In this document: piece by piece, positions 1 through 64,000 of the stretch
Numbering within the stretch: position 1 is the first letter of the stretch
Layout of the letters: each line of letters starts with the position of its first letter
Assembly (NCBI RefSeq): GCF_900116685.1
Contig: NZ_FPBL01000006.1
Span: 1 to 64,000, forward strand
Source of the DNA: Nitrosomonas eutropha
GTDB taxonomy: Bacteria; Pseudomonadota; Gammaproteobacteria; Burkholderiales; Nitrosomonadaceae
Length of the DNA stretch: 64,000 nt
Direction: 5' to 3'
Position numbers and translations under genes: made by a program
Notes under the pieces: model-generated
Databases searched by the model: none
The model's input: the letters and a program-made list of their open reading frames with translations, nothing else
Told to the model about the DNA's origin: nothing

Positions 1-65
1 AGTAATGGCTCTATCTCGGCAAACTTCTCTCGGCTGATGTCGCTGGCGTATTTTGGTCTCTTCAT
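1..65 (-). CDS. IS5-family transposase, N-terminal fragment
   Basis: The minus-strand frame starting with ATG at 63-65 reads MKRPKYASDISREKFAEIEP before it leaves the window. This matches the opening of a common IS5-family (DUF4096-type N-terminus) transposase, whose members begin with a Y-x-SDIS-R-x-x-F-x-x-I-x-PLL pattern. Only about 21 residues are visible, so the catalytic DDE domain, and whether the gene is intact, cannot be judged. The reading frame is open to the edge. Confidence 0.72.
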   Translation of the reverse strand, partial: MKRPKYASDISREKFAEIEPL

Positions 66-107
66 CTATTTATTATCAGGGGTGAGAAACAGATTATAAA
101 CAGGTTC
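1..107 (-). mobile_element. IS5-family insertion sequence, terminal part (runs off the left edge)
   Basis: Seen: read on the minus strand, the bases just after pepN begin GAACCTGTTTATAATC, followed by a short leader and then a transposase start at 65. The same GAACCTGTTTA end occurs on the small element at 30176-30316, where both ends are visible and flanked by TAA. By analogy the IS boundary is at 107 and its target copy is tta at 108-110, which is also the pepN stop codon. Known: some IS5-family groups use 3-bp TNA targets. The other end lies outside the window. Confidence 0.7.
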
Positions 108-2726
108 TTAGTTCAAACTTTTACTGACGACTTCATATACATCCTTGCTCAATTCCCGTTGTGCGAGGGATTCTAATGCTGCACGCATGAGTGTGGCGTG
201 CTCGTCAATAAATTGATGCCAATGTGTTAATGGTGTCAGCAAGCGGGCGGCCATTTGCGGGTTGCGTTGATCAATGTCGGCGATCTGGTCAGCCAGGAAT
301 TGATAGGCTTTGCCAGAACGATCGTGAAAACTGGCAAAGTTCTGATTGGCAAAAGCAGCGATCACGGCACGCAATTTATTCGGGTTGCGGGCATCAAATG
401 CTGCATGATTTAAGAGTTTGTGTACTGCCTGCAATACATTGCCCCAAGGTCGGGTGGCCTGTACCTGAAACCACATATTGACTACCAGTGTTTCGTGTTG
501 CCATTGTTGGTAAAAAGCCTGCAGCACTTCTTGTGCGGCTGATTCGGCGTGTTCAGCATGAGCCAGTACCCTTAAAGCAGCGAATTGATCGGTCATGTTG
601 TCTGCCCGGGTAAATTGCTGCTGTGCCAGATTGCGGTAGCGTGCATCATCAATGTGCAGCAAATAGGCTAGCGCACGGTTACGCAAACTGCGTGCTGCCA
701 TCGCTGGTGCGGATAACCCTTGCGCTTTGTCCTGCAAAGTCTGATAGCAACCCAGCAGTTCTGGCTGTAACTGCGTGGCAAGCTGCTGTTGTAATTGCGT
801 TCTGGCCTGACTGATCGCTGTCGGGTTGGCTTTATCGTACAAACTGGCCAGATACTGCTCGCTGGGTAAATCCAGCATACAGGCCAATAACGCCGCATCC
901 ATGGATGCATGGTCAGCCAGCAATTGTTTGAGCGTATCCACCAGCATAGCTTGTTCTGTATGGTTATCCTTGCCGTCGATGGCTTTGCACAACACCATGC
1001 GCATTAGGCTTTGCATGGTATCCCAGCGACAAAAGCCATCGCTATCCAATAGAATCAATTGCTGCAATTGTGCTAACTGATAAGTGTAGAAAATCTTCAC
1101 TGGTGCTGAAAAGCCGCGTAATAAAGACGGTGCCGGGTTCTCTGTCACCTGCTCAAAGACAATAGTCTGCTGTTCCTGACAAATATCCAGTACGGTTTCT
1201 GTGCCTTTGTTCTGTCCATCAATCATCAAAGCAAGTGCACCCCTGCCACCATAGAGAGCGATTTTGAGCGGAATGTGCAGTACTTTTTTCTCTGTTTGTC
1301 CGGGTGTTGCGGGCGTATGCTGGCGAACGATCAGGCTGTATTGCTGACGGGCAGCATCATAGCTGTCACTGATATGCAGTTGCGGGGTGCCGGCTTGTGA
1401 ATACCACAGACGAAACTGGCGTAAATCCTTGCCGGATACTGTTTCCATGCATTGCACAAAGTCATCGCAGGTGACTGCCTGGCCATCGAAGCGGCTGAAA
1501 TACAAATCAGTGGCGCGACGATACTGTTCCGGCCCCAGAATATTGGCCAGCATGCGCACTACTTCAGCGCCTTTCTCATAAATTGTTACGGTATAGAAAT
1601 TGGATATTTCCATATAGGAATCCGGCCGTACCGGGTGTGCCATTGGACCGGCATCTTCAACAAATTGCACGCTGCGTATCACATTGGCATCTTCGATGCG
1701 CTTGACTGCACGGCTGTTCATGTCTGCTGAAAATTCCGAATCACGATAAACGGTCAAGCCTTCTTTCAGACTCAACTGGAACCAGTCGCGGCAGGTTACG
1801 CGGTTGCCGGACCAGTTATGAAAATATTCATGGCCAATCACTCTTTCCACGCGCTGGAAGGCCGCATCGGTAGTGCTGGCCGGGTGCGCCAATACGCAGG
1901 AAGTGTTGAATATGTTTAGCCCCTTGTTTTCCATTGCCCCCATATTGAAATCATCCACGGCGACAATCATGAAACGATCCAGATCGTATTCCCGGCCATA
2001 GATTTGCTCATCCCAACGCATGGCTTTCTTTAATGACTGCATGGCGAAGTGGCATTTATCGCTGTCTTTTGCTTCGGTATAGATTTGTAGCAAAACCTGA
2101 CGGCCTGACTGGGTAGAAAAGTGATCTTCCAGACAGACTAAATTACCTGCAACCAGCGCAAACAGATAACTGGGTTTCCTGAAAGGATCGTGCCAGTGAA
2201 CGATGCGTTTGCCAGTGTGCACGGTATCAGACAGGCAATTACCATTGGACAGCATAGTCGAGAAAGCACCTTCCTCAGCAATGATGACTGTTTCAAATTC
2301 GCTCATGACATCAGGGCGATCCAGGTAGTAGGTAATCTTGCGGAAACCTTCCGCTTCGCATTGCGTGCAATACATACCACTTGAGCGATACAACCCCTCC
2401 AGAGCGGTATTTTTCTCAGGATAAATACGGGTTTTGCACTGCAGGACAAAGCGTTCTGGCACGTTGTAAACGGTCAGATTTTGTGGAGTGATCTGGTAAT
2501 CCCCGGAGCCAAGTGGGCGTTCATCAATTGCCAGAGAAAGCAACTCCAGTTGCTCACCATGCAGTACCAGATAGTCAACTTTTGTGCTTTTCGGGTTGTG
2601 GACAATGGTTAGCTGGCTGCTGACATCGGTATGGCCTTCATGCAGTTCAAAGGTCAGATGGGTTTTTTCAATCAGGAATTCGGGTACGCGGTAATCAGCG
2701 AGGTAAGTAACAGGTGTGGTAGACAT
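108..2726 (-). CDS. pepN: Aminopeptidase N (M1 family)
   Basis: Cytoplasmic zinc metallo-aminopeptidase that removes N-terminal residues from peptides during protein turnover. It shows the substrate-anchoring GAMEN motif followed by the zinc site HEYFHNW (about residue 295) with the distal Glu in the LKEGLTVYRD segment. At 872 aa it has the usual length of the proteobacterial PepN type. The frame is open up to a TTG at 2756, but the ATG at 2726 (MSTTPVTYLADYRVPEF) lines up with known PepN N-termini, which soon reach an R-x-P-E/D motif, so I chose it. The stop codon TAA (108-110) is the presumed target site of the adjacent IS element, so the gene ends exactly at the insertion but seems complete. 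Confidence 0.95.
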   Translation of the reverse strand: MSTTPVTYLADYRVPEFLIEKTHLTFELHEGHTDVSSQLTIVHNPKSTKVDYLVLHGEQLELLSLAIDERPLGSGDYQITPQNLTVYNVPERFVLQCKTRIYPEKNTALEGLYRSSGMYCTQCEAEGFRKITYYLDRPDVMSEFETVIIAEEGAFSTMLSNGNCLSDTVHTGKRIVHWHDPFRKPSYLFALVAGNLVCLEDHFSTQSGRQVLLQIYTEAKDSDKCHFAMQSLKKAMRWDEQIYGREYDLDRFMIVAVDDFNMGAMENKGLNIFNTSCVLAHPASTTDAAFQRVERVIGHEYFHNWSGNRVTCRDWFQLSLKEGLTVYRDSEFSADMNSRAVKRIEDANVIRSVQFVEDAGPMAHPVRPDSYMEISNFYTVTIYEKGAEVVRMLANILGPEQYRRATDLYFSRFDGQAVTCDDFVQCMETVSGKDLRQFRLWYSQAGTPQLHISDSYDAARQQYSLIVRQHTPATPGQTEKKVLHIPLKIALYGGRGALALMIDGQNKGTETVLDICQEQQTIVFEQVTENPAPSLLRGFSAPVKIFYTYQLAQLQQLILLDSDGFCRWDTMQSLMRMVLCKAIDGKDNHTEQAMLVDTLKQLLADHASMDAALLACMLDLPSEQYLASLYDKANPTAISQARTQLQQQLATQLQPELLGCYQTLQDKAQGLSAPAMAARSLRNRALAYLLHIDDARYRNLAQQQFTRADNMTDQFAALRVLAHAEHAESAAQEVLQAFYQQWQHETLVVNMWFQVQATRPWGNVLQAVHKLLNHAAFDARNPNKLRAVIAAFANQNFASFHDRSGKAYQFLADQIADIDQRNPQMAARLLTPLTHWHQFIDEHATLMRAALESLAQRELSKDVYEVVSKSLN

Positions 2727-2786
2727 GATCAGCCATGAGAAAAAAGTTTTAAACAACTATTAACCCACTTAAAGCCTCTGGTTTCA

Positions 2787-2815
2787 ACCCAAATTATTCA
2801 TGAATCATTTTGGGT
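2787..2815. promoter_or_regulatory. Imperfect 29-bp palindrome upstream of pepN
   Basis: In the 388-bp gap between pepN and the plus-strand gene at 3115, an inverted repeat runs from ACCCAAA (2787) to TTTGGGT (2815) around a perfect ATTCATGAAT centre. It could be an operator or a hairpin in the pepN leader. No T-run follows, so a terminator is unlikely. I see no gene in the rest of the gap. Confidence 0.35.
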
Positions 2816-3114
2816 GTTTGGAGGCAAGCTATGAATTTTTGCCCCAATGCTGCAGGGGGAAAAGTTTTCAGTCGGCTTTGGCAGCTGCAAAATAACTGCA
2901 CGTGGGATGGCCTGCCGGCTTGCCCATGCGAAAACAGTGTGCATGGGTTATTGATCTGCAGTGTGCTGGCCGTGTTTTTTTGATGAGGTCATCCTGACAA
3001 CCTTGAAAGACAAGCGTATTCTTTACATTAGCGTTGCCTGGCTAATTCAGCCGGCGTTACAAAGTGATTCTGTTGATTTCCAGCACTGGGCATCACAGCA
3101 AAAAAGGAATCTTT

Positions 3115-3591
3115 ATGACTCGTCAGCAAGCTTTGAATGTCGTGTGGTGCAAGCTCTTGCTGATTTTTGTTATCTTGCTGACATTGTCCATTGCCCTATC
3201 CATGTATGCCAATCCATTTACCGTACCATTTCTTACTTTCATCGCCGGGAATATCGGAGGATATGTCGGGGTGCATCGAAACCTGTCTAGCCTTACTGAC
3301 ATAGAAGTCAGGGAACTATCGACATCGTGGCTTGGGCTGATTGTACCTTCCTTTGTTGGCGGCATTCTGGCATGCGTGCTGTATACGTTATTCGTATCAG
3401 GCATCATAAGCGGAGAGCTTTTTCCAAGAATTGTAGTAGATGTTGGAGAGATTCCTCGGGGTTTTGAGGCCGTATTTCACCAGCACGCTGACGGTGCATC
3501 TGAGTATGCAAAGCTCTTGTTCTGGTCTTTCGTCGCCGGATTTAATCAGAAGTACGTTGTTGATGTTATCGAATCCATCAAGAGCCGATAG
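3115..3591 (+). CDS. Small membrane protein of unknown function
   Basis: 158 aa, not recognised. Start: ATG at 3115 is preceded by AAGGAAT at proper spacing. An upstream in-frame GTG at 3064 has no such signal. Hydrophobic segments lie at about residues 9-30, 35-52 and 70-95, with a short one near the C-terminus ending in a W-S-F-V-A-G-F-N-Q-K-Y pattern. Similar G-F-x-x-[KR]-[FY] tails occur in several uncharacterised bacterial membrane proteins. No catalytic motif or signal-peptidase site is evident. It stands alone between pepN (divergent) and a decayed stretch, so context gives no role. Confidence 0.6.
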   Translation: MTRQQALNVVWCKLLLIFVILLTLSIALSMYANPFTVPFLTFIAGNIGGYVGVHRNLSSLTDIEVRELSTSWLGLIVPSFVGGILACVLYTLFVSGIISGELFPRIVVDVGEIPRGFEAVFHQHADGASEYAKLLFWSFVAGFNQKYVVDVIESIKSR

Positions 3592-3601
3592 TTGTCTCAT
3601 C

Positions 3602-3880
3602 CTGGATGATTATTCTGGCTTCTTTGCACTTAATCCTGTCAATCAACGATGTGCCGATTTGGGTGTCTCCTGTACTGTCGCGAACGACATGCAACTGGTG
3701 GGTGACTTTACTCGATCAGGCGCCGCAGGTTAGGGTATTGAGAACACAGACACCATTGGATTGGGCAAAAGTGGAACCATTGGAGCGTTTATTGTGTCGG
3801 AATCAGCATCGCTGGCTCTGGTTGGGCTTGGTTTTGTACTGATTGTTGCATATGGAGCAGATAGATGGGAAAAGGGGTAA
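3602..3880 (+). pseudogene. Possible remnant of a PEP-CTERM-sorted protein
   Basis: One frame through this stretch is open except for TAG at 3731-3733. After the stop it ends in a hydrophobic helix, SESASLALVGLGFVLIVAYG, then a short charged tail D-R-W-E-K-G and TAA at 3878. That resembles a PEP-CTERM signal (PEP motif, about 20 hydrophobic residues, basic tail) in which PEP has become SES. There is no clear start codon or ribosome site. The upstream part looks like a secreted-protein tail but is too short to classify. The rest of the 437-bp gap to 4028 shows nothing else. Confidence 0.33.
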
Positions 3881-4028
3881 AAGAAAATTAAGTGCTTATA
3901 TATCGGCCAGTTAAACTGGATGCATGTACAGTAGTGCAGCTAAATCGTACCGTAAAACATTCAACGCACGAATCAGCTATTCACTACAGACAAGATGACG
4001 CTGGATTTATCTGCAACGGAATGAATTA

Positions 4029-5372
4029 TCAATCCGGAACAAATTTCAGGACATTGCCGTTGATGCAATAGCGTTTGTGGCTGGGGGGAGGGCCATCATT
4101 GAAAACGTGGCCGAGGTGAATGCCGGAGCTGGCGCTGCGCACTTCAATCCGTTGCAGATAACCGGAATTATCTTCGTGATAGGTGACGGATCCTGCAACG
4201 GGTTCAATAAAGCTGGGCCAGCCGGTTCCGCTGTTAAATTTGGTCTGGCTACGAAATAGTGTAGCACCAGTGATCGGATCAACAAACCTGCCCGGACGTT
4301 TTTCATCCAAATTGGAGCCAGTAAAAGCGCGCTCGGTCCCCTGCTCGAAAGCAATTTTCTGTTGTTCCGGTGTCAATAATTGAAACCCGAGCCACTGCCA
4401 GAATTTTTCCTTTTCTCCGGTATAACCGGTGTAGCGGGCCGCTTCCCTACCTTCCTTGAACAGTACGATCGTGGGTGCGGCAAACAGAGGTTTATCCAGT
4501 GCCCAATTGGCAGGCGGGTTGGCATTCATTGTCACGACCATGGGAACGTCTGCCTGCCAGTGGTCGAGGATATCCTGTTTGAACTGTGCGCAAAATTCGC
4601 AGTTTTCTGATTCAAACACCACCAGCTGCCGGTCAAAGTTCAGATCCTTGCCATCCAGTGATTGTGCGGGATGGATTGTTGGAGCAGATGATATATCGTC
4701 CTGGATAATGTTTTGATCAGAAGCAGGGTATTTCACGCCTGTTCCCCCCAGCCCGCAGTAACCGTCCGGATTTTTCTTCAAATAATTTTGATGGTATTCC
4801 TCTGCAGTAATGTAATTTTTCAGTGGCAGGATTTCAGTCGTAATCTGACCGTAACCGGCTGCAATCAGCGCCTGCTGGTAGGCGTCACGTGTGGACAGTG
4901 CAATGGCCTTCTGCTCTTCGTTGTGATAGTAGATGGCGCTGCGGTAATTGCTGCCGATGTCGTTGCCCTGACGATCGCCCTGAGTGGGGTTATGGCTTTC
5001 CCAGAATTTTGCCAGCACGCCTTCCAGTGATATTTGTTCAGGATCAAACGTCACTTTGACCACTTCGGCATGATTGCGCCCGGCTGCTCTGCCAATACGT
5101 AACGCGCGTTCAAAATTCAGAATATCCTGATAACCTGCACCGGCGCGATCACCACCTGCGTAGCCGCTTTCCACATCAACCACCCCGGGCAGTTCTCCCA
5201 TGCGTTTCTCGGCACCCCAGAAACAACCCATGCCCAGAACAATATAATTTGATTTTGAATCAGTAGTTTGATTTGATTTTACAGGCTTGGATGTCACAGT
5301 ATTCTCCATTGCAAAGACGGTAATAACCATTGTTATTATCAGGGTGGTTAATGTAGTAATAATTGTTTTCAT
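4029..5372 (-). CDS. Exported MsrA-thioredoxin-MsrB fusion (methionine sulfoxide reductase)
   Basis: 447 aa with three modules. A hydrophobic N-terminus (residues 1-21) suggests export or membrane anchoring. MsrA follows, with catalytic Cys50 in GCFWG and the HNPTQGDRQGND segment. A thioredoxin-like domain carries C-E-F-C near residues 257-260 and a cis-Pro A-P-T-I-V. The C-terminal MsrB has GTGWPSF and the catalytic RYCIN near residue 433. The enzyme should reduce both S and R methionine sulfoxides in periplasmic proteins, with the middle domain supplying electrons. Odd points: the thioredoxin unit sits between the Msr domains rather than in front as in Neisseria PilB; the MsrB zinc cysteines are absent; and the usual SGCGWPSF resolving Cys is Thr. 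Also, the MsrA region around residues 85-100 has an unusual insert (F-E-R-A-L-R-I-G-R-A-A-G-R-N) before HAEVV. Confidence 0.9.
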   Translation of the reverse strand: MKTIITTLTTLIITMVITVFAMENTVTSKPVKSNQTTDSKSNYIVLGMGCFWGAEKRMGELPGVVDVESGYAGGDRAGAGYQDILNFERALRIGRAAGRNHAEVVKVTFDPEQISLEGVLAKFWESHNPTQGDRQGNDIGSNYRSAIYYHNEEQKAIALSTRDAYQQALIAAGYGQITTEILPLKNYITAEEYHQNYLKKNPDGYCGLGGTGVKYPASDQNIIQDDISSAPTIHPAQSLDGKDLNFDRQLVVFESENCEFCAQFKQDILDHWQADVPMVVTMNANPPANWALDKPLFAAPTIVLFKEGREAARYTGYTGEKEKFWQWLGFQLLTPEQQKIAFEQGTERAFTGSNLDEKRPGRFVDPITGATLFRSQTKFNSGTGWPSFIEPVAGSVTYHEDNSGYLQRIEVRSASSGIHLGHVFNDGPPPSHKRYCINGNVLKFVPD

Positions 5373-5482
5373 TTTTTAGTGCGGTTTAACAAATATATTT
5401 CTCAGACATCCTGGAGTATCACAGGTTCTGGTTTTATCAGGATGTCATGACAAGTTCGTACTTGCCGGGGTGTCATTACTGT

Positions 5483-5497
5483 TGTCGCGAAGCGACA
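5483..5497. other. Short perfect hairpin (TGTCGC-GAA-GCGACA)
   Basis: Located in the 261-bp divergent gap between the Msr fusion and the GGDEF/EAL gene. It has a six-base-pair GC-rich stem with a 3-base loop. There is no T-tract on either side, so it is not an obvious terminator. It may be a regulatory or repeat-type palindrome. Confidence 0.3.
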
Positions 5498-5633
5498 GGG
5501 GTATTCAATATACCTGTGATTCCAGGGTCATTTCTTATATTATTCAAGCCGGTCAATTTTGATAGCTTTATGGGCGTGGCATAACAGATGATGATTTACT
5601 GGGGCGATTTGATCAATTGAGTCAACAACAATA

Positions 5634-8609
5634 ATGCGTGTTCTTTATATCGCGTGCAGTCAGAGTGATGCTGATAGCGTGCAACGTGCATTGGCACAGG
5701 AGGCACCTGAGATTAAGTTGGCTACGGTGACGAATATGCAGAGTGCGCTGGCGCTTTTACCCGCTGGCCCGGGACGAACTGCCGATTTCGACGTACTGCT
5801 GGTCGATTACTGCCCACCAGGTACGAATGGTCTTGAATTTATCAGGCTGCTGCGCAAAGAGCGAAAACTGGATATTCCTATTGTGCTGCTAACCGAGCAG
5901 GATGCCACCGATGCGTCAGGTGCATTACCAGGGGTGGAAGGTTATCTGATCAAGCATAAAGACTATCTCTCCAAGATTCTCGCTACCTTGGAGAAGGCGC
6001 AGTGGCTGGCAGAGCTGGCGCGCGAGCGAGTCAACGCAAAACGGGCAAATCTGCGCCTCTCCCATTTGCTGGCAGCCAGCCCAGTTATTCTGTACAACCT
6101 GCATTTTACAGGGGATTTGCTGCGACTTGTCTGGGTTAGTGAGAACGTTGAGCAGATACTTGGCTATACCCCGGAAGAAGTATGTGTTCCTGACTGGTGG
6201 ATTTCACATTTATACCCGGATGATCGGGATCAGGCAGTGGCGCGCCAGTCAATTCTGATGTCCGAGGGACAACTGGTGCATGATTACCGTTTTTATCATC
6301 GCGATGGGCGAGTCGTCTGGTTGCTGGATCAGTTACGGCTTATTCAGGATGCCGATGGCAGACCGTATGAAGTTGTCGGTACCTGTCTGGATATCAGTGA
6401 ACGAAAACGGACTGAACTGATCAGGCAGGCGCAGCAGTCAGCATTGGATCTGATTGTAACCAACCAGCCGTTGCCGGTGATTCTGAAGGATATTGCCAAA
6501 CAGCTCGAAGCAATCAATCCAAATATGCTGGTTTCCATCTTGCTGCTGGATAAACGTACAGGCCACCTGAGACATGGCACCGGGCCCAGCCTGCCAGATG
6601 ATTACAATGCGGCAGTTAATGGTCTGGAGATTGGTGAAGGAGCGGGCTCCTGCGGTACAGCTGCCTTCCGGGGTGAAACGGTCATCGTATCTGATATTGA
6701 TCACCATCCGTACTGGCAGCATTTTCTGGATGTGACACGCAAGGCCGATCTGCATGCTTGCTGGTCCTTGCCGTTCAAGGATGAGCACAACGATGTGCTG
6801 GGTACTTTTGCCATCTATCATCATAAGACGTGCGAACCCACTCCTGCTGATCTGGAGTTGATTGAAGAATTTGCTTCCTTTACGGCGCTGGCTGTACAAA
6901 AGGTTCATGCAGCAGAAGCTCTGCGGCTTGCCGCCACGGTATTTGCATCTGTTCGCGAAGGAGTAGTGATTACAGATCTGGAACCGCATATTGTTGCGGT
7001 CAACCAGGCCTACACCCGGATTACCGGCTACAGTGAAGCACAAGTACTGGGCAGAAATCCCAAGATTATTAAATCAGATCTGCACGACAAGGCGTTTTAC
7101 CAGGAAATGTGGTCTACCTTGAAGGCAACCGGGCACTGGAGTGGAGAGGTCTGGAACCGGCGCAAAAATGGTGAGATTTATCCACAATGGCTGACGATCA
7201 ACGTAGTATGTGTCAATCCATCGCATTGTGATGAAAGCCAGCTTTGCAACTATGTCGGTGTATTTACCGATATTTCACAAATGAAACAGTCCGAAGCGCA
7301 ACTGGCACAACTGGCGCATTACGATCTGTTGACCGGTCTGCCCAACCGCCTGCTGGCGCAGTCACAGCTGCATCATGCCATAGAGCGGGCGCAGCGACAT
7401 GGCCGGCTGGTTGGCGTGCTCTATATTGATCTTGATCGTTTCAAAAATGTTAATGATAGCCTGGGCCATCCAGTCGGAGATGAGCTGCTGATCAAACTGG
7501 CCGAGCGCATGAAGAAGCGGGTGCGTGAAGAAGATACGCTGGCGCGCCTGGGGGGGGATGAGTTTTTGCTGGTGTTGGAAGATGTCCGTGATCCGGGTGA
7601 TCCAGCATTTGTTGCGCAAAGCCTGATCAATCTGCTTACCTCTCCGTTCGTGCTGCCGAGCGGACATGAGATCTTTATCAATGCCAGCATCGGCATCAGC
7701 CTGTTCCCGGAGGATGCGAGCAATGCGACAGAGTTGATTCAGCACTCTGATATGGCCATGTATCAGGCGAAAAAAGAGGGCCGCAATACCTATCGTTACC
7801 ATACGAAAGCTTTGAGTGTTGCGGCGAACGAGCGATTGATTATGGAAAATCGTTTACGTTACGCCCTCTCAGCCGAGGAGCTTATCTTGCATTATCAGCC
7901 ACTGGTAGATGCGCGTACCGGCTATGTGGTCGGGGTGGAAGCACTGGTACGCTGGCAACCACCAGGCAAAGCCATGGTGCCACCGGGAAAATTCATACCC
8001 ATTGCAGAAGAAACAGGGTTGATCGTACCGTTGGGAGAATGGGTGTTGCGCACCGCCTGCAAGCAGGCTCGTGCCTGGATTGATACTGGTTTGTCCCCGC
8101 TTGTTATGGCGGTTAACCTGTCAGTACGGCAATTTCAGTCAGAAAATCTGGTCGGCATGGTGCAGCGGATACTGGAAGAAACGCAACTTCCAGCTGATTA
8201 CCTGGAACTTGAATTGACCGAGAGCATGTTCATGGAGCATGCGGAGCAATCAATTGAAACACTAAACAAGCTGAAGGCACTGGGAGTTCATCTGGCGATC
8301 GATGATTTTGGTACGGGCTATTCATCATTGATTTATCTGAAGCGCTTTCCCATCGACAAGTTAAAAATTGATCAGCGTTTTGTGCGCGATCTGGCGGATG
8401 ATCCCAATGATCGTGAAATTGCTGCAACGATTATCGCCATGGCACGCGGGCTAAAGCTGGGTGTCCTGGCAGAAGGGATTGAATCAGAGCAGCAACTGGC
8501 TTTCCTGCGCCAGCATGACTGCGATTATTATCAGGGATATCTATTTCACCGGCCGGTACCGGCAATAGAACTGGAAGCCTGGTTGCGTGAGCATTCAGTG
8601 CCCCGATAG
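5634..8609 (+). CDS. REC-PAS-GAF-PAS-GGDEF-EAL c-di-GMP regulator
   Basis: 991-aa cytoplasmic multidomain signalling protein with no obvious membrane segment. In order: a receiver-like domain (1-120, acceptor Asp in LLVDYCPPGTNG), PAS (about 150-265, ending in D-I-S-E-R-K), GAF (about 275-425), a second PAS (about 430-560), diguanylate cyclase (GGDEF near 641) and phosphodiesterase (EALVRW near 767, with DDFGTGYSSL and EGIES). Both catalytic motifs are intact, and an RxxD inhibitory-site motif (REED) sits five residues before GGDEF. It could therefore make and degrade cyclic di-GMP, with net direction set by its sensors. No histidine kinase partner is adjacent. The ATG start has no strong ribosome site, and the N-terminus is accepted because the REC fold begins there. 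Confidence 0.92.
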   Translation: MRVLYIACSQSDADSVQRALAQEAPEIKLATVTNMQSALALLPAGPGRTADFDVLLVDYCPPGTNGLEFIRLLRKERKLDIPIVLLTEQDATDASGALPGVEGYLIKHKDYLSKILATLEKAQWLAELARERVNAKRANLRLSHLLAASPVILYNLHFTGDLLRLVWVSENVEQILGYTPEEVCVPDWWISHLYPDDRDQAVARQSILMSEGQLVHDYRFYHRDGRVVWLLDQLRLIQDADGRPYEVVGTCLDISERKRTELIRQAQQSALDLIVTNQPLPVILKDIAKQLEAINPNMLVSILLLDKRTGHLRHGTGPSLPDDYNAAVNGLEIGEGAGSCGTAAFRGETVIVSDIDHHPYWQHFLDVTRKADLHACWSLPFKDEHNDVLGTFAIYHHKTCEPTPADLELIEEFASFTALAVQKVHAAEALRLAATVFASVREGVVITDLEPHIVAVNQAYTRITGYSEAQVLGRNPKIIKSDLHDKAFYQEMWSTLKATGHWSGEVWNRRKNGEIYPQWLTINVVCVNPSHCDESQLCNYVGVFTDISQMKQSEAQLAQLAHYDLLTGLPNRLLAQSQLHHAIERAQRHGRLVGVLYIDLDRFKNVNDSLGHPVGDELLIKLAERMKKRVREEDTLARLGGDEFLLVLEDVRDPGDPAFVAQSLINLLTSPFVLPSGHEIFINASIGISLFPEDASNATELIQHSDMAMYQAKKEGRNTYRYHTKALSVAANERLIMENRLRYALSAEELILHYQPLVDARTGYVVGVEALVRWQPPGKAMVPPGKFIPIAEETGLIVPLGEWVLRTACKQARAWIDTGLSPLVMAVNLSVRQFQSENLVGMVQRILEETQLPADYLELELTESMFMEHAEQSIETLNKLKALGVHLAIDDFGTGYSSLIYLKRFPIDKLKIDQRFVRDLADDPNDREIAATIIAMARGLKLGVLAEGIESEQQLAFLRQHDCDYYQGYLFHRPVPAIELEAWLREHSVPR

Positions 8610-8704
8610 ATAGGTATTACAGTAAATCTGGTTTTTCCGACATCCTCCGTACTTTCTATAACGAAAGCAGTCGAAGGATACGGAATCCTGATTTGATTAC
8701 TTCC

Positions 8705-9952
8705 TCAATGGAATGGCGGTGCGCCACAAGTGCCGCTGCACATCAAGTTCACCAGAGGATATTTCTTGTTATTGACCACCAGCCGGTTGACCCAGTCTTT
8801 CAAGTAGATGCCACCAGCACTTTTTTCAGTATAGAAAACACCCGGGGCAAATGCATCCAACAATCCAACGTGGTAGGTTCCTGCGCTGATGTAGTATTTC
8901 GAGTTGCCATTGATCAGTGCATTGGCGTTCAATGTAGTCAACATTCGCAGATTCCACTCAACAGCAGTTACAGATCCTACATTCGGCCATTGATTGGGAT
9001 CATTAATTCCCTGATCTGTTTTTCTCATGATGTTGAGAAATAACGTTTGAACGCCATCCCAGGCGGTCGTGACATATGCAAACTTGCTCTTTGTGAAATG
9101 GTGCTCGATACCAGTTGCCAGATTGGTGAAAAAATTAAGGGCGTTATAGTTGCTAATCCGGCTGATGCCTGGTACCCAGGTTGCGAGCGTGTGTTCAGTA
9201 CCTCATGGACCATCAGGTTTGAAAACCGTGCCTATAAAATTGTTGGTAAGGACCCCTGTCCCTGCGTCGGAGAGGAGTGATATTTTCGTGTTGCCCGGAT
9301 AAATGCTATGTATCCGGGGAAAATTCATTAAGGCAGCGTAAGCGCCTGCACTGGATCCTGATACCAGCACTTGCTCGGTATTCGATCGATCCGGTCTTTG
9401 TTTCAACCATTCACGTACCGCCATAAAATTATCAAAACCACGATGATGTACTACCACATCGTTGCCATTGTTGATAATGCCTGATGGATCTTTATAGATT
9501 GCGTCGTTTGAGCCAATATGTATATCCCCGGTGCAATATGGGATGAAAACCATGTTCCAGTCTTTCAGTGGATTGTCTGCTCGGGTGTAATCCATTATCC
9601 CGCCCGCTCCTTCAGGGCTATTTTCAGCCGCAAGTGAAGGATTATAGACAGGCCGGGTTGTCGGAGTGATTTGAACGGTCAGCGAAGTCAGACAGGTTGC
9701 ACCATTCCAGCAGGCACCCCCGCCATTAAAATAAATGAGCGTTTGCGGTTTGGTTCCTTGCCGGTAGTAAAAATGAAACTGCTCCTGTGGATCACTGAAT
9801 GCACAACCAGGTTGAATATCTTTATAGTTACCGTCATCATCCAGAATGGTTTGTGCGGACACTTTCACTTCTTCCCATCCTGCCGCATATACTCCCGAGG
9901 AAAAGAAGACCAATAACACAGAAATCAAGGTGACTCGATTGTATTTCAACAT
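8705..9952 (-). pseudogene. Pectinacetylesterase-family hydrolase, interrupted by an in-frame TGA
   Basis: The first 249 codons give a signal peptide (about 1-24, ending V-Y-A-A), FNGGGACWNG, a GSSAG nucleophile site (Ser201) and LLSDAG, as in the PAE/Notum-type esterase family. TGA then occurs at 9203-9205. The same frame continues without further stops for 165 codons to 8705, including GTYHVGL, which fits the position of the catalytic His. A single substitution (for example Trp TGG to TGA) would explain this, so the gene is probably inactivated recently. Readthrough or a sequencing error is possible. Split products would leave an enzyme without its His. It converges on the GGDEF/EAL gene with a 95-bp gap. 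Confidence 0.82.
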
Positions 9953-10090
9953 CTTGCCTCCCTGTTTTTAAGTGGATTTGCTGCTTGTATTGCTCTTCAC
10001 GGCCATAACCTGCCTGACTGCTGATGTTCATAGTAATACAAAGTCATAAATTCCGAAAAGATGTGACAGATCACGAGCCTATTATTCTTT

Positions 10091-10129
10091 ATCCTTGATT
10101 GGTGTGCGGAGAGAGTTCCAATCACGGAT
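10091..10129. promoter_or_regulatory. Long hairpin in the metY upstream region
   Basis: Arms ATCC-T-TGATTGG (10091-10102) and CCAATCA-C-GGAT (10118-10129) pair over 11 of 12 positions around a 15-base loop. It lies in the 335-bp gap between the divergent esterase pseudogene and metY, about 160 bases before the metY start. There is no T-run, so this is not a plain terminator. It could be a leader structure or a protein-binding palindrome. I recognise no known SAM riboswitch here and see no gene in the rest of the gap. Confidence 0.4.
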
Positions 10130-10287
10130 CATTCTTCTGCATGCAGTTACAAGTATATGGAAAATTGTGCAAGACCAGCGTATCCGCAATAACGAATATA
10201 GATTTATTCTGGGGTTCCTTTAAGATTGCCTGTATGTCATCCGGCTAACAGTCGGCACTCCAGTTTATTTTGAAAGAGGAAAATGTA

Positions 10288-11559
10288 ATGAAGCGAGAAA
10301 CACTTGCCATTCATGGCGGTTTTGCCGGTGATCCACAGACGCATTCGGTCGCAGTTCCTATTTATCAGACCACCAGCTACTATTTTGACGATACCCAGCA
10401 TGGGGCGGATCTGTTTGATCTCAAGGTGCAAGGGAATATCTACACGCGCATCATGAATCCGACGACTGCTGTGCTGGAAGAAAGAGTGACGTTACTGGAA
10501 GGGGGAGTGGGGGCGCTGGCGCTGGCTTCCGGCATGGCGGCCATTACGGCCTGTGTACAGACGCTGGCCAGGGCGGGCGATAACATCATTTCCACCAGCC
10601 AGGTGTATGGCGGAACCTACAATTTTTTCTGTCATACACTGCCCAATCAGGGGATTGAAGTACGCATGGTGGATGGTCGTAATCCGGCTGCCTTTGCGGA
10701 TGCGATTGATGACAAGACCAGGATGGTTTTTTGTGAATCGATTGGTAATCCGGCTGGTAATGTGGTGGATATTGCTGCATTGGCTGAAGCAGCACATGCG
10801 GCGGGTGTGCCGCTGGTCGTGGATAACACTGTGGCTTCCCCGGTATTGTGCCGTCCTTTTGAGCATGGCGCCGATATTGTTGTTCATGCACTGACTAAAT
10901 ACATGGGCGGCCACGGTACCAGCATTGGCGGAATCATTGTGGATTCTGGCAAATTTCCCTGGAAAGACAGTCCGCGCTTTCCACAATTCAACAAGCCTGA
11001 TCCCAGCTATCATGGCGTGGTGTATGTGGATGCATTTGGTCCGGCTGCGTTTATTGGTCGTGCGCGCGTTGTCCCGTTGCGTAACATGGGCGCGGCCATT
11101 TCCCCCTTTAATTCTTTCCTGATTCTGCAAGGGATTGAAACGTTGCCACTGCGGATGGAGCGCCACTGTTTCAATGCTTTGGAGATTGCACGCTACTTGA
11201 AAGCACACCCAAAAGTTGGCTGGGTTAATTTTGCCGGTCTGGAAGACAGTCGCGACTATGTTTTGGCACAAAAATACATGGATGGTGGTATTCCATCATC
11301 AATTCTAAGCTTTGGCATTAAAGGCGGGCTTGAGGCTTGTGCTCGTTTCATGGACAAGCTGGGGCTGATCAAACGGCTGGTGAATATTGGTGACGCTAAG
11401 ACGCTGGCTTGCCACCCGGCTACCACGACTCACCGTCAGCTCAATGATGAAGAACTGACTAAAGCCGGTGTCAGTATCGATCTGGTGCGTTTGTGCGTCG
11501 GTATCGAGCATATTGATGACTTGATTGCCGATATAGAACAGGCCTTTCAGGAAGTGTGA
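10288..11559 (+). CDS. metY: O-acetylhomoserine aminocarboxypropyltransferase (sulfhydrylase)
   Basis: 423-aa PLP enzyme that makes homocysteine from O-acetylhomoserine and sulfide, the direct sulfhydrylation route to methionine. Family signs are HSVAVPIYQTTSY near the N-terminus, the YTRIMNPT segment, the aspartate region VVDNTVASP and the PLP lysine in HALTKYMGGHG. Length fits MetY (about 425) rather than the shorter MetB/MetC enzymes. Start: ATG at 10288 has GAGGAAA just upstream, while the in-frame TTG at 10270 lies in front of that ribosome site. The 3' end overlaps the convergent nnrS gene by 13 bp. Serine acetyltransferase lies nearby, which fits sulfur assimilation. Confidence 0.93.
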   Translation: MKRETLAIHGGFAGDPQTHSVAVPIYQTTSYYFDDTQHGADLFDLKVQGNIYTRIMNPTTAVLEERVTLLEGGVGALALASGMAAITACVQTLARAGDNIISTSQVYGGTYNFFCHTLPNQGIEVRMVDGRNPAAFADAIDDKTRMVFCESIGNPAGNVVDIAALAEAAHAAGVPLVVDNTVASPVLCRPFEHGADIVVHALTKYMGGHGTSIGGIIVDSGKFPWKDSPRFPQFNKPDPSYHGVVYVDAFGPAAFIGRARVVPLRNMGAAISPFNSFLILQGIETLPLRMERHCFNALEIARYLKAHPKVGWVNFAGLEDSRDYVLAQKYMDGGIPSSILSFGIKGGLEACARFMDKLGLIKRLVNIGDAKTLACHPATTTHRQLNDEELTKAGVSIDLVRLCVGIEHIDDLIADIEQAFQEV

Positions 11560-12797
11560 GTATTTGTTTTTGTTGTATTATGTTGCTCGTCTGAAAATGC
11601 GTTATGCAAGGTTTTGCTGGCGTCATCGGTTGGTAGGGTTCTGACGACCGGTTTTATACGTGGTGTAGTAAACCCCTTCAATACAATGTAGAGCGCAAAC
11701 AGGAAGGCAATACTCCAGGTTAATGCAGCTGCCGTCAGTAATATTTCCCGGTAGTTGCTGAAATCTGCCGCCATACGTGTGATTGCGGCGATTGACATGA
11801 ATCCCGTCATAACCACGATGAACGTGATGCGTGAAGGATATTGTTTGATGTGCAATAGTGTGACACGTACGATGATGTTTGTTGCCAGTGTGCCCAGTGC
11901 ACCGACGGTAATGGCGTGCGCGGCGGTACTGAAATAGTTACCGTCATTCAGTTTTGTCCACCCCAGCAGGATCAGGCCCAGCGCCAGCCAGCCGTAACCC
12001 AGCCCGAGGCAGAGCAGATCCGGTCGTGCCCGACAGTGCCATAATTGCCAGCGGAACAGGCGGATGCCTGCCAGTATTCCGCTGCTGATCAGCAGAGCAC
12101 CGGAAAGTGACGCTGCAATAGGGGCCAAAATGTATGCGGCGGCAATGGTAAGAATCAACCCGGCTTCGATATTGGGCTGCACTCTCGCAGTCAGCTCCAT
12201 GCCCTGACGATAGAATTCTCCCGCGGCGGCAGGTGCCAGCATACGGCCGCCGATGAATAACATCAGCAACGCGAACAGTTGTACGCTTTCATCGATTAAA
12301 TAGCGATGCAGCAGGTATGCATCAAGCCGTCCGGCCAGCAGGATTACGGTTGTGAGGGCGCAGATTAAACTGAGCAAAGGAACAAGCGAGCGGTTACGCC
12401 ATTTTTTAGCAGCCCACAGGCGGGGAAGTAACTGCCGGGCGAGCAGGATGACAAATAGCGTGTTGAATGCCAAAGTTGGCCAGGCAAAGGGAGCAATCAG
12501 GTCAGCAACTCTTGCCAGTAGCCAGAAACCCAGAAACCATACCAGGCGCCTGGCGGGCATGGGGCCCAGTAAGTAGCCGGCAATCAGCGCCGGCGCAAGG
12601 CCGAATAACATTTCAAACGCATGCCCTGCCGGCATGACCAGTATAAGCGGCCCGTAACCATACCTGGCCAATATGGTCAGCGGGATGACCAATATCGCAT
12701 GCAGGCACGCTGCCGTAAAAAACCACTGATGAGCGTATGCCTTGGTTTCTCCTGGAAAAAACCGTGAGAATAGATTCCCTGATTGTGCGCTATTCAT
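11547..12797 (-). CDS. nnrS: NnrS family membrane protein
   Basis: About 416 aa with roughly 12 hydrophobic segments. It shows the NnrS-type first-helix signature P-A-G-H-A-F-E-M-L-F-G and the later H-A-I-T-V-G-A-L-G motif, whose histidines could hold haem or copper. NnrS proteins are linked to nitric-oxide metabolism and relief of nitrosative stress, which would suit a nitrifier or denitrifier. Their biochemical role is not firmly defined. The frame opens at a TTG (12836), but ATG at 12797 (MNSAQSGNLF) is the first ATG and sits just before the conserved domain. Neither start has a strong ribosome site. The C-terminal 45 residues are polar and Thr-rich. Confidence 0.88.
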   Translation of the reverse strand: MNSAQSGNLFSRFFPGETKAYAHQWFFTAACLHAILVIPLTILARYGYGPLILVMPAGHAFEMLFGLAPALIAGYLLGPMPARRLVWFLGFWLLARVADLIAPFAWPTLAFNTLFVILLARQLLPRLWAAKKWRNRSLVPLLSLICALTTVILLAGRLDAYLLHRYLIDESVQLFALLMLFIGGRMLAPAAAGEFYRQGMELTARVQPNIEAGLILTIAAAYILAPIAASLSGALLISSGILAGIRLFRWQLWHCRARPDLLCLGLGYGWLALGLILLGWTKLNDGNYFSTAAHAITVGALGTLATNIIVRVTLLHIKQYPSRITFIVVMTGFMSIAAITRMAADFSNYREILLTAAALTWSIAFLFALYIVLKGFTTPRIKPVVRTLPTDDASKTLHNAFSDEQHNTTKTNTHTS

Positions 12798-12897
12798 TTT
12801 CGTATTGGTCGGCTGCTGCAAACTAGTTTGCAGCAAATAGAATACAACAAAAGAAAGAGGTGTCTGTGTCGTGGAGGAGCGATGGATTTATCGTGTT

Positions 12898-13824
12898 TCA
12901 GTCGTTATGCGTTCGTGCTTGGGTGATGCGGCTGCCGGGAGGCACACTGCGTGTCAGCCAGACATTGCCACCAATAGTGGAACCTTTGCCGATAGTGATA
13001 CGCCCCAGAATGGTTGCTCCCGCATAAATGACAACATCATTTTCAACAATGGGGTGGCGATCGATTCCCTTCACCAGTGAACCGTGTTCATCCACCTGAA
13101 AACTTTTTGCACCAAGGGTCACTGCCTGGTACAAGCGCACGTTGTTGCCAATAACTGTGGTTTCACCAATAACGACGCCGGTGCCATGGTCAATAAAGAA
13201 GCTTTCACCGATTTGTGCCCCCGGATGGATTTCTATGCCGGTTTGTGAATGGGCGATTTCAGAAATCATGCGTGCGATCAGTGGGGTTCCCAACTGATAC
13301 AGCTCATGCGCCAATCGATGCCAGGTAATGGCGGCGACACCGGGATAGCACACCAGCACTTCATCGATCCCGCGGGCAGCCGGATCACCTTCATAGGCAG
13401 CAAGAACATCATCATCGAGCAGCCGACGGATTACGGGCAGCCGTTTGGCGAACGTTTGGGTGATTTCCGTTGCTTGTGCGTAAGTTTCCTGATCGAGTTC
13501 TTCGGTTCCAGAATTGAAGTGCAATTCGTGCTGAATCTGGACCAGCAAGGCGCGTAACGTTGAATTCAGGATATGGCCCACATAATGATCAACACCTTCC
13601 ACTGCCAGATCGGATGGACCGAGGCGGTTAGGGAATAATGCTGTTCGCAGACCTTCGATAATTCCGGCCAGCACTTTGCGGGAAGGCAGCCGGGGTGGTC
13701 TGAGGTGCCCTTGTCGGTTGATAAGCGCAGTGGTGCGTACATCCCGTAATTCGGCTACCACGTCGTTGATCTGCAAATGTGTGCTTTTCAACAGTAAATC
13801 ACCTGCACCATTGATATCTGTCAC
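12898..13824 (-). CDS. cysE: Serine O-acetyltransferase (EpsC/CysE family)
   Basis: 308-aa cytoplasmic enzyme that acetylates L-serine with acetyl-CoA, the first step of cysteine synthesis. The C-terminal half is a left-handed beta-helix with hexapeptide repeats. It carries the motifs GAQIGESFFIDHGTGVVIGE and GNNVRLYQAVTLGA, with the family's catalytic His-Asp pair. The long N-terminal helical region (1-170) is typical of the EpsC subgroup. The start is GTG at 13824 behind a strong GGGGAGG site. Its upstream region contains a nested inverted repeat (13876-13919) that would lie in the leader RNA. Confidence 0.92.
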   Translation of the reverse strand: MTDINGAGDLLLKSTHLQINDVVAELRDVRTTALINRQGHLRPPRLPSRKVLAGIIEGLRTALFPNRLGPSDLAVEGVDHYVGHILNSTLRALLVQIQHELHFNSGTEELDQETYAQATEITQTFAKRLPVIRRLLDDDVLAAYEGDPAARGIDEVLVCYPGVAAITWHRLAHELYQLGTPLIARMISEIAHSQTGIEIHPGAQIGESFFIDHGTGVVIGETTVIGNNVRLYQAVTLGAKSFQVDEHGSLVKGIDRHPIVENDVVIYAGATILGRITIGKGSTIGGNVWLTRSVPPGSRITQARTHND

Positions 13825-13875
13825 AATACAACACCTCCCCGTTTCTTATTGTGGGCACTTCTAAAAATTGGCTTT

Positions 13876-13919
13876 ACAGGCGAATCGCGGTGTTGTACGC
13901 CGTGCACCGCCTAGCCTGT
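13876..13919. promoter_or_regulatory. Nested inverted repeat upstream of serine acetyltransferase
   Basis: The outer arms ACAGGC (13876-13881) and GCCTGT (13914-13919) enclose the inner arms GCGGTG (13887-13892) and CACCGC (13905-13910) around a 12-base loop. It lies 52-95 bases upstream of the cysE start in the 367-bp divergent gap between cysE and glk. It may be a leader hairpin or a small palindromic repeat. I see nothing else supportable in the gap apart from the strong ribosome site before glk. Confidence 0.42.
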
Positions 13920-14191
13920 TTATTGGATATGTCTCGTTGTTGCGCTCTGTGTGCTTTTACCCTGCACTACCGGATTTTTAGAGATGTTCTTGTGAGCAAA
14001 GAGCACCGCTGAATTAATATCCGGATGAGCCTGACCCGTTGACAGCAAAGCTGGAGAAACAGGAGATCTATTGTACCTGTCCGCATTACTTTTTCTACCA
14101 TGAGATTTCTGGCTTTTTTATGAGCCTGTGTTTCAATGGGGTTGCATGTTTTAATGATCTTGTCATCATTATGTCAGGAGGAAAATAACTG

Positions 14192-15199
14192 ATGGATCGA
14201 TATCTGTTATACGGCGACATTGGTGGAACCAAAACCCTGCTGCGTTCTGCTGTGATAAAAAATGAGGAAGTTGAGCTTCATTATGAGCATCGTTACGATA
14301 GTCGTCAGTACGGTGATTTTGACAGCATTCTGGAAGATTTTTTAAAGCAATCTGGCTGTCAGCCGGTTGTTGTCTGTCTGGCAGTCGCCGGGCCGATTGT
14401 TGATCAACAGGTGCACTTGACCAATTTGCCCTGGATGATTAATGCCTCCGCCCTTGCGGAAAAATTTTCAATTTCTGCTGTGAAAATTGTCAATGATTTT
14501 GAGGGGATGGCAGCTTCTATCGAAGTACTGCCGCAGGATGATCTGGTTATGCTGCAAGCCGGGGAACCTTCTTCTTCTGCGATGCGTGTTGTACTGGGAG
14601 CGGGTACCGGGATGGGAGTTGCCTGGTTGATCAAGCGTGGACGATACTACGAACCGCTTGCCACCGAAGCAGGCCATGTTGATTTTGCGCCGACCAGCGC
14701 CATTCAAATTGAATTACTCAGATATCTGATGACAAAGTATCAGCGGGTTTCAATCGAACGATTGCTTTCTGGTCAGGGATTGACTCACATTTTTAATTTT
14801 TTGCAGGCCGATATGGCGGCAGGCGCTCACTTGAAAAGTATTGAACTGGATGCTGATGATGGCGCAACCGTTACTCGGCTGGCTTTCGAGCACCAATACC
14901 CGATTGCTCTAAAAGCGCTTGATCTGTTTGCCAAGATTTACGGTGCTTATGCAGGTAACCTGGCGCTGACGGGGTTATGCCGGGGCGGCGTCTATATTGC
15001 GGGTGGCATTGCGCCGCGCATCATCCAAACTTTGCAACAACCCGGTTTTATCCAGGCATTCTGCAACAAAGGGCGATACAGTGAACTGGTGCGCGAGATT
15101 CCGGTTTATGTGGTGATGAATCCAAAAGCTGGTTTGCTGGGTGCCGGGCTGCTCGCGCAGCGTATGCTGCACCAGCCAGCGATATCTCTTGCAGAGTAA
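14192..15199 (+). CDS. glk: Glucokinase
   Basis: 335-aa cytoplasmic kinase that phosphorylates glucose to glucose 6-phosphate with ATP. It has the N-terminal phosphate loop GDIGGTKT, the phosphate 2 loop GAGTGMGVAW and the substrate motif EAGHVDFAP expected of the bacterial Glk (PF02685) family, and is not a ROK-type kinase. Length is normal for the family. ATG at 14192 follows AGGAGG at good spacing. It is followed after 10 bases by the DUF4126 gene, so the two are probably cotranscribed. Confidence 0.92.
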   Translation: MDRYLLYGDIGGTKTLLRSAVIKNEEVELHYEHRYDSRQYGDFDSILEDFLKQSGCQPVVVCLAVAGPIVDQQVHLTNLPWMINASALAEKFSISAVKIVNDFEGMAASIEVLPQDDLVMLQAGEPSSSAMRVVLGAGTGMGVAWLIKRGRYYEPLATEAGHVDFAPTSAIQIELLRYLMTKYQRVSIERLLSGQGLTHIFNFLQADMAAGAHLKSIELDADDGATVTRLAFEHQYPIALKALDLFAKIYGAYAGNLALTGLCRGGVYIAGGIAPRIIQTLQQPGFIQAFCNKGRYSELVREIPVYVVMNPKAGLLGAGLLAQRMLHQPAISLAE

Positions 15200-15209
15200 C
15201 TGTGGCTGA

Positions 15210-15869
15210 ATGAACGGCTATGAATCTCTGATCGCTACACTGGCCCTGACCATGGGGAGCTCCTGGGCAAGTGGGATCAATTTGTATGCAGCATTGTTGG
15301 TACTCGGTCTGGGCGGTGCCACTGGCAACGTTGCCTTGCCACATGAATTGGCGGTGCTGGAAAATCCCTTTGTTATCGGAGCGGCAGGCGTTATGTATCT
15401 CGTTCAGTTTTTTGCTGACAAGATACCGGGCGTGGATAGCATTTCAGATGCCTTGCAGACCTTCGTGCGTATTCCAGCGGGTGCCATGCTGGCAGCGGGA
15501 GCGGTGGGGGATGTTTCTCCTGCATTGGAAATTGCAGCGGGCATACTTGGCGGTGGTGCAGCGACAACCAGCCATGCTGCCAAAACCGGTACGCGCCTGA
15601 TGATCAACACCTCGCCCGAACCCGTATCTAACTGGATTGCCTCGATCAGTGAAGATTTAATAGTGATTGGTGGGCTGTGGACAGCCCTAAATCATCCGAT
15701 ATTATTTCTGATCTTGTTTATTATATTTGTTGGCTTGGCAATCTGGTTGCTGCCAAAACTGTGGAAGCTGATCAGGGCATTGCTGATAAAAACAGCCCGA
15801 TTTCTGAGGGTCATATCTCCTCCTGTAGTGGCTGATGGTGATACTCGGGAGGACAAAAAGTCTTTTTAG
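15210..15869 (+). CDS. DUF4126 membrane protein
   Basis: 219 aa. The N-terminal W-A-S-G-I-N-L-Y-A segment, the F-A-D-K-I-P-G-V-D motif and the glycine/alanine-rich I-L-G-G-G-A-A-T-T-S-H stretch match the uncharacterised DUF4126 membrane family. About five hydrophobic segments are visible, the last near residues 165-185, followed by a basic cytoplasmic-looking tail. Function is unknown. The start is 10 bases after glk, which suggests cotranscription, but no metabolic link follows from the sequence. Confidence 0.85.
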   Translation: MNGYESLIATLALTMGSSWASGINLYAALLVLGLGGATGNVALPHELAVLENPFVIGAAGVMYLVQFFADKIPGVDSISDALQTFVRIPAGAMLAAGAVGDVSPALEIAAGILGGGAATTSHAAKTGTRLMINTSPEPVSNWIASISEDLIVIGGLWTALNHPILFLILFIIFVGLAIWLLPKLWKLIRALLIKTARFLRVISPPVVADGDTREDKKSF

Positions 15870-15887
15870 GTTTTTGGGACTTATTGA

Positions 15888-16250
15888 TCAGTTGCCTGTA
15901 TCTGCTATCTCACCACGAAAAATGAAGTACACCGCACCAAGGATACATAACCCCGCCCAGAGGTAGTCAAGTTTGAGTGGTTCTTTCATGTAGAGCAGGC
16001 TGAAAGGCACGAATACAGACAGAGTGATGACTTCCTGCAGGATTTTGAGCTGCCCGAGGGATAAAACACTGAACCCAATGCGGTTTGCCGGTACCTGTAG
16101 TATATATTCGAAGAAGGCGATTCCCCAGCTGATAAGAGCTGCCACCAGCCATGGTTTGCTACTTAAATCCTTTAGATGCGCATACCAGGCAAATGTCATG
16201 AAGACGTTGCTGATCGATAGCAACCCGATGGTGATCCCAATCTCGCGCAT
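15888..16250 (-). CDS. DUF486 (DMT-type) small membrane protein
   Basis: 120 aa with four hydrophobic helices. S-N-V-F-M-T-F-A-W-Y near the start, F-E-Y-I-L-Q-V-P-A-N-R-I-G, L-K-I-L-Q-E-V-I-T-L and the closing L-G-A-V-Y-F-I-F-R-G segment are diagnostic of the DUF486 family, related to small multidrug/DMT transporters. Substrate unknown. It lies on the same strand as the surface-sugar operon but 84 bases after the last gene, so it may or may not belong to it. Confidence 0.88.
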   Translation of the reverse strand: MREIGITIGLLSISNVFMTFAWYAHLKDLSSKPWLVAALISWGIAFFEYILQVPANRIGFSVLSLGQLKILQEVITLSVFVPFSLLYMKEPLKLDYLWAGLCILGAVYFIFRGEIADTGN

Positions 16251-16334
16251 GGTGAAATCCGGTGTTTTGTTAATGGTTATATTTCGTCAAAACGGAGGCA
16301 GCCCTGGCGGGCAACAGGTCAAAAGGACTGGGGT

Positions 16335-17126
16335 CTAGCCTTTTGTAACCCAGGTGGATGATTTATTTCCTTTGAGATAAGTCGATCGTTTGTGTGGCGG
16401 CAGCAGATCCAGATCAGGAAACCAGGGCATGTGTAGCGCGGAGAAATTACCGGCAACTCGTATGGCATCAAAAAAATCGCCTTGATAGTATTTTTTGTGA
16501 TAAATCGCGAAAGTGGTATCAATCGGCGCAGCGTACACTTCCAATTGATCATACTTGAGTGGTTTATTCCAGAACCGCGATTCCCATTGTGATACCGTCA
16601 CAAATTTTTCGTGAGGAATAATTTTACCCAGACTTCTTGACTTCATCAGGCGATCAGTCAGGCTGTATTTAATCTGGTAAGGCAGGGCAAAACCTGCTTT
16701 AAAGCATTTGAAGTGATCACAAACATTGACAAGCTGTTGAATGAAATCTGCCGGTAAGTGTTGATTAAACAGCAAATCCGGATCGGTATAACCGAATATA
16801 TCCGGCAAGACATCGTAAATTACTTCCTGAAACCCGGTACGTGCACCCATGTTGATTGCAGACCGCACGACAAAGGCTCTTCCTGTCGTGGCGATTTCAG
16901 AAAGAGCGGCGAGCGTTCCGGTATCTGTTGACGCGTTGTCGATAATAATCGGTTTAATGAATCGCGCATTGAGCTGCCGTACACAATGATCGACATAAAT
17001 GCTGTTATTGTAAGATACAACTATTATCGGCACGGCGTTACCCAGAGAATTAACTACCGACCTGATTTGCGTTGCGAGTTTCTGGGCAGGTTTTTTATAA
17101 AGGTAGCGATGAAGAAATTTTTTCAA
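16335..17126 (-). CDS. Glycosyltransferase, GT2-like
   Basis: 263 aa. The GT-A nucleotide-binding start is visible as V-P-I-I-V-V-S-Y-N-N (about residue 32) and I-I-D-N-A-S-T-D (about residue 61), with a later acidic Y-T-D-P-D-L-L-F motif that could bind metal and nucleotide sugar. No membrane segment. The donor and acceptor are unknown, but its place as last gene of the sugar operon suggests transfer of the sugar made by that operon. The start is TTG at 17126: a stop codon lies two codons upstream and no ATG follows early. No good ribosome site is seen, consistent with coupling to pgl 23 bases upstream. Confidence 0.75.
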   Translation of the reverse strand: MKKFLHRYLYKKPAQKLATQIRSVVNSLGNAVPIIVVSYNNSIYVDHCVRQLNARFIKPIIIDNASTDTGTLAALSEIATTGRAFVVRSAINMGARTGFQEVIYDVLPDIFGYTDPDLLFNQHLPADFIQQLVNVCDHFKCFKAGFALPYQIKYSLTDRLMKSRSLGKIIPHEKFVTVSQWESRFWNKPLKYDQLEVYAAPIDTTFAIYHKKYYQGDFFDAIRVAGNFSALHMPWFPDLDLLPPHKRSTYLKGNKSSTWVTKG

Positions 17127-17149
17127 CGTTCAATTCGCTTGGTGTTTTG

Positions 17150-17836
17150 TTAATCCATTTCGAACAATTCTACTGATCTGGATTGCATCAGCTGGACAAA
17201 CGGTATAGCTGGATCAGGGGATGCAATGAGCTGATCAACCAGTTGTCTTTTTTCTTTCCCTGTAATGACCAAGATGATGCGGCTACTGTTGATAAGCGCG
17301 CGCAGGCTCAGGCTGATACGCAAAGAAGGAGCAGCGGGTGGTGTGGCAGGCTGACACAGATTGGCTGAATTCATATCCAGCGTCATGCCAGGAAACAGAG
17401 AAGCGATATGTCCATCCTCCCCCATACCAAGGATGATCAGACTGAATGGCAAGGGTAACCTGGATAAGTGCGTATTGAGGTCAGCGACTGCCTGATCAGG
17501 ATGAGCGTGCTTGGTTTTGAGGGGAATGAAACGAGGTTGTTGCTGCATGTGTTGCAGAAAATGCTCACGTACCAGCCGTTCGTTGGATTGCTCACTGGTT
17601 GATTCTACCCAGCGTTCATCGCTCAGCGTTACAAAGACGTGTTGCCAGGGGAGGTTCATTTGTGCCAGCCGGGGAAGGTAAACAGTGGGTGTTCTTCCGC
17701 CAGGAACCACCAGACTGGCTTGGCCGTGTTGTGTGATTGCAGTACGCAACGTGATGGCAGCTGATTTTGCCAATGCCTCAGATAATGAGGACAGATCGTT
17801 GAAAACGTGACGTTCGATCAAGTGGTTAGTGGACAT
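17150..17836 (-). CDS. pgl: 6-phosphogluconolactonase
   Basis: 228 aa of the NagB/RpiA-like fold. VVPGGRTP (phosphate site), LSDERWV, the SNERL segment and GMGEDGHIASLFPG are the standard DevB/Pgl motifs. It hydrolyses 6-phosphogluconolactone in the oxidative pentose phosphate pathway. It overlaps the HAD gene upstream by 19 bp, so translation is probably coupled. Its place in a surface-sugar operon is unusual. A related lactone or sugar-phosphate substrate is possible but cannot be shown from the motifs. Confidence 0.88.
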   Translation of the reverse strand: MSTNHLIERHVFNDLSSLSEALAKSAAITLRTAITQHGQASLVVPGGRTPTVYLPRLAQMNLPWQHVFVTLSDERWVESTSEQSNERLVREHFLQHMQQQPRFIPLKTKHAHPDQAVADLNTHLSRLPLPFSLIILGMGEDGHIASLFPGMTLDMNSANLCQPATPPAAPSLRISLSLRALINSSRIILVITGKEKRQLVDQLIASPDPAIPFVQLMQSRSVELFEMD

Positions 17837-18474
17837 AGGTCAGGAACAATTTCAACTGATTCCGGAAAGGGGTTGTCATCGCCTGGGCGGACGCGGCCAA
17901 GAAATGCAACACCGTTCTGGTGAGCACTTTCATAATCCACCAGCGCATCGCCCACCATCAACACGCGCTCGGGATCAAGTGGGTGGGCTGACAGAATATC
18001 CGCTACCAGCGCTTCCTTGAATCGGGGAGAGCCGTGTACTCCAGTAAAGTAGCGTGACAGGCTGCGCCGTTCGACGATCGTACGCAGTTCATTTTCTGGT
18101 GTGCCAGAGGCGACGAACAGTGGAATCTGCTCCACCATTCTGTGCAGCAGTACTTCTGCACCCGCGACCGGTTGACAAGCAATGACTGCATTCATGACCA
18201 GTTTGGAAAATCGTTGATCCAGTTCCTGCTCTTCTTCCTTAGTAAGGGGCGGGTTATTTAGCAGATTTTGCTGGAAATAATGAAATTTGAGGTAGCGTGA
18301 CATGCCACCGTTGGTGCGGTGATAATCCACTGCGGCCTGTGCGATCGTTTCACCATGATGGCGATACAGTTCGGCAAAGGCTTGTGCCTTGATATCCCCG
18401 GATTCTACGATGACACCATCGAAATCAAAAATAATGGCTTGCCAGTAGTCAATCTGGCGGGTGGTTATGTTCAT
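17818..18474 (-). CDS. HAD-family phosphatase (beta-phosphoglucomutase/GPH-like)
   Basis: 218 aa. The nucleophile motif DFDGVIVESG (about 17-26), motif II VASGTPENE, a lysine in RFKEALV and motif IV MVGDALVDYESA are all intact, so it should be an active phosphotransferase or phosphatase. A helical cap (about 30-95) places it in subfamily I. In this operon it would fit the dephosphorylation step between aldol condensation and CMP activation, as KdsC does in KDO synthesis, although KdsC itself has no such cap. That role is inference. It overlaps the epimerase gene by 4 bp and pgl by 19 bp. Confidence 0.85.
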   Translation of the reverse strand: MNITTRQIDYWQAIIFDFDGVIVESGDIKAQAFAELYRHHGETIAQAAVDYHRTNGGMSRYLKFHYFQQNLLNNPPLTKEEEQELDQRFSKLVMNAVIACQPVAGAEVLLHRMVEQIPLFVASGTPENELRTIVERRSLSRYFTGVHGSPRFKEALVADILSAHPLDPERVLMVGDALVDYESAHQNGVAFLGRVRPGDDNPFPESVEIVPDLCPLTT

Positions 18475-19415
18475 GCTGGATTATCCGTGGAGGAAGGAGT
18501 TGCACTATCTTCTTCGTGGCCATGATCGATCTGCTGGTGAATTTCCTGGATACAGTCGAGCAATCCCTGTCCAAGATCAACATGCTCGTTGAGCACCAGT
18601 TTGTGACCAACACGGGGCTGAAATGCATACGGCGTAATCTGGTAATGATGCCCTGGTTTGTCCTGATCCAAATGCAGTGCGACATCCCACGGCATCATTT
18701 CCGAGATCATGGTCATGACATCGCGAATGCGCATTTTTTCCTGGCCGGTCAGGATCAGGTGGCGGTTGGCAAATTCCGGAGCAAGCACTTGTACGCTCAT
18801 GCGGGCAGCGTCTTCGACATGAATATATTCCCGGATGGATTCCCCGCTGCCATGGTAAGTAATGGAATGTTGTTGCACGGCCTCGTGCAGCATACGATAG
18901 ATGCCGTTGCGTTTGTCCGAGCGTCGGCCATAGAGTGATCCATAGCGCAGAATGGTGTATTCCAGTCCGTAGCGTTCGTGATAGGTTTCGGTGAAGCGCT
19001 CGGCGGCCTGTTTACTGGCGCGATAGAACGAGCCGGATTCAGAGTAAACGTAAATGCTACTGGCAAAGATAAAACGTTGTACATCCGTCAGCCGGGCTGA
19101 TTCGAGTGCATGCATGTTACCGATGACATTGATGCTGGCCGTGGCCAGAGGCTTATCATTGGCCTCATCAATATCAGCGATAGCGGCAAAATTATAGACA
19201 ACCGCTGCACCCTGAACGGCGCTGGATACCTGGTTGATATCCATCAAATCTCCAATGATCATTTCCTGATCAGGCCGCCGGAACGGGGAGAGATGGCGAT
19301 CGAACAGACGCACCTGATAGCCTGCATTGGACAGGGCATCGGCAACGTGGCTGCCCAGAAAACCGCCTGCGCCCAGTACAACTGCAATTTGTCCCGGTTG
19401 TATTGCTTCACTCAT
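18471..19415 (-). CDS. NAD-dependent epimerase/dehydratase (extended SDR)
   Basis: 314 aa. It has a Rossmann start V-L-G-A-G-G-F-L-G-S-H, Asp of the NAD site in L-F-D-R, the catalytic S-S-I-Y-V-Y with Y-R-A-S-K (Tyr-x-x-x-Lys), and RYGSLYGRR in the substrate half. This is the nucleotide-sugar epimerase/dehydratase class. The exact sugar cannot be told. The C-terminal 25 residues are acidic and His/Ser-rich. It overlaps the dehydrogenase gene upstream by 8 bp and the HAD gene downstream by 4 bp within the sugar operon. Confidence 0.85.
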   Translation of the reverse strand: MSEAIQPGQIAVVLGAGGFLGSHVADALSNAGYQVRLFDRHLSPFRRPDQEMIIGDLMDINQVSSAVQGAAVVYNFAAIADIDEANDKPLATASINVIGNMHALESARLTDVQRFIFASSIYVYSESGSFYRASKQAAERFTETYHERYGLEYTILRYGSLYGRRSDKRNGIYRMLHEAVQQHSITYHGSGESIREYIHVEDAARMSVQVLAPEFANRHLILTGQEKMRIRDVMTMISEMMPWDVALHLDQDKPGHHYQITPYAFQPRVGHKLVLNEHVDLGQGLLDCIQEIHQQIDHGHEEDSATPSSTDNPA

Positions 19416-20343
19416 TGATCAGCCCTGCTTCGACCATTCCACGCCACAAATTTTCAGCCGCTTCGATTTCCATGCGCTGCCGTGTTTCTCGCGCAAGTGA
19501 TCCGATATGAGAAGTCAGTACCGCCTGTTTGCATTCGCGCAGAGGACCCTGGTAGGGCTCCTGCTCGAAGCTATCCAGTGCAGCCGCTTCAATGTGCCCT
19601 GAATTGAGCGCTGTGCATAAAGCGGTTTCATCGACTAACCCGCCACGGGCGGCGTTGATGAAAATTGTTCCCGGTTGCATACGCGCAATGGCTTCGGCAT
19701 CAATTAAATGGTGAACATCCGGAGAGTAGGGTAAGTGGAGTGTCACAATATCAGCCTGTTCAAGCAAAGTATTCAATGAAACGAGTTCAATACCACCGGG
19801 TGCCTGTTGCAGATGAGGGTCATGTGCGATGACCTTTGCCTCGAATGCCTGACACAGTTTGGCAACCCGTCGGCCAATATGCCCCAGGCCAACAATGCCT
19901 ACTGTGCGTGCAGCCAGCAGCCGTCCCTGTGTGCGTGGCCATTCGCCTTCGCGTACGGAACGATCGGTGTGATTGATCTGACGCAGGCAATCAAGCATCA
20001 GCCCCAGTGTCAGTTCTGCAACAGCCTGAGCAGGCGCTTCAGGGGTATTGGAAACTTTGATATTTCTTTGCTGAGCAGCTTTCAGGTCAACACTATCCAT
20101 GCCGGTGCCGCAACGTGCGATGACCCGCAAGGCGCTGGCGCTTGTCAGCACACGTTCTGTCAGTGGTTCAACTCCCGCCAGCAGGGCGACGGTGTCCGTA
20201 CTGAGTAAATCAATAATTTCATCTTCGGTGAGTTTGCGCCGGTAAGGATTGCCGGTGACGGTGAAGCCTTGTGCCCGCAGTCTCTGTATGGCGGGGTTGT
20301 GGTCAAAATCGAAAGAGGAGGTGGAAATGACGATCTTGCTCAT
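19408..20343 (-). CDS. D-2-hydroxyacid dehydrogenase (phosphoglycerate dehydrogenase-like)
   Basis: 311 aa. The NAD site GIVGLGHIGRRVA (about 149-161), the catalytic Arg in INAARGGLVDE, the Glu in the DSFEQEP region and the His in LTSHIGSL are present, so the enzyme should be active. It lacks the C-terminal ACT domain of typical biosynthetic SerA. Inside a sugar operon with an aldolase it more likely oxidises or reduces a sugar-derived 2-hydroxy acid than phosphoglycerate, which is inference. It shares an ATGA-type 4-bp overlap with the aldolase. Confidence 0.82.
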   Translation of the reverse strand: MSKIVISTSSFDFDHNPAIQRLRAQGFTVTGNPYRRKLTEDEIIDLLSTDTVALLAGVEPLTERVLTSASALRVIARCGTGMDSVDLKAAQQRNIKVSNTPEAPAQAVAELTLGLMLDCLRQINHTDRSVREGEWPRTQGRLLAARTVGIVGLGHIGRRVAKLCQAFEAKVIAHDPHLQQAPGGIELVSLNTLLEQADIVTLHLPYSPDVHHLIDAEAIARMQPGTIFINAARGGLVDETALCTALNSGHIEAAALDSFEQEPYQGPLRECKQAVLTSHIGSLARETRQRMEIEAAENLWRGMVEAGLINE

Positions 20344-21101
20344 AGCGGTGTTCTGATCATGTTCAGGTGAGTACGGCAGAGGGAATCGAGCATGCGGATA
20401 TCGAGGCTGTATCCCAGAAATGTGAATCCCTGTTTAATCCGTTGCTGCAATGCGGCTAAGTCGGGTTCAACGACATGGATGCCACCTGCTTTGTGATGAC
20501 GGATACCAGCTTGCAATACTTGCTGAATGGCTGTCTGTACATCGGGATGATCCAGCTCACCCGGTCGCCCCATTGATCCGGATAGATCATAAGGGCCGAT
20601 GATGTAAGCATCAATACCGGGAGTGGACAGAATGGCATCGATGTTTTCAATAGCTCGGATATGCTCAATCATCACGATAACAACCGCGTTGTTACGTAAC
20701 CATTGCTGGTATGCCTGGAAACTTGAGCCATAGCCCTGGGCACGTGCCAGCCCTACACCCCGGTTTCCTTCAGGCGGATAATAAACGGCATCGACTGCAG
20801 CGCGAGCATCTTCTGCAGATTTGATCATTGGCACCATGATTCCGGTTGCACCGGCATCCATGACGCGCTTGATCTGATCGGGATGATTGGAGGTCAAGCG
20901 TACGATTGCTGGACATTGTTGGCCATCCAGCACCTGAATAAGGGCTTGTACTTCGCTTAGCTCCAGTACGCTGTGTTCGGTATCCAGCACTAGCCAGTCA
21001 AAACCGGCTTTGGCCATGATCTCAGCAATTGAGGGATGTCCGAGCGTGATCCATGAACCAATGGTCAGTTCACAGCGGGCAAGGCGGGTTTTCAGTGACA
21101 T
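20340..21101 (-). CDS. HpcH/HpaI-family aldolase
   Basis: 253 aa of the pyruvate-dependent class II aldolase family. Motifs are G-F-D-W-L-V-L-D-T-E-H-S (about 33-44), I-V-R-L-T-S-N with K-R-V-M-D-A-G-A-T-G, V-M-I-E-H (metal-binding Glu) and Y-I-I-G-P-Y-D-L-S-G-S (metal-binding Asp). Relatives (HpcH, GarL) join or split pyruvate and an aldehyde. Next to a CMP-KDO-synthetase-like gene it could form a 3-deoxy-2-ulosonic acid. It starts 11 bases after the cytidylyltransferase gene and overlaps the next gene by 4 bp. Confidence 0.86.
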   Translation of the reverse strand: MSLKTRLARCELTIGSWITLGHPSIAEIMAKAGFDWLVLDTEHSVLELSEVQALIQVLDGQQCPAIVRLTSNHPDQIKRVMDAGATGIMVPMIKSAEDARAAVDAVYYPPEGNRGVGLARAQGYGSSFQAYQQWLRNNAVVIVMIEHIRAIENIDAILSTPGIDAYIIGPYDLSGSMGRPGELDHPDVQTAIQQVLQAGIRHHKAGGIHVVEPDLAALQQRIKQGFTFLGYSLDIRMLDSLCRTHLNMIRTPL

Positions 21102-21112
21102 AAGCGCTCCAG

Positions 21113-21871
21113 TCAGGTTCTTTGATATTTGCCCAGTAGGGGATCATTAGCCATCAGCTGTGCAACACGCGCCAGATCTGCCTCGGTATCAACTGCTTGT
21201 GTATCGTATTCAGTTTCCACCATCCTGACGTGGCGGCCGTGTTCCAGCAGGCGCAGCATATCAATTGATTCGAGGCGTTCCAGCGGGGTGGGCGGTAACT
21301 GGCTGTATTCAAGCAGACAGGTGCGTGTAAAAGGAATGATACAGACCTGCTTGTAAGTAGCAGTTGCTCCAAAGCCACCGGGGGCCAGTGTCGGAATGGG
21401 TTGACGGGTCATATATAACGCATTTCCCTGCTGATCCGTGACCACTTTGATGGTATTGGGACTGCGAAAATCGGCTTCATCGTCGATTCGCTTCGTCAGA
21501 TTGACGCATTCCAGTTTGGGATCATTGTGGAAAGGTGCGACGGCGGTGTCGATCATGGAAGGATGCGTCATTGGCTCATCACCCTGCACCATGACGATCA
21601 GATCAGCATCGGTGTGTGCAGCTGCTTCCGCGATGCGGTCACTGGCTCGTTCGTGGCTGTCTGCAGTCATGATGACGGGCGCGCCGAAAGCGATGGCTGC
21701 CTGCCGGATGGCTTCGTCACAGGTGGCGATATAAGTTGCGCTCAGCGATTTGCTCATGGCAACACGCTGGTAAACATGCTCCAGCATGGTGCAGTTCAAC
21801 AGTTGCGCTAACGGTTTTCCGGGAAAACGCGAAGAACCCATGCGTGCCGGAATGATGGCGATTGTTTTCAT
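21113..21871 (-). CDS. CMP-KDO synthetase-like cytidylyltransferase
   Basis: 252 aa. The nucleotidyltransferase signature PARMGSSRFPGKPL near the N-terminus, VQGDEPM at about 92-98 and the D-T-Q-A-V-D-T motif near 223 match the KdsB family, which activates 3-deoxy-D-manno-octulosonate with CTP for lipid A core synthesis. It is more divergent than housekeeping KdsB (for instance PARYASTRLPGKPL is typical there) and lies with an aldolase, so it may activate a different ulosonic acid. First gene of a seven-gene operon. The upstream gap of 302 bp holds a candidate operator. Confidence 0.8.
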   Translation of the reverse strand: MKTIAIIPARMGSSRFPGKPLAQLLNCTMLEHVYQRVAMSKSLSATYIATCDEAIRQAAIAFGAPVIMTADSHERASDRIAEAAAHTDADLIVMVQGDEPMTHPSMIDTAVAPFHNDPKLECVNLTKRIDDEADFRSPNTIKVVTDQQGNALYMTRQPIPTLAPGGFGATATYKQVCIIPFTRTCLLEYSQLPPTPLERLESIDMLRLLEHGRHVRMVETEYDTQAVDTEADLARVAQLMANDPLLGKYQRT

Positions 21872-21969
21872 AGTTATGGGAAAAGTGACTGGCTAAATAT
21901 GCAGCTATGCAGGAGCGAATAAAATATTTTTTTGCAGTGTGTTGCGGCTGATTTGCCGGATTCATAGAT

Positions 21970-21988
21970 ATTATGCACTGTGTATAAT
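21970..21988. promoter_or_regulatory. 19-bp near-palindrome overlapping a TATAAT box
   Basis: ATTATGCACTGTGTATAAT matches its own reverse complement at 16 of 19 positions. Its right end is a perfect plus-strand TATAAT (21983-21988). It lies in the 302-bp gap between the divergent cytidylyltransferase operon and the plus-strand glycosyltransferase, so it could be an operator for one or both. No good -35 box sits at 16-18 bases. Nothing else is evident in the gap. Confidence 0.35.
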
Positions 21989-22173
21989 GCCACTCTTGCA
22001 GGTAACCTTAATCCTTCCTTGTCAATGTTTTGCATAATAACACAGGTTTATTTGACAGCTCTTTCGTCTATCGCTTGGCTGGATATGCTGTTGAACAGTG
22101 CAACCATTATGGTAAAAGATCATCCGGGTTCTGTTGTCCTGCGACTGCTGCTGATACATACCGGAGATAGAGG

Positions 22174-23229
22174 ATGATAGATATCAGGAAATTTGAAATA
22201 CCTGCTGACAAAACAATAGATGTCGTTATTCCGGTTTATAACGCCCCCGATTTGACACGGCACTGTATTGATTCCATTGTCGCGCATCTTAATCAGTCCA
22301 TTAGACGCATTATCGTTCAGGATGATGCGTCTGGCCACGAAACGAGGGAGATGCTGGATAACCTGCCGTATGATTGTGTTGATGTTTACCATGCGGAGAA
22401 AAACCAGGGCTTTGGTTTTTCAGTAAATGTAGCAGTCAACCGATCTGACGCTGACTACGTATTTATCCTTAATTCGGACACCGAAGTCAGTCAGGATTTC
22501 CTGCCATTGTTATGCGCAACATTCGCCGCTGACCCTGAATTAGCGGCCATTGTTCCTGCCGGTAACAGTTATGCCCAATATGATCTTGGGCGCTATATGC
22601 TGCGGGAAGCAGGCTATATACCCAATTACTATCTTCGCGGACACGCCATACTGATCCGCCGTGATGTTTTTCAGGAAATCGGTGGCTTTGATCCAGCGTT
22701 TGGGCGAGGTTATTATGAAGATATTGATCTTGGCCGCCGGCTTGATCTTCATGGATGGCGCTTCGGTATACATTCTGGTGCCTACATTTATCATAAGAAA
22801 GGGGGGTCGTTTGGTAATGGACAATCAAAGAAGCAACTCGCACGACGTAACCGTGCCTTGTATCTTTCACGTTATCCTGATGCCCGGCAAAATATCCTGC
22901 TGTTTTCGACTAACGGTTCACTTGCAGATTTTCCTTTGCCTATTCTGGTTGCAATGGAGAATGTATTTCGCGAGGGAGGCTATGTACATTGGTTTACTTC
23001 GGCGCGATCACCCGCATTGCTATGTCTGCAGATGTATAGTCAGCCGTTGCGTTTAAGTGCAGCAATCTGGATTACCCTTAGGCGCTGGTGGCGCACAGAT
23101 AGGCGTATCTCTGCTATCTGGATGATGGATGATGTTCCATTTTTATTGCGTACTCTGCTGCTCATCTGGAGCCGTGTGTTCAGACTGGAAGTAAAAGAGC
23201 TATTACTTGATGAATCCCCTCTCTCTTGA
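22174..23229 (+). CDS. Glycosyltransferase family 2, rhamnosyltransferase-like
   Basis: 351 aa. GT-A domain: VVIPVYNAPDLT (about 17-28), a D-D-A-S-G motif, K-N-Q-G-F-G-F-S-V-N and N-S-D-T-E-V (about 96-101) as the DxD-type metal site, then F-D-P-A-F-G-R-G-Y-Y-E-D-I-D-L as the acceptor/catalytic motif. These are typical of rhamnosyltransferase-like enzymes of O-antigen or glycan synthesis. A C-terminal stretch (about 250-351) is extra and rich in Trp/Arg/Leu, perhaps membrane-associated. The ATG at 22174 follows GGAGATAGAGG. An O-antigen ligase-like gene follows. Confidence 0.85.
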   Translation: MIDIRKFEIPADKTIDVVIPVYNAPDLTRHCIDSIVAHLNQSIRRIIVQDDASGHETREMLDNLPYDCVDVYHAEKNQGFGFSVNVAVNRSDADYVFILNSDTEVSQDFLPLLCATFAADPELAAIVPAGNSYAQYDLGRYMLREAGYIPNYYLRGHAILIRRDVFQEIGGFDPAFGRGYYEDIDLGRRLDLHGWRFGIHSGAYIYHKKGGSFGNGQSKKQLARRNRALYLSRYPDARQNILLFSTNGSLADFPLPILVAMENVFREGGYVHWFTSARSPALLCLQMYSQPLRLSAAIWITLRRWWRTDRRISAIWMMDDVPFLLRTLLLIWSRVFRLEVKELLLDESPLS

Positions 23230-23334
23230 GTGAGCAATATTGAAGAAGTAACTGCAATATCGTCAGAATAGAGAAGATTTATAAATACGTGGCAAGCTGT
23301 TGATTTTAAGGAATATATTTTTAGTGATGGAGCT

Positions 23335-24588
23335 GTGTTGAGCTGGCGTGAATTGCTGGTGCGGTTTGCACTGGTATTTTTTTGTTTTGCATTATGGCCC
23401 AAGGGATTTATATATTGGGGGGTAGGTCTGCTGGTTTTTGTCTGGTTGCTAGACGGAGGATTGTCCAGATTTTTTGACCTGGTAAAGGAGCCTCTGGCCT
23501 TGGGTATCTTGGTTTTTTGCGGGGTATGGGTAATCGGCTTGTTGTGGAGTGATCCTGCCGTGGCTTTCCAGGATAGATGGAAGAAATATTTTCTTTTGTT
23601 GACGTTTCTCCCTTTATATTCACTTTTGAATAAGGAGCGGCTTCCTTGGGCGATTGGCGGATTGGCTAGTAGCTATTCGGTTATGGTGGTACTGGGTGGC
23701 TATAACTGGCTAATACAGGATATGCAGGGAATTCCTTTATTTGGCATGCTCTATTTGCACTACTCGGCAGCTTTGGGAATCGGTGTCATTCTGGCTGTTT
23801 TTGGAGGTTGGGTTGCATTAGACAGGGGGGGTAGATTTTTGGCAGTGTTGTTATGGCTGATGGCTTTGTTGTTGTTTCTTCAGTTTAATCAGAGTTCCAG
23901 AGGTTTTTTGCTTGCAACATTATTAGCGCTGCTGTTGATGGTTGTTCTGCGGTACCGATCAGAGAGAAAAATGCTCGTGGGTGGTCTGGTTTCGATGATG
24001 ATTATAGCCGCGCTGTTTGCTGTTAATAGTGATGTTTTCCATGAAAGAGCGCAACAGGTTAGTGCGGATCTGCAATCATTTCAACAGGGGGATTACCAAA
24101 CCAGCGTGAGTTACCGGTTGGCGATCTGGGATATTGGCTTGCATGGTATTGCTGAGCGTCCGCTGTTAGGGCATGGCTCCGGCATGGCAAAGCAGTATCT
24201 TAAAGATGGTTATGTAACTTATAAGCAGGGAATTTACAGAAATTTATCCGAATTTCATGAAGCAAGACATTTTCATAATGAGTTAATCGAAATTGGTGTA
24301 CATCTGGGATTGCTTGGTATATTGGTTTTTGTATTCTTATTATGGTGCTGGTTCAAAACATTCAGGCAATCCCGGATGACTTTATTGGGCAGTGCAATCG
24401 TGTGTTTTATTTTTCTGTCCGGGCTAACTGATACTTTTCTTATAACTAATCGTATTCCACCATTTTTACTCGTAGTGACTGCCATAGCTGTTTGCTGGCA
24501 GAGGTATGAAGGAAGCCTTGATCTGATTGATCAAAAGAATCCACAAATTAAGGATGGAATTCGTAAAGTTTCCAGTATTGCTCGATAA
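23335..24588 (+). CDS. O-antigen ligase/polymerase family membrane protein (Wzy_C)
   Basis: 417 aa with about 11 transmembrane segments. A large soluble loop around residues 230-330 contains S-Y-R-L-A-I-W and G-H-G-S-G, followed by H-N-E-L-I-E-I-G, the usual signature of WaaL/Wzy-type enzymes that attach or polymerise O-antigen or other glycans in the periplasm. Ligase versus polymerase cannot be separated by eye. The start is GTG at 23335 behind a GGAG. The stop TAA and the ATG of the next gene share one base (TAATG), so translation is probably coupled with the methyltransferase. Confidence 0.85.
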   Translation: MLSWRELLVRFALVFFCFALWPKGFIYWGVGLLVFVWLLDGGLSRFFDLVKEPLALGILVFCGVWVIGLLWSDPAVAFQDRWKKYFLLLTFLPLYSLLNKERLPWAIGGLASSYSVMVVLGGYNWLIQDMQGIPLFGMLYLHYSAALGIGVILAVFGGWVALDRGGRFLAVLLWLMALLLFLQFNQSSRGFLLATLLALLLMVVLRYRSERKMLVGGLVSMMIIAALFAVNSDVFHERAQQVSADLQSFQQGDYQTSVSYRLAIWDIGLHGIAERPLLGHGSGMAKQYLKDGYVTYKQGIYRNLSEFHEARHFHNELIEIGVHLGLLGILVFVFLLWCWFKTFRQSRMTLLGSAIVCFIFLSGLTDTFLITNRIPPFLLVVTAIAVCWQRYEGSLDLIDQKNPQIKDGIRKVSSIAR

Positions 24589-25277
24589 TGCCAATCCCGC
24601 AACCACCTGCTGTTAATAATCCAGATGGATTGATTCCTGTTAATCCGGTGATTGAACATTATATGTACACCCTGACGGAGCAGTTTGATCACCCCACTCT
24701 CGATGAAATGGAAGCATTCGCCCGGGAGAAAAATTTTCCGATTGTAGGCAGGCTCGTTGGGATTTCATTGGAAATCCTCGCAAAAATGATAGGTGCACAT
24801 AGAGTTTTCGAGTTCGGTAGCGGGTACGGGTATTCCGCCTATTGGTTTGGCAAGGCGGTTGGGCCTGATGGTCAAATTGTCTGTACAGATAGCAATCCGG
24901 TTAATCAGGAAAGAGCAAAGCAATATCTCGCTGCCGTTGGAATATGGGAGCGGGTGAAGTTTTGCACGGGCTATGCTCAGGATATATTTGCACAGACTGA
25001 TGGGATATTCGATATCTGCTACAACGATGCGGATAAGGGAGGATATCCGGATATCTGGCGAATAGCCAAAGAACGCATCCGCCCTGGTGGGTTATATATT
25101 GCTGATAACGTATTAGGGCGTGGGCGAGTGGCCGTGGATGTCTCTTCAGATATTAAACCAGGCTGGATTGAAGCCATCAGAGAGCATAATCAGCTAATTT
25201 GTAAAGATCCGGAGTTTGATGCCTTTATTAATCCGACGCGTGATGGCGTTATCGTGGCGCGCAGAAAAATGGCATAA
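24588..25277 (+). CDS. O-methyltransferase, SAM-dependent
   Basis: 229 aa. The SAM-binding loop F-E-F-G-S-G-Y-G-Y-S-A (about 75-85), the acidic C-T-D-S-N after it and Y-N-D-A-D-K-G with A-D-N-V-L resemble the catechol-type O-methyltransferase family (PF01596), in which Asp/Asn residues bind metal. Substrate unknown. Translational coupling to the ligase-like gene suggests a role in glycan decoration, though this family also methylates small phenolics or quinones. The N-terminus is Pro/Asn-rich. Confidence 0.82.
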   Translation: MPIPQPPAVNNPDGLIPVNPVIEHYMYTLTEQFDHPTLDEMEAFAREKNFPIVGRLVGISLEILAKMIGAHRVFEFGSGYGYSAYWFGKAVGPDGQIVCTDSNPVNQERAKQYLAAVGIWERVKFCTGYAQDIFAQTDGIFDICYNDADKGGYPDIWRIAKERIRPGGLYIADNVLGRGRVAVDVSSDIKPGWIEAIREHNQLICKDPEFDAFINPTRDGVIVARRKMA

Positions 25278-25329
25278 TACAGCTTTGAATTATTTGTCTT
25301 TCTATTATTAATCAGTCAGGAGAACTTTT

Positions 25330-25587
25330 ATGCAGATCCATGTGTACGATACCTATGTCAAATCCAAGCGCGGACACACTATGCATTTTGATGTGTTTAC
25401 TGATGTGAGGGATGATCAGAAGGCGATTGAATTTGCCAAGGAATGGCTTGCTTCGATTGGAGAAGAGGGTGCGGCAGTAACCAGTGAGGAATGCCGTTTT
25501 TGCCACAGCCAGAAAGCGCCTGATGAGGTGATTGAGGCGATCAAGCAGAAAGGGTATTACATTTATAAAATGGAAGGGTGTGATTAG
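25330..25587 (+). CDS. DUF2024 family protein
   Basis: 85 aa. The opening Q-I-H-V-Y-D-T-Y-V and H-T-M-H-F-D-V-F-T, followed by E-E-C-R-F-C-H-S, are characteristic of the small DUF2024 family. A C-x-x-C-H arrangement could bind a metal, but no function is established. ATG at 25330 follows CAGGAG at good spacing. The gene is followed after 49 bases by an IalB-like exported protein on the same strand. Confidence 0.88.
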   Translation: MQIHVYDTYVKSKRGHTMHFDVFTDVRDDQKAIEFAKEWLASIGEEGAAVTSEECRFCHSQKAPDEVIEAIKQKGYYIYKMEGCD

Positions 25588-25636
25588 CAGATTATCGGCG
25601 AGTCGAGGTATTGCGATAATTATGGAGCTTTATACG

Positions 25637-26155
25637 ATGAGATGGATGTTCGCAAAAATACTGATATTGTCAGCTGTTTTTTTTATGACGAGTATTGCAG
25701 CACATGCGGTTGAACCAAAATCAATCGGGGAATTTGGTGATTGGATCGCCTATGTGTATATGGAGGAAAGTAACAAGGTTTGTTATATGGTCAGCAAACC
25801 CAGTAAGGAGGAAGGTACCTATACCAAGCGCGGGAGTGTTTATGCGCTTATCACCCATCGTCCCGCTGAGAAGAGCAAAAATGTGTTCAGTTTCGTTGCT
25901 GGTTACTCATATAAACCAAACAGCGAAGTGACAGTCAGTATCGGCGGCCAGCGTTTCAAATTGTTTACTCAGAATGAAACCGCCTGGACATCTGATTCAG
26001 CAACAGATAACAAACTAATGTCAGCAATACGTGGGGGCAATCAGATGGTGGTTAACGGGGTTTCTGCGCAGGGGACGGCAACAACTGATACTTTCGGTTT
26101 AAAAGGATCAAGTGCAGCCTATGCTGCCATTTCCAGGGAATGTGGAATTAAATGA
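25637..26155 (+). CDS. Invasion-associated locus B (IalB) family exported protein
   Basis: 172 aa with a signal peptide (about 1-23, ending S-I-A-A-H-A). The mature part has F-G-D-W-I-A-Y, a Cys in K-V-C-Y-M-V-S and a final R-E-C, with F-K-L-F and A-W-T-S-D motifs, matching the IalB family. Members are small periplasmic or surface proteins of poorly known role despite the name. Start: ATG at 25637 has GGAG nine bases before it. The longer frame from 25532 overlaps the DUF2024 gene and lacks a signal. Confidence 0.82.
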   Translation: MRWMFAKILILSAVFFMTSIAAHAVEPKSIGEFGDWIAYVYMEESNKVCYMVSKPSKEEGTYTKRGSVYALITHRPAEKSKNVFSFVAGYSYKPNSEVTVSIGGQRFKLFTQNETAWTSDSATDNKLMSAIRGGNQMVVNGVSAQGTATTDTFGLKGSSAAYAAISRECGIK

Positions 26156-26165
26156 GGTGGATGTT

Positions 26166-26513
26166 ATGGGTGATAAAATAACTATTTATCAAAAACCCAC
26201 CTGCAGCAAATGCCGTGAAGCACTAACTATTCTTAAGGAAAGTGGTAATGAATTTGACAGTATTAATTACTACGATACCCAGTTGACCGTCGGCATGTTG
26301 CGCGAGATTGTTCATAAGTTGGGTATTCCGGCAAGAGGGTTGTTGCGTGCAGATGAACCGCTTGCTAAAGGTTCAGAATCAGCGAATGATGAGGAGTTAT
26401 TACAACTGATGGCAGCCAATCCTGATCTGATTCAGCGCCCAATTGTGATTCGCGGGGATAGTGCAGTACTGGGGCGGCCACCTGAGAAAATAAAGAAGTT
26501 ACTGGGTGGTTGA
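26166..26513 (+). CDS. ArsC/Spx-type thioredoxin-fold reductase
   Basis: 115 aa. The N-terminal T-I-Y-Q-K-P-T-C-S-K-C-R motif has a CxxC-like active site, and the later conserved V-x-K-L-G-I, the L-L-R-A-D-E-P region and R-P-I-V segment (Arg-Pro) are shared by glutaredoxin-dependent arsenate reductases and YffB/Spx relatives. It may reduce arsenate or another oxidised substrate. No arsenic genes are nearby, so the substrate is open. ATG at 26166 follows GAGGTGG. The longer frame from 26112 overlaps the IalB gene. Confidence 0.82.
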   Translation: MGDKITIYQKPTCSKCREALTILKESGNEFDSINYYDTQLTVGMLREIVHKLGIPARGLLRADEPLAKGSESANDEELLQLMAANPDLIQRPIVIRGDSAVLGRPPEKIKKLLGG

Positions 26514-26579
26514 AGTTTAATCCATTTCTCAGTCTGTACTTCTCATTGGAGTAGTACGCACTATAAGGTGGATGCACAG

Positions 26580-26607
26580 AGTGCAGGCAATCAGAATTAC
26601 CTGCACT
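26580..26607. terminator. Candidate two-way terminator hairpin
   Basis: AGTGCAGG (26580-26587) pairs with CCTGCACT (26600-26607), with a partly paired inner region. It lies between the ends of two converging genes (26513 on plus, 26627 on minus). Only a short TTTC follows on the plus strand and no T-run on the minus strand, so termination strength is uncertain. Confidence 0.42.
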
Positions 26608-26626
26608 TTCAAGTCTGGTAGTTAAA

Positions 26627-27019
26627 TTACTCCACTGCGGCAATACTTTTTTGTTGAACTCTGCGTGCAGGTAATTTCTCCCTGATTCTTGCAGCTTTAC
26701 CGGTTCTATCTCTCAGGTAATAGAGTTTTGCTCGACGTACTGCGCCACGTCGTTTGACCTCCATGCTTGCAATAAGAGGGGAGTAAGTCTGGAATGTGCG
26801 CTCTACTGCTTCCCCACTGGATATTTTTCTCACAATAAATGAAGAATTGAGCCCACGGTTGCGTTTGGCGATAACAACCCCTTCAAAGGCCTGGGTGCGT
26901 TTACGATCACCTTCTACGACATTTACGTTGACCACGAGTGTATCGCCCGGCGAAAAATCGGGAATTATTTTCCCCAGCCTTTCTATTTCTTCACGTTCCA
27001 GTTGTTCAATCAAGTTCAT
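26627..27019 (-). CDS. rplS: 50S ribosomal protein L19
   Basis: 130-aa ribosomal protein at the 30S-50S interface. The N-terminal L-I-E-Q-L-E-R-E segment, F-S-P-G-D-T-L-V-V, the R-x-Q-A-F-E-G-V-V-I motif and the [14 protein letters not shown] tail are standard L19. Length is slightly above the common 115-120 because of a short basic C-terminal extension. Last gene of the rpsP-rimM-trmD-rplS operon, one base after trmD, so almost certainly coupled. Confidence 0.97.
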
Positions 27020-27020
27020 T

Positions 27021-27833
27021 TCATTGCTCCTGTTCTTTTATTGTATCTGTCGCCTGGTTGGTAATCGTCAAACATTGTAATTGCTTAAACTCCTCCAGTA
27101 ATTTCTTTTCCTTGCCAGGGAGGCCTTCTGGATATTTTTTTACTAACAAATCAGGTCTTTTTAGCCAAGTTCTACCAATTGACTGTTGCAGGCGCCAACA
27201 CTCTATTTTTGCATGGTCACCGGACAGCAGCACTTCTGGTACTAGTTTTTCTTTATAGATATCAGGTCGAGTATAGTGCGGATATTCCAGCAGATGATCA
27301 ACGTGAGAATCCTGGCTGGCTGATTGCGTATCACCCAATGCGCCAGGTAGTTGCCTGATCACTGCATCAATTAAGACCATGGCCGCCAGTTCTCCACCAG
27401 ATATTACATAATCTCCGATTGAAACTTCTTCATCTACCTGATCTTCTATTAATCTTTCATCAATTCCTTCGTAACGACCACAGAGCAATATGACTCCAGT
27501 TCGTTTGGAAATCTTCAGAATTTTTTCATGATCCAATCGCTTGCCCTGAGGGGAAAGATAAATGACACTGGTTCTGCTAGTTCCATTCCTGGTCTGCCGA
27601 ATTTTTGCATCTGTGATGGCCCGATCCAGCGGTTCAGCCATCATGACCATGCCAGGGCCTCCACCATAAGGTGCATCATCTACCGTCCGGTAACGGTTTG
27701 TGGCGTAGTCGCGCGGGTTCCAGGTGTGCAGATGATATAAATTATTTTTTTTTGCTCTGCCTGTTACTCCGTATTGTGTGACAGCATCAAACATGTCGGG
27801 CAACAATGTAATGACGTCAAATTCAAACGGCAT
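27021..27833 (-). CDS. trmD: tRNA (guanine-N1)-methyltransferase
   Basis: 270-aa SPOUT-family enzyme that methylates G37 of tRNAs next to the anticodon to prevent frameshifting. Visible motifs: [11 protein letters not shown] at the start, [13 protein letters not shown] (about 50-62), [12 protein letters not shown], and [11 protein letters not shown] of the trefoil knot that binds SAM. Length is normal with a slightly extended C-terminus. Third gene of the operon, 10 bases after rimM. Confidence 0.97.
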
Positions 27834-27843
27834 AATACAATGC

Positions 27844-28416
27844 TCAGTAATCCAGTTCCCAATCCACCATGATTTGTCGTGATCCCAGATCTACTTGCCT
27901 GACGGCCTGATCTACAAAAGGAATCAATTCTTCTTTGCCGCCAGGGAGCTGAATGCGCAATACATCATTTGCTCCTGTTTCAAATAAGCCGGCTACAGTT
28001 CCGATAAATTCGCCTTGCGTGTTAACAACATTGATCCCAATCAAATCTGACCAGTAGTAGCCCTCTTTTCCATCTTCCGATAGTTGAGGGAGTTGACTGC
28101 GTGGTACGGCAATTAGTAACCCCTTCAGCTCAGAGGCATTCGTTCGGTCGCTATATTCTTCCAACGTAATAATCAGCAAGCTATCGTGAACAGAGAAAGA
28201 GGTCGGATGTACTATTTTCCAGCTTTTTTCATCATTGCTGAGCCACCATGTAGGATATTCCATCAATCCATCAACATACTCGGTGAAAGGAGTAACCTTG
28301 ATCTGGCCTCTAATCCCGTGTGGAGCAATAACCCGACCCAACACAACCATTGGCTCCTCGCTTATGAGAAGCCCGACTTCACTCTGCTGATTAGGCAGGT
28401 TTTTGTTGTCTGCCAA
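27844..28416 (-). CDS. rimM: Ribosome maturation factor RimM
   Basis: Up to 190 aa. It assists assembly of the 30S head by binding S19. [13 protein letters not shown] opens the RimM N-terminal domain, and the PRC-barrel part has Y-Y-W-S-D-L-I-G and E-L-I-P-F-V at the end. Start is uncertain: a TTG at 28416 overlaps rpsP by 26 bp, whereas an ATG at 28350 sits just before the conserved domain with GAGGAG only three bases upstream. Most family members have some residues before V-L-G, so I keep the longer form. Confidence 0.92.
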
Positions 28417-28648
28417 ACTGTTTAACGAGCCTGGAGACGGTACTGGATAGCTGTGCTCCTTGAGATTGCCAATGGTTCAGGCGATCCATCTGAATACGCA
28501 AACTTTCCTCACCACCCGTAGCCCGAGGGTTGTAGAATCCCACACGTTCTATAAATTTTCCGTCCCGATGGCGACGGGAATCGGCCACTACCATATTGTA
28601 AAAAGGACGCTTCTTAGCACCACCTCGTGCCAGTCTTACTACTACCAT
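28391..28648 (-). CDS. rpsP: 30S ribosomal protein S16
   Basis: 85-aa ribosomal protein needed for 30S assembly. [17 protein letters not shown] at the N-terminus, V-A-D-S-R-R-x-R-D-G and I-E-R-V-G-F-Y-N-P are diagnostic, and the length is typical. AGGGG lies before the ATG. First gene of the operon, with a candidate promoter at 28693-28722. Confidence 0.97.
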
Positions 28649-28692
28649 GTTGCCCCTTGTATAAAGTGGTTATTTGTTAACTAAAACCCGTA

Positions 28693-28722
28693 ATTCTATG
28701 GCAATTTTCATATACTTAGCAA
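28693..28722 (-). promoter_or_regulatory. Candidate sigma-70 promoter of the rpsP operon
   Basis: On the minus strand TTGCTA (28722-28717) and TAGAAT (28698-28693) are separated by 18 bases, about 45 bases before the rpsP start. The match is 4/6 at -35 and 5/6 at -10. Position fits a ribosomal-protein operon promoter. Inferred from sequence only. Confidence 0.48.
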
Positions 28723-28872
28723 GTAATAAATTAAGTTGCCACCCGCTGACTGTGTATATGAAGGGGATCATGGCCGGGTTAAGGTAATCGGTGATATTAA
28801 TTTAATTATTCAAGTAAAAGTGTATCGTGAGCAATACAATGATTTGATTCTAATGAAATAGCTGTAAAAACC

Positions 28873-30153
28873 ATGAAAAATTCAGATCAGAGTTATTACT
28901 TGATTAAGGAGCTGCTTGCAGAGGCCGATCGTTGTGTGGCATGCGGATTGTGTTTGCCGCATTGTCCTACTTATCACCTGACGCATTCCGAAGCGGATTC
29001 TCCGCGAGGACGTATTGCACTGATGAGCGGGGTTGCTAATAAGCACATTCCATTGAATGAGAGATTTGTTCAGCATATGGATCGCTGTCTTACTTGTCGT
29101 GCCTGCGAGAGAGTGTGTCCAAGTAACGTCGCTTATGGCCGCTTGATTGATAATGCGCGTGTCATGATTCACGAGAACTCATCCTTTATTCAAAAAGAAA
29201 ATCAAAGTGGAAAGAGTTGGCTGAGGGATTTGCTGGAACAAGAGCTGGTTGTGAAATCTGCTCGATTTGACATGTTGCGGCCAGCATTGCGTCTGTTGGT
29301 CGGGAGTGGTTTGCTGTCGTTGTTGTTACGATTGAATGTGCTGAAAAGAAGTGCCTTGACTCAGTCTCTGCTATTTCTGACAACACGTAATCTGCCGGGA
29401 CAAATATGGCGTGACTCGTACCCAGCCAAGGGTTCTCTGCGCGGCGAGGTGGCGTTGTTTCTGGGTTGTATTGCAAGGCTGATTGATACCGAAACACTGC
29501 TTTCAACCATATCCATATTGAACCAGCTGGGCTATACAGTGCATGTGCCAAATGCGCAAACGTGTTGTGGAGCGCTTTATCAACATAGTGGCCAGGTTGA
29601 TGCGGCAATGTCGCTGGCCCAACAAAATATTCGTGCTTTTGAGGGGATGAATATTCAGGCAGTCATTAGCACTGCTTCCGGTTGTAGTGTTCAATTGACA
29701 GAGTATTCGTCACAATTAGAAGATGCCGGGTTTTCTGTGCCGGTAATGGACATCAGTCAATTTCTCGATGCGTGGGAATGGGGTGAAATCAGTTTTGCGC
29801 CTTTGTCGCGAAAAATAGCGGTGCATGAACCTTGTACGTTACGCAATACACTGTGTGCTTCAGGCTGTCTGTATTCTGTGCTGCAACATATTCCGGGAAT
29901 TGAAATGGTGGAACTGCCTGGTAACGATCGGTGCTGTGGTGCGGCCGGTACCTATTTTCTTGATCAGCCCGAATTTGCAGAAGCTTTGCTTGCTGAAAAA
30001 TTACAAGCTTTTGAACAGACCGGGGCTGATTGCCTGGTGACGGCGAATATCGGTTGTGCCTTGCATATTGCCAACGGGCTGGCGAGAAAAGGAAGAAATA
30101 TAGAGGTTTTGCATCCGGTAACGTTGCTTGCACGGCAAATGCGTATAAAATGA
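28873..30153 (+). CDS. Glycolate-oxidase-type Fe-S subunit (GlcF-like)
   Basis: 426 aa. Two ferredoxin-type 4Fe-4S motifs near the N-terminus (CVACGLCLPHC about 21-31; CLTCRACERVCP about 73-84), then two CCG domains (T-C-C-G-A-L-Y and R-C-C-G-A-A-G-T-Y-F). This architecture is shared by GlcF, the iron-sulfur subunit of glycolate oxidase, and by lactate and heterodisulfide-type oxidoreductases. No GlcD/GlcE flavin subunit is adjacent, so the partner is encoded elsewhere or the electron donor differs. The start ATG at 28873 lacks a clear ribosome site. A MITE lies right after the stop. Confidence 0.87.
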   Translation: MKNSDQSYYLIKELLAEADRCVACGLCLPHCPTYHLTHSEADSPRGRIALMSGVANKHIPLNERFVQHMDRCLTCRACERVCPSNVAYGRLIDNARVMIHENSSFIQKENQSGKSWLRDLLEQELVVKSARFDMLRPALRLLVGSGLLSLLLRLNVLKRSALTQSLLFLTTRNLPGQIWRDSYPAKGSLRGEVALFLGCIARLIDTETLLSTISILNQLGYTVHVPNAQTCCGALYQHSGQVDAAMSLAQQNIRAFEGMNIQAVISTASGCSVQLTEYSSQLEDAGFSVPVMDISQFLDAWEWGEISFAPLSRKIAVHEPCTLRNTLCASGCLYSVLQHIPGIEMVELPGNDRCCGAAGTYFLDQPEFAEALLAEKLQAFEQTGADCLVTANIGCALHIANGLARKGRNIEVLHPVTLLARQMRIK

Positions 30154-30175
30154 AAAATAGATTGTTCTGGCGTAA

Positions 30176-30316
30176 GAATCTGTTCAATATCTCACTGAAG
30201 GGTGCATTGCGGTGTTGAAATTGAACTCAAAATGCTCACATACTTCAAGTATGCTCTGCTTTCTCGTTCAATTTTGCCTTGCACTGCATCCCTTGATCGA
30301 AACCTTAAACAGGTTC
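30176..30316. mobile_element. 141-bp fold-back MITE with IS5-like ends
   Basis: The left end GAATCTGTTCAAT and right end (reverse complement GAACCTGTTTAAG) match at 10 of 13 positions. Both flanks are TAA (30173-30175 and 30317-30319), a likely target duplication. Nearly the whole element is an imperfect hairpin centred on CATACTT-C-AAGTATG (30239-30253), with further paired stretches such as A-A-A-T-T-G-A-A-C. Its right end matches the IS end at window position 107 over GAACCTGTTTA. No protein is encoded. It sits between the glcF-like gene and coq7, ending 36 bases before the coq7 ATG. Confidence 0.78.
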
Positions 30317-30351
30317 TAAGACGGGCAAAAGAGATTAATGGAGGAATTTTT

Positions 30352-30978
30352 ATGTTGAATGTTGATAAATTGATTATCGGTTTTGATAACGCTCTGCGTA
30401 CATTGCTGGCTCCTGCGGCTACTTTGCGTCCAATTCCGGGGAAGGATCTGCCTGAGAATGGACTGAGTGAGATTGAAAAACGTGAATCTGCAGCACTGAT
30501 GCGTATTAATCACGTAGGTGAGGTCTGTGCCCAGGCGCTTTATCAGGGACAGGCACTGACGGCACGCAATGAACAGGTGCGTCAAGCACTGGATCAGGCT
30601 GCACGTGAGGAAACGGAACATCTTGCCTGGACAGAGCGCCGAATTGCAGAGCTGGGTGGGCATAAAAGTTTTCTGAATCCGTTGTGGTACGGAGGATCCT
30701 TTGCGCTGGGGTTAGTGGCAGGTGCGCTTGGAGATAAATGGAATCTTGGTTTTCTGGCTGAGACAGAACGTCAGGTTGAAGCGCATCTGGCAGATCATTT
30801 GCAGCGATTGCCTCATCAGGATGTTCGCAGCCGGGCCATCGTGTCGCAGATGAAAGTCGATGAAGCGTGCCATGCTACCATGGCGGTTTCGTATGGAGGC
30901 GGCCCATTGCCTGTGCCGATTAAAGCTGTCATGAAATTCAGCTCTGGAATCATGACACGTACTGCGTACTGGGTATAA
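30352..30978 (+). CDS. coq7: Ubiquinone biosynthesis hydroxylase Coq7
   Basis: 208 aa. Di-iron monooxygenase that hydroxylates 2-polyprenyl-3-methyl-6-methoxy-1,4-benzoquinol in ubiquinone synthesis. Iron ligands can be seen in [16 protein letters not shown], the E-R-Q-V-E-A-H-L segment and D-E-A-C-H-A (second ExxH). Length matches the bacterial Coq7 group found in organisms that lack UbiF. Start: ATG at 30352 after GGAGGAA. The open frame upstream to 30202 only translates the MITE. The MITE now forms most of the region upstream of this gene. Confidence 0.94.
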
Positions 30979-31005
30979 GTACGGTAAATTTTTATAGATA
31001 TCGCA

Positions 31006-31566
31006 ATGCAAGCCATCAACCTGACCGATCATTTTCTGATTGCTATGCCGAGATTGGAGGACTCGTTCTTTGCCAAAACGTTAACCTATATTTGTGAGCA
31101 TAACGAACAAGGTGCTTTGGGCCTGGTTGTGAATCGACCGACTGATTTATCGGTAGAAAAACTGCTGACGCAATTAGGTATGTCCCCTCAGGATCCCGCT
31201 CTTTCCAATCTGTCGGTATTGTTGGGTGGTCCGGTGCAAGTCGATAACGGATTTGTATTGCATGAGCCGGTTGGGGCGTGGAGATTTACGTTGTCTTCTA
31301 ATGTGACGACTGGTCTAACCGCTTCTATTGATATTTTGCAAGCAGTTGCTGATTGTCAGGGGCCAAAGAAAATCCTGGTTGCGCTCGGTTATTCAGGCTG
31401 GGCGGCTGGGCAACTCGAACAGGAGTTGGCGCAGAATGCCTGGCTGACTGTACCCGCTCAATCCCGAATATTGTTTGAACTCTCTTTTGAAGAGCGACTA
31501 CCCGCTGCCATGAAATTACTGGGGATTGATTTTTTTAATTTATCCAATGAAATTGGTCATGCCTGA
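31006..31566 (+). CDS. UPF0301/AlgH family protein (YqgE)
   Basis: 186 aa. [10 protein letters not shown] near the start, [26 protein letters not shown] and [13 protein letters not shown]-x-E are the signature stretches of the AlgH/YqgE family. The family is almost always next to ruvX as here, and was linked to alginate regulation in Pseudomonas, but its biochemical function is unknown. It overlaps ruvX by 8 bp. Confidence 0.93.
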
Positions 31567-32032
31567 TTCGGCCGAAGAAACTATAGCTGACGTGGCAAGT
31601 GTTATTTTATCTGGTACTGTGCTTGCTTTCGATTTTGGTGTGCGGCGTATAGGGGTGGCTATTGGCGAATATGAATTGCGATTGGCCCATCCTCTGACGA
31701 CGATTGACCAGGTGATGACTAAACCTCGTTTTGAAAAGATTGCTGAATTAATCGAGGCATGGCAGCCGGTTTTGCTGGTGGTGGGGTTATCGGTTCATGC
31801 TGATGGTGCTGAACATGAGATAACCCGATTATGCCAACGTTTTGCGAGGCGGCTGGAAGGGAGATTTGGAATTCCGGTGGCGATGGAAGATGAGCGTTAT
31901 ACGACAGCGATTGCCCGTTTGACGTTGGAAGAAGTAGGCATTACAGGCAAAAAACAGCGGCCAATGCTTGATCAGATTGCAGCACAACATATCCTTCAAA
32001 CTTTCTTTGATTCATCTCATGCAGCTTCCTGA
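31559..32032 (+). CDS. ruvX: Putative pre-16S rRNA nuclease RuvX/YqgF
   Basis: 157 aa with an RNase H-like fold. [14 protein letters not shown] (first catalytic Asp), V-V-G-L-S at the second strand, E-D-E-R-Y-T-T and the final [10 protein letters not shown] form the family pattern. It is thought to process the 5' end of 16S rRNA. A short extra N-terminus (about 25 residues) precedes the domain. ATG at 31559 overlaps the algH stop, and the gene's end overlaps pyrR by 14 bp, so the three are coupled. Confidence 0.93.
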
Positions 32033-32522
32033 TGCCGAGCAGCTACTGACACTGCTTATCGAAAAAATCCGATTGGATGTCACCGACAATACGACTATTG
32101 TGGGTATTCATACCGGAGGGGCTTGGCTGGCCAGGCGTATTCATCAGACATTAAAGATCGCGCAGCCGGTGGGGGTGCTGGATATTTCTTTTTACCGTGA
32201 TGATTACAGTAAAATTGGCCTGCATCCACAGGTCAGACCCTCCCAACTCCCTTTTGAAGCTGAAAATAGCCATATCATTCTAGTAGATGATGTGCTCTAT
32301 ACAGGTAGAACTATCCGTGCTGCGATAAATGAATTGTTTGATTATGGCCGTCCATCCAGTATCCATCTAGCTGTTCTGGTGGATCGTGGCGGACGGGAGT
32401 TGCCGATTGCTGCGCGGTATACGGGAGCCGTACTGGCCTTGCCGGAAAGTAGCATGCTTGAACTGAGGCAGGCAGATGATGGAAAACTGAGCCTGGATTT
32501 GCGTAGCATAGCAAGTGAGTAA
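32019..32522 (+). CDS. pyrR: PyrR-type bifunctional regulator/uracil phosphoribosyltransferase
   Basis: 167 aa. The PRPP-binding motif ILVDDVLYTGRTIRAA (about 87-102) and G-I-H-T-G-G-A-W-L-A-R-R match PyrR. Known PyrR proteins have uracil phosphoribosyltransferase activity, and in Gram-positives they attenuate pyr mRNA. Its position immediately before pyrB is typical. In proteobacteria the regulatory role is unclear. I did not recognise an attenuator in the 184-bp gap before pyrB. The ATG at 32019 lies inside the end of ruvX. Confidence 0.9.
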   Translation: MQLPDAEQLLTLLIEKIRLDVTDNTTIVGIHTGGAWLARRIHQTLKIAQPVGVLDISFYRDDYSKIGLHPQVRPSQLPFEAENSHIILVDDVLYTGRTIRAAINELFDYGRPSSIHLAVLVDRGGRELPIAARYTGAVLALPESSMLELRQADDGKLSLDLRSIASE

Positions 32523-32706
32523 TGTATGTTCTGAGAGTTCACCTGATTACCTTCCTTGTATTTTCATCAACATTGCTGGTCTGCTTTGAATTGCGGATTA
32601 TGCTGTAGTTATCCAGATGGCCCAGACTGTTTTGTGCGAACGGATTTTATTTGTTGATATTTGAAACAGATATGTATTGTTGTAATTCTTTCAGGATTCC
32701 TGCGTA

Positions 32707-33657
32707 ATGAGTATACATCCGCAGTTGAATAAAAATGGGGAGCTGCAGCATCTGCTTACAACAGAGGGGTTGCCTGTTGCGATTTTGCGCCATATCCTTG
32801 ATACAGCGGAATCATTCATCGGTGTGACAGAGCGGGATGTCAAGAAAATTCCCCTGCTGCGAGGTAAATCGGTATTCAACCTGTTTTTTGAGCCAAGTAC
32901 CCGCACTCGCACAACTTTCGAAATTGCGGCAAAACGCCTTTCAGCAGATGTAATCAATCTTAATATGGCAGTTTCATCCCAGACCAAAGGGGAAACTTTA
33001 CTGGATACGGTGGATAACCTGTCTGCCATGCATGCGGATATGTTTGTGGTGCGCCACAACCAGAGTGGTGCAGCGCATTTGATCGCTCGTCATGTCGGTC
33101 CGGAAATTCATGTTATCAATGCCGGTGACGGATGGCATGCGCACCCTACGCAGGCATTGCTTGATATGTTTACAATCCGTCGTTACAAACAGGATTTTCA
33201 TACACTGCGTGTGGCAATTATTGGAGATATTCTGCATTCCCGGGTGGCGCGTTCTCAGATTCACGCACTAACAACACTGGGAGTACCGGAAATCCGTGTG
33301 ATTGCACCCAAGACTTTGTTGCCGGCCCGGGTTGAGCGGCTTGGTGTACATGTTTACCACAACATGACACAAGGCTTGAAAGATGTGGATGTGCTGATGA
33401 TACTGCGATTGCAGCATGAACGTATGGAATCGGCGCATTTGCCCAGTACCGAAGAATATTTCAAGTATTACGGACTAACACCGGGAAAACTTTTGTTAGC
33501 CAGATCTGATGCAATTGTGATGCACCCTGGCCCGATGAATCGTGGGGTGGAAATTGATTCGGAGGTGGCTGACGGCTCCCAGTCGGTCATTTTACCCCAG
33601 GTGGGTTTTGGTATTGCTGTCCGCATGGCGGTCATGTCGATTCTCGCCGGAAATTAA
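32707..33657 (+). CDS. pyrB: Aspartate carbamoyltransferase catalytic subunit
   Basis: 316 aa. Transfers the carbamoyl group from carbamoyl phosphate to aspartate, the committed step of pyrimidine synthesis. The carbamoyl-phosphate loop [11 protein letters not shown] (about 62-72), H-P-T-Q-A-L-L-D (about 141-148), and H-P-G-P-M-N-R-G near the C-terminus are intact. It has no fused regulatory chain, and pyrI is absent. The next gene encodes an inactive-looking dihydroorotase, the arrangement of class A ATCase complexes as in Pseudomonas. Confidence 0.96.
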
Positions 33658-33671
33658 CGCTCGTATCCTCT

Positions 33672-34946
33672 ATGCATATTTGTATCCGAAATGGCCGTCT
33701 GATTGACCCTGACAGCGGGATGGATCGTATTGGCGATCTGTATCTGGCTGAAGGCAGGATTGTGTCAATTGATTCTCGGCCTGAACACTTTCATGATGAT
33801 CGAAAGATTGACGCAAGCGGATTGGTTGTATGCCCCGGTCTGGTTGATTTATCAGCACGCTTGCGCGAGCCTGGGCTTGAGTATATGGCCACTCTGGAGT
33901 CGGAGTTGGAAGCGGCAGTAGCAGGAGGAGTAACTAGCCTCGCATGCCCCCCAGATACAGATCCACCACTGGATGAACCGGGTCTGGTGGAGATGCTGAA
34001 GCATCGTGCGCGCAATCTTGATCGGGCACGAGTCTACCCGGTAGGAGCGCTGACTCAAGGGCTTAAAGGTGAACGATTAACGGAAATGGTTGAGTTGCAT
34101 GATGCCGGGTGTGTTGCTTTCAGCCAGGCAGATGCACCGATTGCCAACCTGCATGTATTGATGCGAGCCATGCAGTACGCTGCTACTTTCGGTTTCAAGG
34201 TCTGGCTGCGTCCTCAGGATATGTATCTGGCCAATCATGGTGTTGCCCATGATGGGGAGGTTGCCACTCGTTTAGGATTGCCGGCAATACCTGTGTGTGC
34301 GGAGACAATTGCGCTCACGGATATTTTATCCCTGATGAAAGAAACCGGTGCCAGTGCACATTTATGCCGTATTTCCAGTGCCGAAGGCGTAGCACTGGTA
34401 CGTACAGCTAAGCAGCAAGGTCTGCCGCTAACCTGTGATGTTTCCATCCATCATGTGCATCTGGTTGATATGGATATTGGCTTTTTTGATGCGAACTGTC
34501 ATCTCATGCCGCCGCTCAGAGGCCTGGCAGATAGGGATGCATTACGCGCAGGGCTGATGGATGGGGCGATTGATGCGATCTGCTCGGATCATGCGCCCGT
34601 GGATGATGATGCCAAGTTGCTGCCCTTTGCCCAGGCCGAAACTGGCGCAACCGGACTGGAGTTATTGCTGCCGCTTACGCTGAAATGGGCAATGGAAAAC
34701 AGATTGTCGTTACCGGAAGCGCTGGCAAGAATTACGTCGTATCCGGCTCGTATACTGGGAATTGATGCCGGGCAATTGGTGGCTGGTGCTCCAGCCGATT
34801 TGTGTATTTTTGATCCTGATGCGTACTGGGTTGTCAGTAATGCTGAGTTGAAAAGTCAAGGTAAGAATACGCCTTTTCTCGGGATGGAGTTATGTGGCCG
34901 CACTCGGTTTACGTTGATTGGCGGGCATGTTGTGTATGGCTGGTAG
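33672..34946 (+). CDS. pyrX: Dihydroorotase homologue lacking the metal-binding HxH (PyrC'/PyrX-type)
   Basis: 424 aa of the amidohydrolase fold of type I dihydroorotases. Where active enzymes have G-L-I-D-x-H-x-H-L-R-E-P-G, this protein has G-L-V-D-L-S-A-R-L-R-E-P-G: both histidines are replaced (Ser61, Arg63). S-D-H-A-P-V is kept, but other metal ligands are altered. Known: in Pseudomonas a similar pseudo-dihydroorotase encoded just after pyrB is needed to hold ATCase in its active dodecamer. The same role is likely here, 14 bases after pyrB. An active pyrC must then exist elsewhere in the genome. Confidence 0.9.
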   Translation: MHICIRNGRLIDPDSGMDRIGDLYLAEGRIVSIDSRPEHFHDDRKIDASGLVVCPGLVDLSARLREPGLEYMATLESELEAAVAGGVTSLACPPDTDPPLDEPGLVEMLKHRARNLDRARVYPVGALTQGLKGERLTEMVELHDAGCVAFSQADAPIANLHVLMRAMQYAATFGFKVWLRPQDMYLANHGVAHDGEVATRLGLPAIPVCAETIALTDILSLMKETGASAHLCRISSAEGVALVRTAKQQGLPLTCDVSIHHVHLVDMDIGFFDANCHLMPPLRGLADRDALRAGLMDGAIDAICSDHAPVDDDAKLLPFAQAETGATGLELLLPLTLKWAMENRLSLPEALARITSYPARILGIDAGQLVAGAPADLCIFDPDAYWVVSNAELKSQGKNTPFLGMELCGRTRFTLIGGHVVYGW

Positions 34947-34999
34947 CACTTATCCTGAGACTATAGATTAATAATAAATCCTTGGAATATATAACTGAT

Positions 35000-37105
35000 A
35001 TGAAGAACCCGTTACTCGATTTTTCCACGTTGCCACATTATGAGGAAATCCGGAATGAACATATTGCACCAGCTATAGATGAGCTGTTGCGTGATTGCCG
35101 CGCAGTGATGAATGCGGTCAAGAATACATCAGAAGCTCCGGATTGGCAGGATTTTGTACAGCCAATGGTGGATGTGAATGAGCGTCTATCGCGTGCATGG
35201 GGGCAGGTGACACATTTGAACGCAGTCATGAATAATCCGGAATTGCGTGAAATCTATAATACCAATCTGCCGCGTGTTACGCAGTACTATGCCGGGTTAT
35301 CACAAGACCCGGTATTGTTTGAGAAATTTAAGCAGTTGCGAACAGATCCAGCGTTTAATAATTTGAGTCAGGCGCGCAGGAAAATTGTAGAAAACCAATT
35401 GCGGGATTTTCGGTTGGGCGGGGCTGAGTTACCACCTGAAGATAAAGCACGATTTATGCAAATTCAGGAAGAGCTGTCAGCATTGAGTGCAAAATTCAGT
35501 GACAACCTGCTTGATGCAACCAATGCATTTTCCCTGTTGATAGAAAATCGAGGTGAGCTGGCCGGAATCCCGGAAGATATATTGCAGGCAGCCAGTGAAG
35601 CAGCAGCTAAAGATACCTTAATCACTGTGCCGGGCTGGAAATTCACGCTACATGCTCCATCCTATCTGTCGATTATGCAGTACGCAGATAACCGCAGTTT
35701 GCGTGAACAGATGTACCGGGCATATACAACGCGAGCTAGTGAGCTTGAAGTCATTCCAGATCAGACTGGGGAGCGTGACAACATGCCTTTGATCGAACAG
35801 ATCCTGCGTTTGCGTCAGGAAGAAGCCAGCCTGCTAGGCTATGATTGCTATGCGCAGGTATCCCTTGCCCCCAAGATGGCAGAAACGCCACAGCAGGTGC
35901 TGGATTTTTTGAATGAACTGGCTACTAAAGCAAGACCCTATGCGGAAAGAGATCTGGCGGAACTACGTCAGTTTGCAGCTGATAAACTAAAGCTGACCCA
36001 ACTTGAGGCATGGGATATTGCCTATGTTAGTGAAAAGCTGCGGATCGAACGTTATGCTTTTTCTGATCAGGAAGTTAAGCAATATTTTCCGGAAAATAAG
36101 GTGTTGTCCGGTATGTTCGGGTTGGTGGAAACACTGTACGGCATACATATCAGTGAAGCAGAGCAGGCGCGTAATGTTCAGCGTTGGCACCAGGATGTAA
36201 GGTTTTTCGATATTGCTGACAGTGAAGGCAATGCGTTGGGGCAATTCTATCTGGATCTTTATGCGCGTCCTGGCAAGCGTGGAGGAGCGTGGATGGATGA
36301 TGCCGTAACACGGCGACGAATTGAAGTGCCGGAAATCGGTCGTTCTGAAATCCAGGTGCCGGTTGCTTACCTTACTTGTAATTTTTCTGCACCAGTGACG
36401 ATCAATGGCCATTTGCGCCCTGCGTTGTTTACGCATGATGAGGTCATTACACTGTTTCATGAGTTTGGCCATGGATTGCACCACTTGTTGACACAGATGG
36501 ATGAACTGGGGGTTTCCGGTATTAACGGCGTCGAGTGGGATGCGGTCGAGCTGCCAAGCCAGTTCATGGAGAACTTCTGCTGGGAATGGGAGGTGTTGCA
36601 CGATATGGCTGCACATGTGGAAACTGGTGATCCGTTACCACGCACGTTATTCGATAAAATGCTCGCAGCCAAGAATTTTCAGAGCGGTCTTCAAACTTTG
36701 CGTCAGATCGAATTTGCCTTGTTTGACATGCATCTGCACACTGATTTTGATCCACTGGGCAATGAGACCGTATTGCAGCGTCTGGATAAAATCCGTCAGC
36801 AGGTAGCAGTTATTATTCCGCCAGCCTTCCACCGGTTTCCGAGCAGCTTTGGACATATATTTGCTGGGGGTTATGCAGCCGGCTATTACAGCTATAAATG
36901 GGCAGAAGTATTGTCTGCCGATGCTTATAGTCTGTTTGAGGAAAATGGTGTCGGCCAAGTGGTTAATGCGAAGACCGGCGAGCGTTTCTGGCATGAAATT
37001 CTTGCTGTAGGCGGTAGCCGTCCTGCGCTTGAGTCATTTGTTGCGTTTCGCGGACGTGAGCCAAAAATTGATGCGCTGTTGCGCCATAATGGGATGGTAG
37101 TTTGA
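35000..37105 (+). CDS. prlC: Oligopeptidase A (M3 family)
   Basis: 701-aa cytoplasmic zinc peptidase that cleaves short peptides, including signal-peptide fragments. The zinc site F-H-E-F-G-H-G-L-H-H (near residue 485) and the downstream Glu region are intact, as is the C-terminal F-A-G-G-Y-A-A-G-Y-Y-S-Y-K-W motif that marks M3 enzymes. Length is normal. ATG at 35000 (MKNPLLDF) is chosen over a TTG six codons upstream, since OpdA proteins start with a similar N-P-L-L motif. No strong ribosome site. It separates the pyr genes from carAB. Confidence 0.93.
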   Translation: MKNPLLDFSTLPHYEEIRNEHIAPAIDELLRDCRAVMNAVKNTSEAPDWQDFVQPMVDVNERLSRAWGQVTHLNAVMNNPELREIYNTNLPRVTQYYAGLSQDPVLFEKFKQLRTDPAFNNLSQARRKIVENQLRDFRLGGAELPPEDKARFMQIQEELSALSAKFSDNLLDATNAFSLLIENRGELAGIPEDILQAASEAAAKDTLITVPGWKFTLHAPSYLSIMQYADNRSLREQMYRAYTTRASELEVIPDQTGERDNMPLIEQILRLRQEEASLLGYDCYAQVSLAPKMAETPQQVLDFLNELATKARPYAERDLAELRQFAADKLKLTQLEAWDIAYVSEKLRIERYAFSDQEVKQYFPENKVLSGMFGLVETLYGIHISEAEQARNVQRWHQDVRFFDIADSEGNALGQFYLDLYARPGKRGGAWMDDAVTRRRIEVPEIGRSEIQVPVAYLTCNFSAPVTINGHLRPALFTHDEVITLFHEFGHGLHHLLTQMDELGVSGINGVEWDAVELPSQFMENFCWEWEVLHDMAAHVETGDPLPRTLFDKMLAAKNFQSGLQTLRQIEFALFDMHLHTDFDPLGNETVLQRLDKIRQQVAVIIPPAFHRFPSSFGHIFAGGYAAGYYSYKWAEVLSADAYSLFEENGVGQVVNAKTGERFWHEILAVGGSRPALESFVAFRGREPKIDALLRHNGMVV

Positions 37106-37231
37106 GTAATTTTTGTATTTTTGGCGTGTTCAATATTGTTGCCAAATAATCTAGTAAGAAGCTTTGCCGAAAACAGTAGTGCTATTTCTTTGGCAGGTGG
37201 CGCGATACTCATGTAAAGGGTGAGTGGTTTC

Positions 37232-37260
37232 TGGAAAAGCTCCTGTATCTCATGTATAAT
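37232..37260 (+). promoter_or_regulatory. Candidate carAB promoter
   Basis: A perfect TATAAT (37255-37260) is preceded at 17 bases by TGGAAA (37232-37237, 4/6 match to TTGACA), about 80 bases before the carA GTG. It is the best promoter-like match in the 235-bp gap after prlC. Inferred from sequence only. Confidence 0.45.
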
Positions 37261-37340
37261 TAACTATAGCGGTGTGGGGCCAATTCGAGCCGCTTTTTTT
37301 CTGTCTGTCTGCATTTTGCTACAAATCATTGGGGAGTCTT

Positions 37341-38492
37341 GTGTCTAACCGTCCGCGCGCTGTACTCGTTTTGGCTGATGGTACTGTTTTTCATGGAGAC
37401 TCAATCGGTGCCGAAGGTGTGACTACTGGGGAAGTGGCCTTCAATACGGCCATGACCGGCTACCAGGAAATCCTTACCGATCCATCTTACTGTCGTCAGA
37501 TTGTTACACTGACTTATCCACATATTGGCAATACCGGTGTTAATGACGAAGATATTGAATCTACGATAGATTCCAGAGTCATTTATGCGGCAGGGTTGGT
37601 GATTCGAGATTTACCGCTCATTGCTAGCAGCTGGCGCAGTCGCCAATCATTGCCAGATTTTCTCAAGCAGCATAACGTTCCGGCTATTGCTGAGATCGAT
37701 ACTCGCAAGCTCACACGTATTTTAAGAATCAAGGGTGCTCAGGCGGGTTGCATCATGGCTGGCCATATCGATGAAGTCGAGGCTTTGCAACAGGCACGGG
37801 CTTTTCCCGGTCTGGCTGGAATGGATCTGGCGCGCGTGGTTAGCTGTAACCAATCATGGGAATTCAGTGAAGGTGAGTGGGCTCCGGAAACAGGTTGTCG
37901 AACTGCAAGTGAGAGTCAATACCAGGTTGCTGTGCTGGATTTTGGTGTCAAGCGTACGATTCTGCGTAAGCTGGTTGAGCGAGGCTGTCACGTTACTATT
38001 TATCCTGCCCAGACTAAGGTTGAGGAAATTCTTTCCACCCGGCCTGATGGGGTAGTACTTTCCAATGGCCCGGGTGATCCGGAGGCCTGTGATTATGCGA
38101 TCATTGCCACACGTGCGTTGCTGGAAAGCGAAATTCCTGTATTTGGAATCTGTCTGGGTCATCAGCTGATTGCTTTAGCGATTGGTGCTAAAACGATCAA
38201 GATGCGATTTGGTCATCATGGTGCTAATCACCCAGTGTTGGATGTTGATAGCGGCCGAGTGATGATTACCAGCCAGAATCACGGATTTGCAGTTGCTACT
38301 GACACCTTGCCTGCCAATGCGCGCGTTACTCATCGTTCGTTGTTCGACGGGAGTCTTCAGGGTTTTGAGCTGACAGATCATCCTGTTTTCTGTTTTCAAG
38401 GACATCCTGAAGCCAGCCCAGGACCTCAGGATGTTGATTATTTATTCAGTCGTTTCGTCAGTTGGATGGCGGAAAACAAGCAATCAGCCTGA
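37341..38492 (+). CDS. carA: Carbamoyl-phosphate synthase small subunit
   Basis: 383-aa glutaminase subunit that releases ammonia from glutamine for CarB. The N-terminal [10 protein letters not shown] and [11 protein letters not shown] motifs and the class I amidotransferase triad (G-I-C-L-G-H-Q with the nucleophile Cys; [11 protein letters not shown] with His and Glu) are intact. Start: GTG at 37341 has GGGGAG five bases upstream, and the longer frame from 37272 encodes an unrelated hydrophobic stretch. carB follows after 25 bases. Confidence 0.96.
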
Positions 38493-38517
38493 GTCATCAG
38501 AACAATCTTCTACTTAA

Positions 38518-41500
38518 ATGCCTAAGCGTACCGATCTGAAATCCATCCTCATTATTGGTGCCGGGCCGATTGTTATCGGTCAGGCATGTGAATTTGACTA
38601 TTCCGGTGTGCAGGCTTGCCGGGCATTACGAGAAGAAGGTTATCGTGTCATTCTGATTAATTCCAATCCGGCGACGATCATGACTGATCCGGAGTTGACC
38701 GATGCTACCTATATAGAGCCGATTACCTGGCAGGTAGTGGAAAAAGTAATCGAGATAGAACGACCGGATGCATTGCTGCCGACCATGGGTGGGCAAACTG
38801 CGCTCAATTGTGCCTTGGACCTGGTTCGGCATGGCGTGCTGGAAAAATATGGCGTGGTGCTTATTGGCGCTTCCCGTGAAGCCATTGATATGGCGGAGGA
38901 TCGTGAAAAATTCAAGCAGGCGATGACGCGGATAGGGTTGCAATCGGCGCGTTCAGCTATGGCGCACAGTATGGAAGAGGCTATGCGGGCGCAAGCAGTG
39001 ATTGGTTACCCGGTTATTATCCGACCTTCTTTTACGTTGGGGGGGAGTGGTGGCGGTATTGCCTATAATCGGGAGGAATTTGTAGAGATCTGTGAGCGTG
39101 GCTTGGAGGCTTCACCCACACGGGAATTGCTGATTGAAGAATCTGTTATCGGCTGGAAAGAATTTGAAATGGAAGTTATCCGTGACAAACAGGATAACTG
39201 CATCATTGTCTGTGCCATCGAGAATGTTGATCCTATGGGTGTTCATACGGGTGATTCGATCACTGTTGCGCCTGCCCAGACACTGACAGACAAAGAATAT
39301 CAGCGCATGCGTGATGCTTCCATTGCAGTGCTTAGGGAAATCGGAGTGGAAACGGGTGGTTCCAACGTCCAGTTTGCCATTAATCCTGAAAATGGAAATA
39401 TGCTTGTGATCGAAATGAATCCACGAGTATCACGTTCATCTGCGCTGGCTTCGAAAGCGACAGGTTTTCCTATTGCCAAGGTTGCAGCCAAGCTGGCGGT
39501 TGGCTATACACTTAATGAGCTGGGTAATGATATAGCGGATGGTGTTATTCCGGCCTCGTTTGAGCCAACTATTGATTATGTGGTGACCAAGGTGCCGTGT
39601 TTCGCGTTCGAGAAATTTCCACAGGCGAATGATCGTCTGACGACACAAATGAAATCAGTAGGTGAGGTCATGGCGATTGGCCGCACTTTTCAGGAATCAC
39701 TACAGAAGGCATTGCGTGGGCTGGAAACCGGCGTGGATGGACTAGATGAAAAAACTGCAGATATCGAGATCATTAAGGCTGAATTAAGCCACCCGGGGCC
39801 AGAGCGGTTATGGTATGTCGCTGATGCCTTCCGCTGCGATGTTCCTTTTGATGAAGTTCATGCGCTTACCCGAATTGATCCCTGGTTTTTGGTGCAAATT
39901 GAAGATCTAGTAAGGCAAGAGCAAGCACTTGCGGATAGGCAGCTGGCTACGCTAGACCGGAGTGAACTGCGCCAATTGAAGCGCAGTGGCTTCTCGGATC
40001 GGCGTTTAGCAGTGCTACTTGATACCAGCCAGAGCAAGGTGCGTGCCAGGCGACATCAGCTGGACTTACGCCCGGTCTACAAGCGAGTAGATACTTGTGC
40101 GGCCGAATTTGATACGCAGACAGCCTACATGTACTCAACCTATGAGGAGGAGTGCGAATCTCGCCCATCTGACAAAAAGAAAATTATGGTACTGGGTGGT
40201 GGGCCTAATCGTATCGGCCAGGGTATTGAATTTGATTATTGTTGTGTACATGCAGCCTTGGCATTGCGTGAAGATCAATATGAAACAATCATGATTAACT
40301 GTAATCCAGAAACCGTTTCAACAGATTATGATGTTTCGGATCGGCTATATTTTGAGCCTCTTACACTTGAAGATGTGCTGGAAATTGTGGCAGTAGAGAA
40401 GCCGTTTGGTGTCATTGTGCAATATGGTGGTCAGACTCCGCTGAAGCTGGCGCGTGAGCTAGAAGAAAATGAAGTGCCTATTATTGGTACGAGCCCGGAT
40501 ATGATTGACTGTGCAGAGGATCGTGAGCGATTCCAGGCGATGTTGCAGAGTCTTGGACTCAAGCAACCCCCTAATTTTACCGCACGCACGCCAGGAGCAG
40601 CTTTAGCAGCAGCGGATAACATTGGTTATCCGCTTGTCGTCAGGCCAAGCTATGTATTGGGTGGGCGCGCTATGGAAATTGTGCATGAGGCGCGTGATCT
40701 GGAGCGCTATATGCAGGAGGCTGTGAAGGTATCCAATGATTCACCTGTGTTGTTGGATCATTATCTTAACAATGCGATTGAGGTGGACGTTGATGCAATT
40801 TTTGATGGAGAAACCGTTCTGATAGGCGGGATTATGGAACATATTGAGCAGGCTGGCGTTCATTCTGGCGACTCTGCCTGTTCATTACCTCCTTTTAGTC
40901 TTTCCACTTCCCTGCAAGATGAGTTACGTAGGCAAACCGGGGCCATGGCACGTGCGCTGAATGTCAGAGGACTGATGAATATACAGTTCGCCATACAGGA
41001 TAATGTTGTATATGTACTGGAAGTTAACCCCAGAGCATCGCGCACAGTTCCCTTTGTTTCTAAAGCGACGGGTTTGCAGCTGGCTAAAATTGCAGCCCGT
41101 TGCATGGCGGGAAGAACATTGGCTGATCAGGGCATTACCAGAGAAGTTCACCCAACCTATTTTTCAGTAAAAGAGGCTGTTTTCCCATTTGTTAAGTTTT
41201 CAGGAGTCGATACCATACTTGGGCCGGAGATGAAATCAACTGGTGAGGTAATGGGGATCGGTAAAAACTTTGCAGAAGCATTTTTTAAATCACAGCTTGC
41301 AGCAGGTGTTCAATTACCTGTTTCAGGTAATGTGTTTATCAGTGTCAGGGATGGTGACAAGTCGGAGGTTGTTTCGATCGCTGCGAGATTGATCAAATTG
41401 GGATTTTTGATTTATGCTACGAAAGGTACGGCATACAGCCTATCTCAAGCTGGATTGTCAGTTGTGACTGTCAATAAAGTGGCTGAGGGTCGGCCGCATA

Positions 41501-41715
41501 TTGTAGATATGATCAAGAATGGTGAAATCTCTCTAATCCTCAATACGGTCTCCAATAAGAGGAGTGCTGTGCGTGATTCGTATTCAATTCGGCGTGCCGC
41601 CTTGCAGGCCAGAACGACTTATTACACAACGGTTGCTGGTGCGCGTGCTGCCTGTACAGGCATGGCAAGCTGCCAGGAGTTGCGGGTTTATCGTTTGCAA
41701 AATCTTGTCTCCTAG
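38518..41715 (+). CDS. carB: Carbamoyl-phosphate synthase large subunit
   Basis: 1065 aa. Makes carbamoyl phosphate from bicarbonate, ammonia and 2 ATP for pyrimidines and arginine. Two homologous ATP-grasp halves are visible ([14 protein letters not shown] near 15 and [13 protein letters not shown] near 561), each with its E-x-N-P-R-x-S-R motif, then a C-terminal MGS-like regulatory domain. Length is normal. The N-terminus [13 protein letters not shown] is textbook. Paired with carA, and greA follows after 176 bases. Confidence 0.97.
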
Positions 41716-41891
41716 GCAACAATACTTCTTGAAGTTTTACGAATTCCTGCTTAAAGTTATTTCTGGTAATTAATCCCTTACTTCTTCAATCAGATGTGGC
41801 TAGGTATTCTTAATTCGTAACATTAAAAAGATTTGTTGTTATTTAACAGATTCTGTTTTTTATTGTTTTTCATAGAAAGAGAAATTAAGTT

Positions 41892-42368
41892 ATGAATGCT
41901 ATTCCAATTACGCAATCTGGTGCAGAGAAGTTGCGTGCTGAGTTGCATGAAATGAAGACAGTTCATCGTCCTGCAATAATTGCTGCTATTGCAGAAGCTC
42001 GTTCCCATGGAGATTTGTCCGAGAATGCTGAATATGATGCTGCAAAAGAAAAACAGGGATTCATAGAAGGGCGTATTGCGGAGTTGGAAAGTAAGCTATC
42101 TAATGCCCAGATTATTAATCCTGCAGCATTGAATGCAGATGGTGCATGTGTATTTGGTGCAACTGTTGATCTCGTGGATCTGGATACTAATACGGCAGTT
42201 ACCTATCAGGTTGTAGGAGATGATGAAGCTGATATCAAGGAAGGTAAGATTTCTATCAGCTCTCCTATTGCACGGGCATTAATTGGTAAATATGCGGGAG
42301 ATGTGGCTGAAGTTCAAGCTCCTGGTGGCATCCGGGAATATGAAATATTGGATGTTAAATATATTTGA
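41892..42368 (+). CDS. greA: Transcription elongation factor GreA
   Basis: 158 aa. Rescues backtracked RNA polymerase by stimulating transcript cleavage. The N-terminal coiled coil carries the acidic tip [16 protein letters not shown], followed by the FKBP-like domain with [12 protein letters not shown]. Length is exact for the family. ATG at 41892 has AGAGAAA in front. The position after carAB is common in proteobacteria. It converges on the transpeptidase gene with only 14 bases between. Confidence 0.97.
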
Positions 42369-42382
42369 GTATCAATCTCTTG

Positions 42383-43354
42383 TTAATCCTCAGAAATTAA
42401 GGTGGGTATGCCATCTCTGGCTTGAATTGCTGACTCCAGAGCTTGCTGGTTGATTCTGATATTCCGTGTCATTCTACCATCAGTATCCTTGGATGTTCTT
42501 TCGAAGAATTCCAAAATTGTGCGATGGATTTCTTGTTTAAAGTCGAGAGGTGCAATATTTTCCTCCTCCAATGGTGGGTGAAGCTCGATGTATAAGAGAT
42601 CACCCTGCCATCCCAATTTGATCGGCTGATTGACTATTTGTACCGGCGTACCCGTAGGAATAAGATTAAACAGTTCCTCGATATCTTCCGGATATAGACG
42701 CATGCAGCCGTGTGTGACACGCATCCCTACACCAAGCGGCTTGTTGGTGCCGTGGATGAGATATCCGGGCAAGCCCAGATAGAGTGCGTATTTCCCGAGA
42801 GGGTTGTCCGGTCCGGCTGGAACGACATCCAATAACGGAGGCCTGCCTTCCTCTATTGCCTCTTTCCGGAGTGATTGGGGGGGAGTCCATGTAGGATCTT
42901 TTTGTTTTCTGACGATAGTGGTTTTACCCAGCGGTGTGTTCCAATCCATTCTGCCAATACTGACAGGATGAGTAATAATTTCCGGTTTTTGCCCTTTTAT
43001 TAGTTTGGGGAAATAATAAAGCCGCATTTCCGGTAGATTTATTACAAGCCCGGTACGTTCAGCCTGAGGAATGATAAAGCGCAGTGGCAAAATAACTTTT
43101 TCCCCTTCTTCAGGCAGCCAGCGATTTACATTGGGGTTGGCCAGCATCATTTCATCCTGGCCAATGTCATAACGACGTGCCACATCAAGTAATGTTTCAG
43201 AACGACTGGCTGTAACTGTCTGAATTTGCCCAAAAATGTCTATGTCATCGGGTGGGCGTACCCAGCTGTCAGCATAAACACAAGGCATAAGTAACAACAT
43301 CATGAGCAGCAGCAATGAGCTGATCCTAAGTGTCTGTATATTTTGTTGTTTCAT
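42383..43354 (-). CDS. L,D-transpeptidase (YkuD/ErfK type) with LysM-like region
   Basis: 323 aa with a signal peptide (about 1-28, ending C-V-Y-A-D), so periplasmic. A LysM-like segment (about 48-88, S-E-T-L-L-D-V-A-R-R-Y-D-I-G) precedes the YkuD catalytic domain with H-G-T-N-K-P and T-H-G-C-M-R-L, in which Cys is the nucleophile. It should make 3-3 cross-links in peptidoglycan or attach proteins to it. Resembles E. coli ErfK/YbiS. A Cys at the signal-peptide end lacks a proper lipobox. Monocistronic by layout. Confidence 0.92.
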   Translation of the reverse strand: MKQQNIQTLRISSLLLLMMLLLMPCVYADSWVRPPDDIDIFGQIQTVTASRSETLLDVARRYDIGQDEMMLANPNVNRWLPEEGEKVILPLRFIIPQAERTGLVINLPEMRLYYFPKLIKGQKPEIITHPVSIGRMDWNTPLGKTTIVRKQKDPTWTPPQSLRKEAIEEGRPPLLDVVPAGPDNPLGKYALYLGLPGYLIHGTNKPLGVGMRVTHGCMRLYPEDIEELFNLIPTGTPVQIVNQPIKLGWQGDLLYIELHPPLEEENIAPLDFKQEIHRTILEFFERTSKDTDGRMTRNIRINQQALESAIQARDGIPTLISED

Positions 43355-43621
43355 TTTATGTCGTGTTGTTTACCTGATGGTCATAGCATCATCAAGTCTA
43401 TTTCCGTTTTAATAGCAGGTCGGTTATTTTACCTGCGTCTAAATATTTAAAAGTATTAGTTGTAAGAATTTATGACATTGTCTATATGATATTCGCGAGA
43501 ATACTACAAATGAGTATGTACAGATGTATCTGTTTAACGTTGATGAATCACAGAAAGTATGGCTATTTAAGGAATTTTTAACCAAGTTCTTTGCAAAACA
43601 CTACAGAAAAATTCTGTGAGG

Positions 43622-43720
43622 AATGGTCACTATGGACGGATCTGTGATGTTGCGCTTGTTGTGAATTTATTGCCTTCGTGCAGTAGCTGCCCCATCCCGT
43701 AGAACACAGTGTGTGACCAT
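43622..43720. repeat. Spaced inverted repeat in a 623-bp gene-free gap
   Basis: ATGGTCAC (43622-43629) and GTGACCAT (43713-43720) are perfect inverted copies 83 bases apart. The gap (43355-43977) separates the transpeptidase from the lipid operon. Its other visible features are a CAACAC/GTGTTG hairpin near 43784-43803 and the promoter-like pair at 43806-43832. I find no convincing gene there. Confidence 0.3.
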
Positions 43721-43805
43721 TTAGATGAATTGAGTAAGCATGCTGTATAAACGTTTATTTTAGAAGTGACTGTTGCTATAAAGCAACACTAAACTTGGTG
43801 TTGTC

Positions 43806-43832
43806 TTGACAGTTAAACAGCGCTTCTATAAG
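43806..43832 (+). promoter_or_regulatory. Candidate promoter of the lipid operon
   Basis: A perfect TTGACA (43806-43811) is followed after 15 bases by TATAAG (43827-43832), about 145 bases before the TTG start at 43978. The spacing is short of the ideal 17. It is preceded by a small hairpin (CAACAC/GTGTTG). Inferred from sequence only. Confidence 0.35.
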
Positions 43833-43977
43833 CTCGCAGCCCATACATATCATGAAGTGAATACGGTGCGTGGAGCAAGGTAGGCTTTTGATTATCTTGG
43901 CTAAAACTGATTAACTCTTAATGCGCGCATTTGATCTATTCAGCAAATTGGCCATAAAATATTTCTAGGGGAAGATT

Positions 43978-45804
43978 TTGAGTTCGATAATAGCCAAGTT
44001 GGATGTTCCGCCAGCGCAAGAAGGTAATTCCCTATCTTCCGAAGCAAGTGTTGTTTCGGCAACGCCCACAATTAATTTGTTGAGCCAGAGACGAGCTGAT
44101 TTTACAACATTGGTGGAGTCGCTTGAGTATGCGGCACAAGGAGAAACCGGACATAACTTCTATGACGCAAAAGGTAATCTCAAGTCTGTACTTACATACA
44201 AAGATTTATGCGCCAATGCAAAAATAATTGCAAGACGGCTGTCTGGCCTTGGGTTGGCACGCAACAGCCGCGTTGCTCTTGTTGCCGATACTACTCCGGA
44301 GTTTGTTGAGCTGTTTTTTGCCTGTCGGTTTGCGGGCCTTGTTCCATTCGCTATGCCGGTACCCGTTAATCTTGGTAGCCGTGCGATTTATGTACAGCAG
44401 TTAAAAGGAATGCTTGAGGGCAGCGGGGCAAGCGTTGCAATAGCTAATCTTGATTTTATTGAGTTTCTCAATGAGGTGGTTGGGAGTCTGGGAAGCAGTG
44501 AACTCAAATGGAGTGGCACGCCTGAGCAATTGAATCTACTGCCTGAAGCTGATGTGGCGCTTTCTCCAAATGCCCCGGATGAAACGGCTTATCTGCAATT
44601 TACTTCCGGTAGTACTCGTTTGCCGAGAGGAGTAGTCATTACTGAGCGAGCTTTAATGACTAATCTGCGTGGTATTGTTTGCAATGGCCTTGATGTGAGA
44701 CCCGGTGATCGATGCGCTTCGTGGCTGCCTTTTTACCATGACATGGGTTTGGTTGGCTTAGTGTTGGCTCCTTTGGCTGCCCAGTTATCCGTTGATTATC
44801 TGGCAACCCGGGATTTTGCTGTTCGTCCTTTGCAATGGCTTAAATTAATCAGTCGTAATCGCTGTACTATTGCCTTTAGTCAGCCTTTTGGTCTCAAGTT
44901 ATGCACTTTGCGTGCGCGCGTTTCTGATTTAATAGATCTAGATTTAAGTTGCTGGCGTGCCGCTGGTGTTGGGGCTGAGATGATCCGGCTCGATACATTG
45001 AAAAGTTTTTCGGCTAAGTTTTCAGCAGCAGGATTTAATGAAGATGCTTTCTTGCCTTGCTATGGTCTGGCTGAATCTACTTTGGCTGTGTCTTTCCCTG
45101 ATATCAATCAGGGAGTAAAAAGTTTACGTGTGGATGCCAAGACTTTGATCGAAAAAAAGATAGCAGTAAGAGTTCAGGCAGATGGCAGGAAATTTAATGA
45201 GTTTGTGAATTGTGGACGTCCGTTGCCAGGCCATGAAATCAGAGTTGTCGATGACGCTGATCAGGAGGTGCCTCATTTGATGGTGGGTAGTATTCTAGTC
45301 AAAGGGGGAAGTGTGATGAACGGCTATTTTAATAATACAGAAGAGACTGCCAGAGCTATCAGATCAGATGGATGGTTAGATACTGGAGATATTGGTTTTT
45401 TGTTTGAAGGTGATTTATATATCACAGGGCGACGAACAGATGTCATTATTGTTAATGGTAGAAATATTCGAGCGCAGGATGTGGAAGAGTTGGCTGAACA
45501 GCAGCCGGAAGTCAGAACCCGTGAAGCTTCTGCTTTTGGAATCAATAATGAAGATGGCTCGACGTCAGTCGTTTTGGTGGTGGAATGCAGACTGGCTTCA
45601 GCAGTAGATCGACAAGCACTCATTAACAGGCTTCAGCAGATGGTATATATGGCATTTGGGGTAAGTTGCCTGGTTGAGCTGGTGTCTCCACATACTTTGC
45701 CACGAACATCTTCAGGAAAGTTATCACGCTTTGCGGCACGGCAGGGGTTTTTGCGGCGTACAAATATGGAACAGCCTGCTACTACCAGTTATACAGTCGG
45801 CTAA
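43978..45804 (+). CDS. Fatty-acyl-AMP ligase / acyl-ACP synthetase
   Basis: 608 aa of the ANL adenylating family, closest in style to FAALs. The AMP-binding core motif L-Q-F-T-S-G-S-T-R-L-P-R-G-V-V (near 220), the W-L-P-F-Y-H-D-M-G-L-V-G segment, P-C-Y-G-L-A-E-S-T-L-A and W-L-D-T-G-D-I-G-F are present. It would activate a fatty acid as acyl-AMP and pass it to an acyl carrier protein, most likely the one encoded at 46958. The start is TTG at 43978 behind AGGGGAAG. First gene of a run FAAL-reductase-ACP-SPT-like. A role in making sphingoid-type lipid is inferred from that set. Confidence 0.88.
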   Translation: MSSIIAKLDVPPAQEGNSLSSEASVVSATPTINLLSQRRADFTTLVESLEYAAQGETGHNFYDAKGNLKSVLTYKDLCANAKIIARRLSGLGLARNSRVALVADTTPEFVELFFACRFAGLVPFAMPVPVNLGSRAIYVQQLKGMLEGSGASVAIANLDFIEFLNEVVGSLGSSELKWSGTPEQLNLLPEADVALSPNAPDETAYLQFTSGSTRLPRGVVITERALMTNLRGIVCNGLDVRPGDRCASWLPFYHDMGLVGLVLAPLAAQLSVDYLATRDFAVRPLQWLKLISRNRCTIAFSQPFGLKLCTLRARVSDLIDLDLSCWRAAGVGAEMIRLDTLKSFSAKFSAAGFNEDAFLPCYGLAESTLAVSFPDINQGVKSLRVDAKTLIEKKIAVRVQADGRKFNEFVNCGRPLPGHEIRVVDDADQEVPHLMVGSILVKGGSVMNGYFNNTEETARAIRSDGWLDTGDIGFLFEGDLYITGRRTDVIIVNGRNIRAQDVEELAEQQPEVRTREASAFGINNEDGSTSVVLVVECRLASAVDRQALINRLQQMVYMAFGVSCLVELVSPHTLPRTSSGKLSRFAARQGFLRRTNMEQPATTSYTVG

Positions 45805-45886
45805 TAGCTGGTTCTTCATCAGTAAAATCTGCTTATTTATTTAGGGGAAGGAGTCAAAGGGTTTCTTCTCGCATCCGGTGGCTTTT

Positions 45887-46810
45887 ATGGTTAGAACTGT
45901 TGCAGTAACAGGTGCTACAGGATTTATTGGCCGCATACTTATCGCTAAGCTGGTTGAATCTGGATGGAAAATCCGTGCATTAGCAAGACGTACATCTTCA
46001 CAGAAAGATAGTCCATTCATAGAGTGGATTTCTGGAGATCTTAGTTGCTGTAATGCGTTGCGTGATCTTGTTTCTGGTGCTGAAGCTGTTATACATTGTG
46101 CTGGTGTGGTCAAAGGAAAATCCTGGTCTGATTTCTATCAGACTAATGTAATTGGAACGAAAAATATATTACGAGCAGCTTCTGACTCAACTTCTTGCTC
46201 AAGATTTTTACACATTTCTTCTCTGGCAGCGCGTGAACCACTTCTTTCCTGGTATGCACGAAGCAAATTTGAGGCCGAAGAACAGATCCCAAGATTTTCT
46301 GGACGGTTAGCATCTGTTATATACAGGCCGGCTGCAGTTTACGGCCCTGGTGATAAAGCAATGCTACCTTTTTTTCGATCTATGCGATACGGTATACTCC
46401 CTGTTCCTGGAGATCCGGATAATCGTTTCGGCTTGATACATGTTGATGATTTGGTTGCTGCTATTTATTACTGGCTTGAGACAACCTGTCCCGTGGGTGG
46501 TATTTATGCAATTGATGACGGTACATCAGATGGGTACAACTATACGTCGATAGCCATGATCGCACAGCAAGCTCTGGGAAAACCGGTGCGTTGTTTCCAG
46601 ATACCGGCAAGCAGTATATGTATGTTGGCTCGTTTTAATTTGTGGCTGGCCCATCTTTTGAATTACACTCCAATGCTGACACCAGGGAAAGTGATGGAAC
46701 TTCAACATTCTGATTGGACCTGTGATATTTCTTTCCTGAGAAAAGAGCTAGTTGGCTGGCATCCGACAATTAAATTACAAACAGTATTGCCATCACTTGT
46801 CAAAATGTAA
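45887..46810 (+). CDS. NAD-dependent epimerase/dehydratase-type reductase (CerR-like candidate)
   Basis: 307 aa, extended SDR. The dinucleotide site V-T-G-A-T-G-F-I-G, the catalytic S-S-L-A-A-R and Y-A-R-S-K (Tyr-x-x-x-Lys) and the R-P-A-A-V-Y-G-P-G-D motif are intact. Nucleotide-sugar epimerases and 3-beta-hydroxysteroid dehydrogenase relatives share this layout. In bacterial sphingolipid clusters an enzyme of this class (CerR) reduces the keto group of the ceramide intermediate, and its position between FAAL and ACP/SPT genes supports that here. The ATG at 45887 (GGTGG upstream) is chosen, with a GTG three codons earlier as alternative. Confidence 0.82.
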   Translation: MVRTVAVTGATGFIGRILIAKLVESGWKIRALARRTSSQKDSPFIEWISGDLSCCNALRDLVSGAEAVIHCAGVVKGKSWSDFYQTNVIGTKNILRAASDSTSCSRFLHISSLAAREPLLSWYARSKFEAEEQIPRFSGRLASVIYRPAAVYGPGDKAMLPFFRSMRYGILPVPGDPDNRFGLIHVDDLVAAIYYWLETTCPVGGIYAIDDGTSDGYNYTSIAMIAQQALGKPVRCFQIPASSICMLARFNLWLAHLLNYTPMLTPGKVMELQHSDWTCDISFLRKELVGWHPTIKLQTVLPSLVKM

Positions 46811-46957
46811 CAATATTTATTCCTGAAGCATTTGAAAACACCTCATGCGACAATATATAGCCTTTATGTACCTTGATTTTGTTCAGGCTTCTTGCGTCTT
46901 CATGTTTCTCGATCCGGAAATAAATTTGTCGATATACACTGTTCCGGGATTGATCTC

Positions 46958-47212
46958 ATGTCTAAAATAACCCAAACACAAATTACTGAACTGCTTTGTC
47001 AGCGTCTGGCTTGTTTTACAGATGTTGAAGCGGAGATATCTCCAGAAACTAATCTCATTACACATCTTGCGATTGATTCGGTCAAACTGCTGAATCTCAT
47101 AATGGAAATTGAAGATCAGTTTGATATATCAGTTCCGTTGAATGCGCTTGTGGACGTCCTGACGGTTCAGGATCTTGCCAATCTGATTTATAAAATCAAA
47201 TTATCATCATAA
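46958..47212 (+). CDS. Dedicated acyl carrier protein
   Basis: 84 aa. The phosphopantetheine site is the Ser in L-A-I-D-S-V-K-L-L-N, with acidic helix II and a V-L-T-V-Q-D-L-A-N-L end, so it is a carrier protein distinct from housekeeping AcpP (55375-55620; DSL site). Start ATG at 46958 is preceded by GGGA. The longer frame from 46892 has no family support. Its stop shares a base with the start of the next gene (TAATG), coupling it to the SPT-like enzyme, probably its acyl-chain acceptor. Confidence 0.9.
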   Translation: MSKITQTQITELLCQRLACFTDVEAEISPETNLITHLAIDSVKLLNLIMEIEDQFDISVPLNALVDVLTVQDLANLIYKIKLSS

Positions 47213-48399
47213 TGAATCTGCTGGAAAAACTTGATGCAGCTGCAGCAGCAAGGAAAGCACAATTACCTGAGGGTCTCGCTGCTTTTGGTATCCCCATAGA
47301 TGAATCCTACTCTGCGACGGAAGCCAGAATCGGGGAGCGTCGAGTATTAATGCTGGGTACGAACAACTACCTTGGGCTCAGCTTTTCTGCTGAATGCAGA
47401 GAGGCTGCTCATAAGGCTATTGATCAGGAAGGTACTGGCACCACCGGTTCACGTATGGCCAATGGTAATTATTACGGGCATCGGGCGCTGGAACGTGAGT
47501 TGGCAGAGTTTTATCACTGCCGCGAATGTATTGTTTTTACAACAGGCTACCAAGCTAATCTGGGAACCATTTCCGGGTTGGCGGGGGCTGGTGATGTTGT
47601 GCTGATTGATGGGGATGCACATGCCAGTATCTATGATGGATGTATTTTGAGTGGAGCGGATGTTATCCGTTTTCGCCATAATGATGTAATCGATCTTGAG
47701 AAACGCCTTCGCAGGCTGGGTGATCGCAGCCGTGATACACTGATCATTATTGAAGGTATTTACAGCATGCTGGGTGATCAGGCTCCTCTGGCAGAGATTG
47801 TGAAATTGAAAAATGTCTACCAGAGCACTTTGTTACTTGATGAGGCGCATTCACTTGGTGTTCTTGGAGAAACCGGGCAAGGGTTGGTGGAAAAATCCAG
47901 GATGATTAACGAAGTTGATTTTATAACCGGAACTTTTAGTAAAAGTCTGTGTGGTATCGGTGGCTTTTGTGTCAGTAATCATCCTCAGCTTAACCAGCTT
48001 CGGTATGTAAGTCATCCGTACATATTTACAGCTTCCCCTTCCCCAGCAACAATTGCTTCTACACGTGCTGCCTTGCAGTTATTGCGTGATGGGTCTTCAT
48101 TACGTGAACAGCTATGGAAGAATGCTTACCAGCTTTATTCCTGCCTAAAAGAAACCGGGTATTGTCTGGGACCGGAGCCCGGACCTATAGTAGCCGTTTT
48201 ACTTGATAGCCCTAAACGGGCGTTGACCCTGTGGAACGGATTGATGGCGCACGATATCTATGTAAATCTAGTATTGCCTCCTGCTGCTCCGGAAGGAAAG
48301 TCATTGGTACGTTGCAGCATTAATGCAGCGCATACTACTGAACAAATTAGCCGGGTTTGTGAGACCTTCTCTAAACTGTATCCCACTGTGACACAGTGA
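47212..48399 (+). CDS. Serine palmitoyltransferase-like alpha-oxoamine synthase
   Basis: 395-aa PLP enzyme. Family motifs: N-N-Y-L-G-L (about 51-56), G-T-G-T-T-G-S-R, D-G-D-A-H-A-S-I-Y-D-G, L-L-D-E-A-H-S-L-G-V-L-G and the PLP lysine in G-T-F-S-K-S-L (about 244). Alpha-oxoamine synthases include KAPA synthase (BioF), KBL, HemA and serine palmitoyltransferase. The stretch G-G-F-C-V-S-N-H-P and P-Y-I-F-T-A-S just after the lysine is SPT-like, and the partner ACP and FAAL favour condensation of serine with an acyl-ACP to a 3-keto sphingoid base. BioF or another oxoamine product remains possible. Confidence 0.83.
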   Translation: MNLLEKLDAAAAARKAQLPEGLAAFGIPIDESYSATEARIGERRVLMLGTNNYLGLSFSAECREAAHKAIDQEGTGTTGSRMANGNYYGHRALERELAEFYHCRECIVFTTGYQANLGTISGLAGAGDVVLIDGDAHASIYDGCILSGADVIRFRHNDVIDLEKRLRRLGDRSRDTLIIIEGIYSMLGDQAPLAEIVKLKNVYQSTLLLDEAHSLGVLGETGQGLVEKSRMINEVDFITGTFSKSLCGIGGFCVSNHPQLNQLRYVSHPYIFTASPSPATIASTRAALQLLRDGSSLREQLWKNAYQLYSCLKETGYCLGPEPGPIVAVLLDSPKRALTLWNGLMAHDIYVNLVLPPAAPEGKSLVRCSINAAHTTEQISRVCETFSKLYPTVTQ

Positions 48400-48468
48400 G
48401 TGGATGCGATTACTAAATTTAAATCCTGTATTTGTTAAGAGTAGTTGAATGACAAGAATTCTTGGTTA

Positions 48469-49227
48469 ATGATTGACAGGATTGTACCGGATTGGCCTTC
48501 TCCCGCAAATGTTTGCGCCATGTTTACTACTCGTAATACTGGGGCGGCTGTGACCGAAAGAGGAGCTTATACTGGCCTAAATCTGGCGGTTCATGTCGAT
48601 GATGATCCACACGCTGTTCAACTAAATCGAAACCAGTTGCGCCAATATTTACCAGATCATCCCCGCTGGCTGACCCAGGTTCATGGTTCCAGGGCAATTT
48701 GGGTAGATTCTGATAGTGAAGCGCTTGAGGGGGATGCTGCAATGAGCCGATATCCCGGAGTGGTGTGTGCAGTTCTGGTGGCAGATTGTCTTCCAGTATT
48801 GTTGTGTGACATGGCAGGTAGTGTAGTGGGCGTTGCCCATGCTGGGTGGCGTGGGCTGGCCAAGGGAATTATCGAAAGCACAGTTCAGGCATTACGCGAA
48901 TTCAGTCATAGTGATCAAATAATCGCGTGGTTTGGTCCGGCAATCAGTTCACAGCACTTCGAAGTTGGTGACGAGGTGCGAACGATATTTACCGAGTATG
49001 ATTTTCAGGCAGCACGGGCATTTTTCCCAGGAAAAGAAAAAGGAAAATGGTATGCGGATCTTTCTGATCTGGCACGCCAAAGACTGTCTCATGCCGGGGT
49101 CTCCCAAATTTATGGTGGTAATTTATGTACGTACAGCAATCCTGAAAAGTTTTATTCGTACCGTCGTGATCGTAAAACAGGAAGGATGGCTGGTTTATTG
49201 TGGATGACGCAGTTTCCTGATAAGTAA
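48469..49227 (+). CDS. pgeF: Multicopper-oxidase-like/purine nucleoside phosphorylase YfiH family
   Basis: 252 aa. The metal and active-site motifs T-Q-V-H-G, V-A-D-C-L-P-V-L-L and H-A-G-W-R-G (His, Cys, His) and the C-terminal Y-S-Y-R-R-D-R-K-T-G-R mark the YfiH/PgeF family. Members act on purine nucleosides and, in E. coli, help edit peptidoglycan precursor errors. Start: ATG at 48469 (MIDRIVPDWP) aligns with the E. coli N-terminus (MSKLIVPQWP). A TTG at 48445 is also open. It lies 69 bases after the SPT-like gene with no clear functional link. Confidence 0.9.
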   Translation: MIDRIVPDWPSPANVCAMFTTRNTGAAVTERGAYTGLNLAVHVDDDPHAVQLNRNQLRQYLPDHPRWLTQVHGSRAIWVDSDSEALEGDAAMSRYPGVVCAVLVADCLPVLLCDMAGSVVGVAHAGWRGLAKGIIESTVQALREFSHSDQIIAWFGPAISSQHFEVGDEVRTIFTEYDFQAARAFFPGKEKGKWYADLSDLARQRLSHAGVSQIYGGNLCTYSNPEKFYSYRRDRKTGRMAGLLWMTQFPDK

Positions 49228-49418
49228 TTCTTGTTTAATACTCGCCAAGATGGGGGCATGTGAAGTACCCGCTTGTTTTACAGTTCCTGAGCATGGATTT
49301 GGCCTGAAAAATCTTGACGAATTTCCTTCCTCCTTACTGATGCTCGATTGCACATAAATCCGTGAGCGATATAGTGTGCCCGTTCTGCATATTTCTGACC
49401 CATCTGGAAACATAATTT

Positions 49419-50231
49419 ATGTCAGTGTTAACCTGGATTGTGCTTGCCAGCGTAGCAAGTGGTTTACTGAGCATTGGACTTGCAGCATTATTTGCTTTAA
49501 ATGTCCGTAGTGATAAGTGGATCAATATACTAATTTCATATGCTATCGGCGCGCTTCTTGGAGCAGCATTTCTGAATGCGTTACCTGAAGCATTGGAGCT
49601 CACTGATACGCCGAAACAACTGACGTTTATTTTGTTACTTGGTATTCTTGTTTTTTTTATTCTGGAAAAACTTTTGTTATGGCGCCATTGCCATTTATCA
49701 GAATGTGAAGCACATGAACCCACATCGCAGGTGGTTTCTGCAGCTGGCAGAGGGGTGGTAGGTGTTCATGATCACGGCCGCAGTGGCATGATGATTATAC
49801 TGGGTGACACTTTTCATAATTTTGTAGATGGTATCCTGATTGCAACAGCCTTTATGGCTGATATTCAACTGGGAATGGTTACGGCTATTGCGATTACTGC
49901 ACATGAGATTCCACAAGAAGCAGGGGATTTTATTATTTTGCTCAATTCAGGGTTTACACGAGCGGGAGCACTCTGGTCCAATCTGCTATCCGGTACAGCA
50001 ACTGTGTTTGGAGGGTTACTGGGGTATTTTATGCTGCATCAATTGGATCATCTGATTGCCCCAATACTTGCTCTTGCTGCAGCAAGCATGATTTATGTGG
50101 CAATGTCTGATCTGATCCCTAGCTTGCATAAGCGCCCTGAGATCGGTGCAACTGTTCAACAGGTCACACTTATCGTTATGGGAATCAGCACGATATGGTT
50201 GATAGGGCTATTTTTTGGCCATAATCACTAA
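49419..50231 (+). CDS. ZIP family metal transporter
   Basis: 270 aa with about eight transmembrane helices. The central histidine-bearing loop (about 90-120, H-C-H-L-S-E-C-E-A-H and V-H-D-H-G) and the metal-binding helices G-D-T-F-H-N-F-V-D-G and A-H-E-I-P-Q-E-A-G-D-F are the ZIP signatures. It should import zinc or a related divalent metal into the cytoplasm. The gene stands alone, its 3' end only 5 bases from the convergent glycosyltransferase gene. The 190-bp gap upstream shows no clear Zur-type site to my eye. Confidence 0.92.
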   Translation: MSVLTWIVLASVASGLLSIGLAALFALNVRSDKWINILISYAIGALLGAAFLNALPEALELTDTPKQLTFILLLGILVFFILEKLLLWRHCHLSECEAHEPTSQVVSAAGRGVVGVHDHGRSGMMIILGDTFHNFVDGILIATAFMADIQLGMVTAIAITAHEIPQEAGDFIILLNSGFTRAGALWSNLLSGTATVFGGLLGYFMLHQLDHLIAPILALAAASMIYVAMSDLIPSLHKRPEIGATVQQVTLIVMGISTIWLIGLFFGHNH

Positions 50232-50236
50232 AGCAG

Positions 50237-52849
50237 CTACCTGTTTTCTACAGAAACAGGTATTGATGATGAAGTGAGATTGCCACGATAGCCTTCTGCA
50301 GTACGATAATAAAGAGTGCGCAATAAAACACCATCATACCGATAGATTTCACGAGTATTCACACTTCCGGATTTTATCAGCATTCTTTCAAAATCTCCTT
50401 CGGCTGAGCCTGATTCCAATGCCTGCCGTTTCATCCCGATCAGCAGAATGGGCCGGTTAGTAGGGGATTCGGACGGGTACCAGAAACTGTACATGGCGGC
50501 GTGTTCGCCAAATAGATTGCGAGATCGGATATCAAGAGTAGGGTGATTATTGTTGTAAAACGCAAGCGCACTGGCTATTGACCATTTGCTCATGCCAACC
50601 ACAATTGGTGCTTCTCCTGTTGTTTGCCTGATTTCATCAGCAATTTTTTCGACTTCTGCTGTGGTTTCCCTCCAGAAATAATGCTCGCTCAGAAATTGAT
50701 AAGGGAGTCCAGGTATTCCCAGCGTGACATAATGCAAAATGAAAGCGTAGGTCAGTAATGATACGGTGATCATTGGCTGCCAGGCAGTGCTCAGCCATCC
50801 CGAGATATTCTTGAATATATTCTTTTGTCCGATCATCCAGGCCATGGTGGGTATCAACGCCAACCAGAGTGGGCCGGTCCAGTGGAAGCGCAGAGAACCA
50901 AAAGTGCTGGCTATCAGAAAAACTATTAGTGGGACTCCAGTGAATATGCCAATGAAAAGAGATTTACGGGCTGTCTGGGGATAGCTCAGAAACACTGAAC
51001 GCAATGCGAGTATCGCTGCGACCAGTCCGACTGGCGTAAGCATAATTGCAATTTGCAGCATTAACTTAGGCGTTGCAAATTCGTGATGTGCCTTGCCGAC
51101 CCTGTTGGTCTGAAACAAGAAGGAAGCCCAGTCATTTTCCATATTCCAGATGATCACGGGGCTGAACAGTATCAGCGCAATTAATACAGCTACATAGGGA
51201 TGTGGGCGCAACAGCCAGCGGCGCGCAACCGGATCCAGGATAGCGAAAACCAGTGCAGCGATGCCAAGCAGTCCAAGTGTGTATTTGGACAGAATCCCAA
51301 GACCGAAAGCAATACCTACCCCGAGCCATGCCCGGTTCTGATTTGCGAGCAAGGCCCGCTCCATGTAGTAAAGTGTGGCAGCCCAAGCAGCAACCAGTGG
51401 TGCATCTGGTGTCATTGCCAGTCCTGCTGCAAAGCCAAAGGGTACGATGGCAAGCAGTAATACTGAGCGCATAGCGGTAGATTTATCGTAGAGGTTGCGT
51501 GCAAGGGCGTATAAATAAGCCATTGCGATCAACCCGCACAAGAAGGCGCCGATTCTTACTCCAAATTCATTCTGGCCAGCCAGTGTGGTTCCCAGCCAGA
51601 TCAACCACGCCACCATCGGCGGATGATCAAAGAAGCTCAAATCCATATGTTGTGCGTATTGCCAGTAATAAGCTTCATCTGGGATCAGCTGCGCCACACT
51701 CATGTAAACTAGACGCAGCAGGATGACGAAACAGACAATACCTACGGCAGCAATGCGCCATCGTGTATCGGTAGAAACAGCGGGCTTGGTTCGTGGAAAT
51801 ACGTAAAAAGCGGATCCAAGGTAATTTACAATAGCTGTTGCGATAATCGCAGGGAAAATAGCCCATTCACTTGATATATTCCAGGTATAGACCAGCCAGG
51901 CCAGAACGGCTCCTCTCAGGAGCATTGCAAATATTCCAACGATCAGGAAGCGAGAGAACTGGCTCCAATGTAAATGTCCCGAATGATGCAGCCGGAATGA
52001 CCATTTGGTATTCAAAGCATAATTGAAGCTGGCTGCTGCGATGAAGCTGGAAATATGTGCGGTTGCCAGACTGATGCCCTGCCCGGTCATCCATTGAAAA
52101 ATCAATACATCAACAAAGACACCCAGAAATCCAACCATGGCAAAGCGGCTTGCTGTGTAGAAAGAGACAGTGCCACCAGCCAGTGTGATGAGTTGCTGCA
52201 GATAAGTAAGATGATGTGAAAGGGAGAGCTTGGAGCTTCCGTGCAGTCGATTGTGGAAGTGGATTGGGATTTCTTTTACACGCAGTTGTTCACGCCCTGT
52301 CATCAGCAGTTCCAGCAGGATTTTATAGCCGCGAGCATTTTCTGTAATGTTTTTGATCAACTCTCTTCGGAAAGCAAAAAAACCCGAAGTTGCGTCATTT
52401 ACATCACAAATAGTGCGTGCAAGCCAGCCCCCTGCCCGGGATAGCCAGAGACGATAGAAAGGCCAGCCGATAGTATCGCCACCAGCTATGTAACGACTGC
52501 CGATCGTTATGTCGTGAGTGTCATCCAGAATCGGCTGGATTAGTGAGGCCAATCGTTCTGGTGGATGGCTCAAATCAGCATCCATGACTGCAATAACTTC
52601 ATACTTGGCGGCTGCTGTTCCGTCAAGAATGGAAGCGGTTAGATCGGGTCGTGCATGTCTTTCAATCAAGCGTACGTTATGAGTGTCTTGCCATTTTTTG
52701 ACTTTGTCAGGAGTGCCATCCGTGGAACTGTCATCCACGATAATGACTTCAAACTGATCTCCCAGGTTATCAAGAGAGAAAATACTCGTTAGTAGGGGGT
52801 CGATATTTCCAGCTTCGTTCAGGGTAGGAATAATGAGTGAAAATCGCAT
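50237..52849 (-). CDS. Three-module glycosyltransferase: DPM1-like GT2 + GtrA + PMT/ArnT-type
   Basis: 870 aa. Residues 1-215 are a polyprenyl-phosphate sugar synthase-like GT2 (L-I-I-P-T-L-N-E-A-G-N; V-D-D-S-S-T-D-G-T; M-D-A-D-L-S-H-P-P; H-N-R-L-H-G-S-S-K-L). About 228-345 is a four-helix GtrA flippase-like domain (F-A-M-V-G-F-L-G and F-N-Y-A-L-N-T-K-W-S-F). About 360-700 is a polytopic PMT_2/ArnT-type transferase with P-D-E-A-Y-Y-W and F-F-D-H-P-P-M. The chain could charge undecaprenyl phosphate, flip the product and transfer the sugar in the periplasm. DPM1-GtrA fusions are common, but the added PMT module is unusual. The acceptor is unknown. Confidence 0.88.
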   Translation of the reverse strand: MRFSLIIPTLNEAGNIDPLLTSIFSLDNLGDQFEVIIVDDSSTDGTPDKVKKWQDTHNVRLIERHARPDLTASILDGTAAAKYEVIAVMDADLSHPPERLASLIQPILDDTHDITIGSRYIAGGDTIGWPFYRLWLSRAGGWLARTICDVNDATSGFFAFRRELIKNITENARGYKILLELLMTGREQLRVKEIPIHFHNRLHGSSKLSLSHHLTYLQQLITLAGGTVSFYTASRFAMVGFLGVFVDVLIFQWMTGQGISLATAHISSFIAAASFNYALNTKWSFRLHHSGHLHWSQFSRFLIVGIFAMLLRGAVLAWLVYTWNISSEWAIFPAIIATAIVNYLGSAFYVFPRTKPAVSTDTRWRIAAVGIVCFVILLRLVYMSVAQLIPDEAYYWQYAQHMDLSFFDHPPMVAWLIWLGTTLAGQNEFGVRIGAFLCGLIAMAYLYALARNLYDKSTAMRSVLLLAIVPFGFAAGLAMTPDAPLVAAWAATLYYMERALLANQNRAWLGVGIAFGLGILSKYTLGLLGIAALVFAILDPVARRWLLRPHPYVAVLIALILFSPVIIWNMENDWASFLFQTNRVGKAHHEFATPKLMLQIAIMLTPVGLVAAILALRSVFLSYPQTARKSLFIGIFTGVPLIVFLIASTFGSLRFHWTGPLWLALIPTMAWMIGQKNIFKNISGWLSTAWQPMITVSLLTYAFILHYVTLGIPGLPYQFLSEHYFWRETTAEVEKIADEIRQTTGEAPIVVGMSKWSIASALAFYNNNHPTLDIRSRNLFGEHAAMYSFWYPSESPTNRPILLIGMKRQALESGSAEGDFERMLIKSGSVNTREIYRYDGVLLRTLYYRTAEGYRGNLTSSSIPVSVENR

Positions 52850-52956
52850 GTTAAGCTCAAGTTATTCCCGGGGCCTGTTGACATGGGTTTAGAGTTGGCT
52901 TCCCGGGGGTGACAACGTATTAGAGAAAGATCATCTTGATTCAGGATCAGGATATT

Positions 52957-53973
52957 CTATGGACGATTTTTCTGGTATTTCAGAACAGCACGGTTATGTT
53001 CTTCAAGTGTAGATGAGAAGTGCGAAGTTCCGTCACCTTTGGCAACAAAGTAGAGCTTATCAGTAATAGCAGGGTTAAAAGCTGCCCGGATGGAGGCCAG
53101 TCCCGGCATGGCAATGGGGGTAGGGGGTAGGCCGATCCGGGTATAGGTATTGTATGCATGATCGGTCTGCAGATCGATTTTTCGCAGATTCCCATCGAAT
53201 TTATCTCCCATGCCATAAATTACTGTTGGATCAGTCTGGAGCTTCATGCTGTGGCGTAAACGATTGACAAACACACCTGCAATCCAGGCGCGCTCATTGT
53301 CTTTTCCCGTTTCTTTCTCTATGATCGAAGCAAGAATCAGACCTTCATATTGATTCTTCAACGGGAGTAATTTTTGTCTTGAAATCCATTCTGTTTCAAG
53401 GTGTCTCTGCATGGCATGGTAAGCACGTTTCAGAATTGTCAGATCGCTGCTGTTTTTGGTAAAAAAATAAGTATCCGGGAAAAAAATACCCTCAACGCCC
53501 GGTTCTTTTGCTCCGATCAGCTCCAGTAGTTTTAAATTACTGAATTCGCTTGATACATGATGGATAGCCGGGTGCTCATCCAGTATTTTTCTAAATTGCG
53601 AGAAAGTCCATCCCTCAAGAAAAGTAACAGTATGTTGCTTGACTCTTCCCTGAGTGAGGTATTCCAGCAGATCCAGTGGCGATAAGTTTTTGGTAAGCTC
53701 GTATTCGCCTGCTTTGAGCGATGCGTTATATCCTGTCATGTGTGCAAGGAGTATGAAAGACCATGCATTGGGGAGAATATCCGCATCGGTTAATTGTTGA
53801 GCGATATTACGCAGACTACCTCGGGGTTCGATCGAAAATTCATAGGGTATGACTGGAAGTTTTACCGGTGTTGTGACCAAGCGGTAGAACCATATGGAAA
53901 ATAGTGTGCTGACAACCAGAATGACTAAAAGAACGAAACTCAGAAAACGTAGTGAACGTGTCGATTCAGGCAT
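52957..53973 (-). CDS. mltG: Endolytic peptidoglycan transglycosylase MltG (YceG)
   Basis: 338 aa. An N-terminal membrane anchor (about 10-30), a LysM-like part with G-S-L-R-N-I-A-Q-Q-L, then the YceG catalytic domain with A-S-I-I-E-K-E-T-G (catalytic Glu near 218) and L-Q-T-D-P-T-V-I-Y-G. It cleaves nascent glycan strands and may set their length. In many proteobacteria the order is fabF-pabC-mltG-tmk. Here pabC is missing and the next gene is the fused glycosyltransferase rather than tmk. 127 bp separate it from fabF. Confidence 0.95.
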   Translation of the reverse strand: MPESTRSLRFLSFVLLVILVVSTLFSIWFYRLVTTPVKLPVIPYEFSIEPRGSLRNIAQQLTDADILPNAWSFILLAHMTGYNASLKAGEYELTKNLSPLDLLEYLTQGRVKQHTVTFLEGWTFSQFRKILDEHPAIHHVSSEFSNLKLLELIGAKEPGVEGIFFPDTYFFTKNSSDLTILKRAYHAMQRHLETEWISRQKLLPLKNQYEGLILASIIEKETGKDNERAWIAGVFVNRLRHSMKLQTDPTVIYGMGDKFDGNLRKIDLQTDHAYNTYTRIGLPPTPIAMPGLASIRAAFNPAITDKLYFVAKGDGTSHFSSTLEEHNRAVLKYQKNRP

Positions 53974-54100
53974 GTCAGCACACTCAGGTATTCGGTTAAC
54001 TGATCATGCCAGATATTTCTCCGGAAAGCGTAATCAGTTATTTTCATATGTATTTCGATTACTCCTAAATATCACATCCCGGAAATACGGGAAATGATAT

Positions 54101-55342
54101 TTAGGTTTTTCGAAAGACTAATGTACCGTTAGTTCCACCAAATCCGAATGAGTTTGACAGCGCGGCATCAATTTTCATTTCTCTGGCAGTGTTAGGTACA
54201 TAATCCAGATTACATTCGGGATCAGGATCATCAAGATTAATGGTGGGTGGAGCAATCTGATAGAAAATAGCCAGAGTAGAGAAAATTGCTTCCACACCTC
54301 CTGCCGCACCTAGCAAATGTCCGGTCATCGACTTGGTGGAGCTGATTGCCAGATTTTCGGCGTGTGCTCCAAAGCAACGCTTGACCGCAACTGTTTCTGC
54401 AATGTCACCCAAAGGCGTTGATGTTCCATGTGCATTGATATAGTGGATATCTTCCAGATTCAACTGCGCATCAGATAATGCGTTCTTCATGCAGCGAGCA
54501 GCACCTTCACCGTCTTCACAGGGGGCTGTCATATGATAAGCATCCGCACTCATACCGAATCCGGCCAACTCTGCATAAATCTTTGCACCACGTTTTTTGG
54601 CGTGTTCCATCTCTTCCAGGACTAGGATACCTGCGCCTTCTCCCAGGACAAATCCATCTCTTTCGAGATCCCACGGCCGGCTTGCTGCCGCCGGATCGTC
54701 GTTGTTTGATGACAGGGCGCGGGCGGAGGCAAATCCCCCAACAGCCAGCGGAGTTATGCTTGATTCAGCGCCACCACAGATCATAATATCCGCGTCACCA
54801 TGCTCAATCATTCTGGCAGAGCTGCCAATGCAGTGTGTGGCAGTGGTGCAGGCAGTAACAATGGCAAGATTGGGTCCTTTATACCCAAACATGATGGATA
54901 AATTACCGGCCACCATGTTGATAATGGTACTGGGGATAAAGAAGGGAGATATTTTTCGGGGACCACCCGCATGATAGGCTGCATCGGTATTCTCAATCAT
55001 GGGCAGGCCGCCGATTCCGGAACCGATATTAACACCGATACGCTCAGCATCGAATTTGGTTACATCACTGATTCCGGCATCCTTAACAGCCTGAATGGCC
55101 GCTGCCATCCCGTACTGGATAAAAATATCCATACGGCGCGCCTCCTTAGCAGAGAGATACTCTGTTATCTCGAATCCTTTGACCTCCCCAGCAATTTTTG
55201 AGGAAAAGTCCGATATATCAAAACGTGTGATTTGTGTAATACCAGATTTCCCGGCAATTACGTTTCCCCATGCTTCGGGAACCGTATTGCCGACAGGAGA
55301 GACAATTCCTAACCCGGTAATGGCTATTTTACGCTTGGACAA
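54101..55342 (-). CDS. fabF: 3-oxoacyl-ACP synthase II
   Basis: 413 aa. Condensing enzyme for elongation of acyl-ACP with malonyl-ACP. The catalytic Cys in V-T-A-C-T-T-A-T-H, His in [11 protein letters not shown] and His in [10 protein letters not shown] are intact, with the usual N-F-G-F-G-G-T-N-like end (S-F-G-F-G-G-T-N-G). Length is normal. It directly follows acpP (32 bp) in the fab operon. Confidence 0.97.
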
Positions 55343-55374
55343 AACAACCCCGCTGAATCATTGAAAAATTATTC

Positions 55375-55620
55375 TTACTGAGTTGAATTAGCAGCTACGA
55401 AATCAATGGCTTCTTGAACCGTATTGATTTTTTCGGCTTGTTCATCAGGAATTTCGCATTCAAATTCTTCTTCCAGTGCCATGACGAGCTCAACTGTATC
55501 AAGTGAATCCGCTCCCAGATCGTTGACGAAAGAGGATTCGTTCTTAACTTCTGACTCGTTAACACCTAACTGCTCGGCTACAATTTTCTTGATACGCTGT
55601 TCTATTTCAGTAATATCCAT
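55375..55620 (-). CDS. acpP: Acyl carrier protein
   Basis: 81 aa. The housekeeping carrier of fatty-acid synthesis. It has the [11 protein letters not shown] phosphopantetheine site and acidic helices typical of AcpP. Start: ATG at 55620 with AAGGATGG upstream. The frame is open to 55716 but family members begin at M-D/S-x-I-E. It sits between fabG (165 bp upstream) and fabF, as in E. coli. Confidence 0.97.
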
Positions 55621-55785
55621 TGATATACCCATCCTTATCAGGTAAAAAACTCTCGCAAGTTTAACAAATTTCAAACAACCGGCAAAATCTGCCCGGTCAT
55701 GTAGGCCAGATGCCATTTATTGCTACAAAAAATATTGAATGTTCCATGGTTTTGAAAGGGTTTGCTAGAAATATCAGAAATCAGG

Positions 55786-56529
55786 TCATTCCATATACAT
55801 TCCACCGTTTACATGTAGTGTGGCTCCAGTAATATAATCTGCAGCCGGGGAAGCCAGGAAAACGACAGCCGCAGCAACATCTTCCGGGCGACCTAATCTC
55901 CCAAGAGGAATATGCTGGATAAGTGACTGCTGCAGATCTGATGAGAGTGAGCGGGTCATATCGGTATCTATAAACCCAGGGGCTACACAGTTTACAGTGA
56001 TATTTCTGCTGCCAATTTCTTTTGCAAGCGATTTGCTGAAACCTATCATTCCCGCCTTGGCCGCTGCATAATTGGTCTGTCCGGGATTCCCGATAGTACC
56101 GACTACTGACGAGATATTAATAATGCGGCCACTGCGTGCTTTCATCATGGCGCGCAGGACAGTGCGGCTTAAACAAAACACGGATTTCAAGTTGGTCTGC
56201 AAGACACTATCCCATTCGTCGTCCTTCATACGGGCAAGCAGGTTGTCACGCGTAATGCCGGCGTTGTTGACCAGTATTGCAACATTACCCAACGATTTTT
56301 GTATGGTTTCAATGCCATTACTAATATGCTCGATATTGCTGACATCCATAACCAGACCCATGCCTGATACATGGGCCTCACTCAGATACTGATTGATATA
56401 GTCAACTCCGCTTTCAGAGGTTGCAGTGCCAATAACAGTTGCTCCGTGCTTTCCCAGTTCCAGGGCGATAGCTTTGCCGATGCCGCGACTCGCTCCTGTT
56501 ACCAGTGCAATTTTATGTTCCAGTATCAT
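55786..56529 (-). CDS. fabG: 3-oxoacyl-ACP reductase
   Basis: 247-aa SDR that reduces 3-oxoacyl-ACP with NADPH. The cofactor loop T-G-A-S-R-G-I-G-K-A (about 12-21), N-N-A-G-I-T-R-D-N, the catalytic Ser in I-N-I-S-S-V-V-G and Y-A-A-A-K are intact, and G-G-M-Y ends the protein as in most FabGs. Third enzyme of the fab string, 56 bp after fabD. Confidence 0.97.
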   Translation of the reverse strand: MILEHKIALVTGASRGIGKAIALELGKHGATVIGTATSESGVDYINQYLSEAHVSGMGLVMDVSNIEHISNGIETIQKSLGNVAILVNNAGITRDNLLARMKDDEWDSVLQTNLKSVFCLSRTVLRAMMKARSGRIINISSVVGTIGNPGQTNYAAAKAGMIGFSKSLAKEIGSRNITVNCVAPGFIDTDMTRSLSSDLQQSLIQHIPLGRLGRPEDVAAAVVFLASPAADYITGATLHVNGGMYME

Positions 56530-56585
56530 TCCGGGAGTTTATGAATTGATGAGAAAACTATTTCTGATGATGCATTACTGACGTA

Positions 56586-57524
56586 CTATTTCAATACTTC
56601 TACCGTTTTGAGAAAGGAGTGGGAATCAGTTAGCGCAACATTCTCCAGATTTTTATCAATGCGTCGCGTCAGACCGGATAGTACTTTGCCTGGACCACAC
56701 TCCACAACATGTCTTACACCTAGTGCTGCAATGGCTTGAATTGTCTCTGTCCAGCGAACTGGATTATCAAGCTGGCGCGCAAGTATCTCGCGAATAGAAG
56801 CTGTTTCGGGGTGCTGCTGGACATCGACGTTGTGCAAGACAGGAATCCGAGGAGGTTGGAATGTGGTTTTTCCCAGCAGAAGTGCAAATTTCTCGGCTGC
56901 CGGTTGCATGAGTGAGCAGTGTGAAGGAATACTCATCGGCAGTATAACTGCTAATTTTGCTCCTTTTGATTTTGCGAGTGTCACTGCTTGTGCAATTGCC
57001 TGAGAATGGCCAGCGATGACGACCTGGCCAGGGGCATTGAAGTTCGCAGGCTCCAGTGATGTATCTGGCAGCATATTTATTACTTCAGCGCATACTGAAG
57101 AAACAGTATCATCATCCAGCCCGACAATGGCTGCCATGCCTCCTGTTCCTTCAGGAACAGTTTCCTGCATGACTTCTGCGCGATAACGAACCAGTTTCAG
57201 AGCATCACCCAAACCAAGCGATTCGGCAGCTACCAGCGCAGCATATTCGCCAAGACTATGGCCAGCCAGATAATGTGGTCGGGCACCTCCTGCCTGTTGC
57301 CAGGCCCGGTAGATGGCCACGTCAGCAGTTAACATGACAGGCTGGGTGTTGGTTGTGAGATTCAAACTGTCTGCTGGTCCGTTGCTGGCTAACGACCACA
57401 GATCCTGCTGCAGAATATCTGATGCTTCATTGAACGTCTCACGTATTGATGGAAGTTCAGAATAACCATCCATCATGCCGACTGACTGAGATCCCTGTCC
57501 GGGAAAAATAAAAGCAATCTTCAT
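56586..57524 (-). CDS. fabD: Malonyl-CoA:ACP transacylase
   Basis: 312 aa. Loads malonate from CoA onto ACP. F-P-G-Q-G-S-Q-S-V-G-M at the start, the catalytic Ser in A-G-H-S-L-G-E-Y-A-A-L and the His in I-P-S-H-C-S-L-M are present. Length normal. Three bases after fabH, so tightly coupled. Confidence 0.97.
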   Translation of the reverse strand: MKIAFIFPGQGSQSVGMMDGYSELPSIRETFNEASDILQQDLWSLASNGPADSLNLTTNTQPVMLTADVAIYRAWQQAGGARPHYLAGHSLGEYAALVAAESLGLGDALKLVRYRAEVMQETVPEGTGGMAAIVGLDDDTVSSVCAEVINMLPDTSLEPANFNAPGQVVIAGHSQAIAQAVTLAKSKGAKLAVILPMSIPSHCSLMQPAAEKFALLLGKTTFQPPRIPVLHNVDVQQHPETASIREILARQLDNPVRWTETIQAIAALGVRHVVECGPGKVLSGLTRRIDKNLENVALTDSHSFLKTVEVLK

Positions 57525-57527
57525 GTT

Positions 57528-58490
57528 TTACCAGCGTACCAGAACTGATCCCCAGGTGAATCCACCTCCCACACCTTCCAGCACAACATGCTGGCCTGAC
57601 TGGACACGTCCGTCGCGTACTGCCTGATCCAGTGCCAGCGGCACAGAAGCAGCTGAAGTATTGCCGTGTTGTGTGACAGTCACTACTACCTTCTCTTCGG
57701 GTATACCCAGCTTTTTTGCTGTTGAGGTGATAATACGGATATTGGCCTGATGAGGGATCAGCCAGTCGATATCGGAAGGTTGTAGATCATTCGCACGCAA
57801 TGCTTCCAGTACCGCCTCTTCCAGGACTTTAACGGCAAATTTGAATACCGTACCGCCTTCCATCGTGATGAAGGGTGTGCCTTGTATCTTTCCGGAATGA
57901 ATAGAAGCGGGGGCTGAAAGAACCTGACTATAGCTTCCATCCGCGTGTAAATGGGATGAGAGAATTCCCGGCTTCTGATCTCGGGTAAGAACTACTGCGC
58001 CTGCGCCATCCCCGAATAGAACACAAGTGCTGCGGTCGTTCCAATCCATAATCCGGGAATACACTTCACTGCCAACTATCAGTGCATTACGGGATTTTCC
58101 AGAGCTGACGAACATGTCCGCCGTAGCCAAGGCATAAATAAATCCACTGCAGACGGCCTGAACATCAAATGCAGGGCTGCCGGATATGCCGAGTTTACTT
58201 TGCAGAATACAAGCTGTGCTTGGGAAAATCATATCCGGCGTTGTGGTTGCAACAATTACCAGATCAATATCACTTGCCTGTATACCTGCAGCCTTGATGG
58301 CATTTCGACTGGCCTCCAAAGCAAGGTCGCTGGCCATCTGGCCCGGTGCAGCAATATGACGTTGTTTGATGCCAGTCCGTGTCTGTATCCATTCATCGCT
58401 GGTATCAACCATGGACTCAAGCTCCAGGTTGGTCAGGATTTTTTCCGGCAGATAACTGCCAGTACCAATTATGCGTGAATACATAGCCAT
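57528..58490 (-). CDS. fabH: 3-oxoacyl-ACP synthase III
   Basis: 320 aa. Starts fatty-acid synthesis by condensing acetyl-CoA with malonyl-ACP. The catalytic triad is visible: Cys in A-V-C-S-G-F-I-Y-A, His in P-H-Q-A-N-I-R-I-I, Asn in [20 protein letters not shown] opens the domain. The start could be ATG at 58490 or 58484. It lies 10 bases after plsX. Confidence 0.97.
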
Positions 58491-58500
58491 GTTCAGTTGC

Positions 58501-59547
58501 TCACTCTACTGATGCCGGTTGTGTAATGTTTTGCTCGATGTTGTATCGCAGTGTTTCAATATGTTCGACTATGTGTCGTAATGTGCCGCCGCGTATTTCA
58601 TCTACAGCGCGTTTGATAGCGCAGCGAAATGCAAAACTGTCGGCTGATCCATGGCTCTTTATGACAGTACCACGCAATCCCAGCAGGCTAGCGCCATTGT
58701 ACTGTCGATGATCGACGCGACGCCTGAAGGCATTGATCACCGGCAGAGCTACCAACCCTGCCAGCTTGCTGAATAAAGAGCGCCTGAATTCCTCACGCAG
58801 ATAACTGGCCAGCATCTGAGCCAATCCTTCCGAAGTCTTGAGCGCGACATTGCCAACGAAACCATCGCATACTACGACGTTGGTCGTCCCACGGTAAATA
58901 TCATCCCCCTCAATGTTGCCGTAAAAATTCAGGCCGCTGCTACGGAATAACCCCGCTGCCTGTTTGACAACATCATTACCCTTGATATCTTCCTCACCAA
59001 TATTTAAGAGTCCAATACTTGGATTAGGCTTGTTCTCGACAGATGAAACTAGTGTTGCACCCATTACACCAAACTGGAACAGGTGTTCAGCTGTGCAGTT
59101 GACATTGGCCCCCAGATCCAGCACATAGGTATGTCCTGAAATAGTAGGCAGAACGACTGCCAATGCGGGCCGATCTATTCCCGGGATAGTTTTGAGTACA
59201 AAACGCGAGGTTGCCAGCAATGCTCCCGTATTTCCCGCGCTGATGCATGCTTGCGCCTCACCGTTTTTGACCAGGTTAAGCGCTACACGCATGGAAGAGT
59301 CTTTTTTGTTGCGCAGGGCGATAGCCGGATGTTCATCCATACTGACGATCTCGCTTGCCGGATACAGCCTGAGTCGCGAGTCAGGCGATATGTTAAGCGC
59401 ATTCAATTCCTTCGTGAGGATCTCTGGTCTGCCAACCAGGATAATGTTGGTGTCGCGGTCATGACGCAGATATTCAACAGCCGACGGGACTGTGACATGC
59501 GGGCCGTGATCACCACCCATACAATCAATTGCTACTGTTATGCTCAC
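58501..59547 (-). CDS. plsX: Phosphate acyltransferase PlsX
   Basis: 348 aa. Converts acyl-ACP to acyl phosphate for phospholipid synthesis with PlsY. I-A-I/V-D-x-M-G-G-D-H-G at the N-terminus ([12 protein letters not shown]), [10 protein letters not shown] and [13 protein letters not shown] are signature motifs. Length normal. It links lipid head synthesis with the fab genes downstream. Confidence 0.97.
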
Positions 59548-59597
59548 GTGTCAAAAAGGGGTGGACGGCAGATATGATGAAGAACCAGCTGGGGTCA

Positions 59598-59780
59598 TTA
59601 ATCGTCGTTTTTAGTTTTAATTATTTTTTTCCCACGGTAAAAACCATTTGGGCTGATGTGATGCCGTAAATGTGTTTCTCCGGTAGTCGATTCGATCGCG
59701 AGTGGCGGGTTGGTTAATGCATCATGGGAACGGTGCATCCCACGCTTGGAAGGAGATTTCTTATTTTGTTGTACAGCCAT
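59598..59780 (-). CDS. rpmF: 50S ribosomal protein L32
   Basis: 60 aa. [19 protein letters not shown] at the N-terminus and [12 protein letters not shown] near the end identify L32. The cysteine zinc ribbon is absent, as is common in the non-zinc L32 type. It follows yceD by 24 bases and precedes plsX, the usual proteobacterial order. Confidence 0.97.
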
Positions 59781-59804
59781 AATTTAACTCCAAAAAATAT
59801 CAAT

Positions 59805-60308
59805 TCAGTGTGTTCGTTTCAACGATGCCAATACAGTAAAAGGATGCTCCTTTGTGGCGGTTGCATGTATTCCGGTTTCGGTTGACAGACAACACCCGGT
59901 ATCCTGATGACGGGGAGATATCGGCAGGCCAAGAATAACTTCATCCTCTACCAGGGTCAGAACACTCAGCTCGTTCGAGGCATAAATCGCATCCACGAAA
60001 ATATCTTCGTCATAACGTGACAGCTCATCTTCACTTCTGGCCAGAAGCAGTCCTGTTTCCAAGTCAAGCTCATATTCCATTTTTCCCAGGCAGCGCTGGC
60101 AATTTAAACCAATGCTTCCACTGATTGATATTTTCAGCATCGGCCTATTACGCTCATCAAACAGCCCGGAGATCAGATAGACTAGCTCTCCTGATGTATT
60201 TACCAGATAACTGCACAGTCGTTCAAGGTTAATTAAAGGGATACTTCCTTGAAGTAATCTGCTGCTGCGGACAAAATCCAGCGTATCTATAACAAGTTGG
60301 TCGGACAT
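59805..60308 (-). CDS. yceD: YceD/DUF177 family protein
   Basis: 167 aa. The C-Q-R-C-L-G-K motif (about 64-70), the D-I-F-V-D-A-I-Y segment and L-V-E-D-E-V-I-L-G-L-P-I-S-P-R-H, followed by a Cys pair, are the DUF177 pattern. Members lie next to rpmF and are involved in 23S rRNA accumulation in plants and bacteria. In most the role is still vague. First gene of the fatty-acid operon, with a good candidate promoter just upstream. Confidence 0.93.
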   Translation of the reverse strand: MSDQLVIDTLDFVRSSRLLQGSIPLINLERLCSYLVNTSGELVYLISGLFDERNRPMLKISISGSIGLNCQRCLGKMEYELDLETGLLLARSEDELSRYDEDIFVDAIYASNELSVLTLVEDEVILGLPISPRHQDTGCCLSTETGIHATATKEHPFTVLASLKRTH

Positions 60309-60319
60309 AAGGCGCGCAT

Positions 60320-60346
60320 GTTATATTTTTTATGGAAAAGTGTCAA
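60320..60346 (-). promoter_or_regulatory. Candidate promoter of the yceD-rpmF-plsX-fab operon
   Basis: On the minus strand a perfect TTGACA (60346-60341) is followed after 15 bases by TATAAC (60325-60320), or after 17 by TAACAT, within 20 bases of the yceD start. Because it is so close to the start codon, the leader would be very short. It also overlaps the first possible start of maf on the other strand. Confidence 0.45.
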
Positions 60347-60973
60347 AATTACAATTCAGTATACTACTATAATATTTTGAAAAGTCGCACTATTTACCCC
60401 CGGCTTGTGCTAGGTTCCAGCTCGGTTTACCGGCGTGAACTGCTTCAGCATTTACAAATCCCTTTTGAAACTGCAAATCCGGCCATTGATGAGTCTGCCT
60501 TGCCTGAAGAGACGCCGGATGCGACAGCACTGCGCCTGGCAAAAGAAAAGGCGCATGCATTGGTAAAGCAGTTTCCTGATGCACTCATTATCACGGCAGA
60601 TCAGGTTGCTACGCTGGATAAAATACAATTGGGCAAACCACTGAATCATGAAAATGCTGTTCGGCAACTGCGCTTGATGCGTGGCAGGGAGGTTGTTTTT
60701 CATACAGCGCTATGTTTATTTAACAGTCGTACAGCTTGTCTGCAAGCGCGTATTATTTCTTGCTCGGTGAAGTATCGCGAGTTGAATGATGATCAAATTG
60801 AGCGTTATCTCGCGAGAGAACAGCCTTACCATTGTGCGGGTAGCGCAAAAGCAGAAGGATTGGGTATTGCCCTGATCGAACGTATAACCGGGGAAGATCC
60901 CAATGCGTTGATCGGGTTGCCGTTAATAGCGCTGGTGGAGATGTTAATGATGGAAGGCGTGGAGATACTGTAA
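60332..60973 (+). CDS. Maf-like nucleotide pyrophosphatase (YceF type)
   Basis: 213 aa. [14 protein letters not shown] (Maf start motif), T-A-D-Q-V-A, G-K-P-L-N and the late [10 protein letters not shown] motif place it in the Maf family, the YceF subgroup, which hydrolyses modified nucleotides such as m7GTP. The conserved lysines and Asp are present. Start is doubtful: the ATG at 60332 adds about 22 residues before the domain and lies in the opposing promoter. A TTG at 60377 fits the family better but lacks a ribosome site. Divergent from yceD as in E. coli. Confidence 0.88.
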
Positions 60974-61109
60974 CTACTTGGGCTCTTACTTGAGAAAGTC
61001 GAATGGTTTTTCTGGTTTTCTATTGTTAATCGTGAGATGACGAATGCTCGAATTTACGTGTTATGTTATATTTACCAGCTGCTAATTGATGGTTGCCGAT
61101 GTTTTTCAA

Positions 61110-61481
61110 ATGAATAAACCTCTTGCTGCCAGATTCATTGTTCTGACATTTCTTGTCAGTATGCTGGCAAATACATTTGGATGGTCATTCAACAGTAAGA
61201 TATTCACACACGAACTGGCTCATCTGCATCACGGGGAGTTGTTTCTGATGTACCCCGATAAACATCTTGAATTACATCAAACGCTTGATAGCACCATAGA
61301 TTGGGATGCTGCTACCCATTTGTGCCTGCATGCTGCCGGCCAGTTTCAACCTTTCTATTTGCACTCAGCTTTGCAGATAGTCACTATTGCCACCAGGGAA
61401 GTGATGGTAGAAAGTGTGGTCAACGCTTTCCCGGAATCGGCTCCTGATCCCTTTTTTCGTCCTCCCCGCTTTTTCTCCTGA
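61110..61481 (+). CDS. Small exported protein preceding a Czc-type efflux operon (CzcI-like position)
   Basis: 123 aa. A hydrophobic signal or anchor (about 6-24) is followed by a histidine-rich stretch T-H-E-L-A-H-L-H-H-G and several more His residues (L-E-L-H-Q, L-C-L-H-A), which could bind metal. Small proteins of this size sit before czcC in some betaproteobacterial metal-resistance operons and are thought to be periplasmic metal-responsive factors. The family assignment is by position and style, not by a clear motif. Starts at 61089 and 61110 are both possible. 61110 gives the cleaner signal sequence. Confidence 0.6.
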   Translation: MNKPLAARFIVLTFLVSMLANTFGWSFNSKIFTHELAHLHHGELFLMYPDKHLELHQTLDSTIDWDAATHLCLHAAGQFQPFYLHSALQIVTIATREVMVESVVNAFPESAPDPFFRPPRFFS

Positions 61482-61637
61482 GTCAATTTTTTACCGGTAT
61501 GGCGGTTTCGGCATGCCGGATGATTATCTGGATGCCGTCCGACGCTGTTGCAGAAATAGCCTTGTATTTTGAATATTGAGGTTGTTTTCGTGATATCCGG
61601 TGTGTACTTACGGCATGACTGTTCATGGAGAATAATC

Positions 61638-63014
61638 GTGATTGAGTATCAGACAGCGAAGGCAATATTGCGACAACTTCGCACAAGGCAGATGGTGCTT
61701 ATCTTTGTATCATTCTTTGCGGGAATTATACCTATCTTGGGGCATGGCATGGCTTATGCCGATACCCATCCAGTCATCAATATATCGGCTGAGAAAGGTG
61801 GAGATCTGACCTTGCGTCAGGCGTTGCAGCAGGTTTTGCAGAATAATCCTGAACTGGCAGCTTTTTCCAGAGAAGTGGCTGCTTATGAAGGGACAAAATT
61901 ACAGGCCGGTTTGCTGAAAAATCCTGAATTCAGTGTTGGGGCAGAAAGTATTGATTCCTCCAACCCGAATATAGAAAGGTTTACAACTTTCCGTATCAGT
62001 CAGTTGATTGAGCTTGGTGGTAAGCGATCTGCCCGGGTGAATGTGGCAACACTGGGGCAGGAGCTAGCCGATCAGGCTTATGCCGCCAAACGGTTGGAAG
62101 TTGTTGCCCGTACTGCTAATACTTTTATTGATGTGCTGGAAAATCAGGTGCATGTAAGAGTGATGGACGACACTTTGCGTCTGATGCAAAAGGCAATGAA
62201 AACAGTTGTTAAACGGGTCGAAGCGGGGAAAGCGCCGCCTATTGAAGCTACTCGTTCAAAGGTGGCATTATCCGCTGCGAGTATTGAACTGGAACAGGGT
62301 AGACGCAATTTGTCAGCGGCGCGGGCAAAGTTGGCCCTTCTCTGGGGAGAGGCGGAGCCGCGCTTTGGCCAGGCTCTGGGAGAGCTGGAATCATTTGTTG
62401 AGATACCGGAATTTGATCAGCTGATAAAACGTCTTGAAGAAAACCCAATCATGCTGCAAAGCCTTAAAAATATCGCGCAGCGTGAGGCGATAGTCGAGTT
62501 GCAAAAAGCGAATAAAATTCCGGATGTAACAGTTGGTGCAGGTATTCAGCGCTATTTCAGTCTAGACAAGACTACTGCTGTGCTGGATATATCTATTCCT
62601 ATTCCAATTTTCGATCGTAATCAGGGAAATGAACTGGAAGCCCGCCAACGCCTGAATAAAGCAATGGATGAACGCGCCTCAGTTGAATTGCAACTTAGAA
62701 CTGAATTTGCGCGTAACTACGAGAATCTGCTGGCTGCCCGGAATGAAATCCAGGTATTGCATGATGAGGTGTTGCCAGGTGCGCAGAATGCCTTTGAGAT
62801 TACCAATCGGGGTTATCAGCTGGGTAAATTCAGTTTTCTGGAAATGCTGGATGCCCAACGTGCCTTTTTTCAAAATCGCATTCTTTATGTGCGGGCACTG
62901 GCCAGCTACCAGCGTCTGGTCAATATCATCGAGCAGTTGATTGCAGCGCCGCTTGCTGATTCAGCTGCAGATTATACGAGGCTCAATACTCAAGGGAAGG
63001 AGCGTAATCAATGA
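61638..63014 (+). CDS. czcC: CzcC-type outer membrane factor of an RND efflux pump
   Basis: 458 aa of the TolC/OEP family. A signal sequence with hydrophobic core (about 18-42) leads into the coiled-coil repeat region: two copies of the OEP unit, the first from L-T-L-R-Q-A-L-Q-Q-V-L-Q-N-N-P-E-L, the second from I-V-E-L-Q-K-A-N-K-I-P-D-V. F-L-E-M-L-D-A-Q-R-A lies near the end. CzcC-type proteins export Co, Zn, Cd or Cu/Ag with CzcBA. Start: GTG at 61638 has GGAGAA upstream, and the frame is open to 61569 without family support. It shares an ATGA overlap with czcB. Confidence 0.9.
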   Translation: MIEYQTAKAILRQLRTRQMVLIFVSFFAGIIPILGHGMAYADTHPVINISAEKGGDLTLRQALQQVLQNNPELAAFSREVAAYEGTKLQAGLLKNPEFSVGAESIDSSNPNIERFTTFRISQLIELGGKRSARVNVATLGQELADQAYAAKRLEVVARTANTFIDVLENQVHVRVMDDTLRLMQKAMKTVVKRVEAGKAPPIEATRSKVALSAASIELEQGRRNLSAARAKLALLWGEAEPRFGQALGELESFVEIPEFDQLIKRLEENPIMLQSLKNIAQREAIVELQKANKIPDVTVGAGIQRYFSLDKTTAVLDISIPIPIFDRNQGNELEARQRLNKAMDERASVELQLRTEFARNYENLLAARNEIQVLHDEVLPGAQNAFEITNRGYQLGKFSFLEMLDAQRAFFQNRILYVRALASYQRLVNIIEQLIAAPLADSAADYTRLNTQGKERNQ

Positions 63015-64000
63015 ACGTTAGCGGACGATTACCCATTGTGGCGGTTATTCTGGTTGGCATTTTGCTGGGAGCGTTGCTGCTGATCCAGGATAAATCCAGG
63101 CTACCGGATGCCGAGGAATCGCCTCATTCTGTTGGGAGCGTTGCTGAACATCAATCAGTGATCGGGCCGAAGGGCGGGGAGCTGTTCTCGGAAGATGATT
63201 TAAGTCTTGAGTTGACTATTCATGAGAGTGGCACGTTTCCACAATTCAGGCTTTATCCCTATCGACAAAAACAACCATTGGCACCGGCTGAAGTAAAGGT
63301 AACGATTGCATTGTCCCGTCTTGGCAGGCCGGTGCAACTGTTTCACTTCAGGACGGAAAGTGACTATCTGGTTAGTGATCAGGAAGTGGAAGAACCTCAT
63401 TCTTTCGAGATGGTAATTGTCGCTGAGTATCAGGACAAAACCTATCGTTGGCATCACAGCGAGGTTGAAGCGCGTGTGGAAATGTCCGATACGGCGATGC
63501 AAAGCAACGGTATTGAACTGGCCACGGCTGGTCCCGCCATCATTCACTCTAAAATTACTCTGCCGGGTGAAATCATTTTCAATGAACATCATATCGTGCA
63601 TGTTGTGCCGCGTTTACCCGGCATGGTGGTGTCGATTAAACGCCATCACGGACAAAGAGTGAAAAAGGGAGAGGTGCTTGCGATCATGGAAAGTGCCATG
63701 CTGGCCGATTTGCGCAGTCAATACCTGCTTACCCGCAAGCGCCTGGTGCTGGCACAAACAATCTATGATCGGGAAGAGCAATTGTGGAGGGAAAAAATTA
63801 CAGCAAAACAGGATTATCTTGTAGCACAACAGCAACGGGAAGAAGCCAGCATAGCAACCCAGCTGGCAGCTGAGCGCTTGCGGGCGCTGGGCGTACAGCC
63901 AGAATCCGGATTATCTTGGGAAAATATTGCGCATTATGAAATCCGTTCTCCTATTTCCGGAATTGTCATTGATGAAGCAATCGTTACAGGAGAGGTCGTC
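63011..64000 (+). CDS. czcB: CzcB-type RND periplasmic adaptor, 5' part (continues past the window)
   Basis: 330 codons visible, open to the right edge. An N-terminal membrane anchor (about 9-24) is followed by about 150 residues of a CzcB-specific N-terminal domain (E-D-D-L-S-L-E-L-T-I-H-E-S-G and P-L-A-P-A-E-V-K-V-T). The HlyD-type core comes next (L-P-G-M-V-V-S-I-K-R-H-H-G-Q-R-V-K-K-G lipoyl-like part, then coiled-coil with Q-Q-Q-R-E-E-A). The ATG at 63011 overlaps the czcC stop by 4 bp. It links CzcA in the inner membrane to CzcC. The N-terminal His cluster that marks silver/copper types is not evident. Confidence 0.9.
   Translation, partial: MNVSGRLPIVAVILVGILLGALLLIQDKSRLPDAEESPHSVGSVAEHQSVIGPKGGELFSEDDLSLELTIHESGTFPQFRLYPYRQKQPLAPAEVKVTIALSRLGRPVQLFHFRTESDYLVSDQEVEEPHSFEMVIVAEYQDKTYRWHHSEVEARVEMSDTAMQSNGIELATAGPAIIHSKITLPGEIIFNEHHIVHVVPRLPGMVVSIKRHHGQRVKKGEVLAIMESAMLADLRSQYLLTRKRLVLAQTIYDREEQLWREKITAKQDYLVAQQQREEASIATQLAAERLRALGVQPESGLSWENIAHYEIRSPISGIVIDEAIVTGEVV

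What the first reader, a model, noticed from the sequence alone, without database searches (positions are those of the whole stretch)
43978..48399. Four-gene locus resembling the core of bacterial sphingolipid synthesis
A fatty-acyl-AMP ligase, an NAD-dependent SDR reductase, a private acyl carrier protein and a serine-palmitoyltransferase-like alpha-oxoamine synthase lie in order on one strand, the last two coupled by TAATG. In Caulobacter the known ceramide set includes an SPT, an ACP, an acyl-ACP synthetase, CerR (an SDR) and the acyltransferase bCerS. Four of those five classes are present here. The synthase carries an SPT-like stretch after its PLP lysine (G-G-F-C-V-S-N-H-P; P-Y-I-F-T-A-S). 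Inference: this organism, probably a nitrifier, could make a sphingoid base or a related acylated amino-ketone lipid. No GNAT-type bCerS homologue is visible in this window.
Basis: partly seen in the sequence, partly recalled or inferred. Interest (0 to 1): 0.8.

Follow-up and report, generated by a model that had tools for sequence, protein, structure and literature searches.

The report
Nitrosomonas ceramide (sphingolipid) synthesis operon
This four-gene cluster of an ammonia-oxidising bacterium starts the making of ceramide-type membrane lipids; the cluster itself is already described in a sister species, but the genome around it hints that these lipids may stand in for the usual Gram-negative surface lipid, LPS.

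Summary
In detail: four open genes in one direction encode a fatty acyl-AMP ligase, an epimerase/SDR-type reductase, an 84-aa acyl carrier protein and an alpha-oxoamine synthase. The synthase passes NCBI's betaproteobacterial serine palmitoyltransferase model and clusters with E. coli spt, away from the BioF, KBL and HemA rows; the genome has a separate BioF. The four-gene order holds in 51 of 54 loci returned by one scan (all but three outliers from other groups); 117 of 120 sampled family genomes have the synthase.

The 'missing' ceramide synthase bCerS is on another contig, in a conserved operon with lipid-kinase, CDP-alcohol transferase, nucleotidyltransferase and lptF/lptG genes. So this is the Caulobacter-type ceramide pathway, already in print for Nitrosomonas eutropha (Neut_0458-0461, Neut_1100).

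Not found in print in the searches made: the only LptF/LptG pair detected in this genome lies in the bCerS operon and groups with some sphingolipid-linked pairs of other bacteria, and no LpxC was detected. A 2010 survey reports only lpxK in N. europaea. The boldest open reading is an outer membrane in which sphingolipids replace LPS, carried by a re-purposed Lpt machine. This is inference; of the lipid A genes only LpxC was tested here, in one genome.

The parts
43978..45804 (+). aasR-like fatty acyl-AMP ligase / acyl-ACP synthetase, 608 aa, TTG start
   Evidence: NF006624 (PRK09192) 878.3 bits, cut-off 600; best PDB match 3pbk Fatty Acyl-Adenylate Ligase E=3.5e-160; 46% identical to the E. 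coli spt-linked ligase
45887..46810 (+). cerR-like NAD-dependent epimerase/dehydratase-type reductase, 307 aa (ATG; ORF opens at GTG 45878)
   Evidence: PF01370 94.8 bits; 39% identical to the E. coli spt-linked SDR; GATGFIG at residue 9 and YARSK at 123
46958..47212 (+). acpR-like dedicated acyl carrier protein, 84 aa (ORF opens at TTG 46892)
   Evidence: PF00550 41.7 bits; below the cut-off of each of the 18 NCBIfam models listed; LAIDSVKL around the presumed phosphopantetheine serine
47212..48399 (+). serine palmitoyltransferase, 395 aa; PLP lysine K244
   Evidence: NF047599 571.2 bits, cut-off 500; PDB 2x8u and 2jg2 serine palmitoyltransferases E=3e-114 and 3.2e-104; tree
47210..47214 (+). 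TAATG overlap of acpR stop and spt start
   Evidence: sequence

Best explanation
The window holds the aasR-cerR-acpR-spt operon of a Nitrosomonas close to N. eutropha. AasR activates a fatty acid as acyl-AMP and loads it on AcpR; SPT condenses acyl-AcpR with serine (decarboxylating) to 3-oxo-sphinganine; bCerS, coded on another contig, adds the second acyl chain; CerR reduces the keto group, giving dihydroceramide. A second operon (bCerS, nucleotidyltransferase, lptF, lptG, CDP-alcohol transferase, ceramide-kinase-like lipid kinase, CC_1161-like protein) then turns ceramide into a phosphosphingolipid and probably moves it to the outer membrane. Shown here: gene content, order, family membership, conservation, presence of bCerS and of the second operon. 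Inferred from work on Caulobacter: the reactions, their order, the head group and the destination.
For: SPT model NF047599 passed (571.2 vs 500). PDB: the best eight sequences are named serine palmitoyltransferase (that they are Sphingomonas enzymes is recalled). Tree of 25 synthases: the protein lies in a 9-row clade (100/100) with E. coli spt, a Klebsiella plasmid gene and a Roseomonas plasmid gene; the BioF, KBL and HemA rows lie in the other half (the program warned of long branches among BioF and HemA rows). K, H, D, H active-site positions are kept in all 26 rows. Separate BioF. bCerS homologue at G000:C19:234767-235924, 386 aa, with GNAT match PF00583 22.6 bits, cut-off 20.7. Its operon matches the Roseomonas cluster: CC_1161-like 36%, lipid kinase 25%, CDP-alcohol transferase 40%, nucleotidyltransferase 36%, bCerS 45%, LptG 24%. 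Order kept in 8 of 8 Nitrosomonas loci compared, own included. A third place, C22:45980-46681, matches the phosphocholine-cytidylyltransferase-like gene, 47%. SPT in 117 of 120 and bCerS in 116 of 120 sampled family genomes. In print for N. eutropha C91: Neut_0458 aasR, 0459 epi, 0460 acpR, 0461 spt, 1100 aca (PMC9386255, section 13 read), and at least 13 of 17 Caulobacter cluster genes in 3 regions, CPG and CPG2 predicted (PMC11324152, passages).
Against: No lipid of this organism was seen; serine and chain length are inferred. The Arg378 position of the Sphingomonas enzyme (role recalled: binds the serine carboxylate) is Leu here, as in the E. coli, Klebsiella and Roseomonas rows, and Arg in the four BioF-side rows L079, L096, L097, L098; the Arg390 position is Arg in all 24 rows with letters there. 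The kinase match is weak (25%, E=2.9e-21). Roseomonas LptF, metallophosphoesterase, HIT and sterol-desaturase genes gave no match in the two stretches searched (L083 and the window). One sampled genome has bCerS without SPT (G082), two SPT without bCerS (G085, G144); all three are drafts of 72-80% completeness. CerR of Caulobacter is periplasmic (PMC11087976, abstract), while the nucleotide-binding motif of this SDR starts at residue 9, leaving no room for a usual signal peptide (inference).
Confidence: 0.92

Rival explanations
1. The synthase is a second BioF, a KBL or another alpha-oxoamine synthase, and the locus makes no sphingoid base.
For: It scores 321 bits on the BioF model and 30-32% identity to annotated BioF and KBL/GCAT rows.
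Against: BioF cut-off 426.45 not reached while another gene reaches it; SPT cut-off passed; clade with spt genes at 100/100; dedicated ACP and ligase beside it.
Confidence: 0.02
2. The enzyme uses another amino acid (alanine, glycine or cysteate) and the product is a deoxysphingoid base or sulfonolipid-like amino lipid.
For: Leu in place of Arg378 of the Sphingomonas enzyme; substrate not tested.
Against: The same Leu is in the E. coli and Roseomonas rows, whose clusters are of the ceramide type; Arg390 position kept; bCerS and CerR homologues present.
Confidence: 0.06
3. Sphingolipids are made besides an ordinary LPS, as in Caulobacter, and LptF/LptG near bCerS serve LPS.
For: LptF and LptG pass NCBI's LPS-export models (331.4 vs 230 and 299.6 vs 240 bits). 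Caulobacter makes both lipids and has second versions LptF2/LptG2 (PMC11324152 passages). Lipid A genes other than lpxC were not tested here; the LptF/LptG tree lacks an LPS-type betaproteobacterial pair.
Against: No LpxC match in the genome, while the same search rings in 4 of 14 controls, E. coli and Caulobacter among them. N. europaea: only lpxK of nine genes; Nitrosospira multiformis: only lpxA (PMC3087551 section 14). No second LptF/LptG pair found; the pair groups with spt-linked pairs of gammaproteobacteria.
Confidence: 0.35
4. Only a sphingoid base or other acylated amino-ketone lipid is made, since bCerS is not linked.
For: No bCerS-like gene was recognised in the window.
Against: bCerS homologue in the same genome and in 116 of 120 sampled family genomes.
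Confidence: 0.04

Closest known systems
Nitrosomonas eutropha C91 locus Neut_0458-0461 plus Neut_1100 (PMC9386255, 2022)
   Same: Same four genes in the same order and the unlinked acyltransferase; the synthase of strain Nm 57 is 96% identical
   Different: Another strain or species of the same genus; no difference in kind seen in the four genes
Caulobacter crescentus ceramide/CPG2 cluster CC_1168-CC_1152
   Same: aasR, cerR, acpR, spt, bCerS and several later genes have homologues, judged through the similar Roseomonas cluster and through PMC11324152 for N. eutropha; Caulobacter proteins themselves were not compared
   Different: Split over three regions; one LptF/LptG pair found, where Caulobacter has second versions
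E. coli spt cluster (yghO, FAAL, SDR, ACP, spt; BL21 ECD_02850-02854)
   Same: Same four-gene order; identity 46% ligase, 39% SDR, 53% SPT, 43% over 56 residues ACP; linked lptF/lptG group with those of Nitrosomonas
   Different: bCerS (yghO) is adjacent; two E. coli records with a bCerS match show two LptG places each, so the linked pair is there an extra one
Sphingomonas (sphingolipid in place of LPS)
   Same: Works like it if the LPS-less reading is right; no lipid A in Sphingomonas per PMC10964400 (passages)
   Different: Not shown for Nitrosomonas; Sphingomonas is known for glycosphingolipids (recalled), while the genes here point to phosphosphingolipids

Membership tests
Bacterial serine palmitoyltransferase (Rhodobacteria type) | Score above the curated equivalog cut-off | tested here: met
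   NF047599 571.2 bits vs 500
Bacterial serine palmitoyltransferase (Rhodobacteria type) | Phylogenetic grouping with known spt genes, apart from BioF/KBL/HemA | tested here: met
   9-row clade 100/100 with E. coli spt; the alphaproteobacterial side is represented by one Roseomonas row only
Bacterial serine palmitoyltransferase (Rhodobacteria type) | PLP lysine, stacking histidine, Asp and His of the active site | tested here: met
   K244, H137, D210, H213 align with K265, H159, D231, H234 of 2jgt (roles recalled). These are shared by all 26 rows, so they do not tell SPT from its kin
Bacterial serine palmitoyltransferase (Rhodobacteria type) | Arg378 of the Sphingomonas enzyme | tested here: inconclusive
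   Leu here and in E. coli, Klebsiella, Roseomonas rows; Arg390 position kept, so it is not a defining feature of the wider group
Bacterial serine palmitoyltransferase (Rhodobacteria type) | Condenses serine with acyl thioester | not testable with these tools
   needs an assay
Five-gene rhodobacterial ceramide set | aasR, cerR, acpR, spt and bCerS in one genome | tested here: met
   four in the window, bCerS at C19
Caulobacter-type CPG/CPG2 phosphosphingolipid pathway | homologues of CC_1161, CC_1160, CC_1159 and nucleotidyltransferases CC_1153/1152 | tested here: inconclusive
   homologues of the corresponding Roseomonas genes found, kinase match weak; the step from Roseomonas genes to CC numbers rests on annotation and position, not on a comparison with Caulobacter
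Caulobacter-type CPG/CPG2 phosphosphingolipid pathway | ceramide phosphoglycerates in the lipid extract | not testable with these tools
   needs mass spectrometry
BioF (8-amino-7-oxononanoate synthase) | TIGR00858 cut-off | tested here: not met
   321.1 vs 426.45 bits
LPS-less, sphingolipid-based outer membrane | no LpxC | tested here: met
   PF03331 no match in the own genome, 4 of 14 controls positive; one genome only
LPS-less, sphingolipid-based outer membrane | other lipid A genes absent | not tested
LPS-less, sphingolipid-based outer membrane | sphingolipid in the outer leaflet, no lipid A | not testable with these tools
   needs membrane chemistry

The most novel reading that the evidence does not exclude
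The ammonia-oxidising Nitrosomonadaceae build an outer membrane whose surface lipid is an anionic sphingolipid instead of LPS: the lipid A pathway has been lost, the sphingolipid pathway is kept almost without exception, and the Lpt permeases kept are only the sphingolipid-cluster kind (LptF/LptG inside the bCerS operon), so that the whole Lpt bridge now carries ceramide-based lipids.
Probability: 0.5. Interest if true: 0.8.

Novelty: already known. Interest (0 to 1): 0.5.

Why it matters
The locus itself is ordinary and in print. Its setting makes an open question testable: what fills the outer leaflet of ammonia oxidisers that lack lipid A genes? PMC3087551 (section 14) calls the loss consistent with genome reduction. 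If sphingolipids replace LPS in a whole family of environmental bacteria central to the nitrogen cycle, this would be a betaproteobacterial case beside the sphingomonads, and a natural system for asking how Lpt permeases select sphingolipids.

Tried and rejected
Rejected: BioF, KBL and HemA identity. Rejected: absence of ceramide synthase. NCBIfam has no match at E <= 0.001 for bCerS or E. coli YghO, and Pfam none for YghO; Pfam gives bCerS only a generic GNAT match. A protein search was needed. A PDB search with bCerS gave nothing at E <= 0.01. A family search under an NCBIfam accession failed (not found in padloc); the protein query was used instead.

The LptF/LptG tree has no LPS-type betaproteobacterial pair, its program warned of long branches, and the spt-linked pairs of Roseomonas and Diaphorobacter do not join the Nitrosomonas group. 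As a partial check I compared tblastn scores of the own LptG against plasmid records: 125-149 bits with 8 records that also have a bCerS match, but 58 with a ninth (Diaphorobacter), and no match in the Roseomonas records that have bCerS; 90-115 bits with other E. coli, Klebsiella, Pseudomonas, Aeromonas, Acinetobacter, Proteus and Legionella records, 78 with Neisseria. I take these last as LPS-type; one search lists only 25 of 44 records, so for some genera the lack of bCerS was not seen. Structure prediction and covariance tools were not used.
Full report
OBSERVATION. The likely starts differ a little from the listed ORFs: reductase ATG at 45887 (307 aa) and carrier protein ATG at 46958 (84 aa), as in the homologous N. 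eutropha locus L025; the ligase opens with TTG there too. Family scans give fatty acyl-AMP ligase, epimerase/dehydratase-type reductase, PP-binding protein and serine palmitoyltransferase; ligase and synthase pass curated NCBIfam cut-offs, reductase and carrier protein pass Pfam's. Neighbours are greA and an L,D-transpeptidase gene upstream, pgeF and a ZIP transporter downstream.

WHO CARRIES IT. The window is part of contig C7 of a 2.34-Mb genome in 31 contigs. The synthase is 96% identical to that of Nitrosomonas eutropha Nm 57. Among 61 relatives, 35 have a match at E <= 1e-80: 35 of 37 in the genus (own included), 0 of 24 from other families of the order. In 120 family genomes drawn from a larger group it is 117, and 98 of 99 among good-quality ones, in 4 of 4 genera; one of these matches has an inner stop and one is split over two contigs. 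The order FAAL-SDR-ACP-SPT holds in 51 of the 54 loci of the scan; the 3 others are from other phyla or classes. Genes outside the four change from locus to locus, which marks the four as the unit.

WHAT THE SYNTHASE IS. It passes NF047599 (571.2 vs 500) and fails BioF (321.1 vs 426.45), while another gene at C25 passes BioF. In the PDB the best eight sequences are named serine palmitoyltransferase. In a tree of 25 rows it sits in a 9-row clade, 100/100: six Nitrosomonas rows, E. coli spt, a Klebsiella and a Roseomonas plasmid gene (the program warned of long branches elsewhere in the tree). Four catalytic positions are kept, but they are kept in all 26 rows. The Arg378 position of the Sphingomonas enzyme is Leu, as in the E. 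coli, Klebsiella and Roseomonas rows, and Arg in the BioF-side rows; Arg390 is kept in 24 of 24 rows with letters there. A pattern count over the 51 loci found YVNLILPP 46 times, YVNLVLPP 4 times and YVNFESPP once; the last was not traced.

THE MISSING FIFTH GENE. E. coli YghO, named in print as the acyltransferase of the set (PMC9386255, section 13), finds one place in the genome, C19, 50% identity, E = 3e-125. I gave that search 10 genomes, 8 with the synthase and 2 without: the 8 match and the 2 (G003, G019) do not. With the own bCerS as query, 116 of 120 family genomes match, 98 of 99 of the good-quality ones.

A SECOND OPERON. Downstream of bCerS, in one direction, lie a nucleotidyltransferase, lptF, lptG, a CDP-alcohol transferase, a lipid kinase, a protein without Pfam match and a DUF2959 protein. 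bCerS, the nucleotidyltransferase, LptG, the transferase, the kinase and the unnamed protein match genes of a Roseomonas mucosa plasmid cluster that also holds FAAL, SDR, ACP and SPT; LptF matches the spt-linked one of E. coli. The order of these eight genes is the same in 8 of 8 Nitrosomonas loci compared, own included; a small ORF upstream of bCerS is seen in 7 of 8. A Pseudomonas plasmid shows nearly the same order without the CDP-alcohol transferase at that place. A third place, C22, matches the phosphocholine-cytidylyltransferase-like gene. This fits the statement that N. eutropha has at least 13 of the 17 Caulobacter cluster genes, in three regions, and should form CPG and CPG2 (PMC11324152, passages).

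MECHANISM. From PMC9386255 (passages and section 13): AasR loads AcpR, and acyl-AcpR is the preferred substrate of SPT in Caulobacter. The order of reduction and second acylation is disputed; PMC11087976 (abstract and opening as printed by the outline) puts SPT and ceramide synthase in the cytoplasm and CerR in the periplasm, in favour of acylation first. I apply this to the window by homology; none of it was measured in Nitrosomonas.

WHAT GOES BEYOND THE PRINTED ACCOUNT, AS FAR AS I SEARCHED. PF03739 finds exactly two LptF/LptG genes in the genome, both in the bCerS operon. In 41 genomes of the genus, 39 have matches and 32 have exactly two. The extra matches of the others are fragments or below cut-off, except one nearly full-length third gene in G020; G015 has one match. 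For the 38 genomes that have LptF/LptG and were also searched, the pair (in G005 a fragment of it) lies within a few kb of bCerS in 36; in G015 and G036 they are on different contigs (my count by eye from the two tables). In a tree of 24 LptF/LptG proteins, the Nitrosomonas LptF (98/98) and LptG (97/98) group with the spt-linked pairs of E. coli, Klebsiella, Pseudomonas and Rahnella, apart from the LPS-type pairs of E. coli K-12 and Aeromonas (the Aeromonas stretch bears no annotation, the label is mine). Against: the Roseomonas and Diaphorobacter linked pairs do not join this group, the program warned of long branches, and no LPS-type betaproteobacterial pair is in the tree. Both proteins also pass NCBI's LPS-export models. 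PF03331 (LpxC) has no match in the genome, which is rated 100% complete, while 4 of 14 control genomes ring, E. coli and Caulobacter among them. PMC3087551 (passages and section 14) reports only lpxK in N. europaea and only lpxA in Nitrosospira multiformis and calls this consistent with genome reduction. [quoted passage not shown] Hence the bold reading: sphingolipids in place of LPS in this family. G003 and G019, without SPT and without LptF/LptG, and without bCerS, are either poor drafts (76% and 91% complete) or exceptions worth a look.

LITERATURE SEARCHES for that link: in an open-licence library only. Listings were seen, several of them cut (25 of 237, 20 of 36, 12 of 267, 15 of 646, 15 of 3,394 papers). 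I read passages of PMC9386255 and PMC11324152; in those passages neither says that Nitrosomonas lacks LPS. Other listed papers were not opened, apart from those cited here. Subscription papers were not searchable, so the link may be in print.

VERDICT. The locus is already known. The interest lies in the genome-wide setting, which is tested only in part.

Noticed in passing
G000:C19, locus L083 5840-13925: Operon bCerS, nucleotidyltransferase, lptF, lptG, CDP-alcohol transferase, lipid kinase, CC_1161-like protein, DUF2959 protein; order kept in 8 of 8 Nitrosomonas loci compared, own included. It holds the only LptF/LptG pair found in the genome.
   Followed up: yes
G000 whole genome: No LpxC (PF03331) match, though the genome is rated 100% complete.
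   Followed up: partly
G003 and G019 (same genus): SPT, bCerS and LptF/LptG were all not found, though these genes lie in two unlinked places in the window's genome; drafts of 76% and 91% completeness.
   Followed up: no
L086, L111, L114 (plasmids): Ceramide gene clusters with lptF/lptG on plasmids typed as conjugative in Klebsiella michiganensis, Pseudomonas sp. BYT-5 and Diaphorobacter sp. JS3051.
   Followed up: no
E. coli genomes: 520 of 5426 complete E. coli genomes hold a match to part of the window's spt; the 8 listed are all annotated spt.
   Followed up: no
G026, G131, G139: A second bCerS-like gene: 35-36% identity in G026 and G131, 61% (beside one of 65%) in G139.
   Followed up: no
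window 55447-55560, - strand: Second carrier-protein-like stretch (45% over 38 residues to the E. coli spt-linked ACP), inside a 113-aa ORF; probably the housekeeping AcpP.
   Followed up: no
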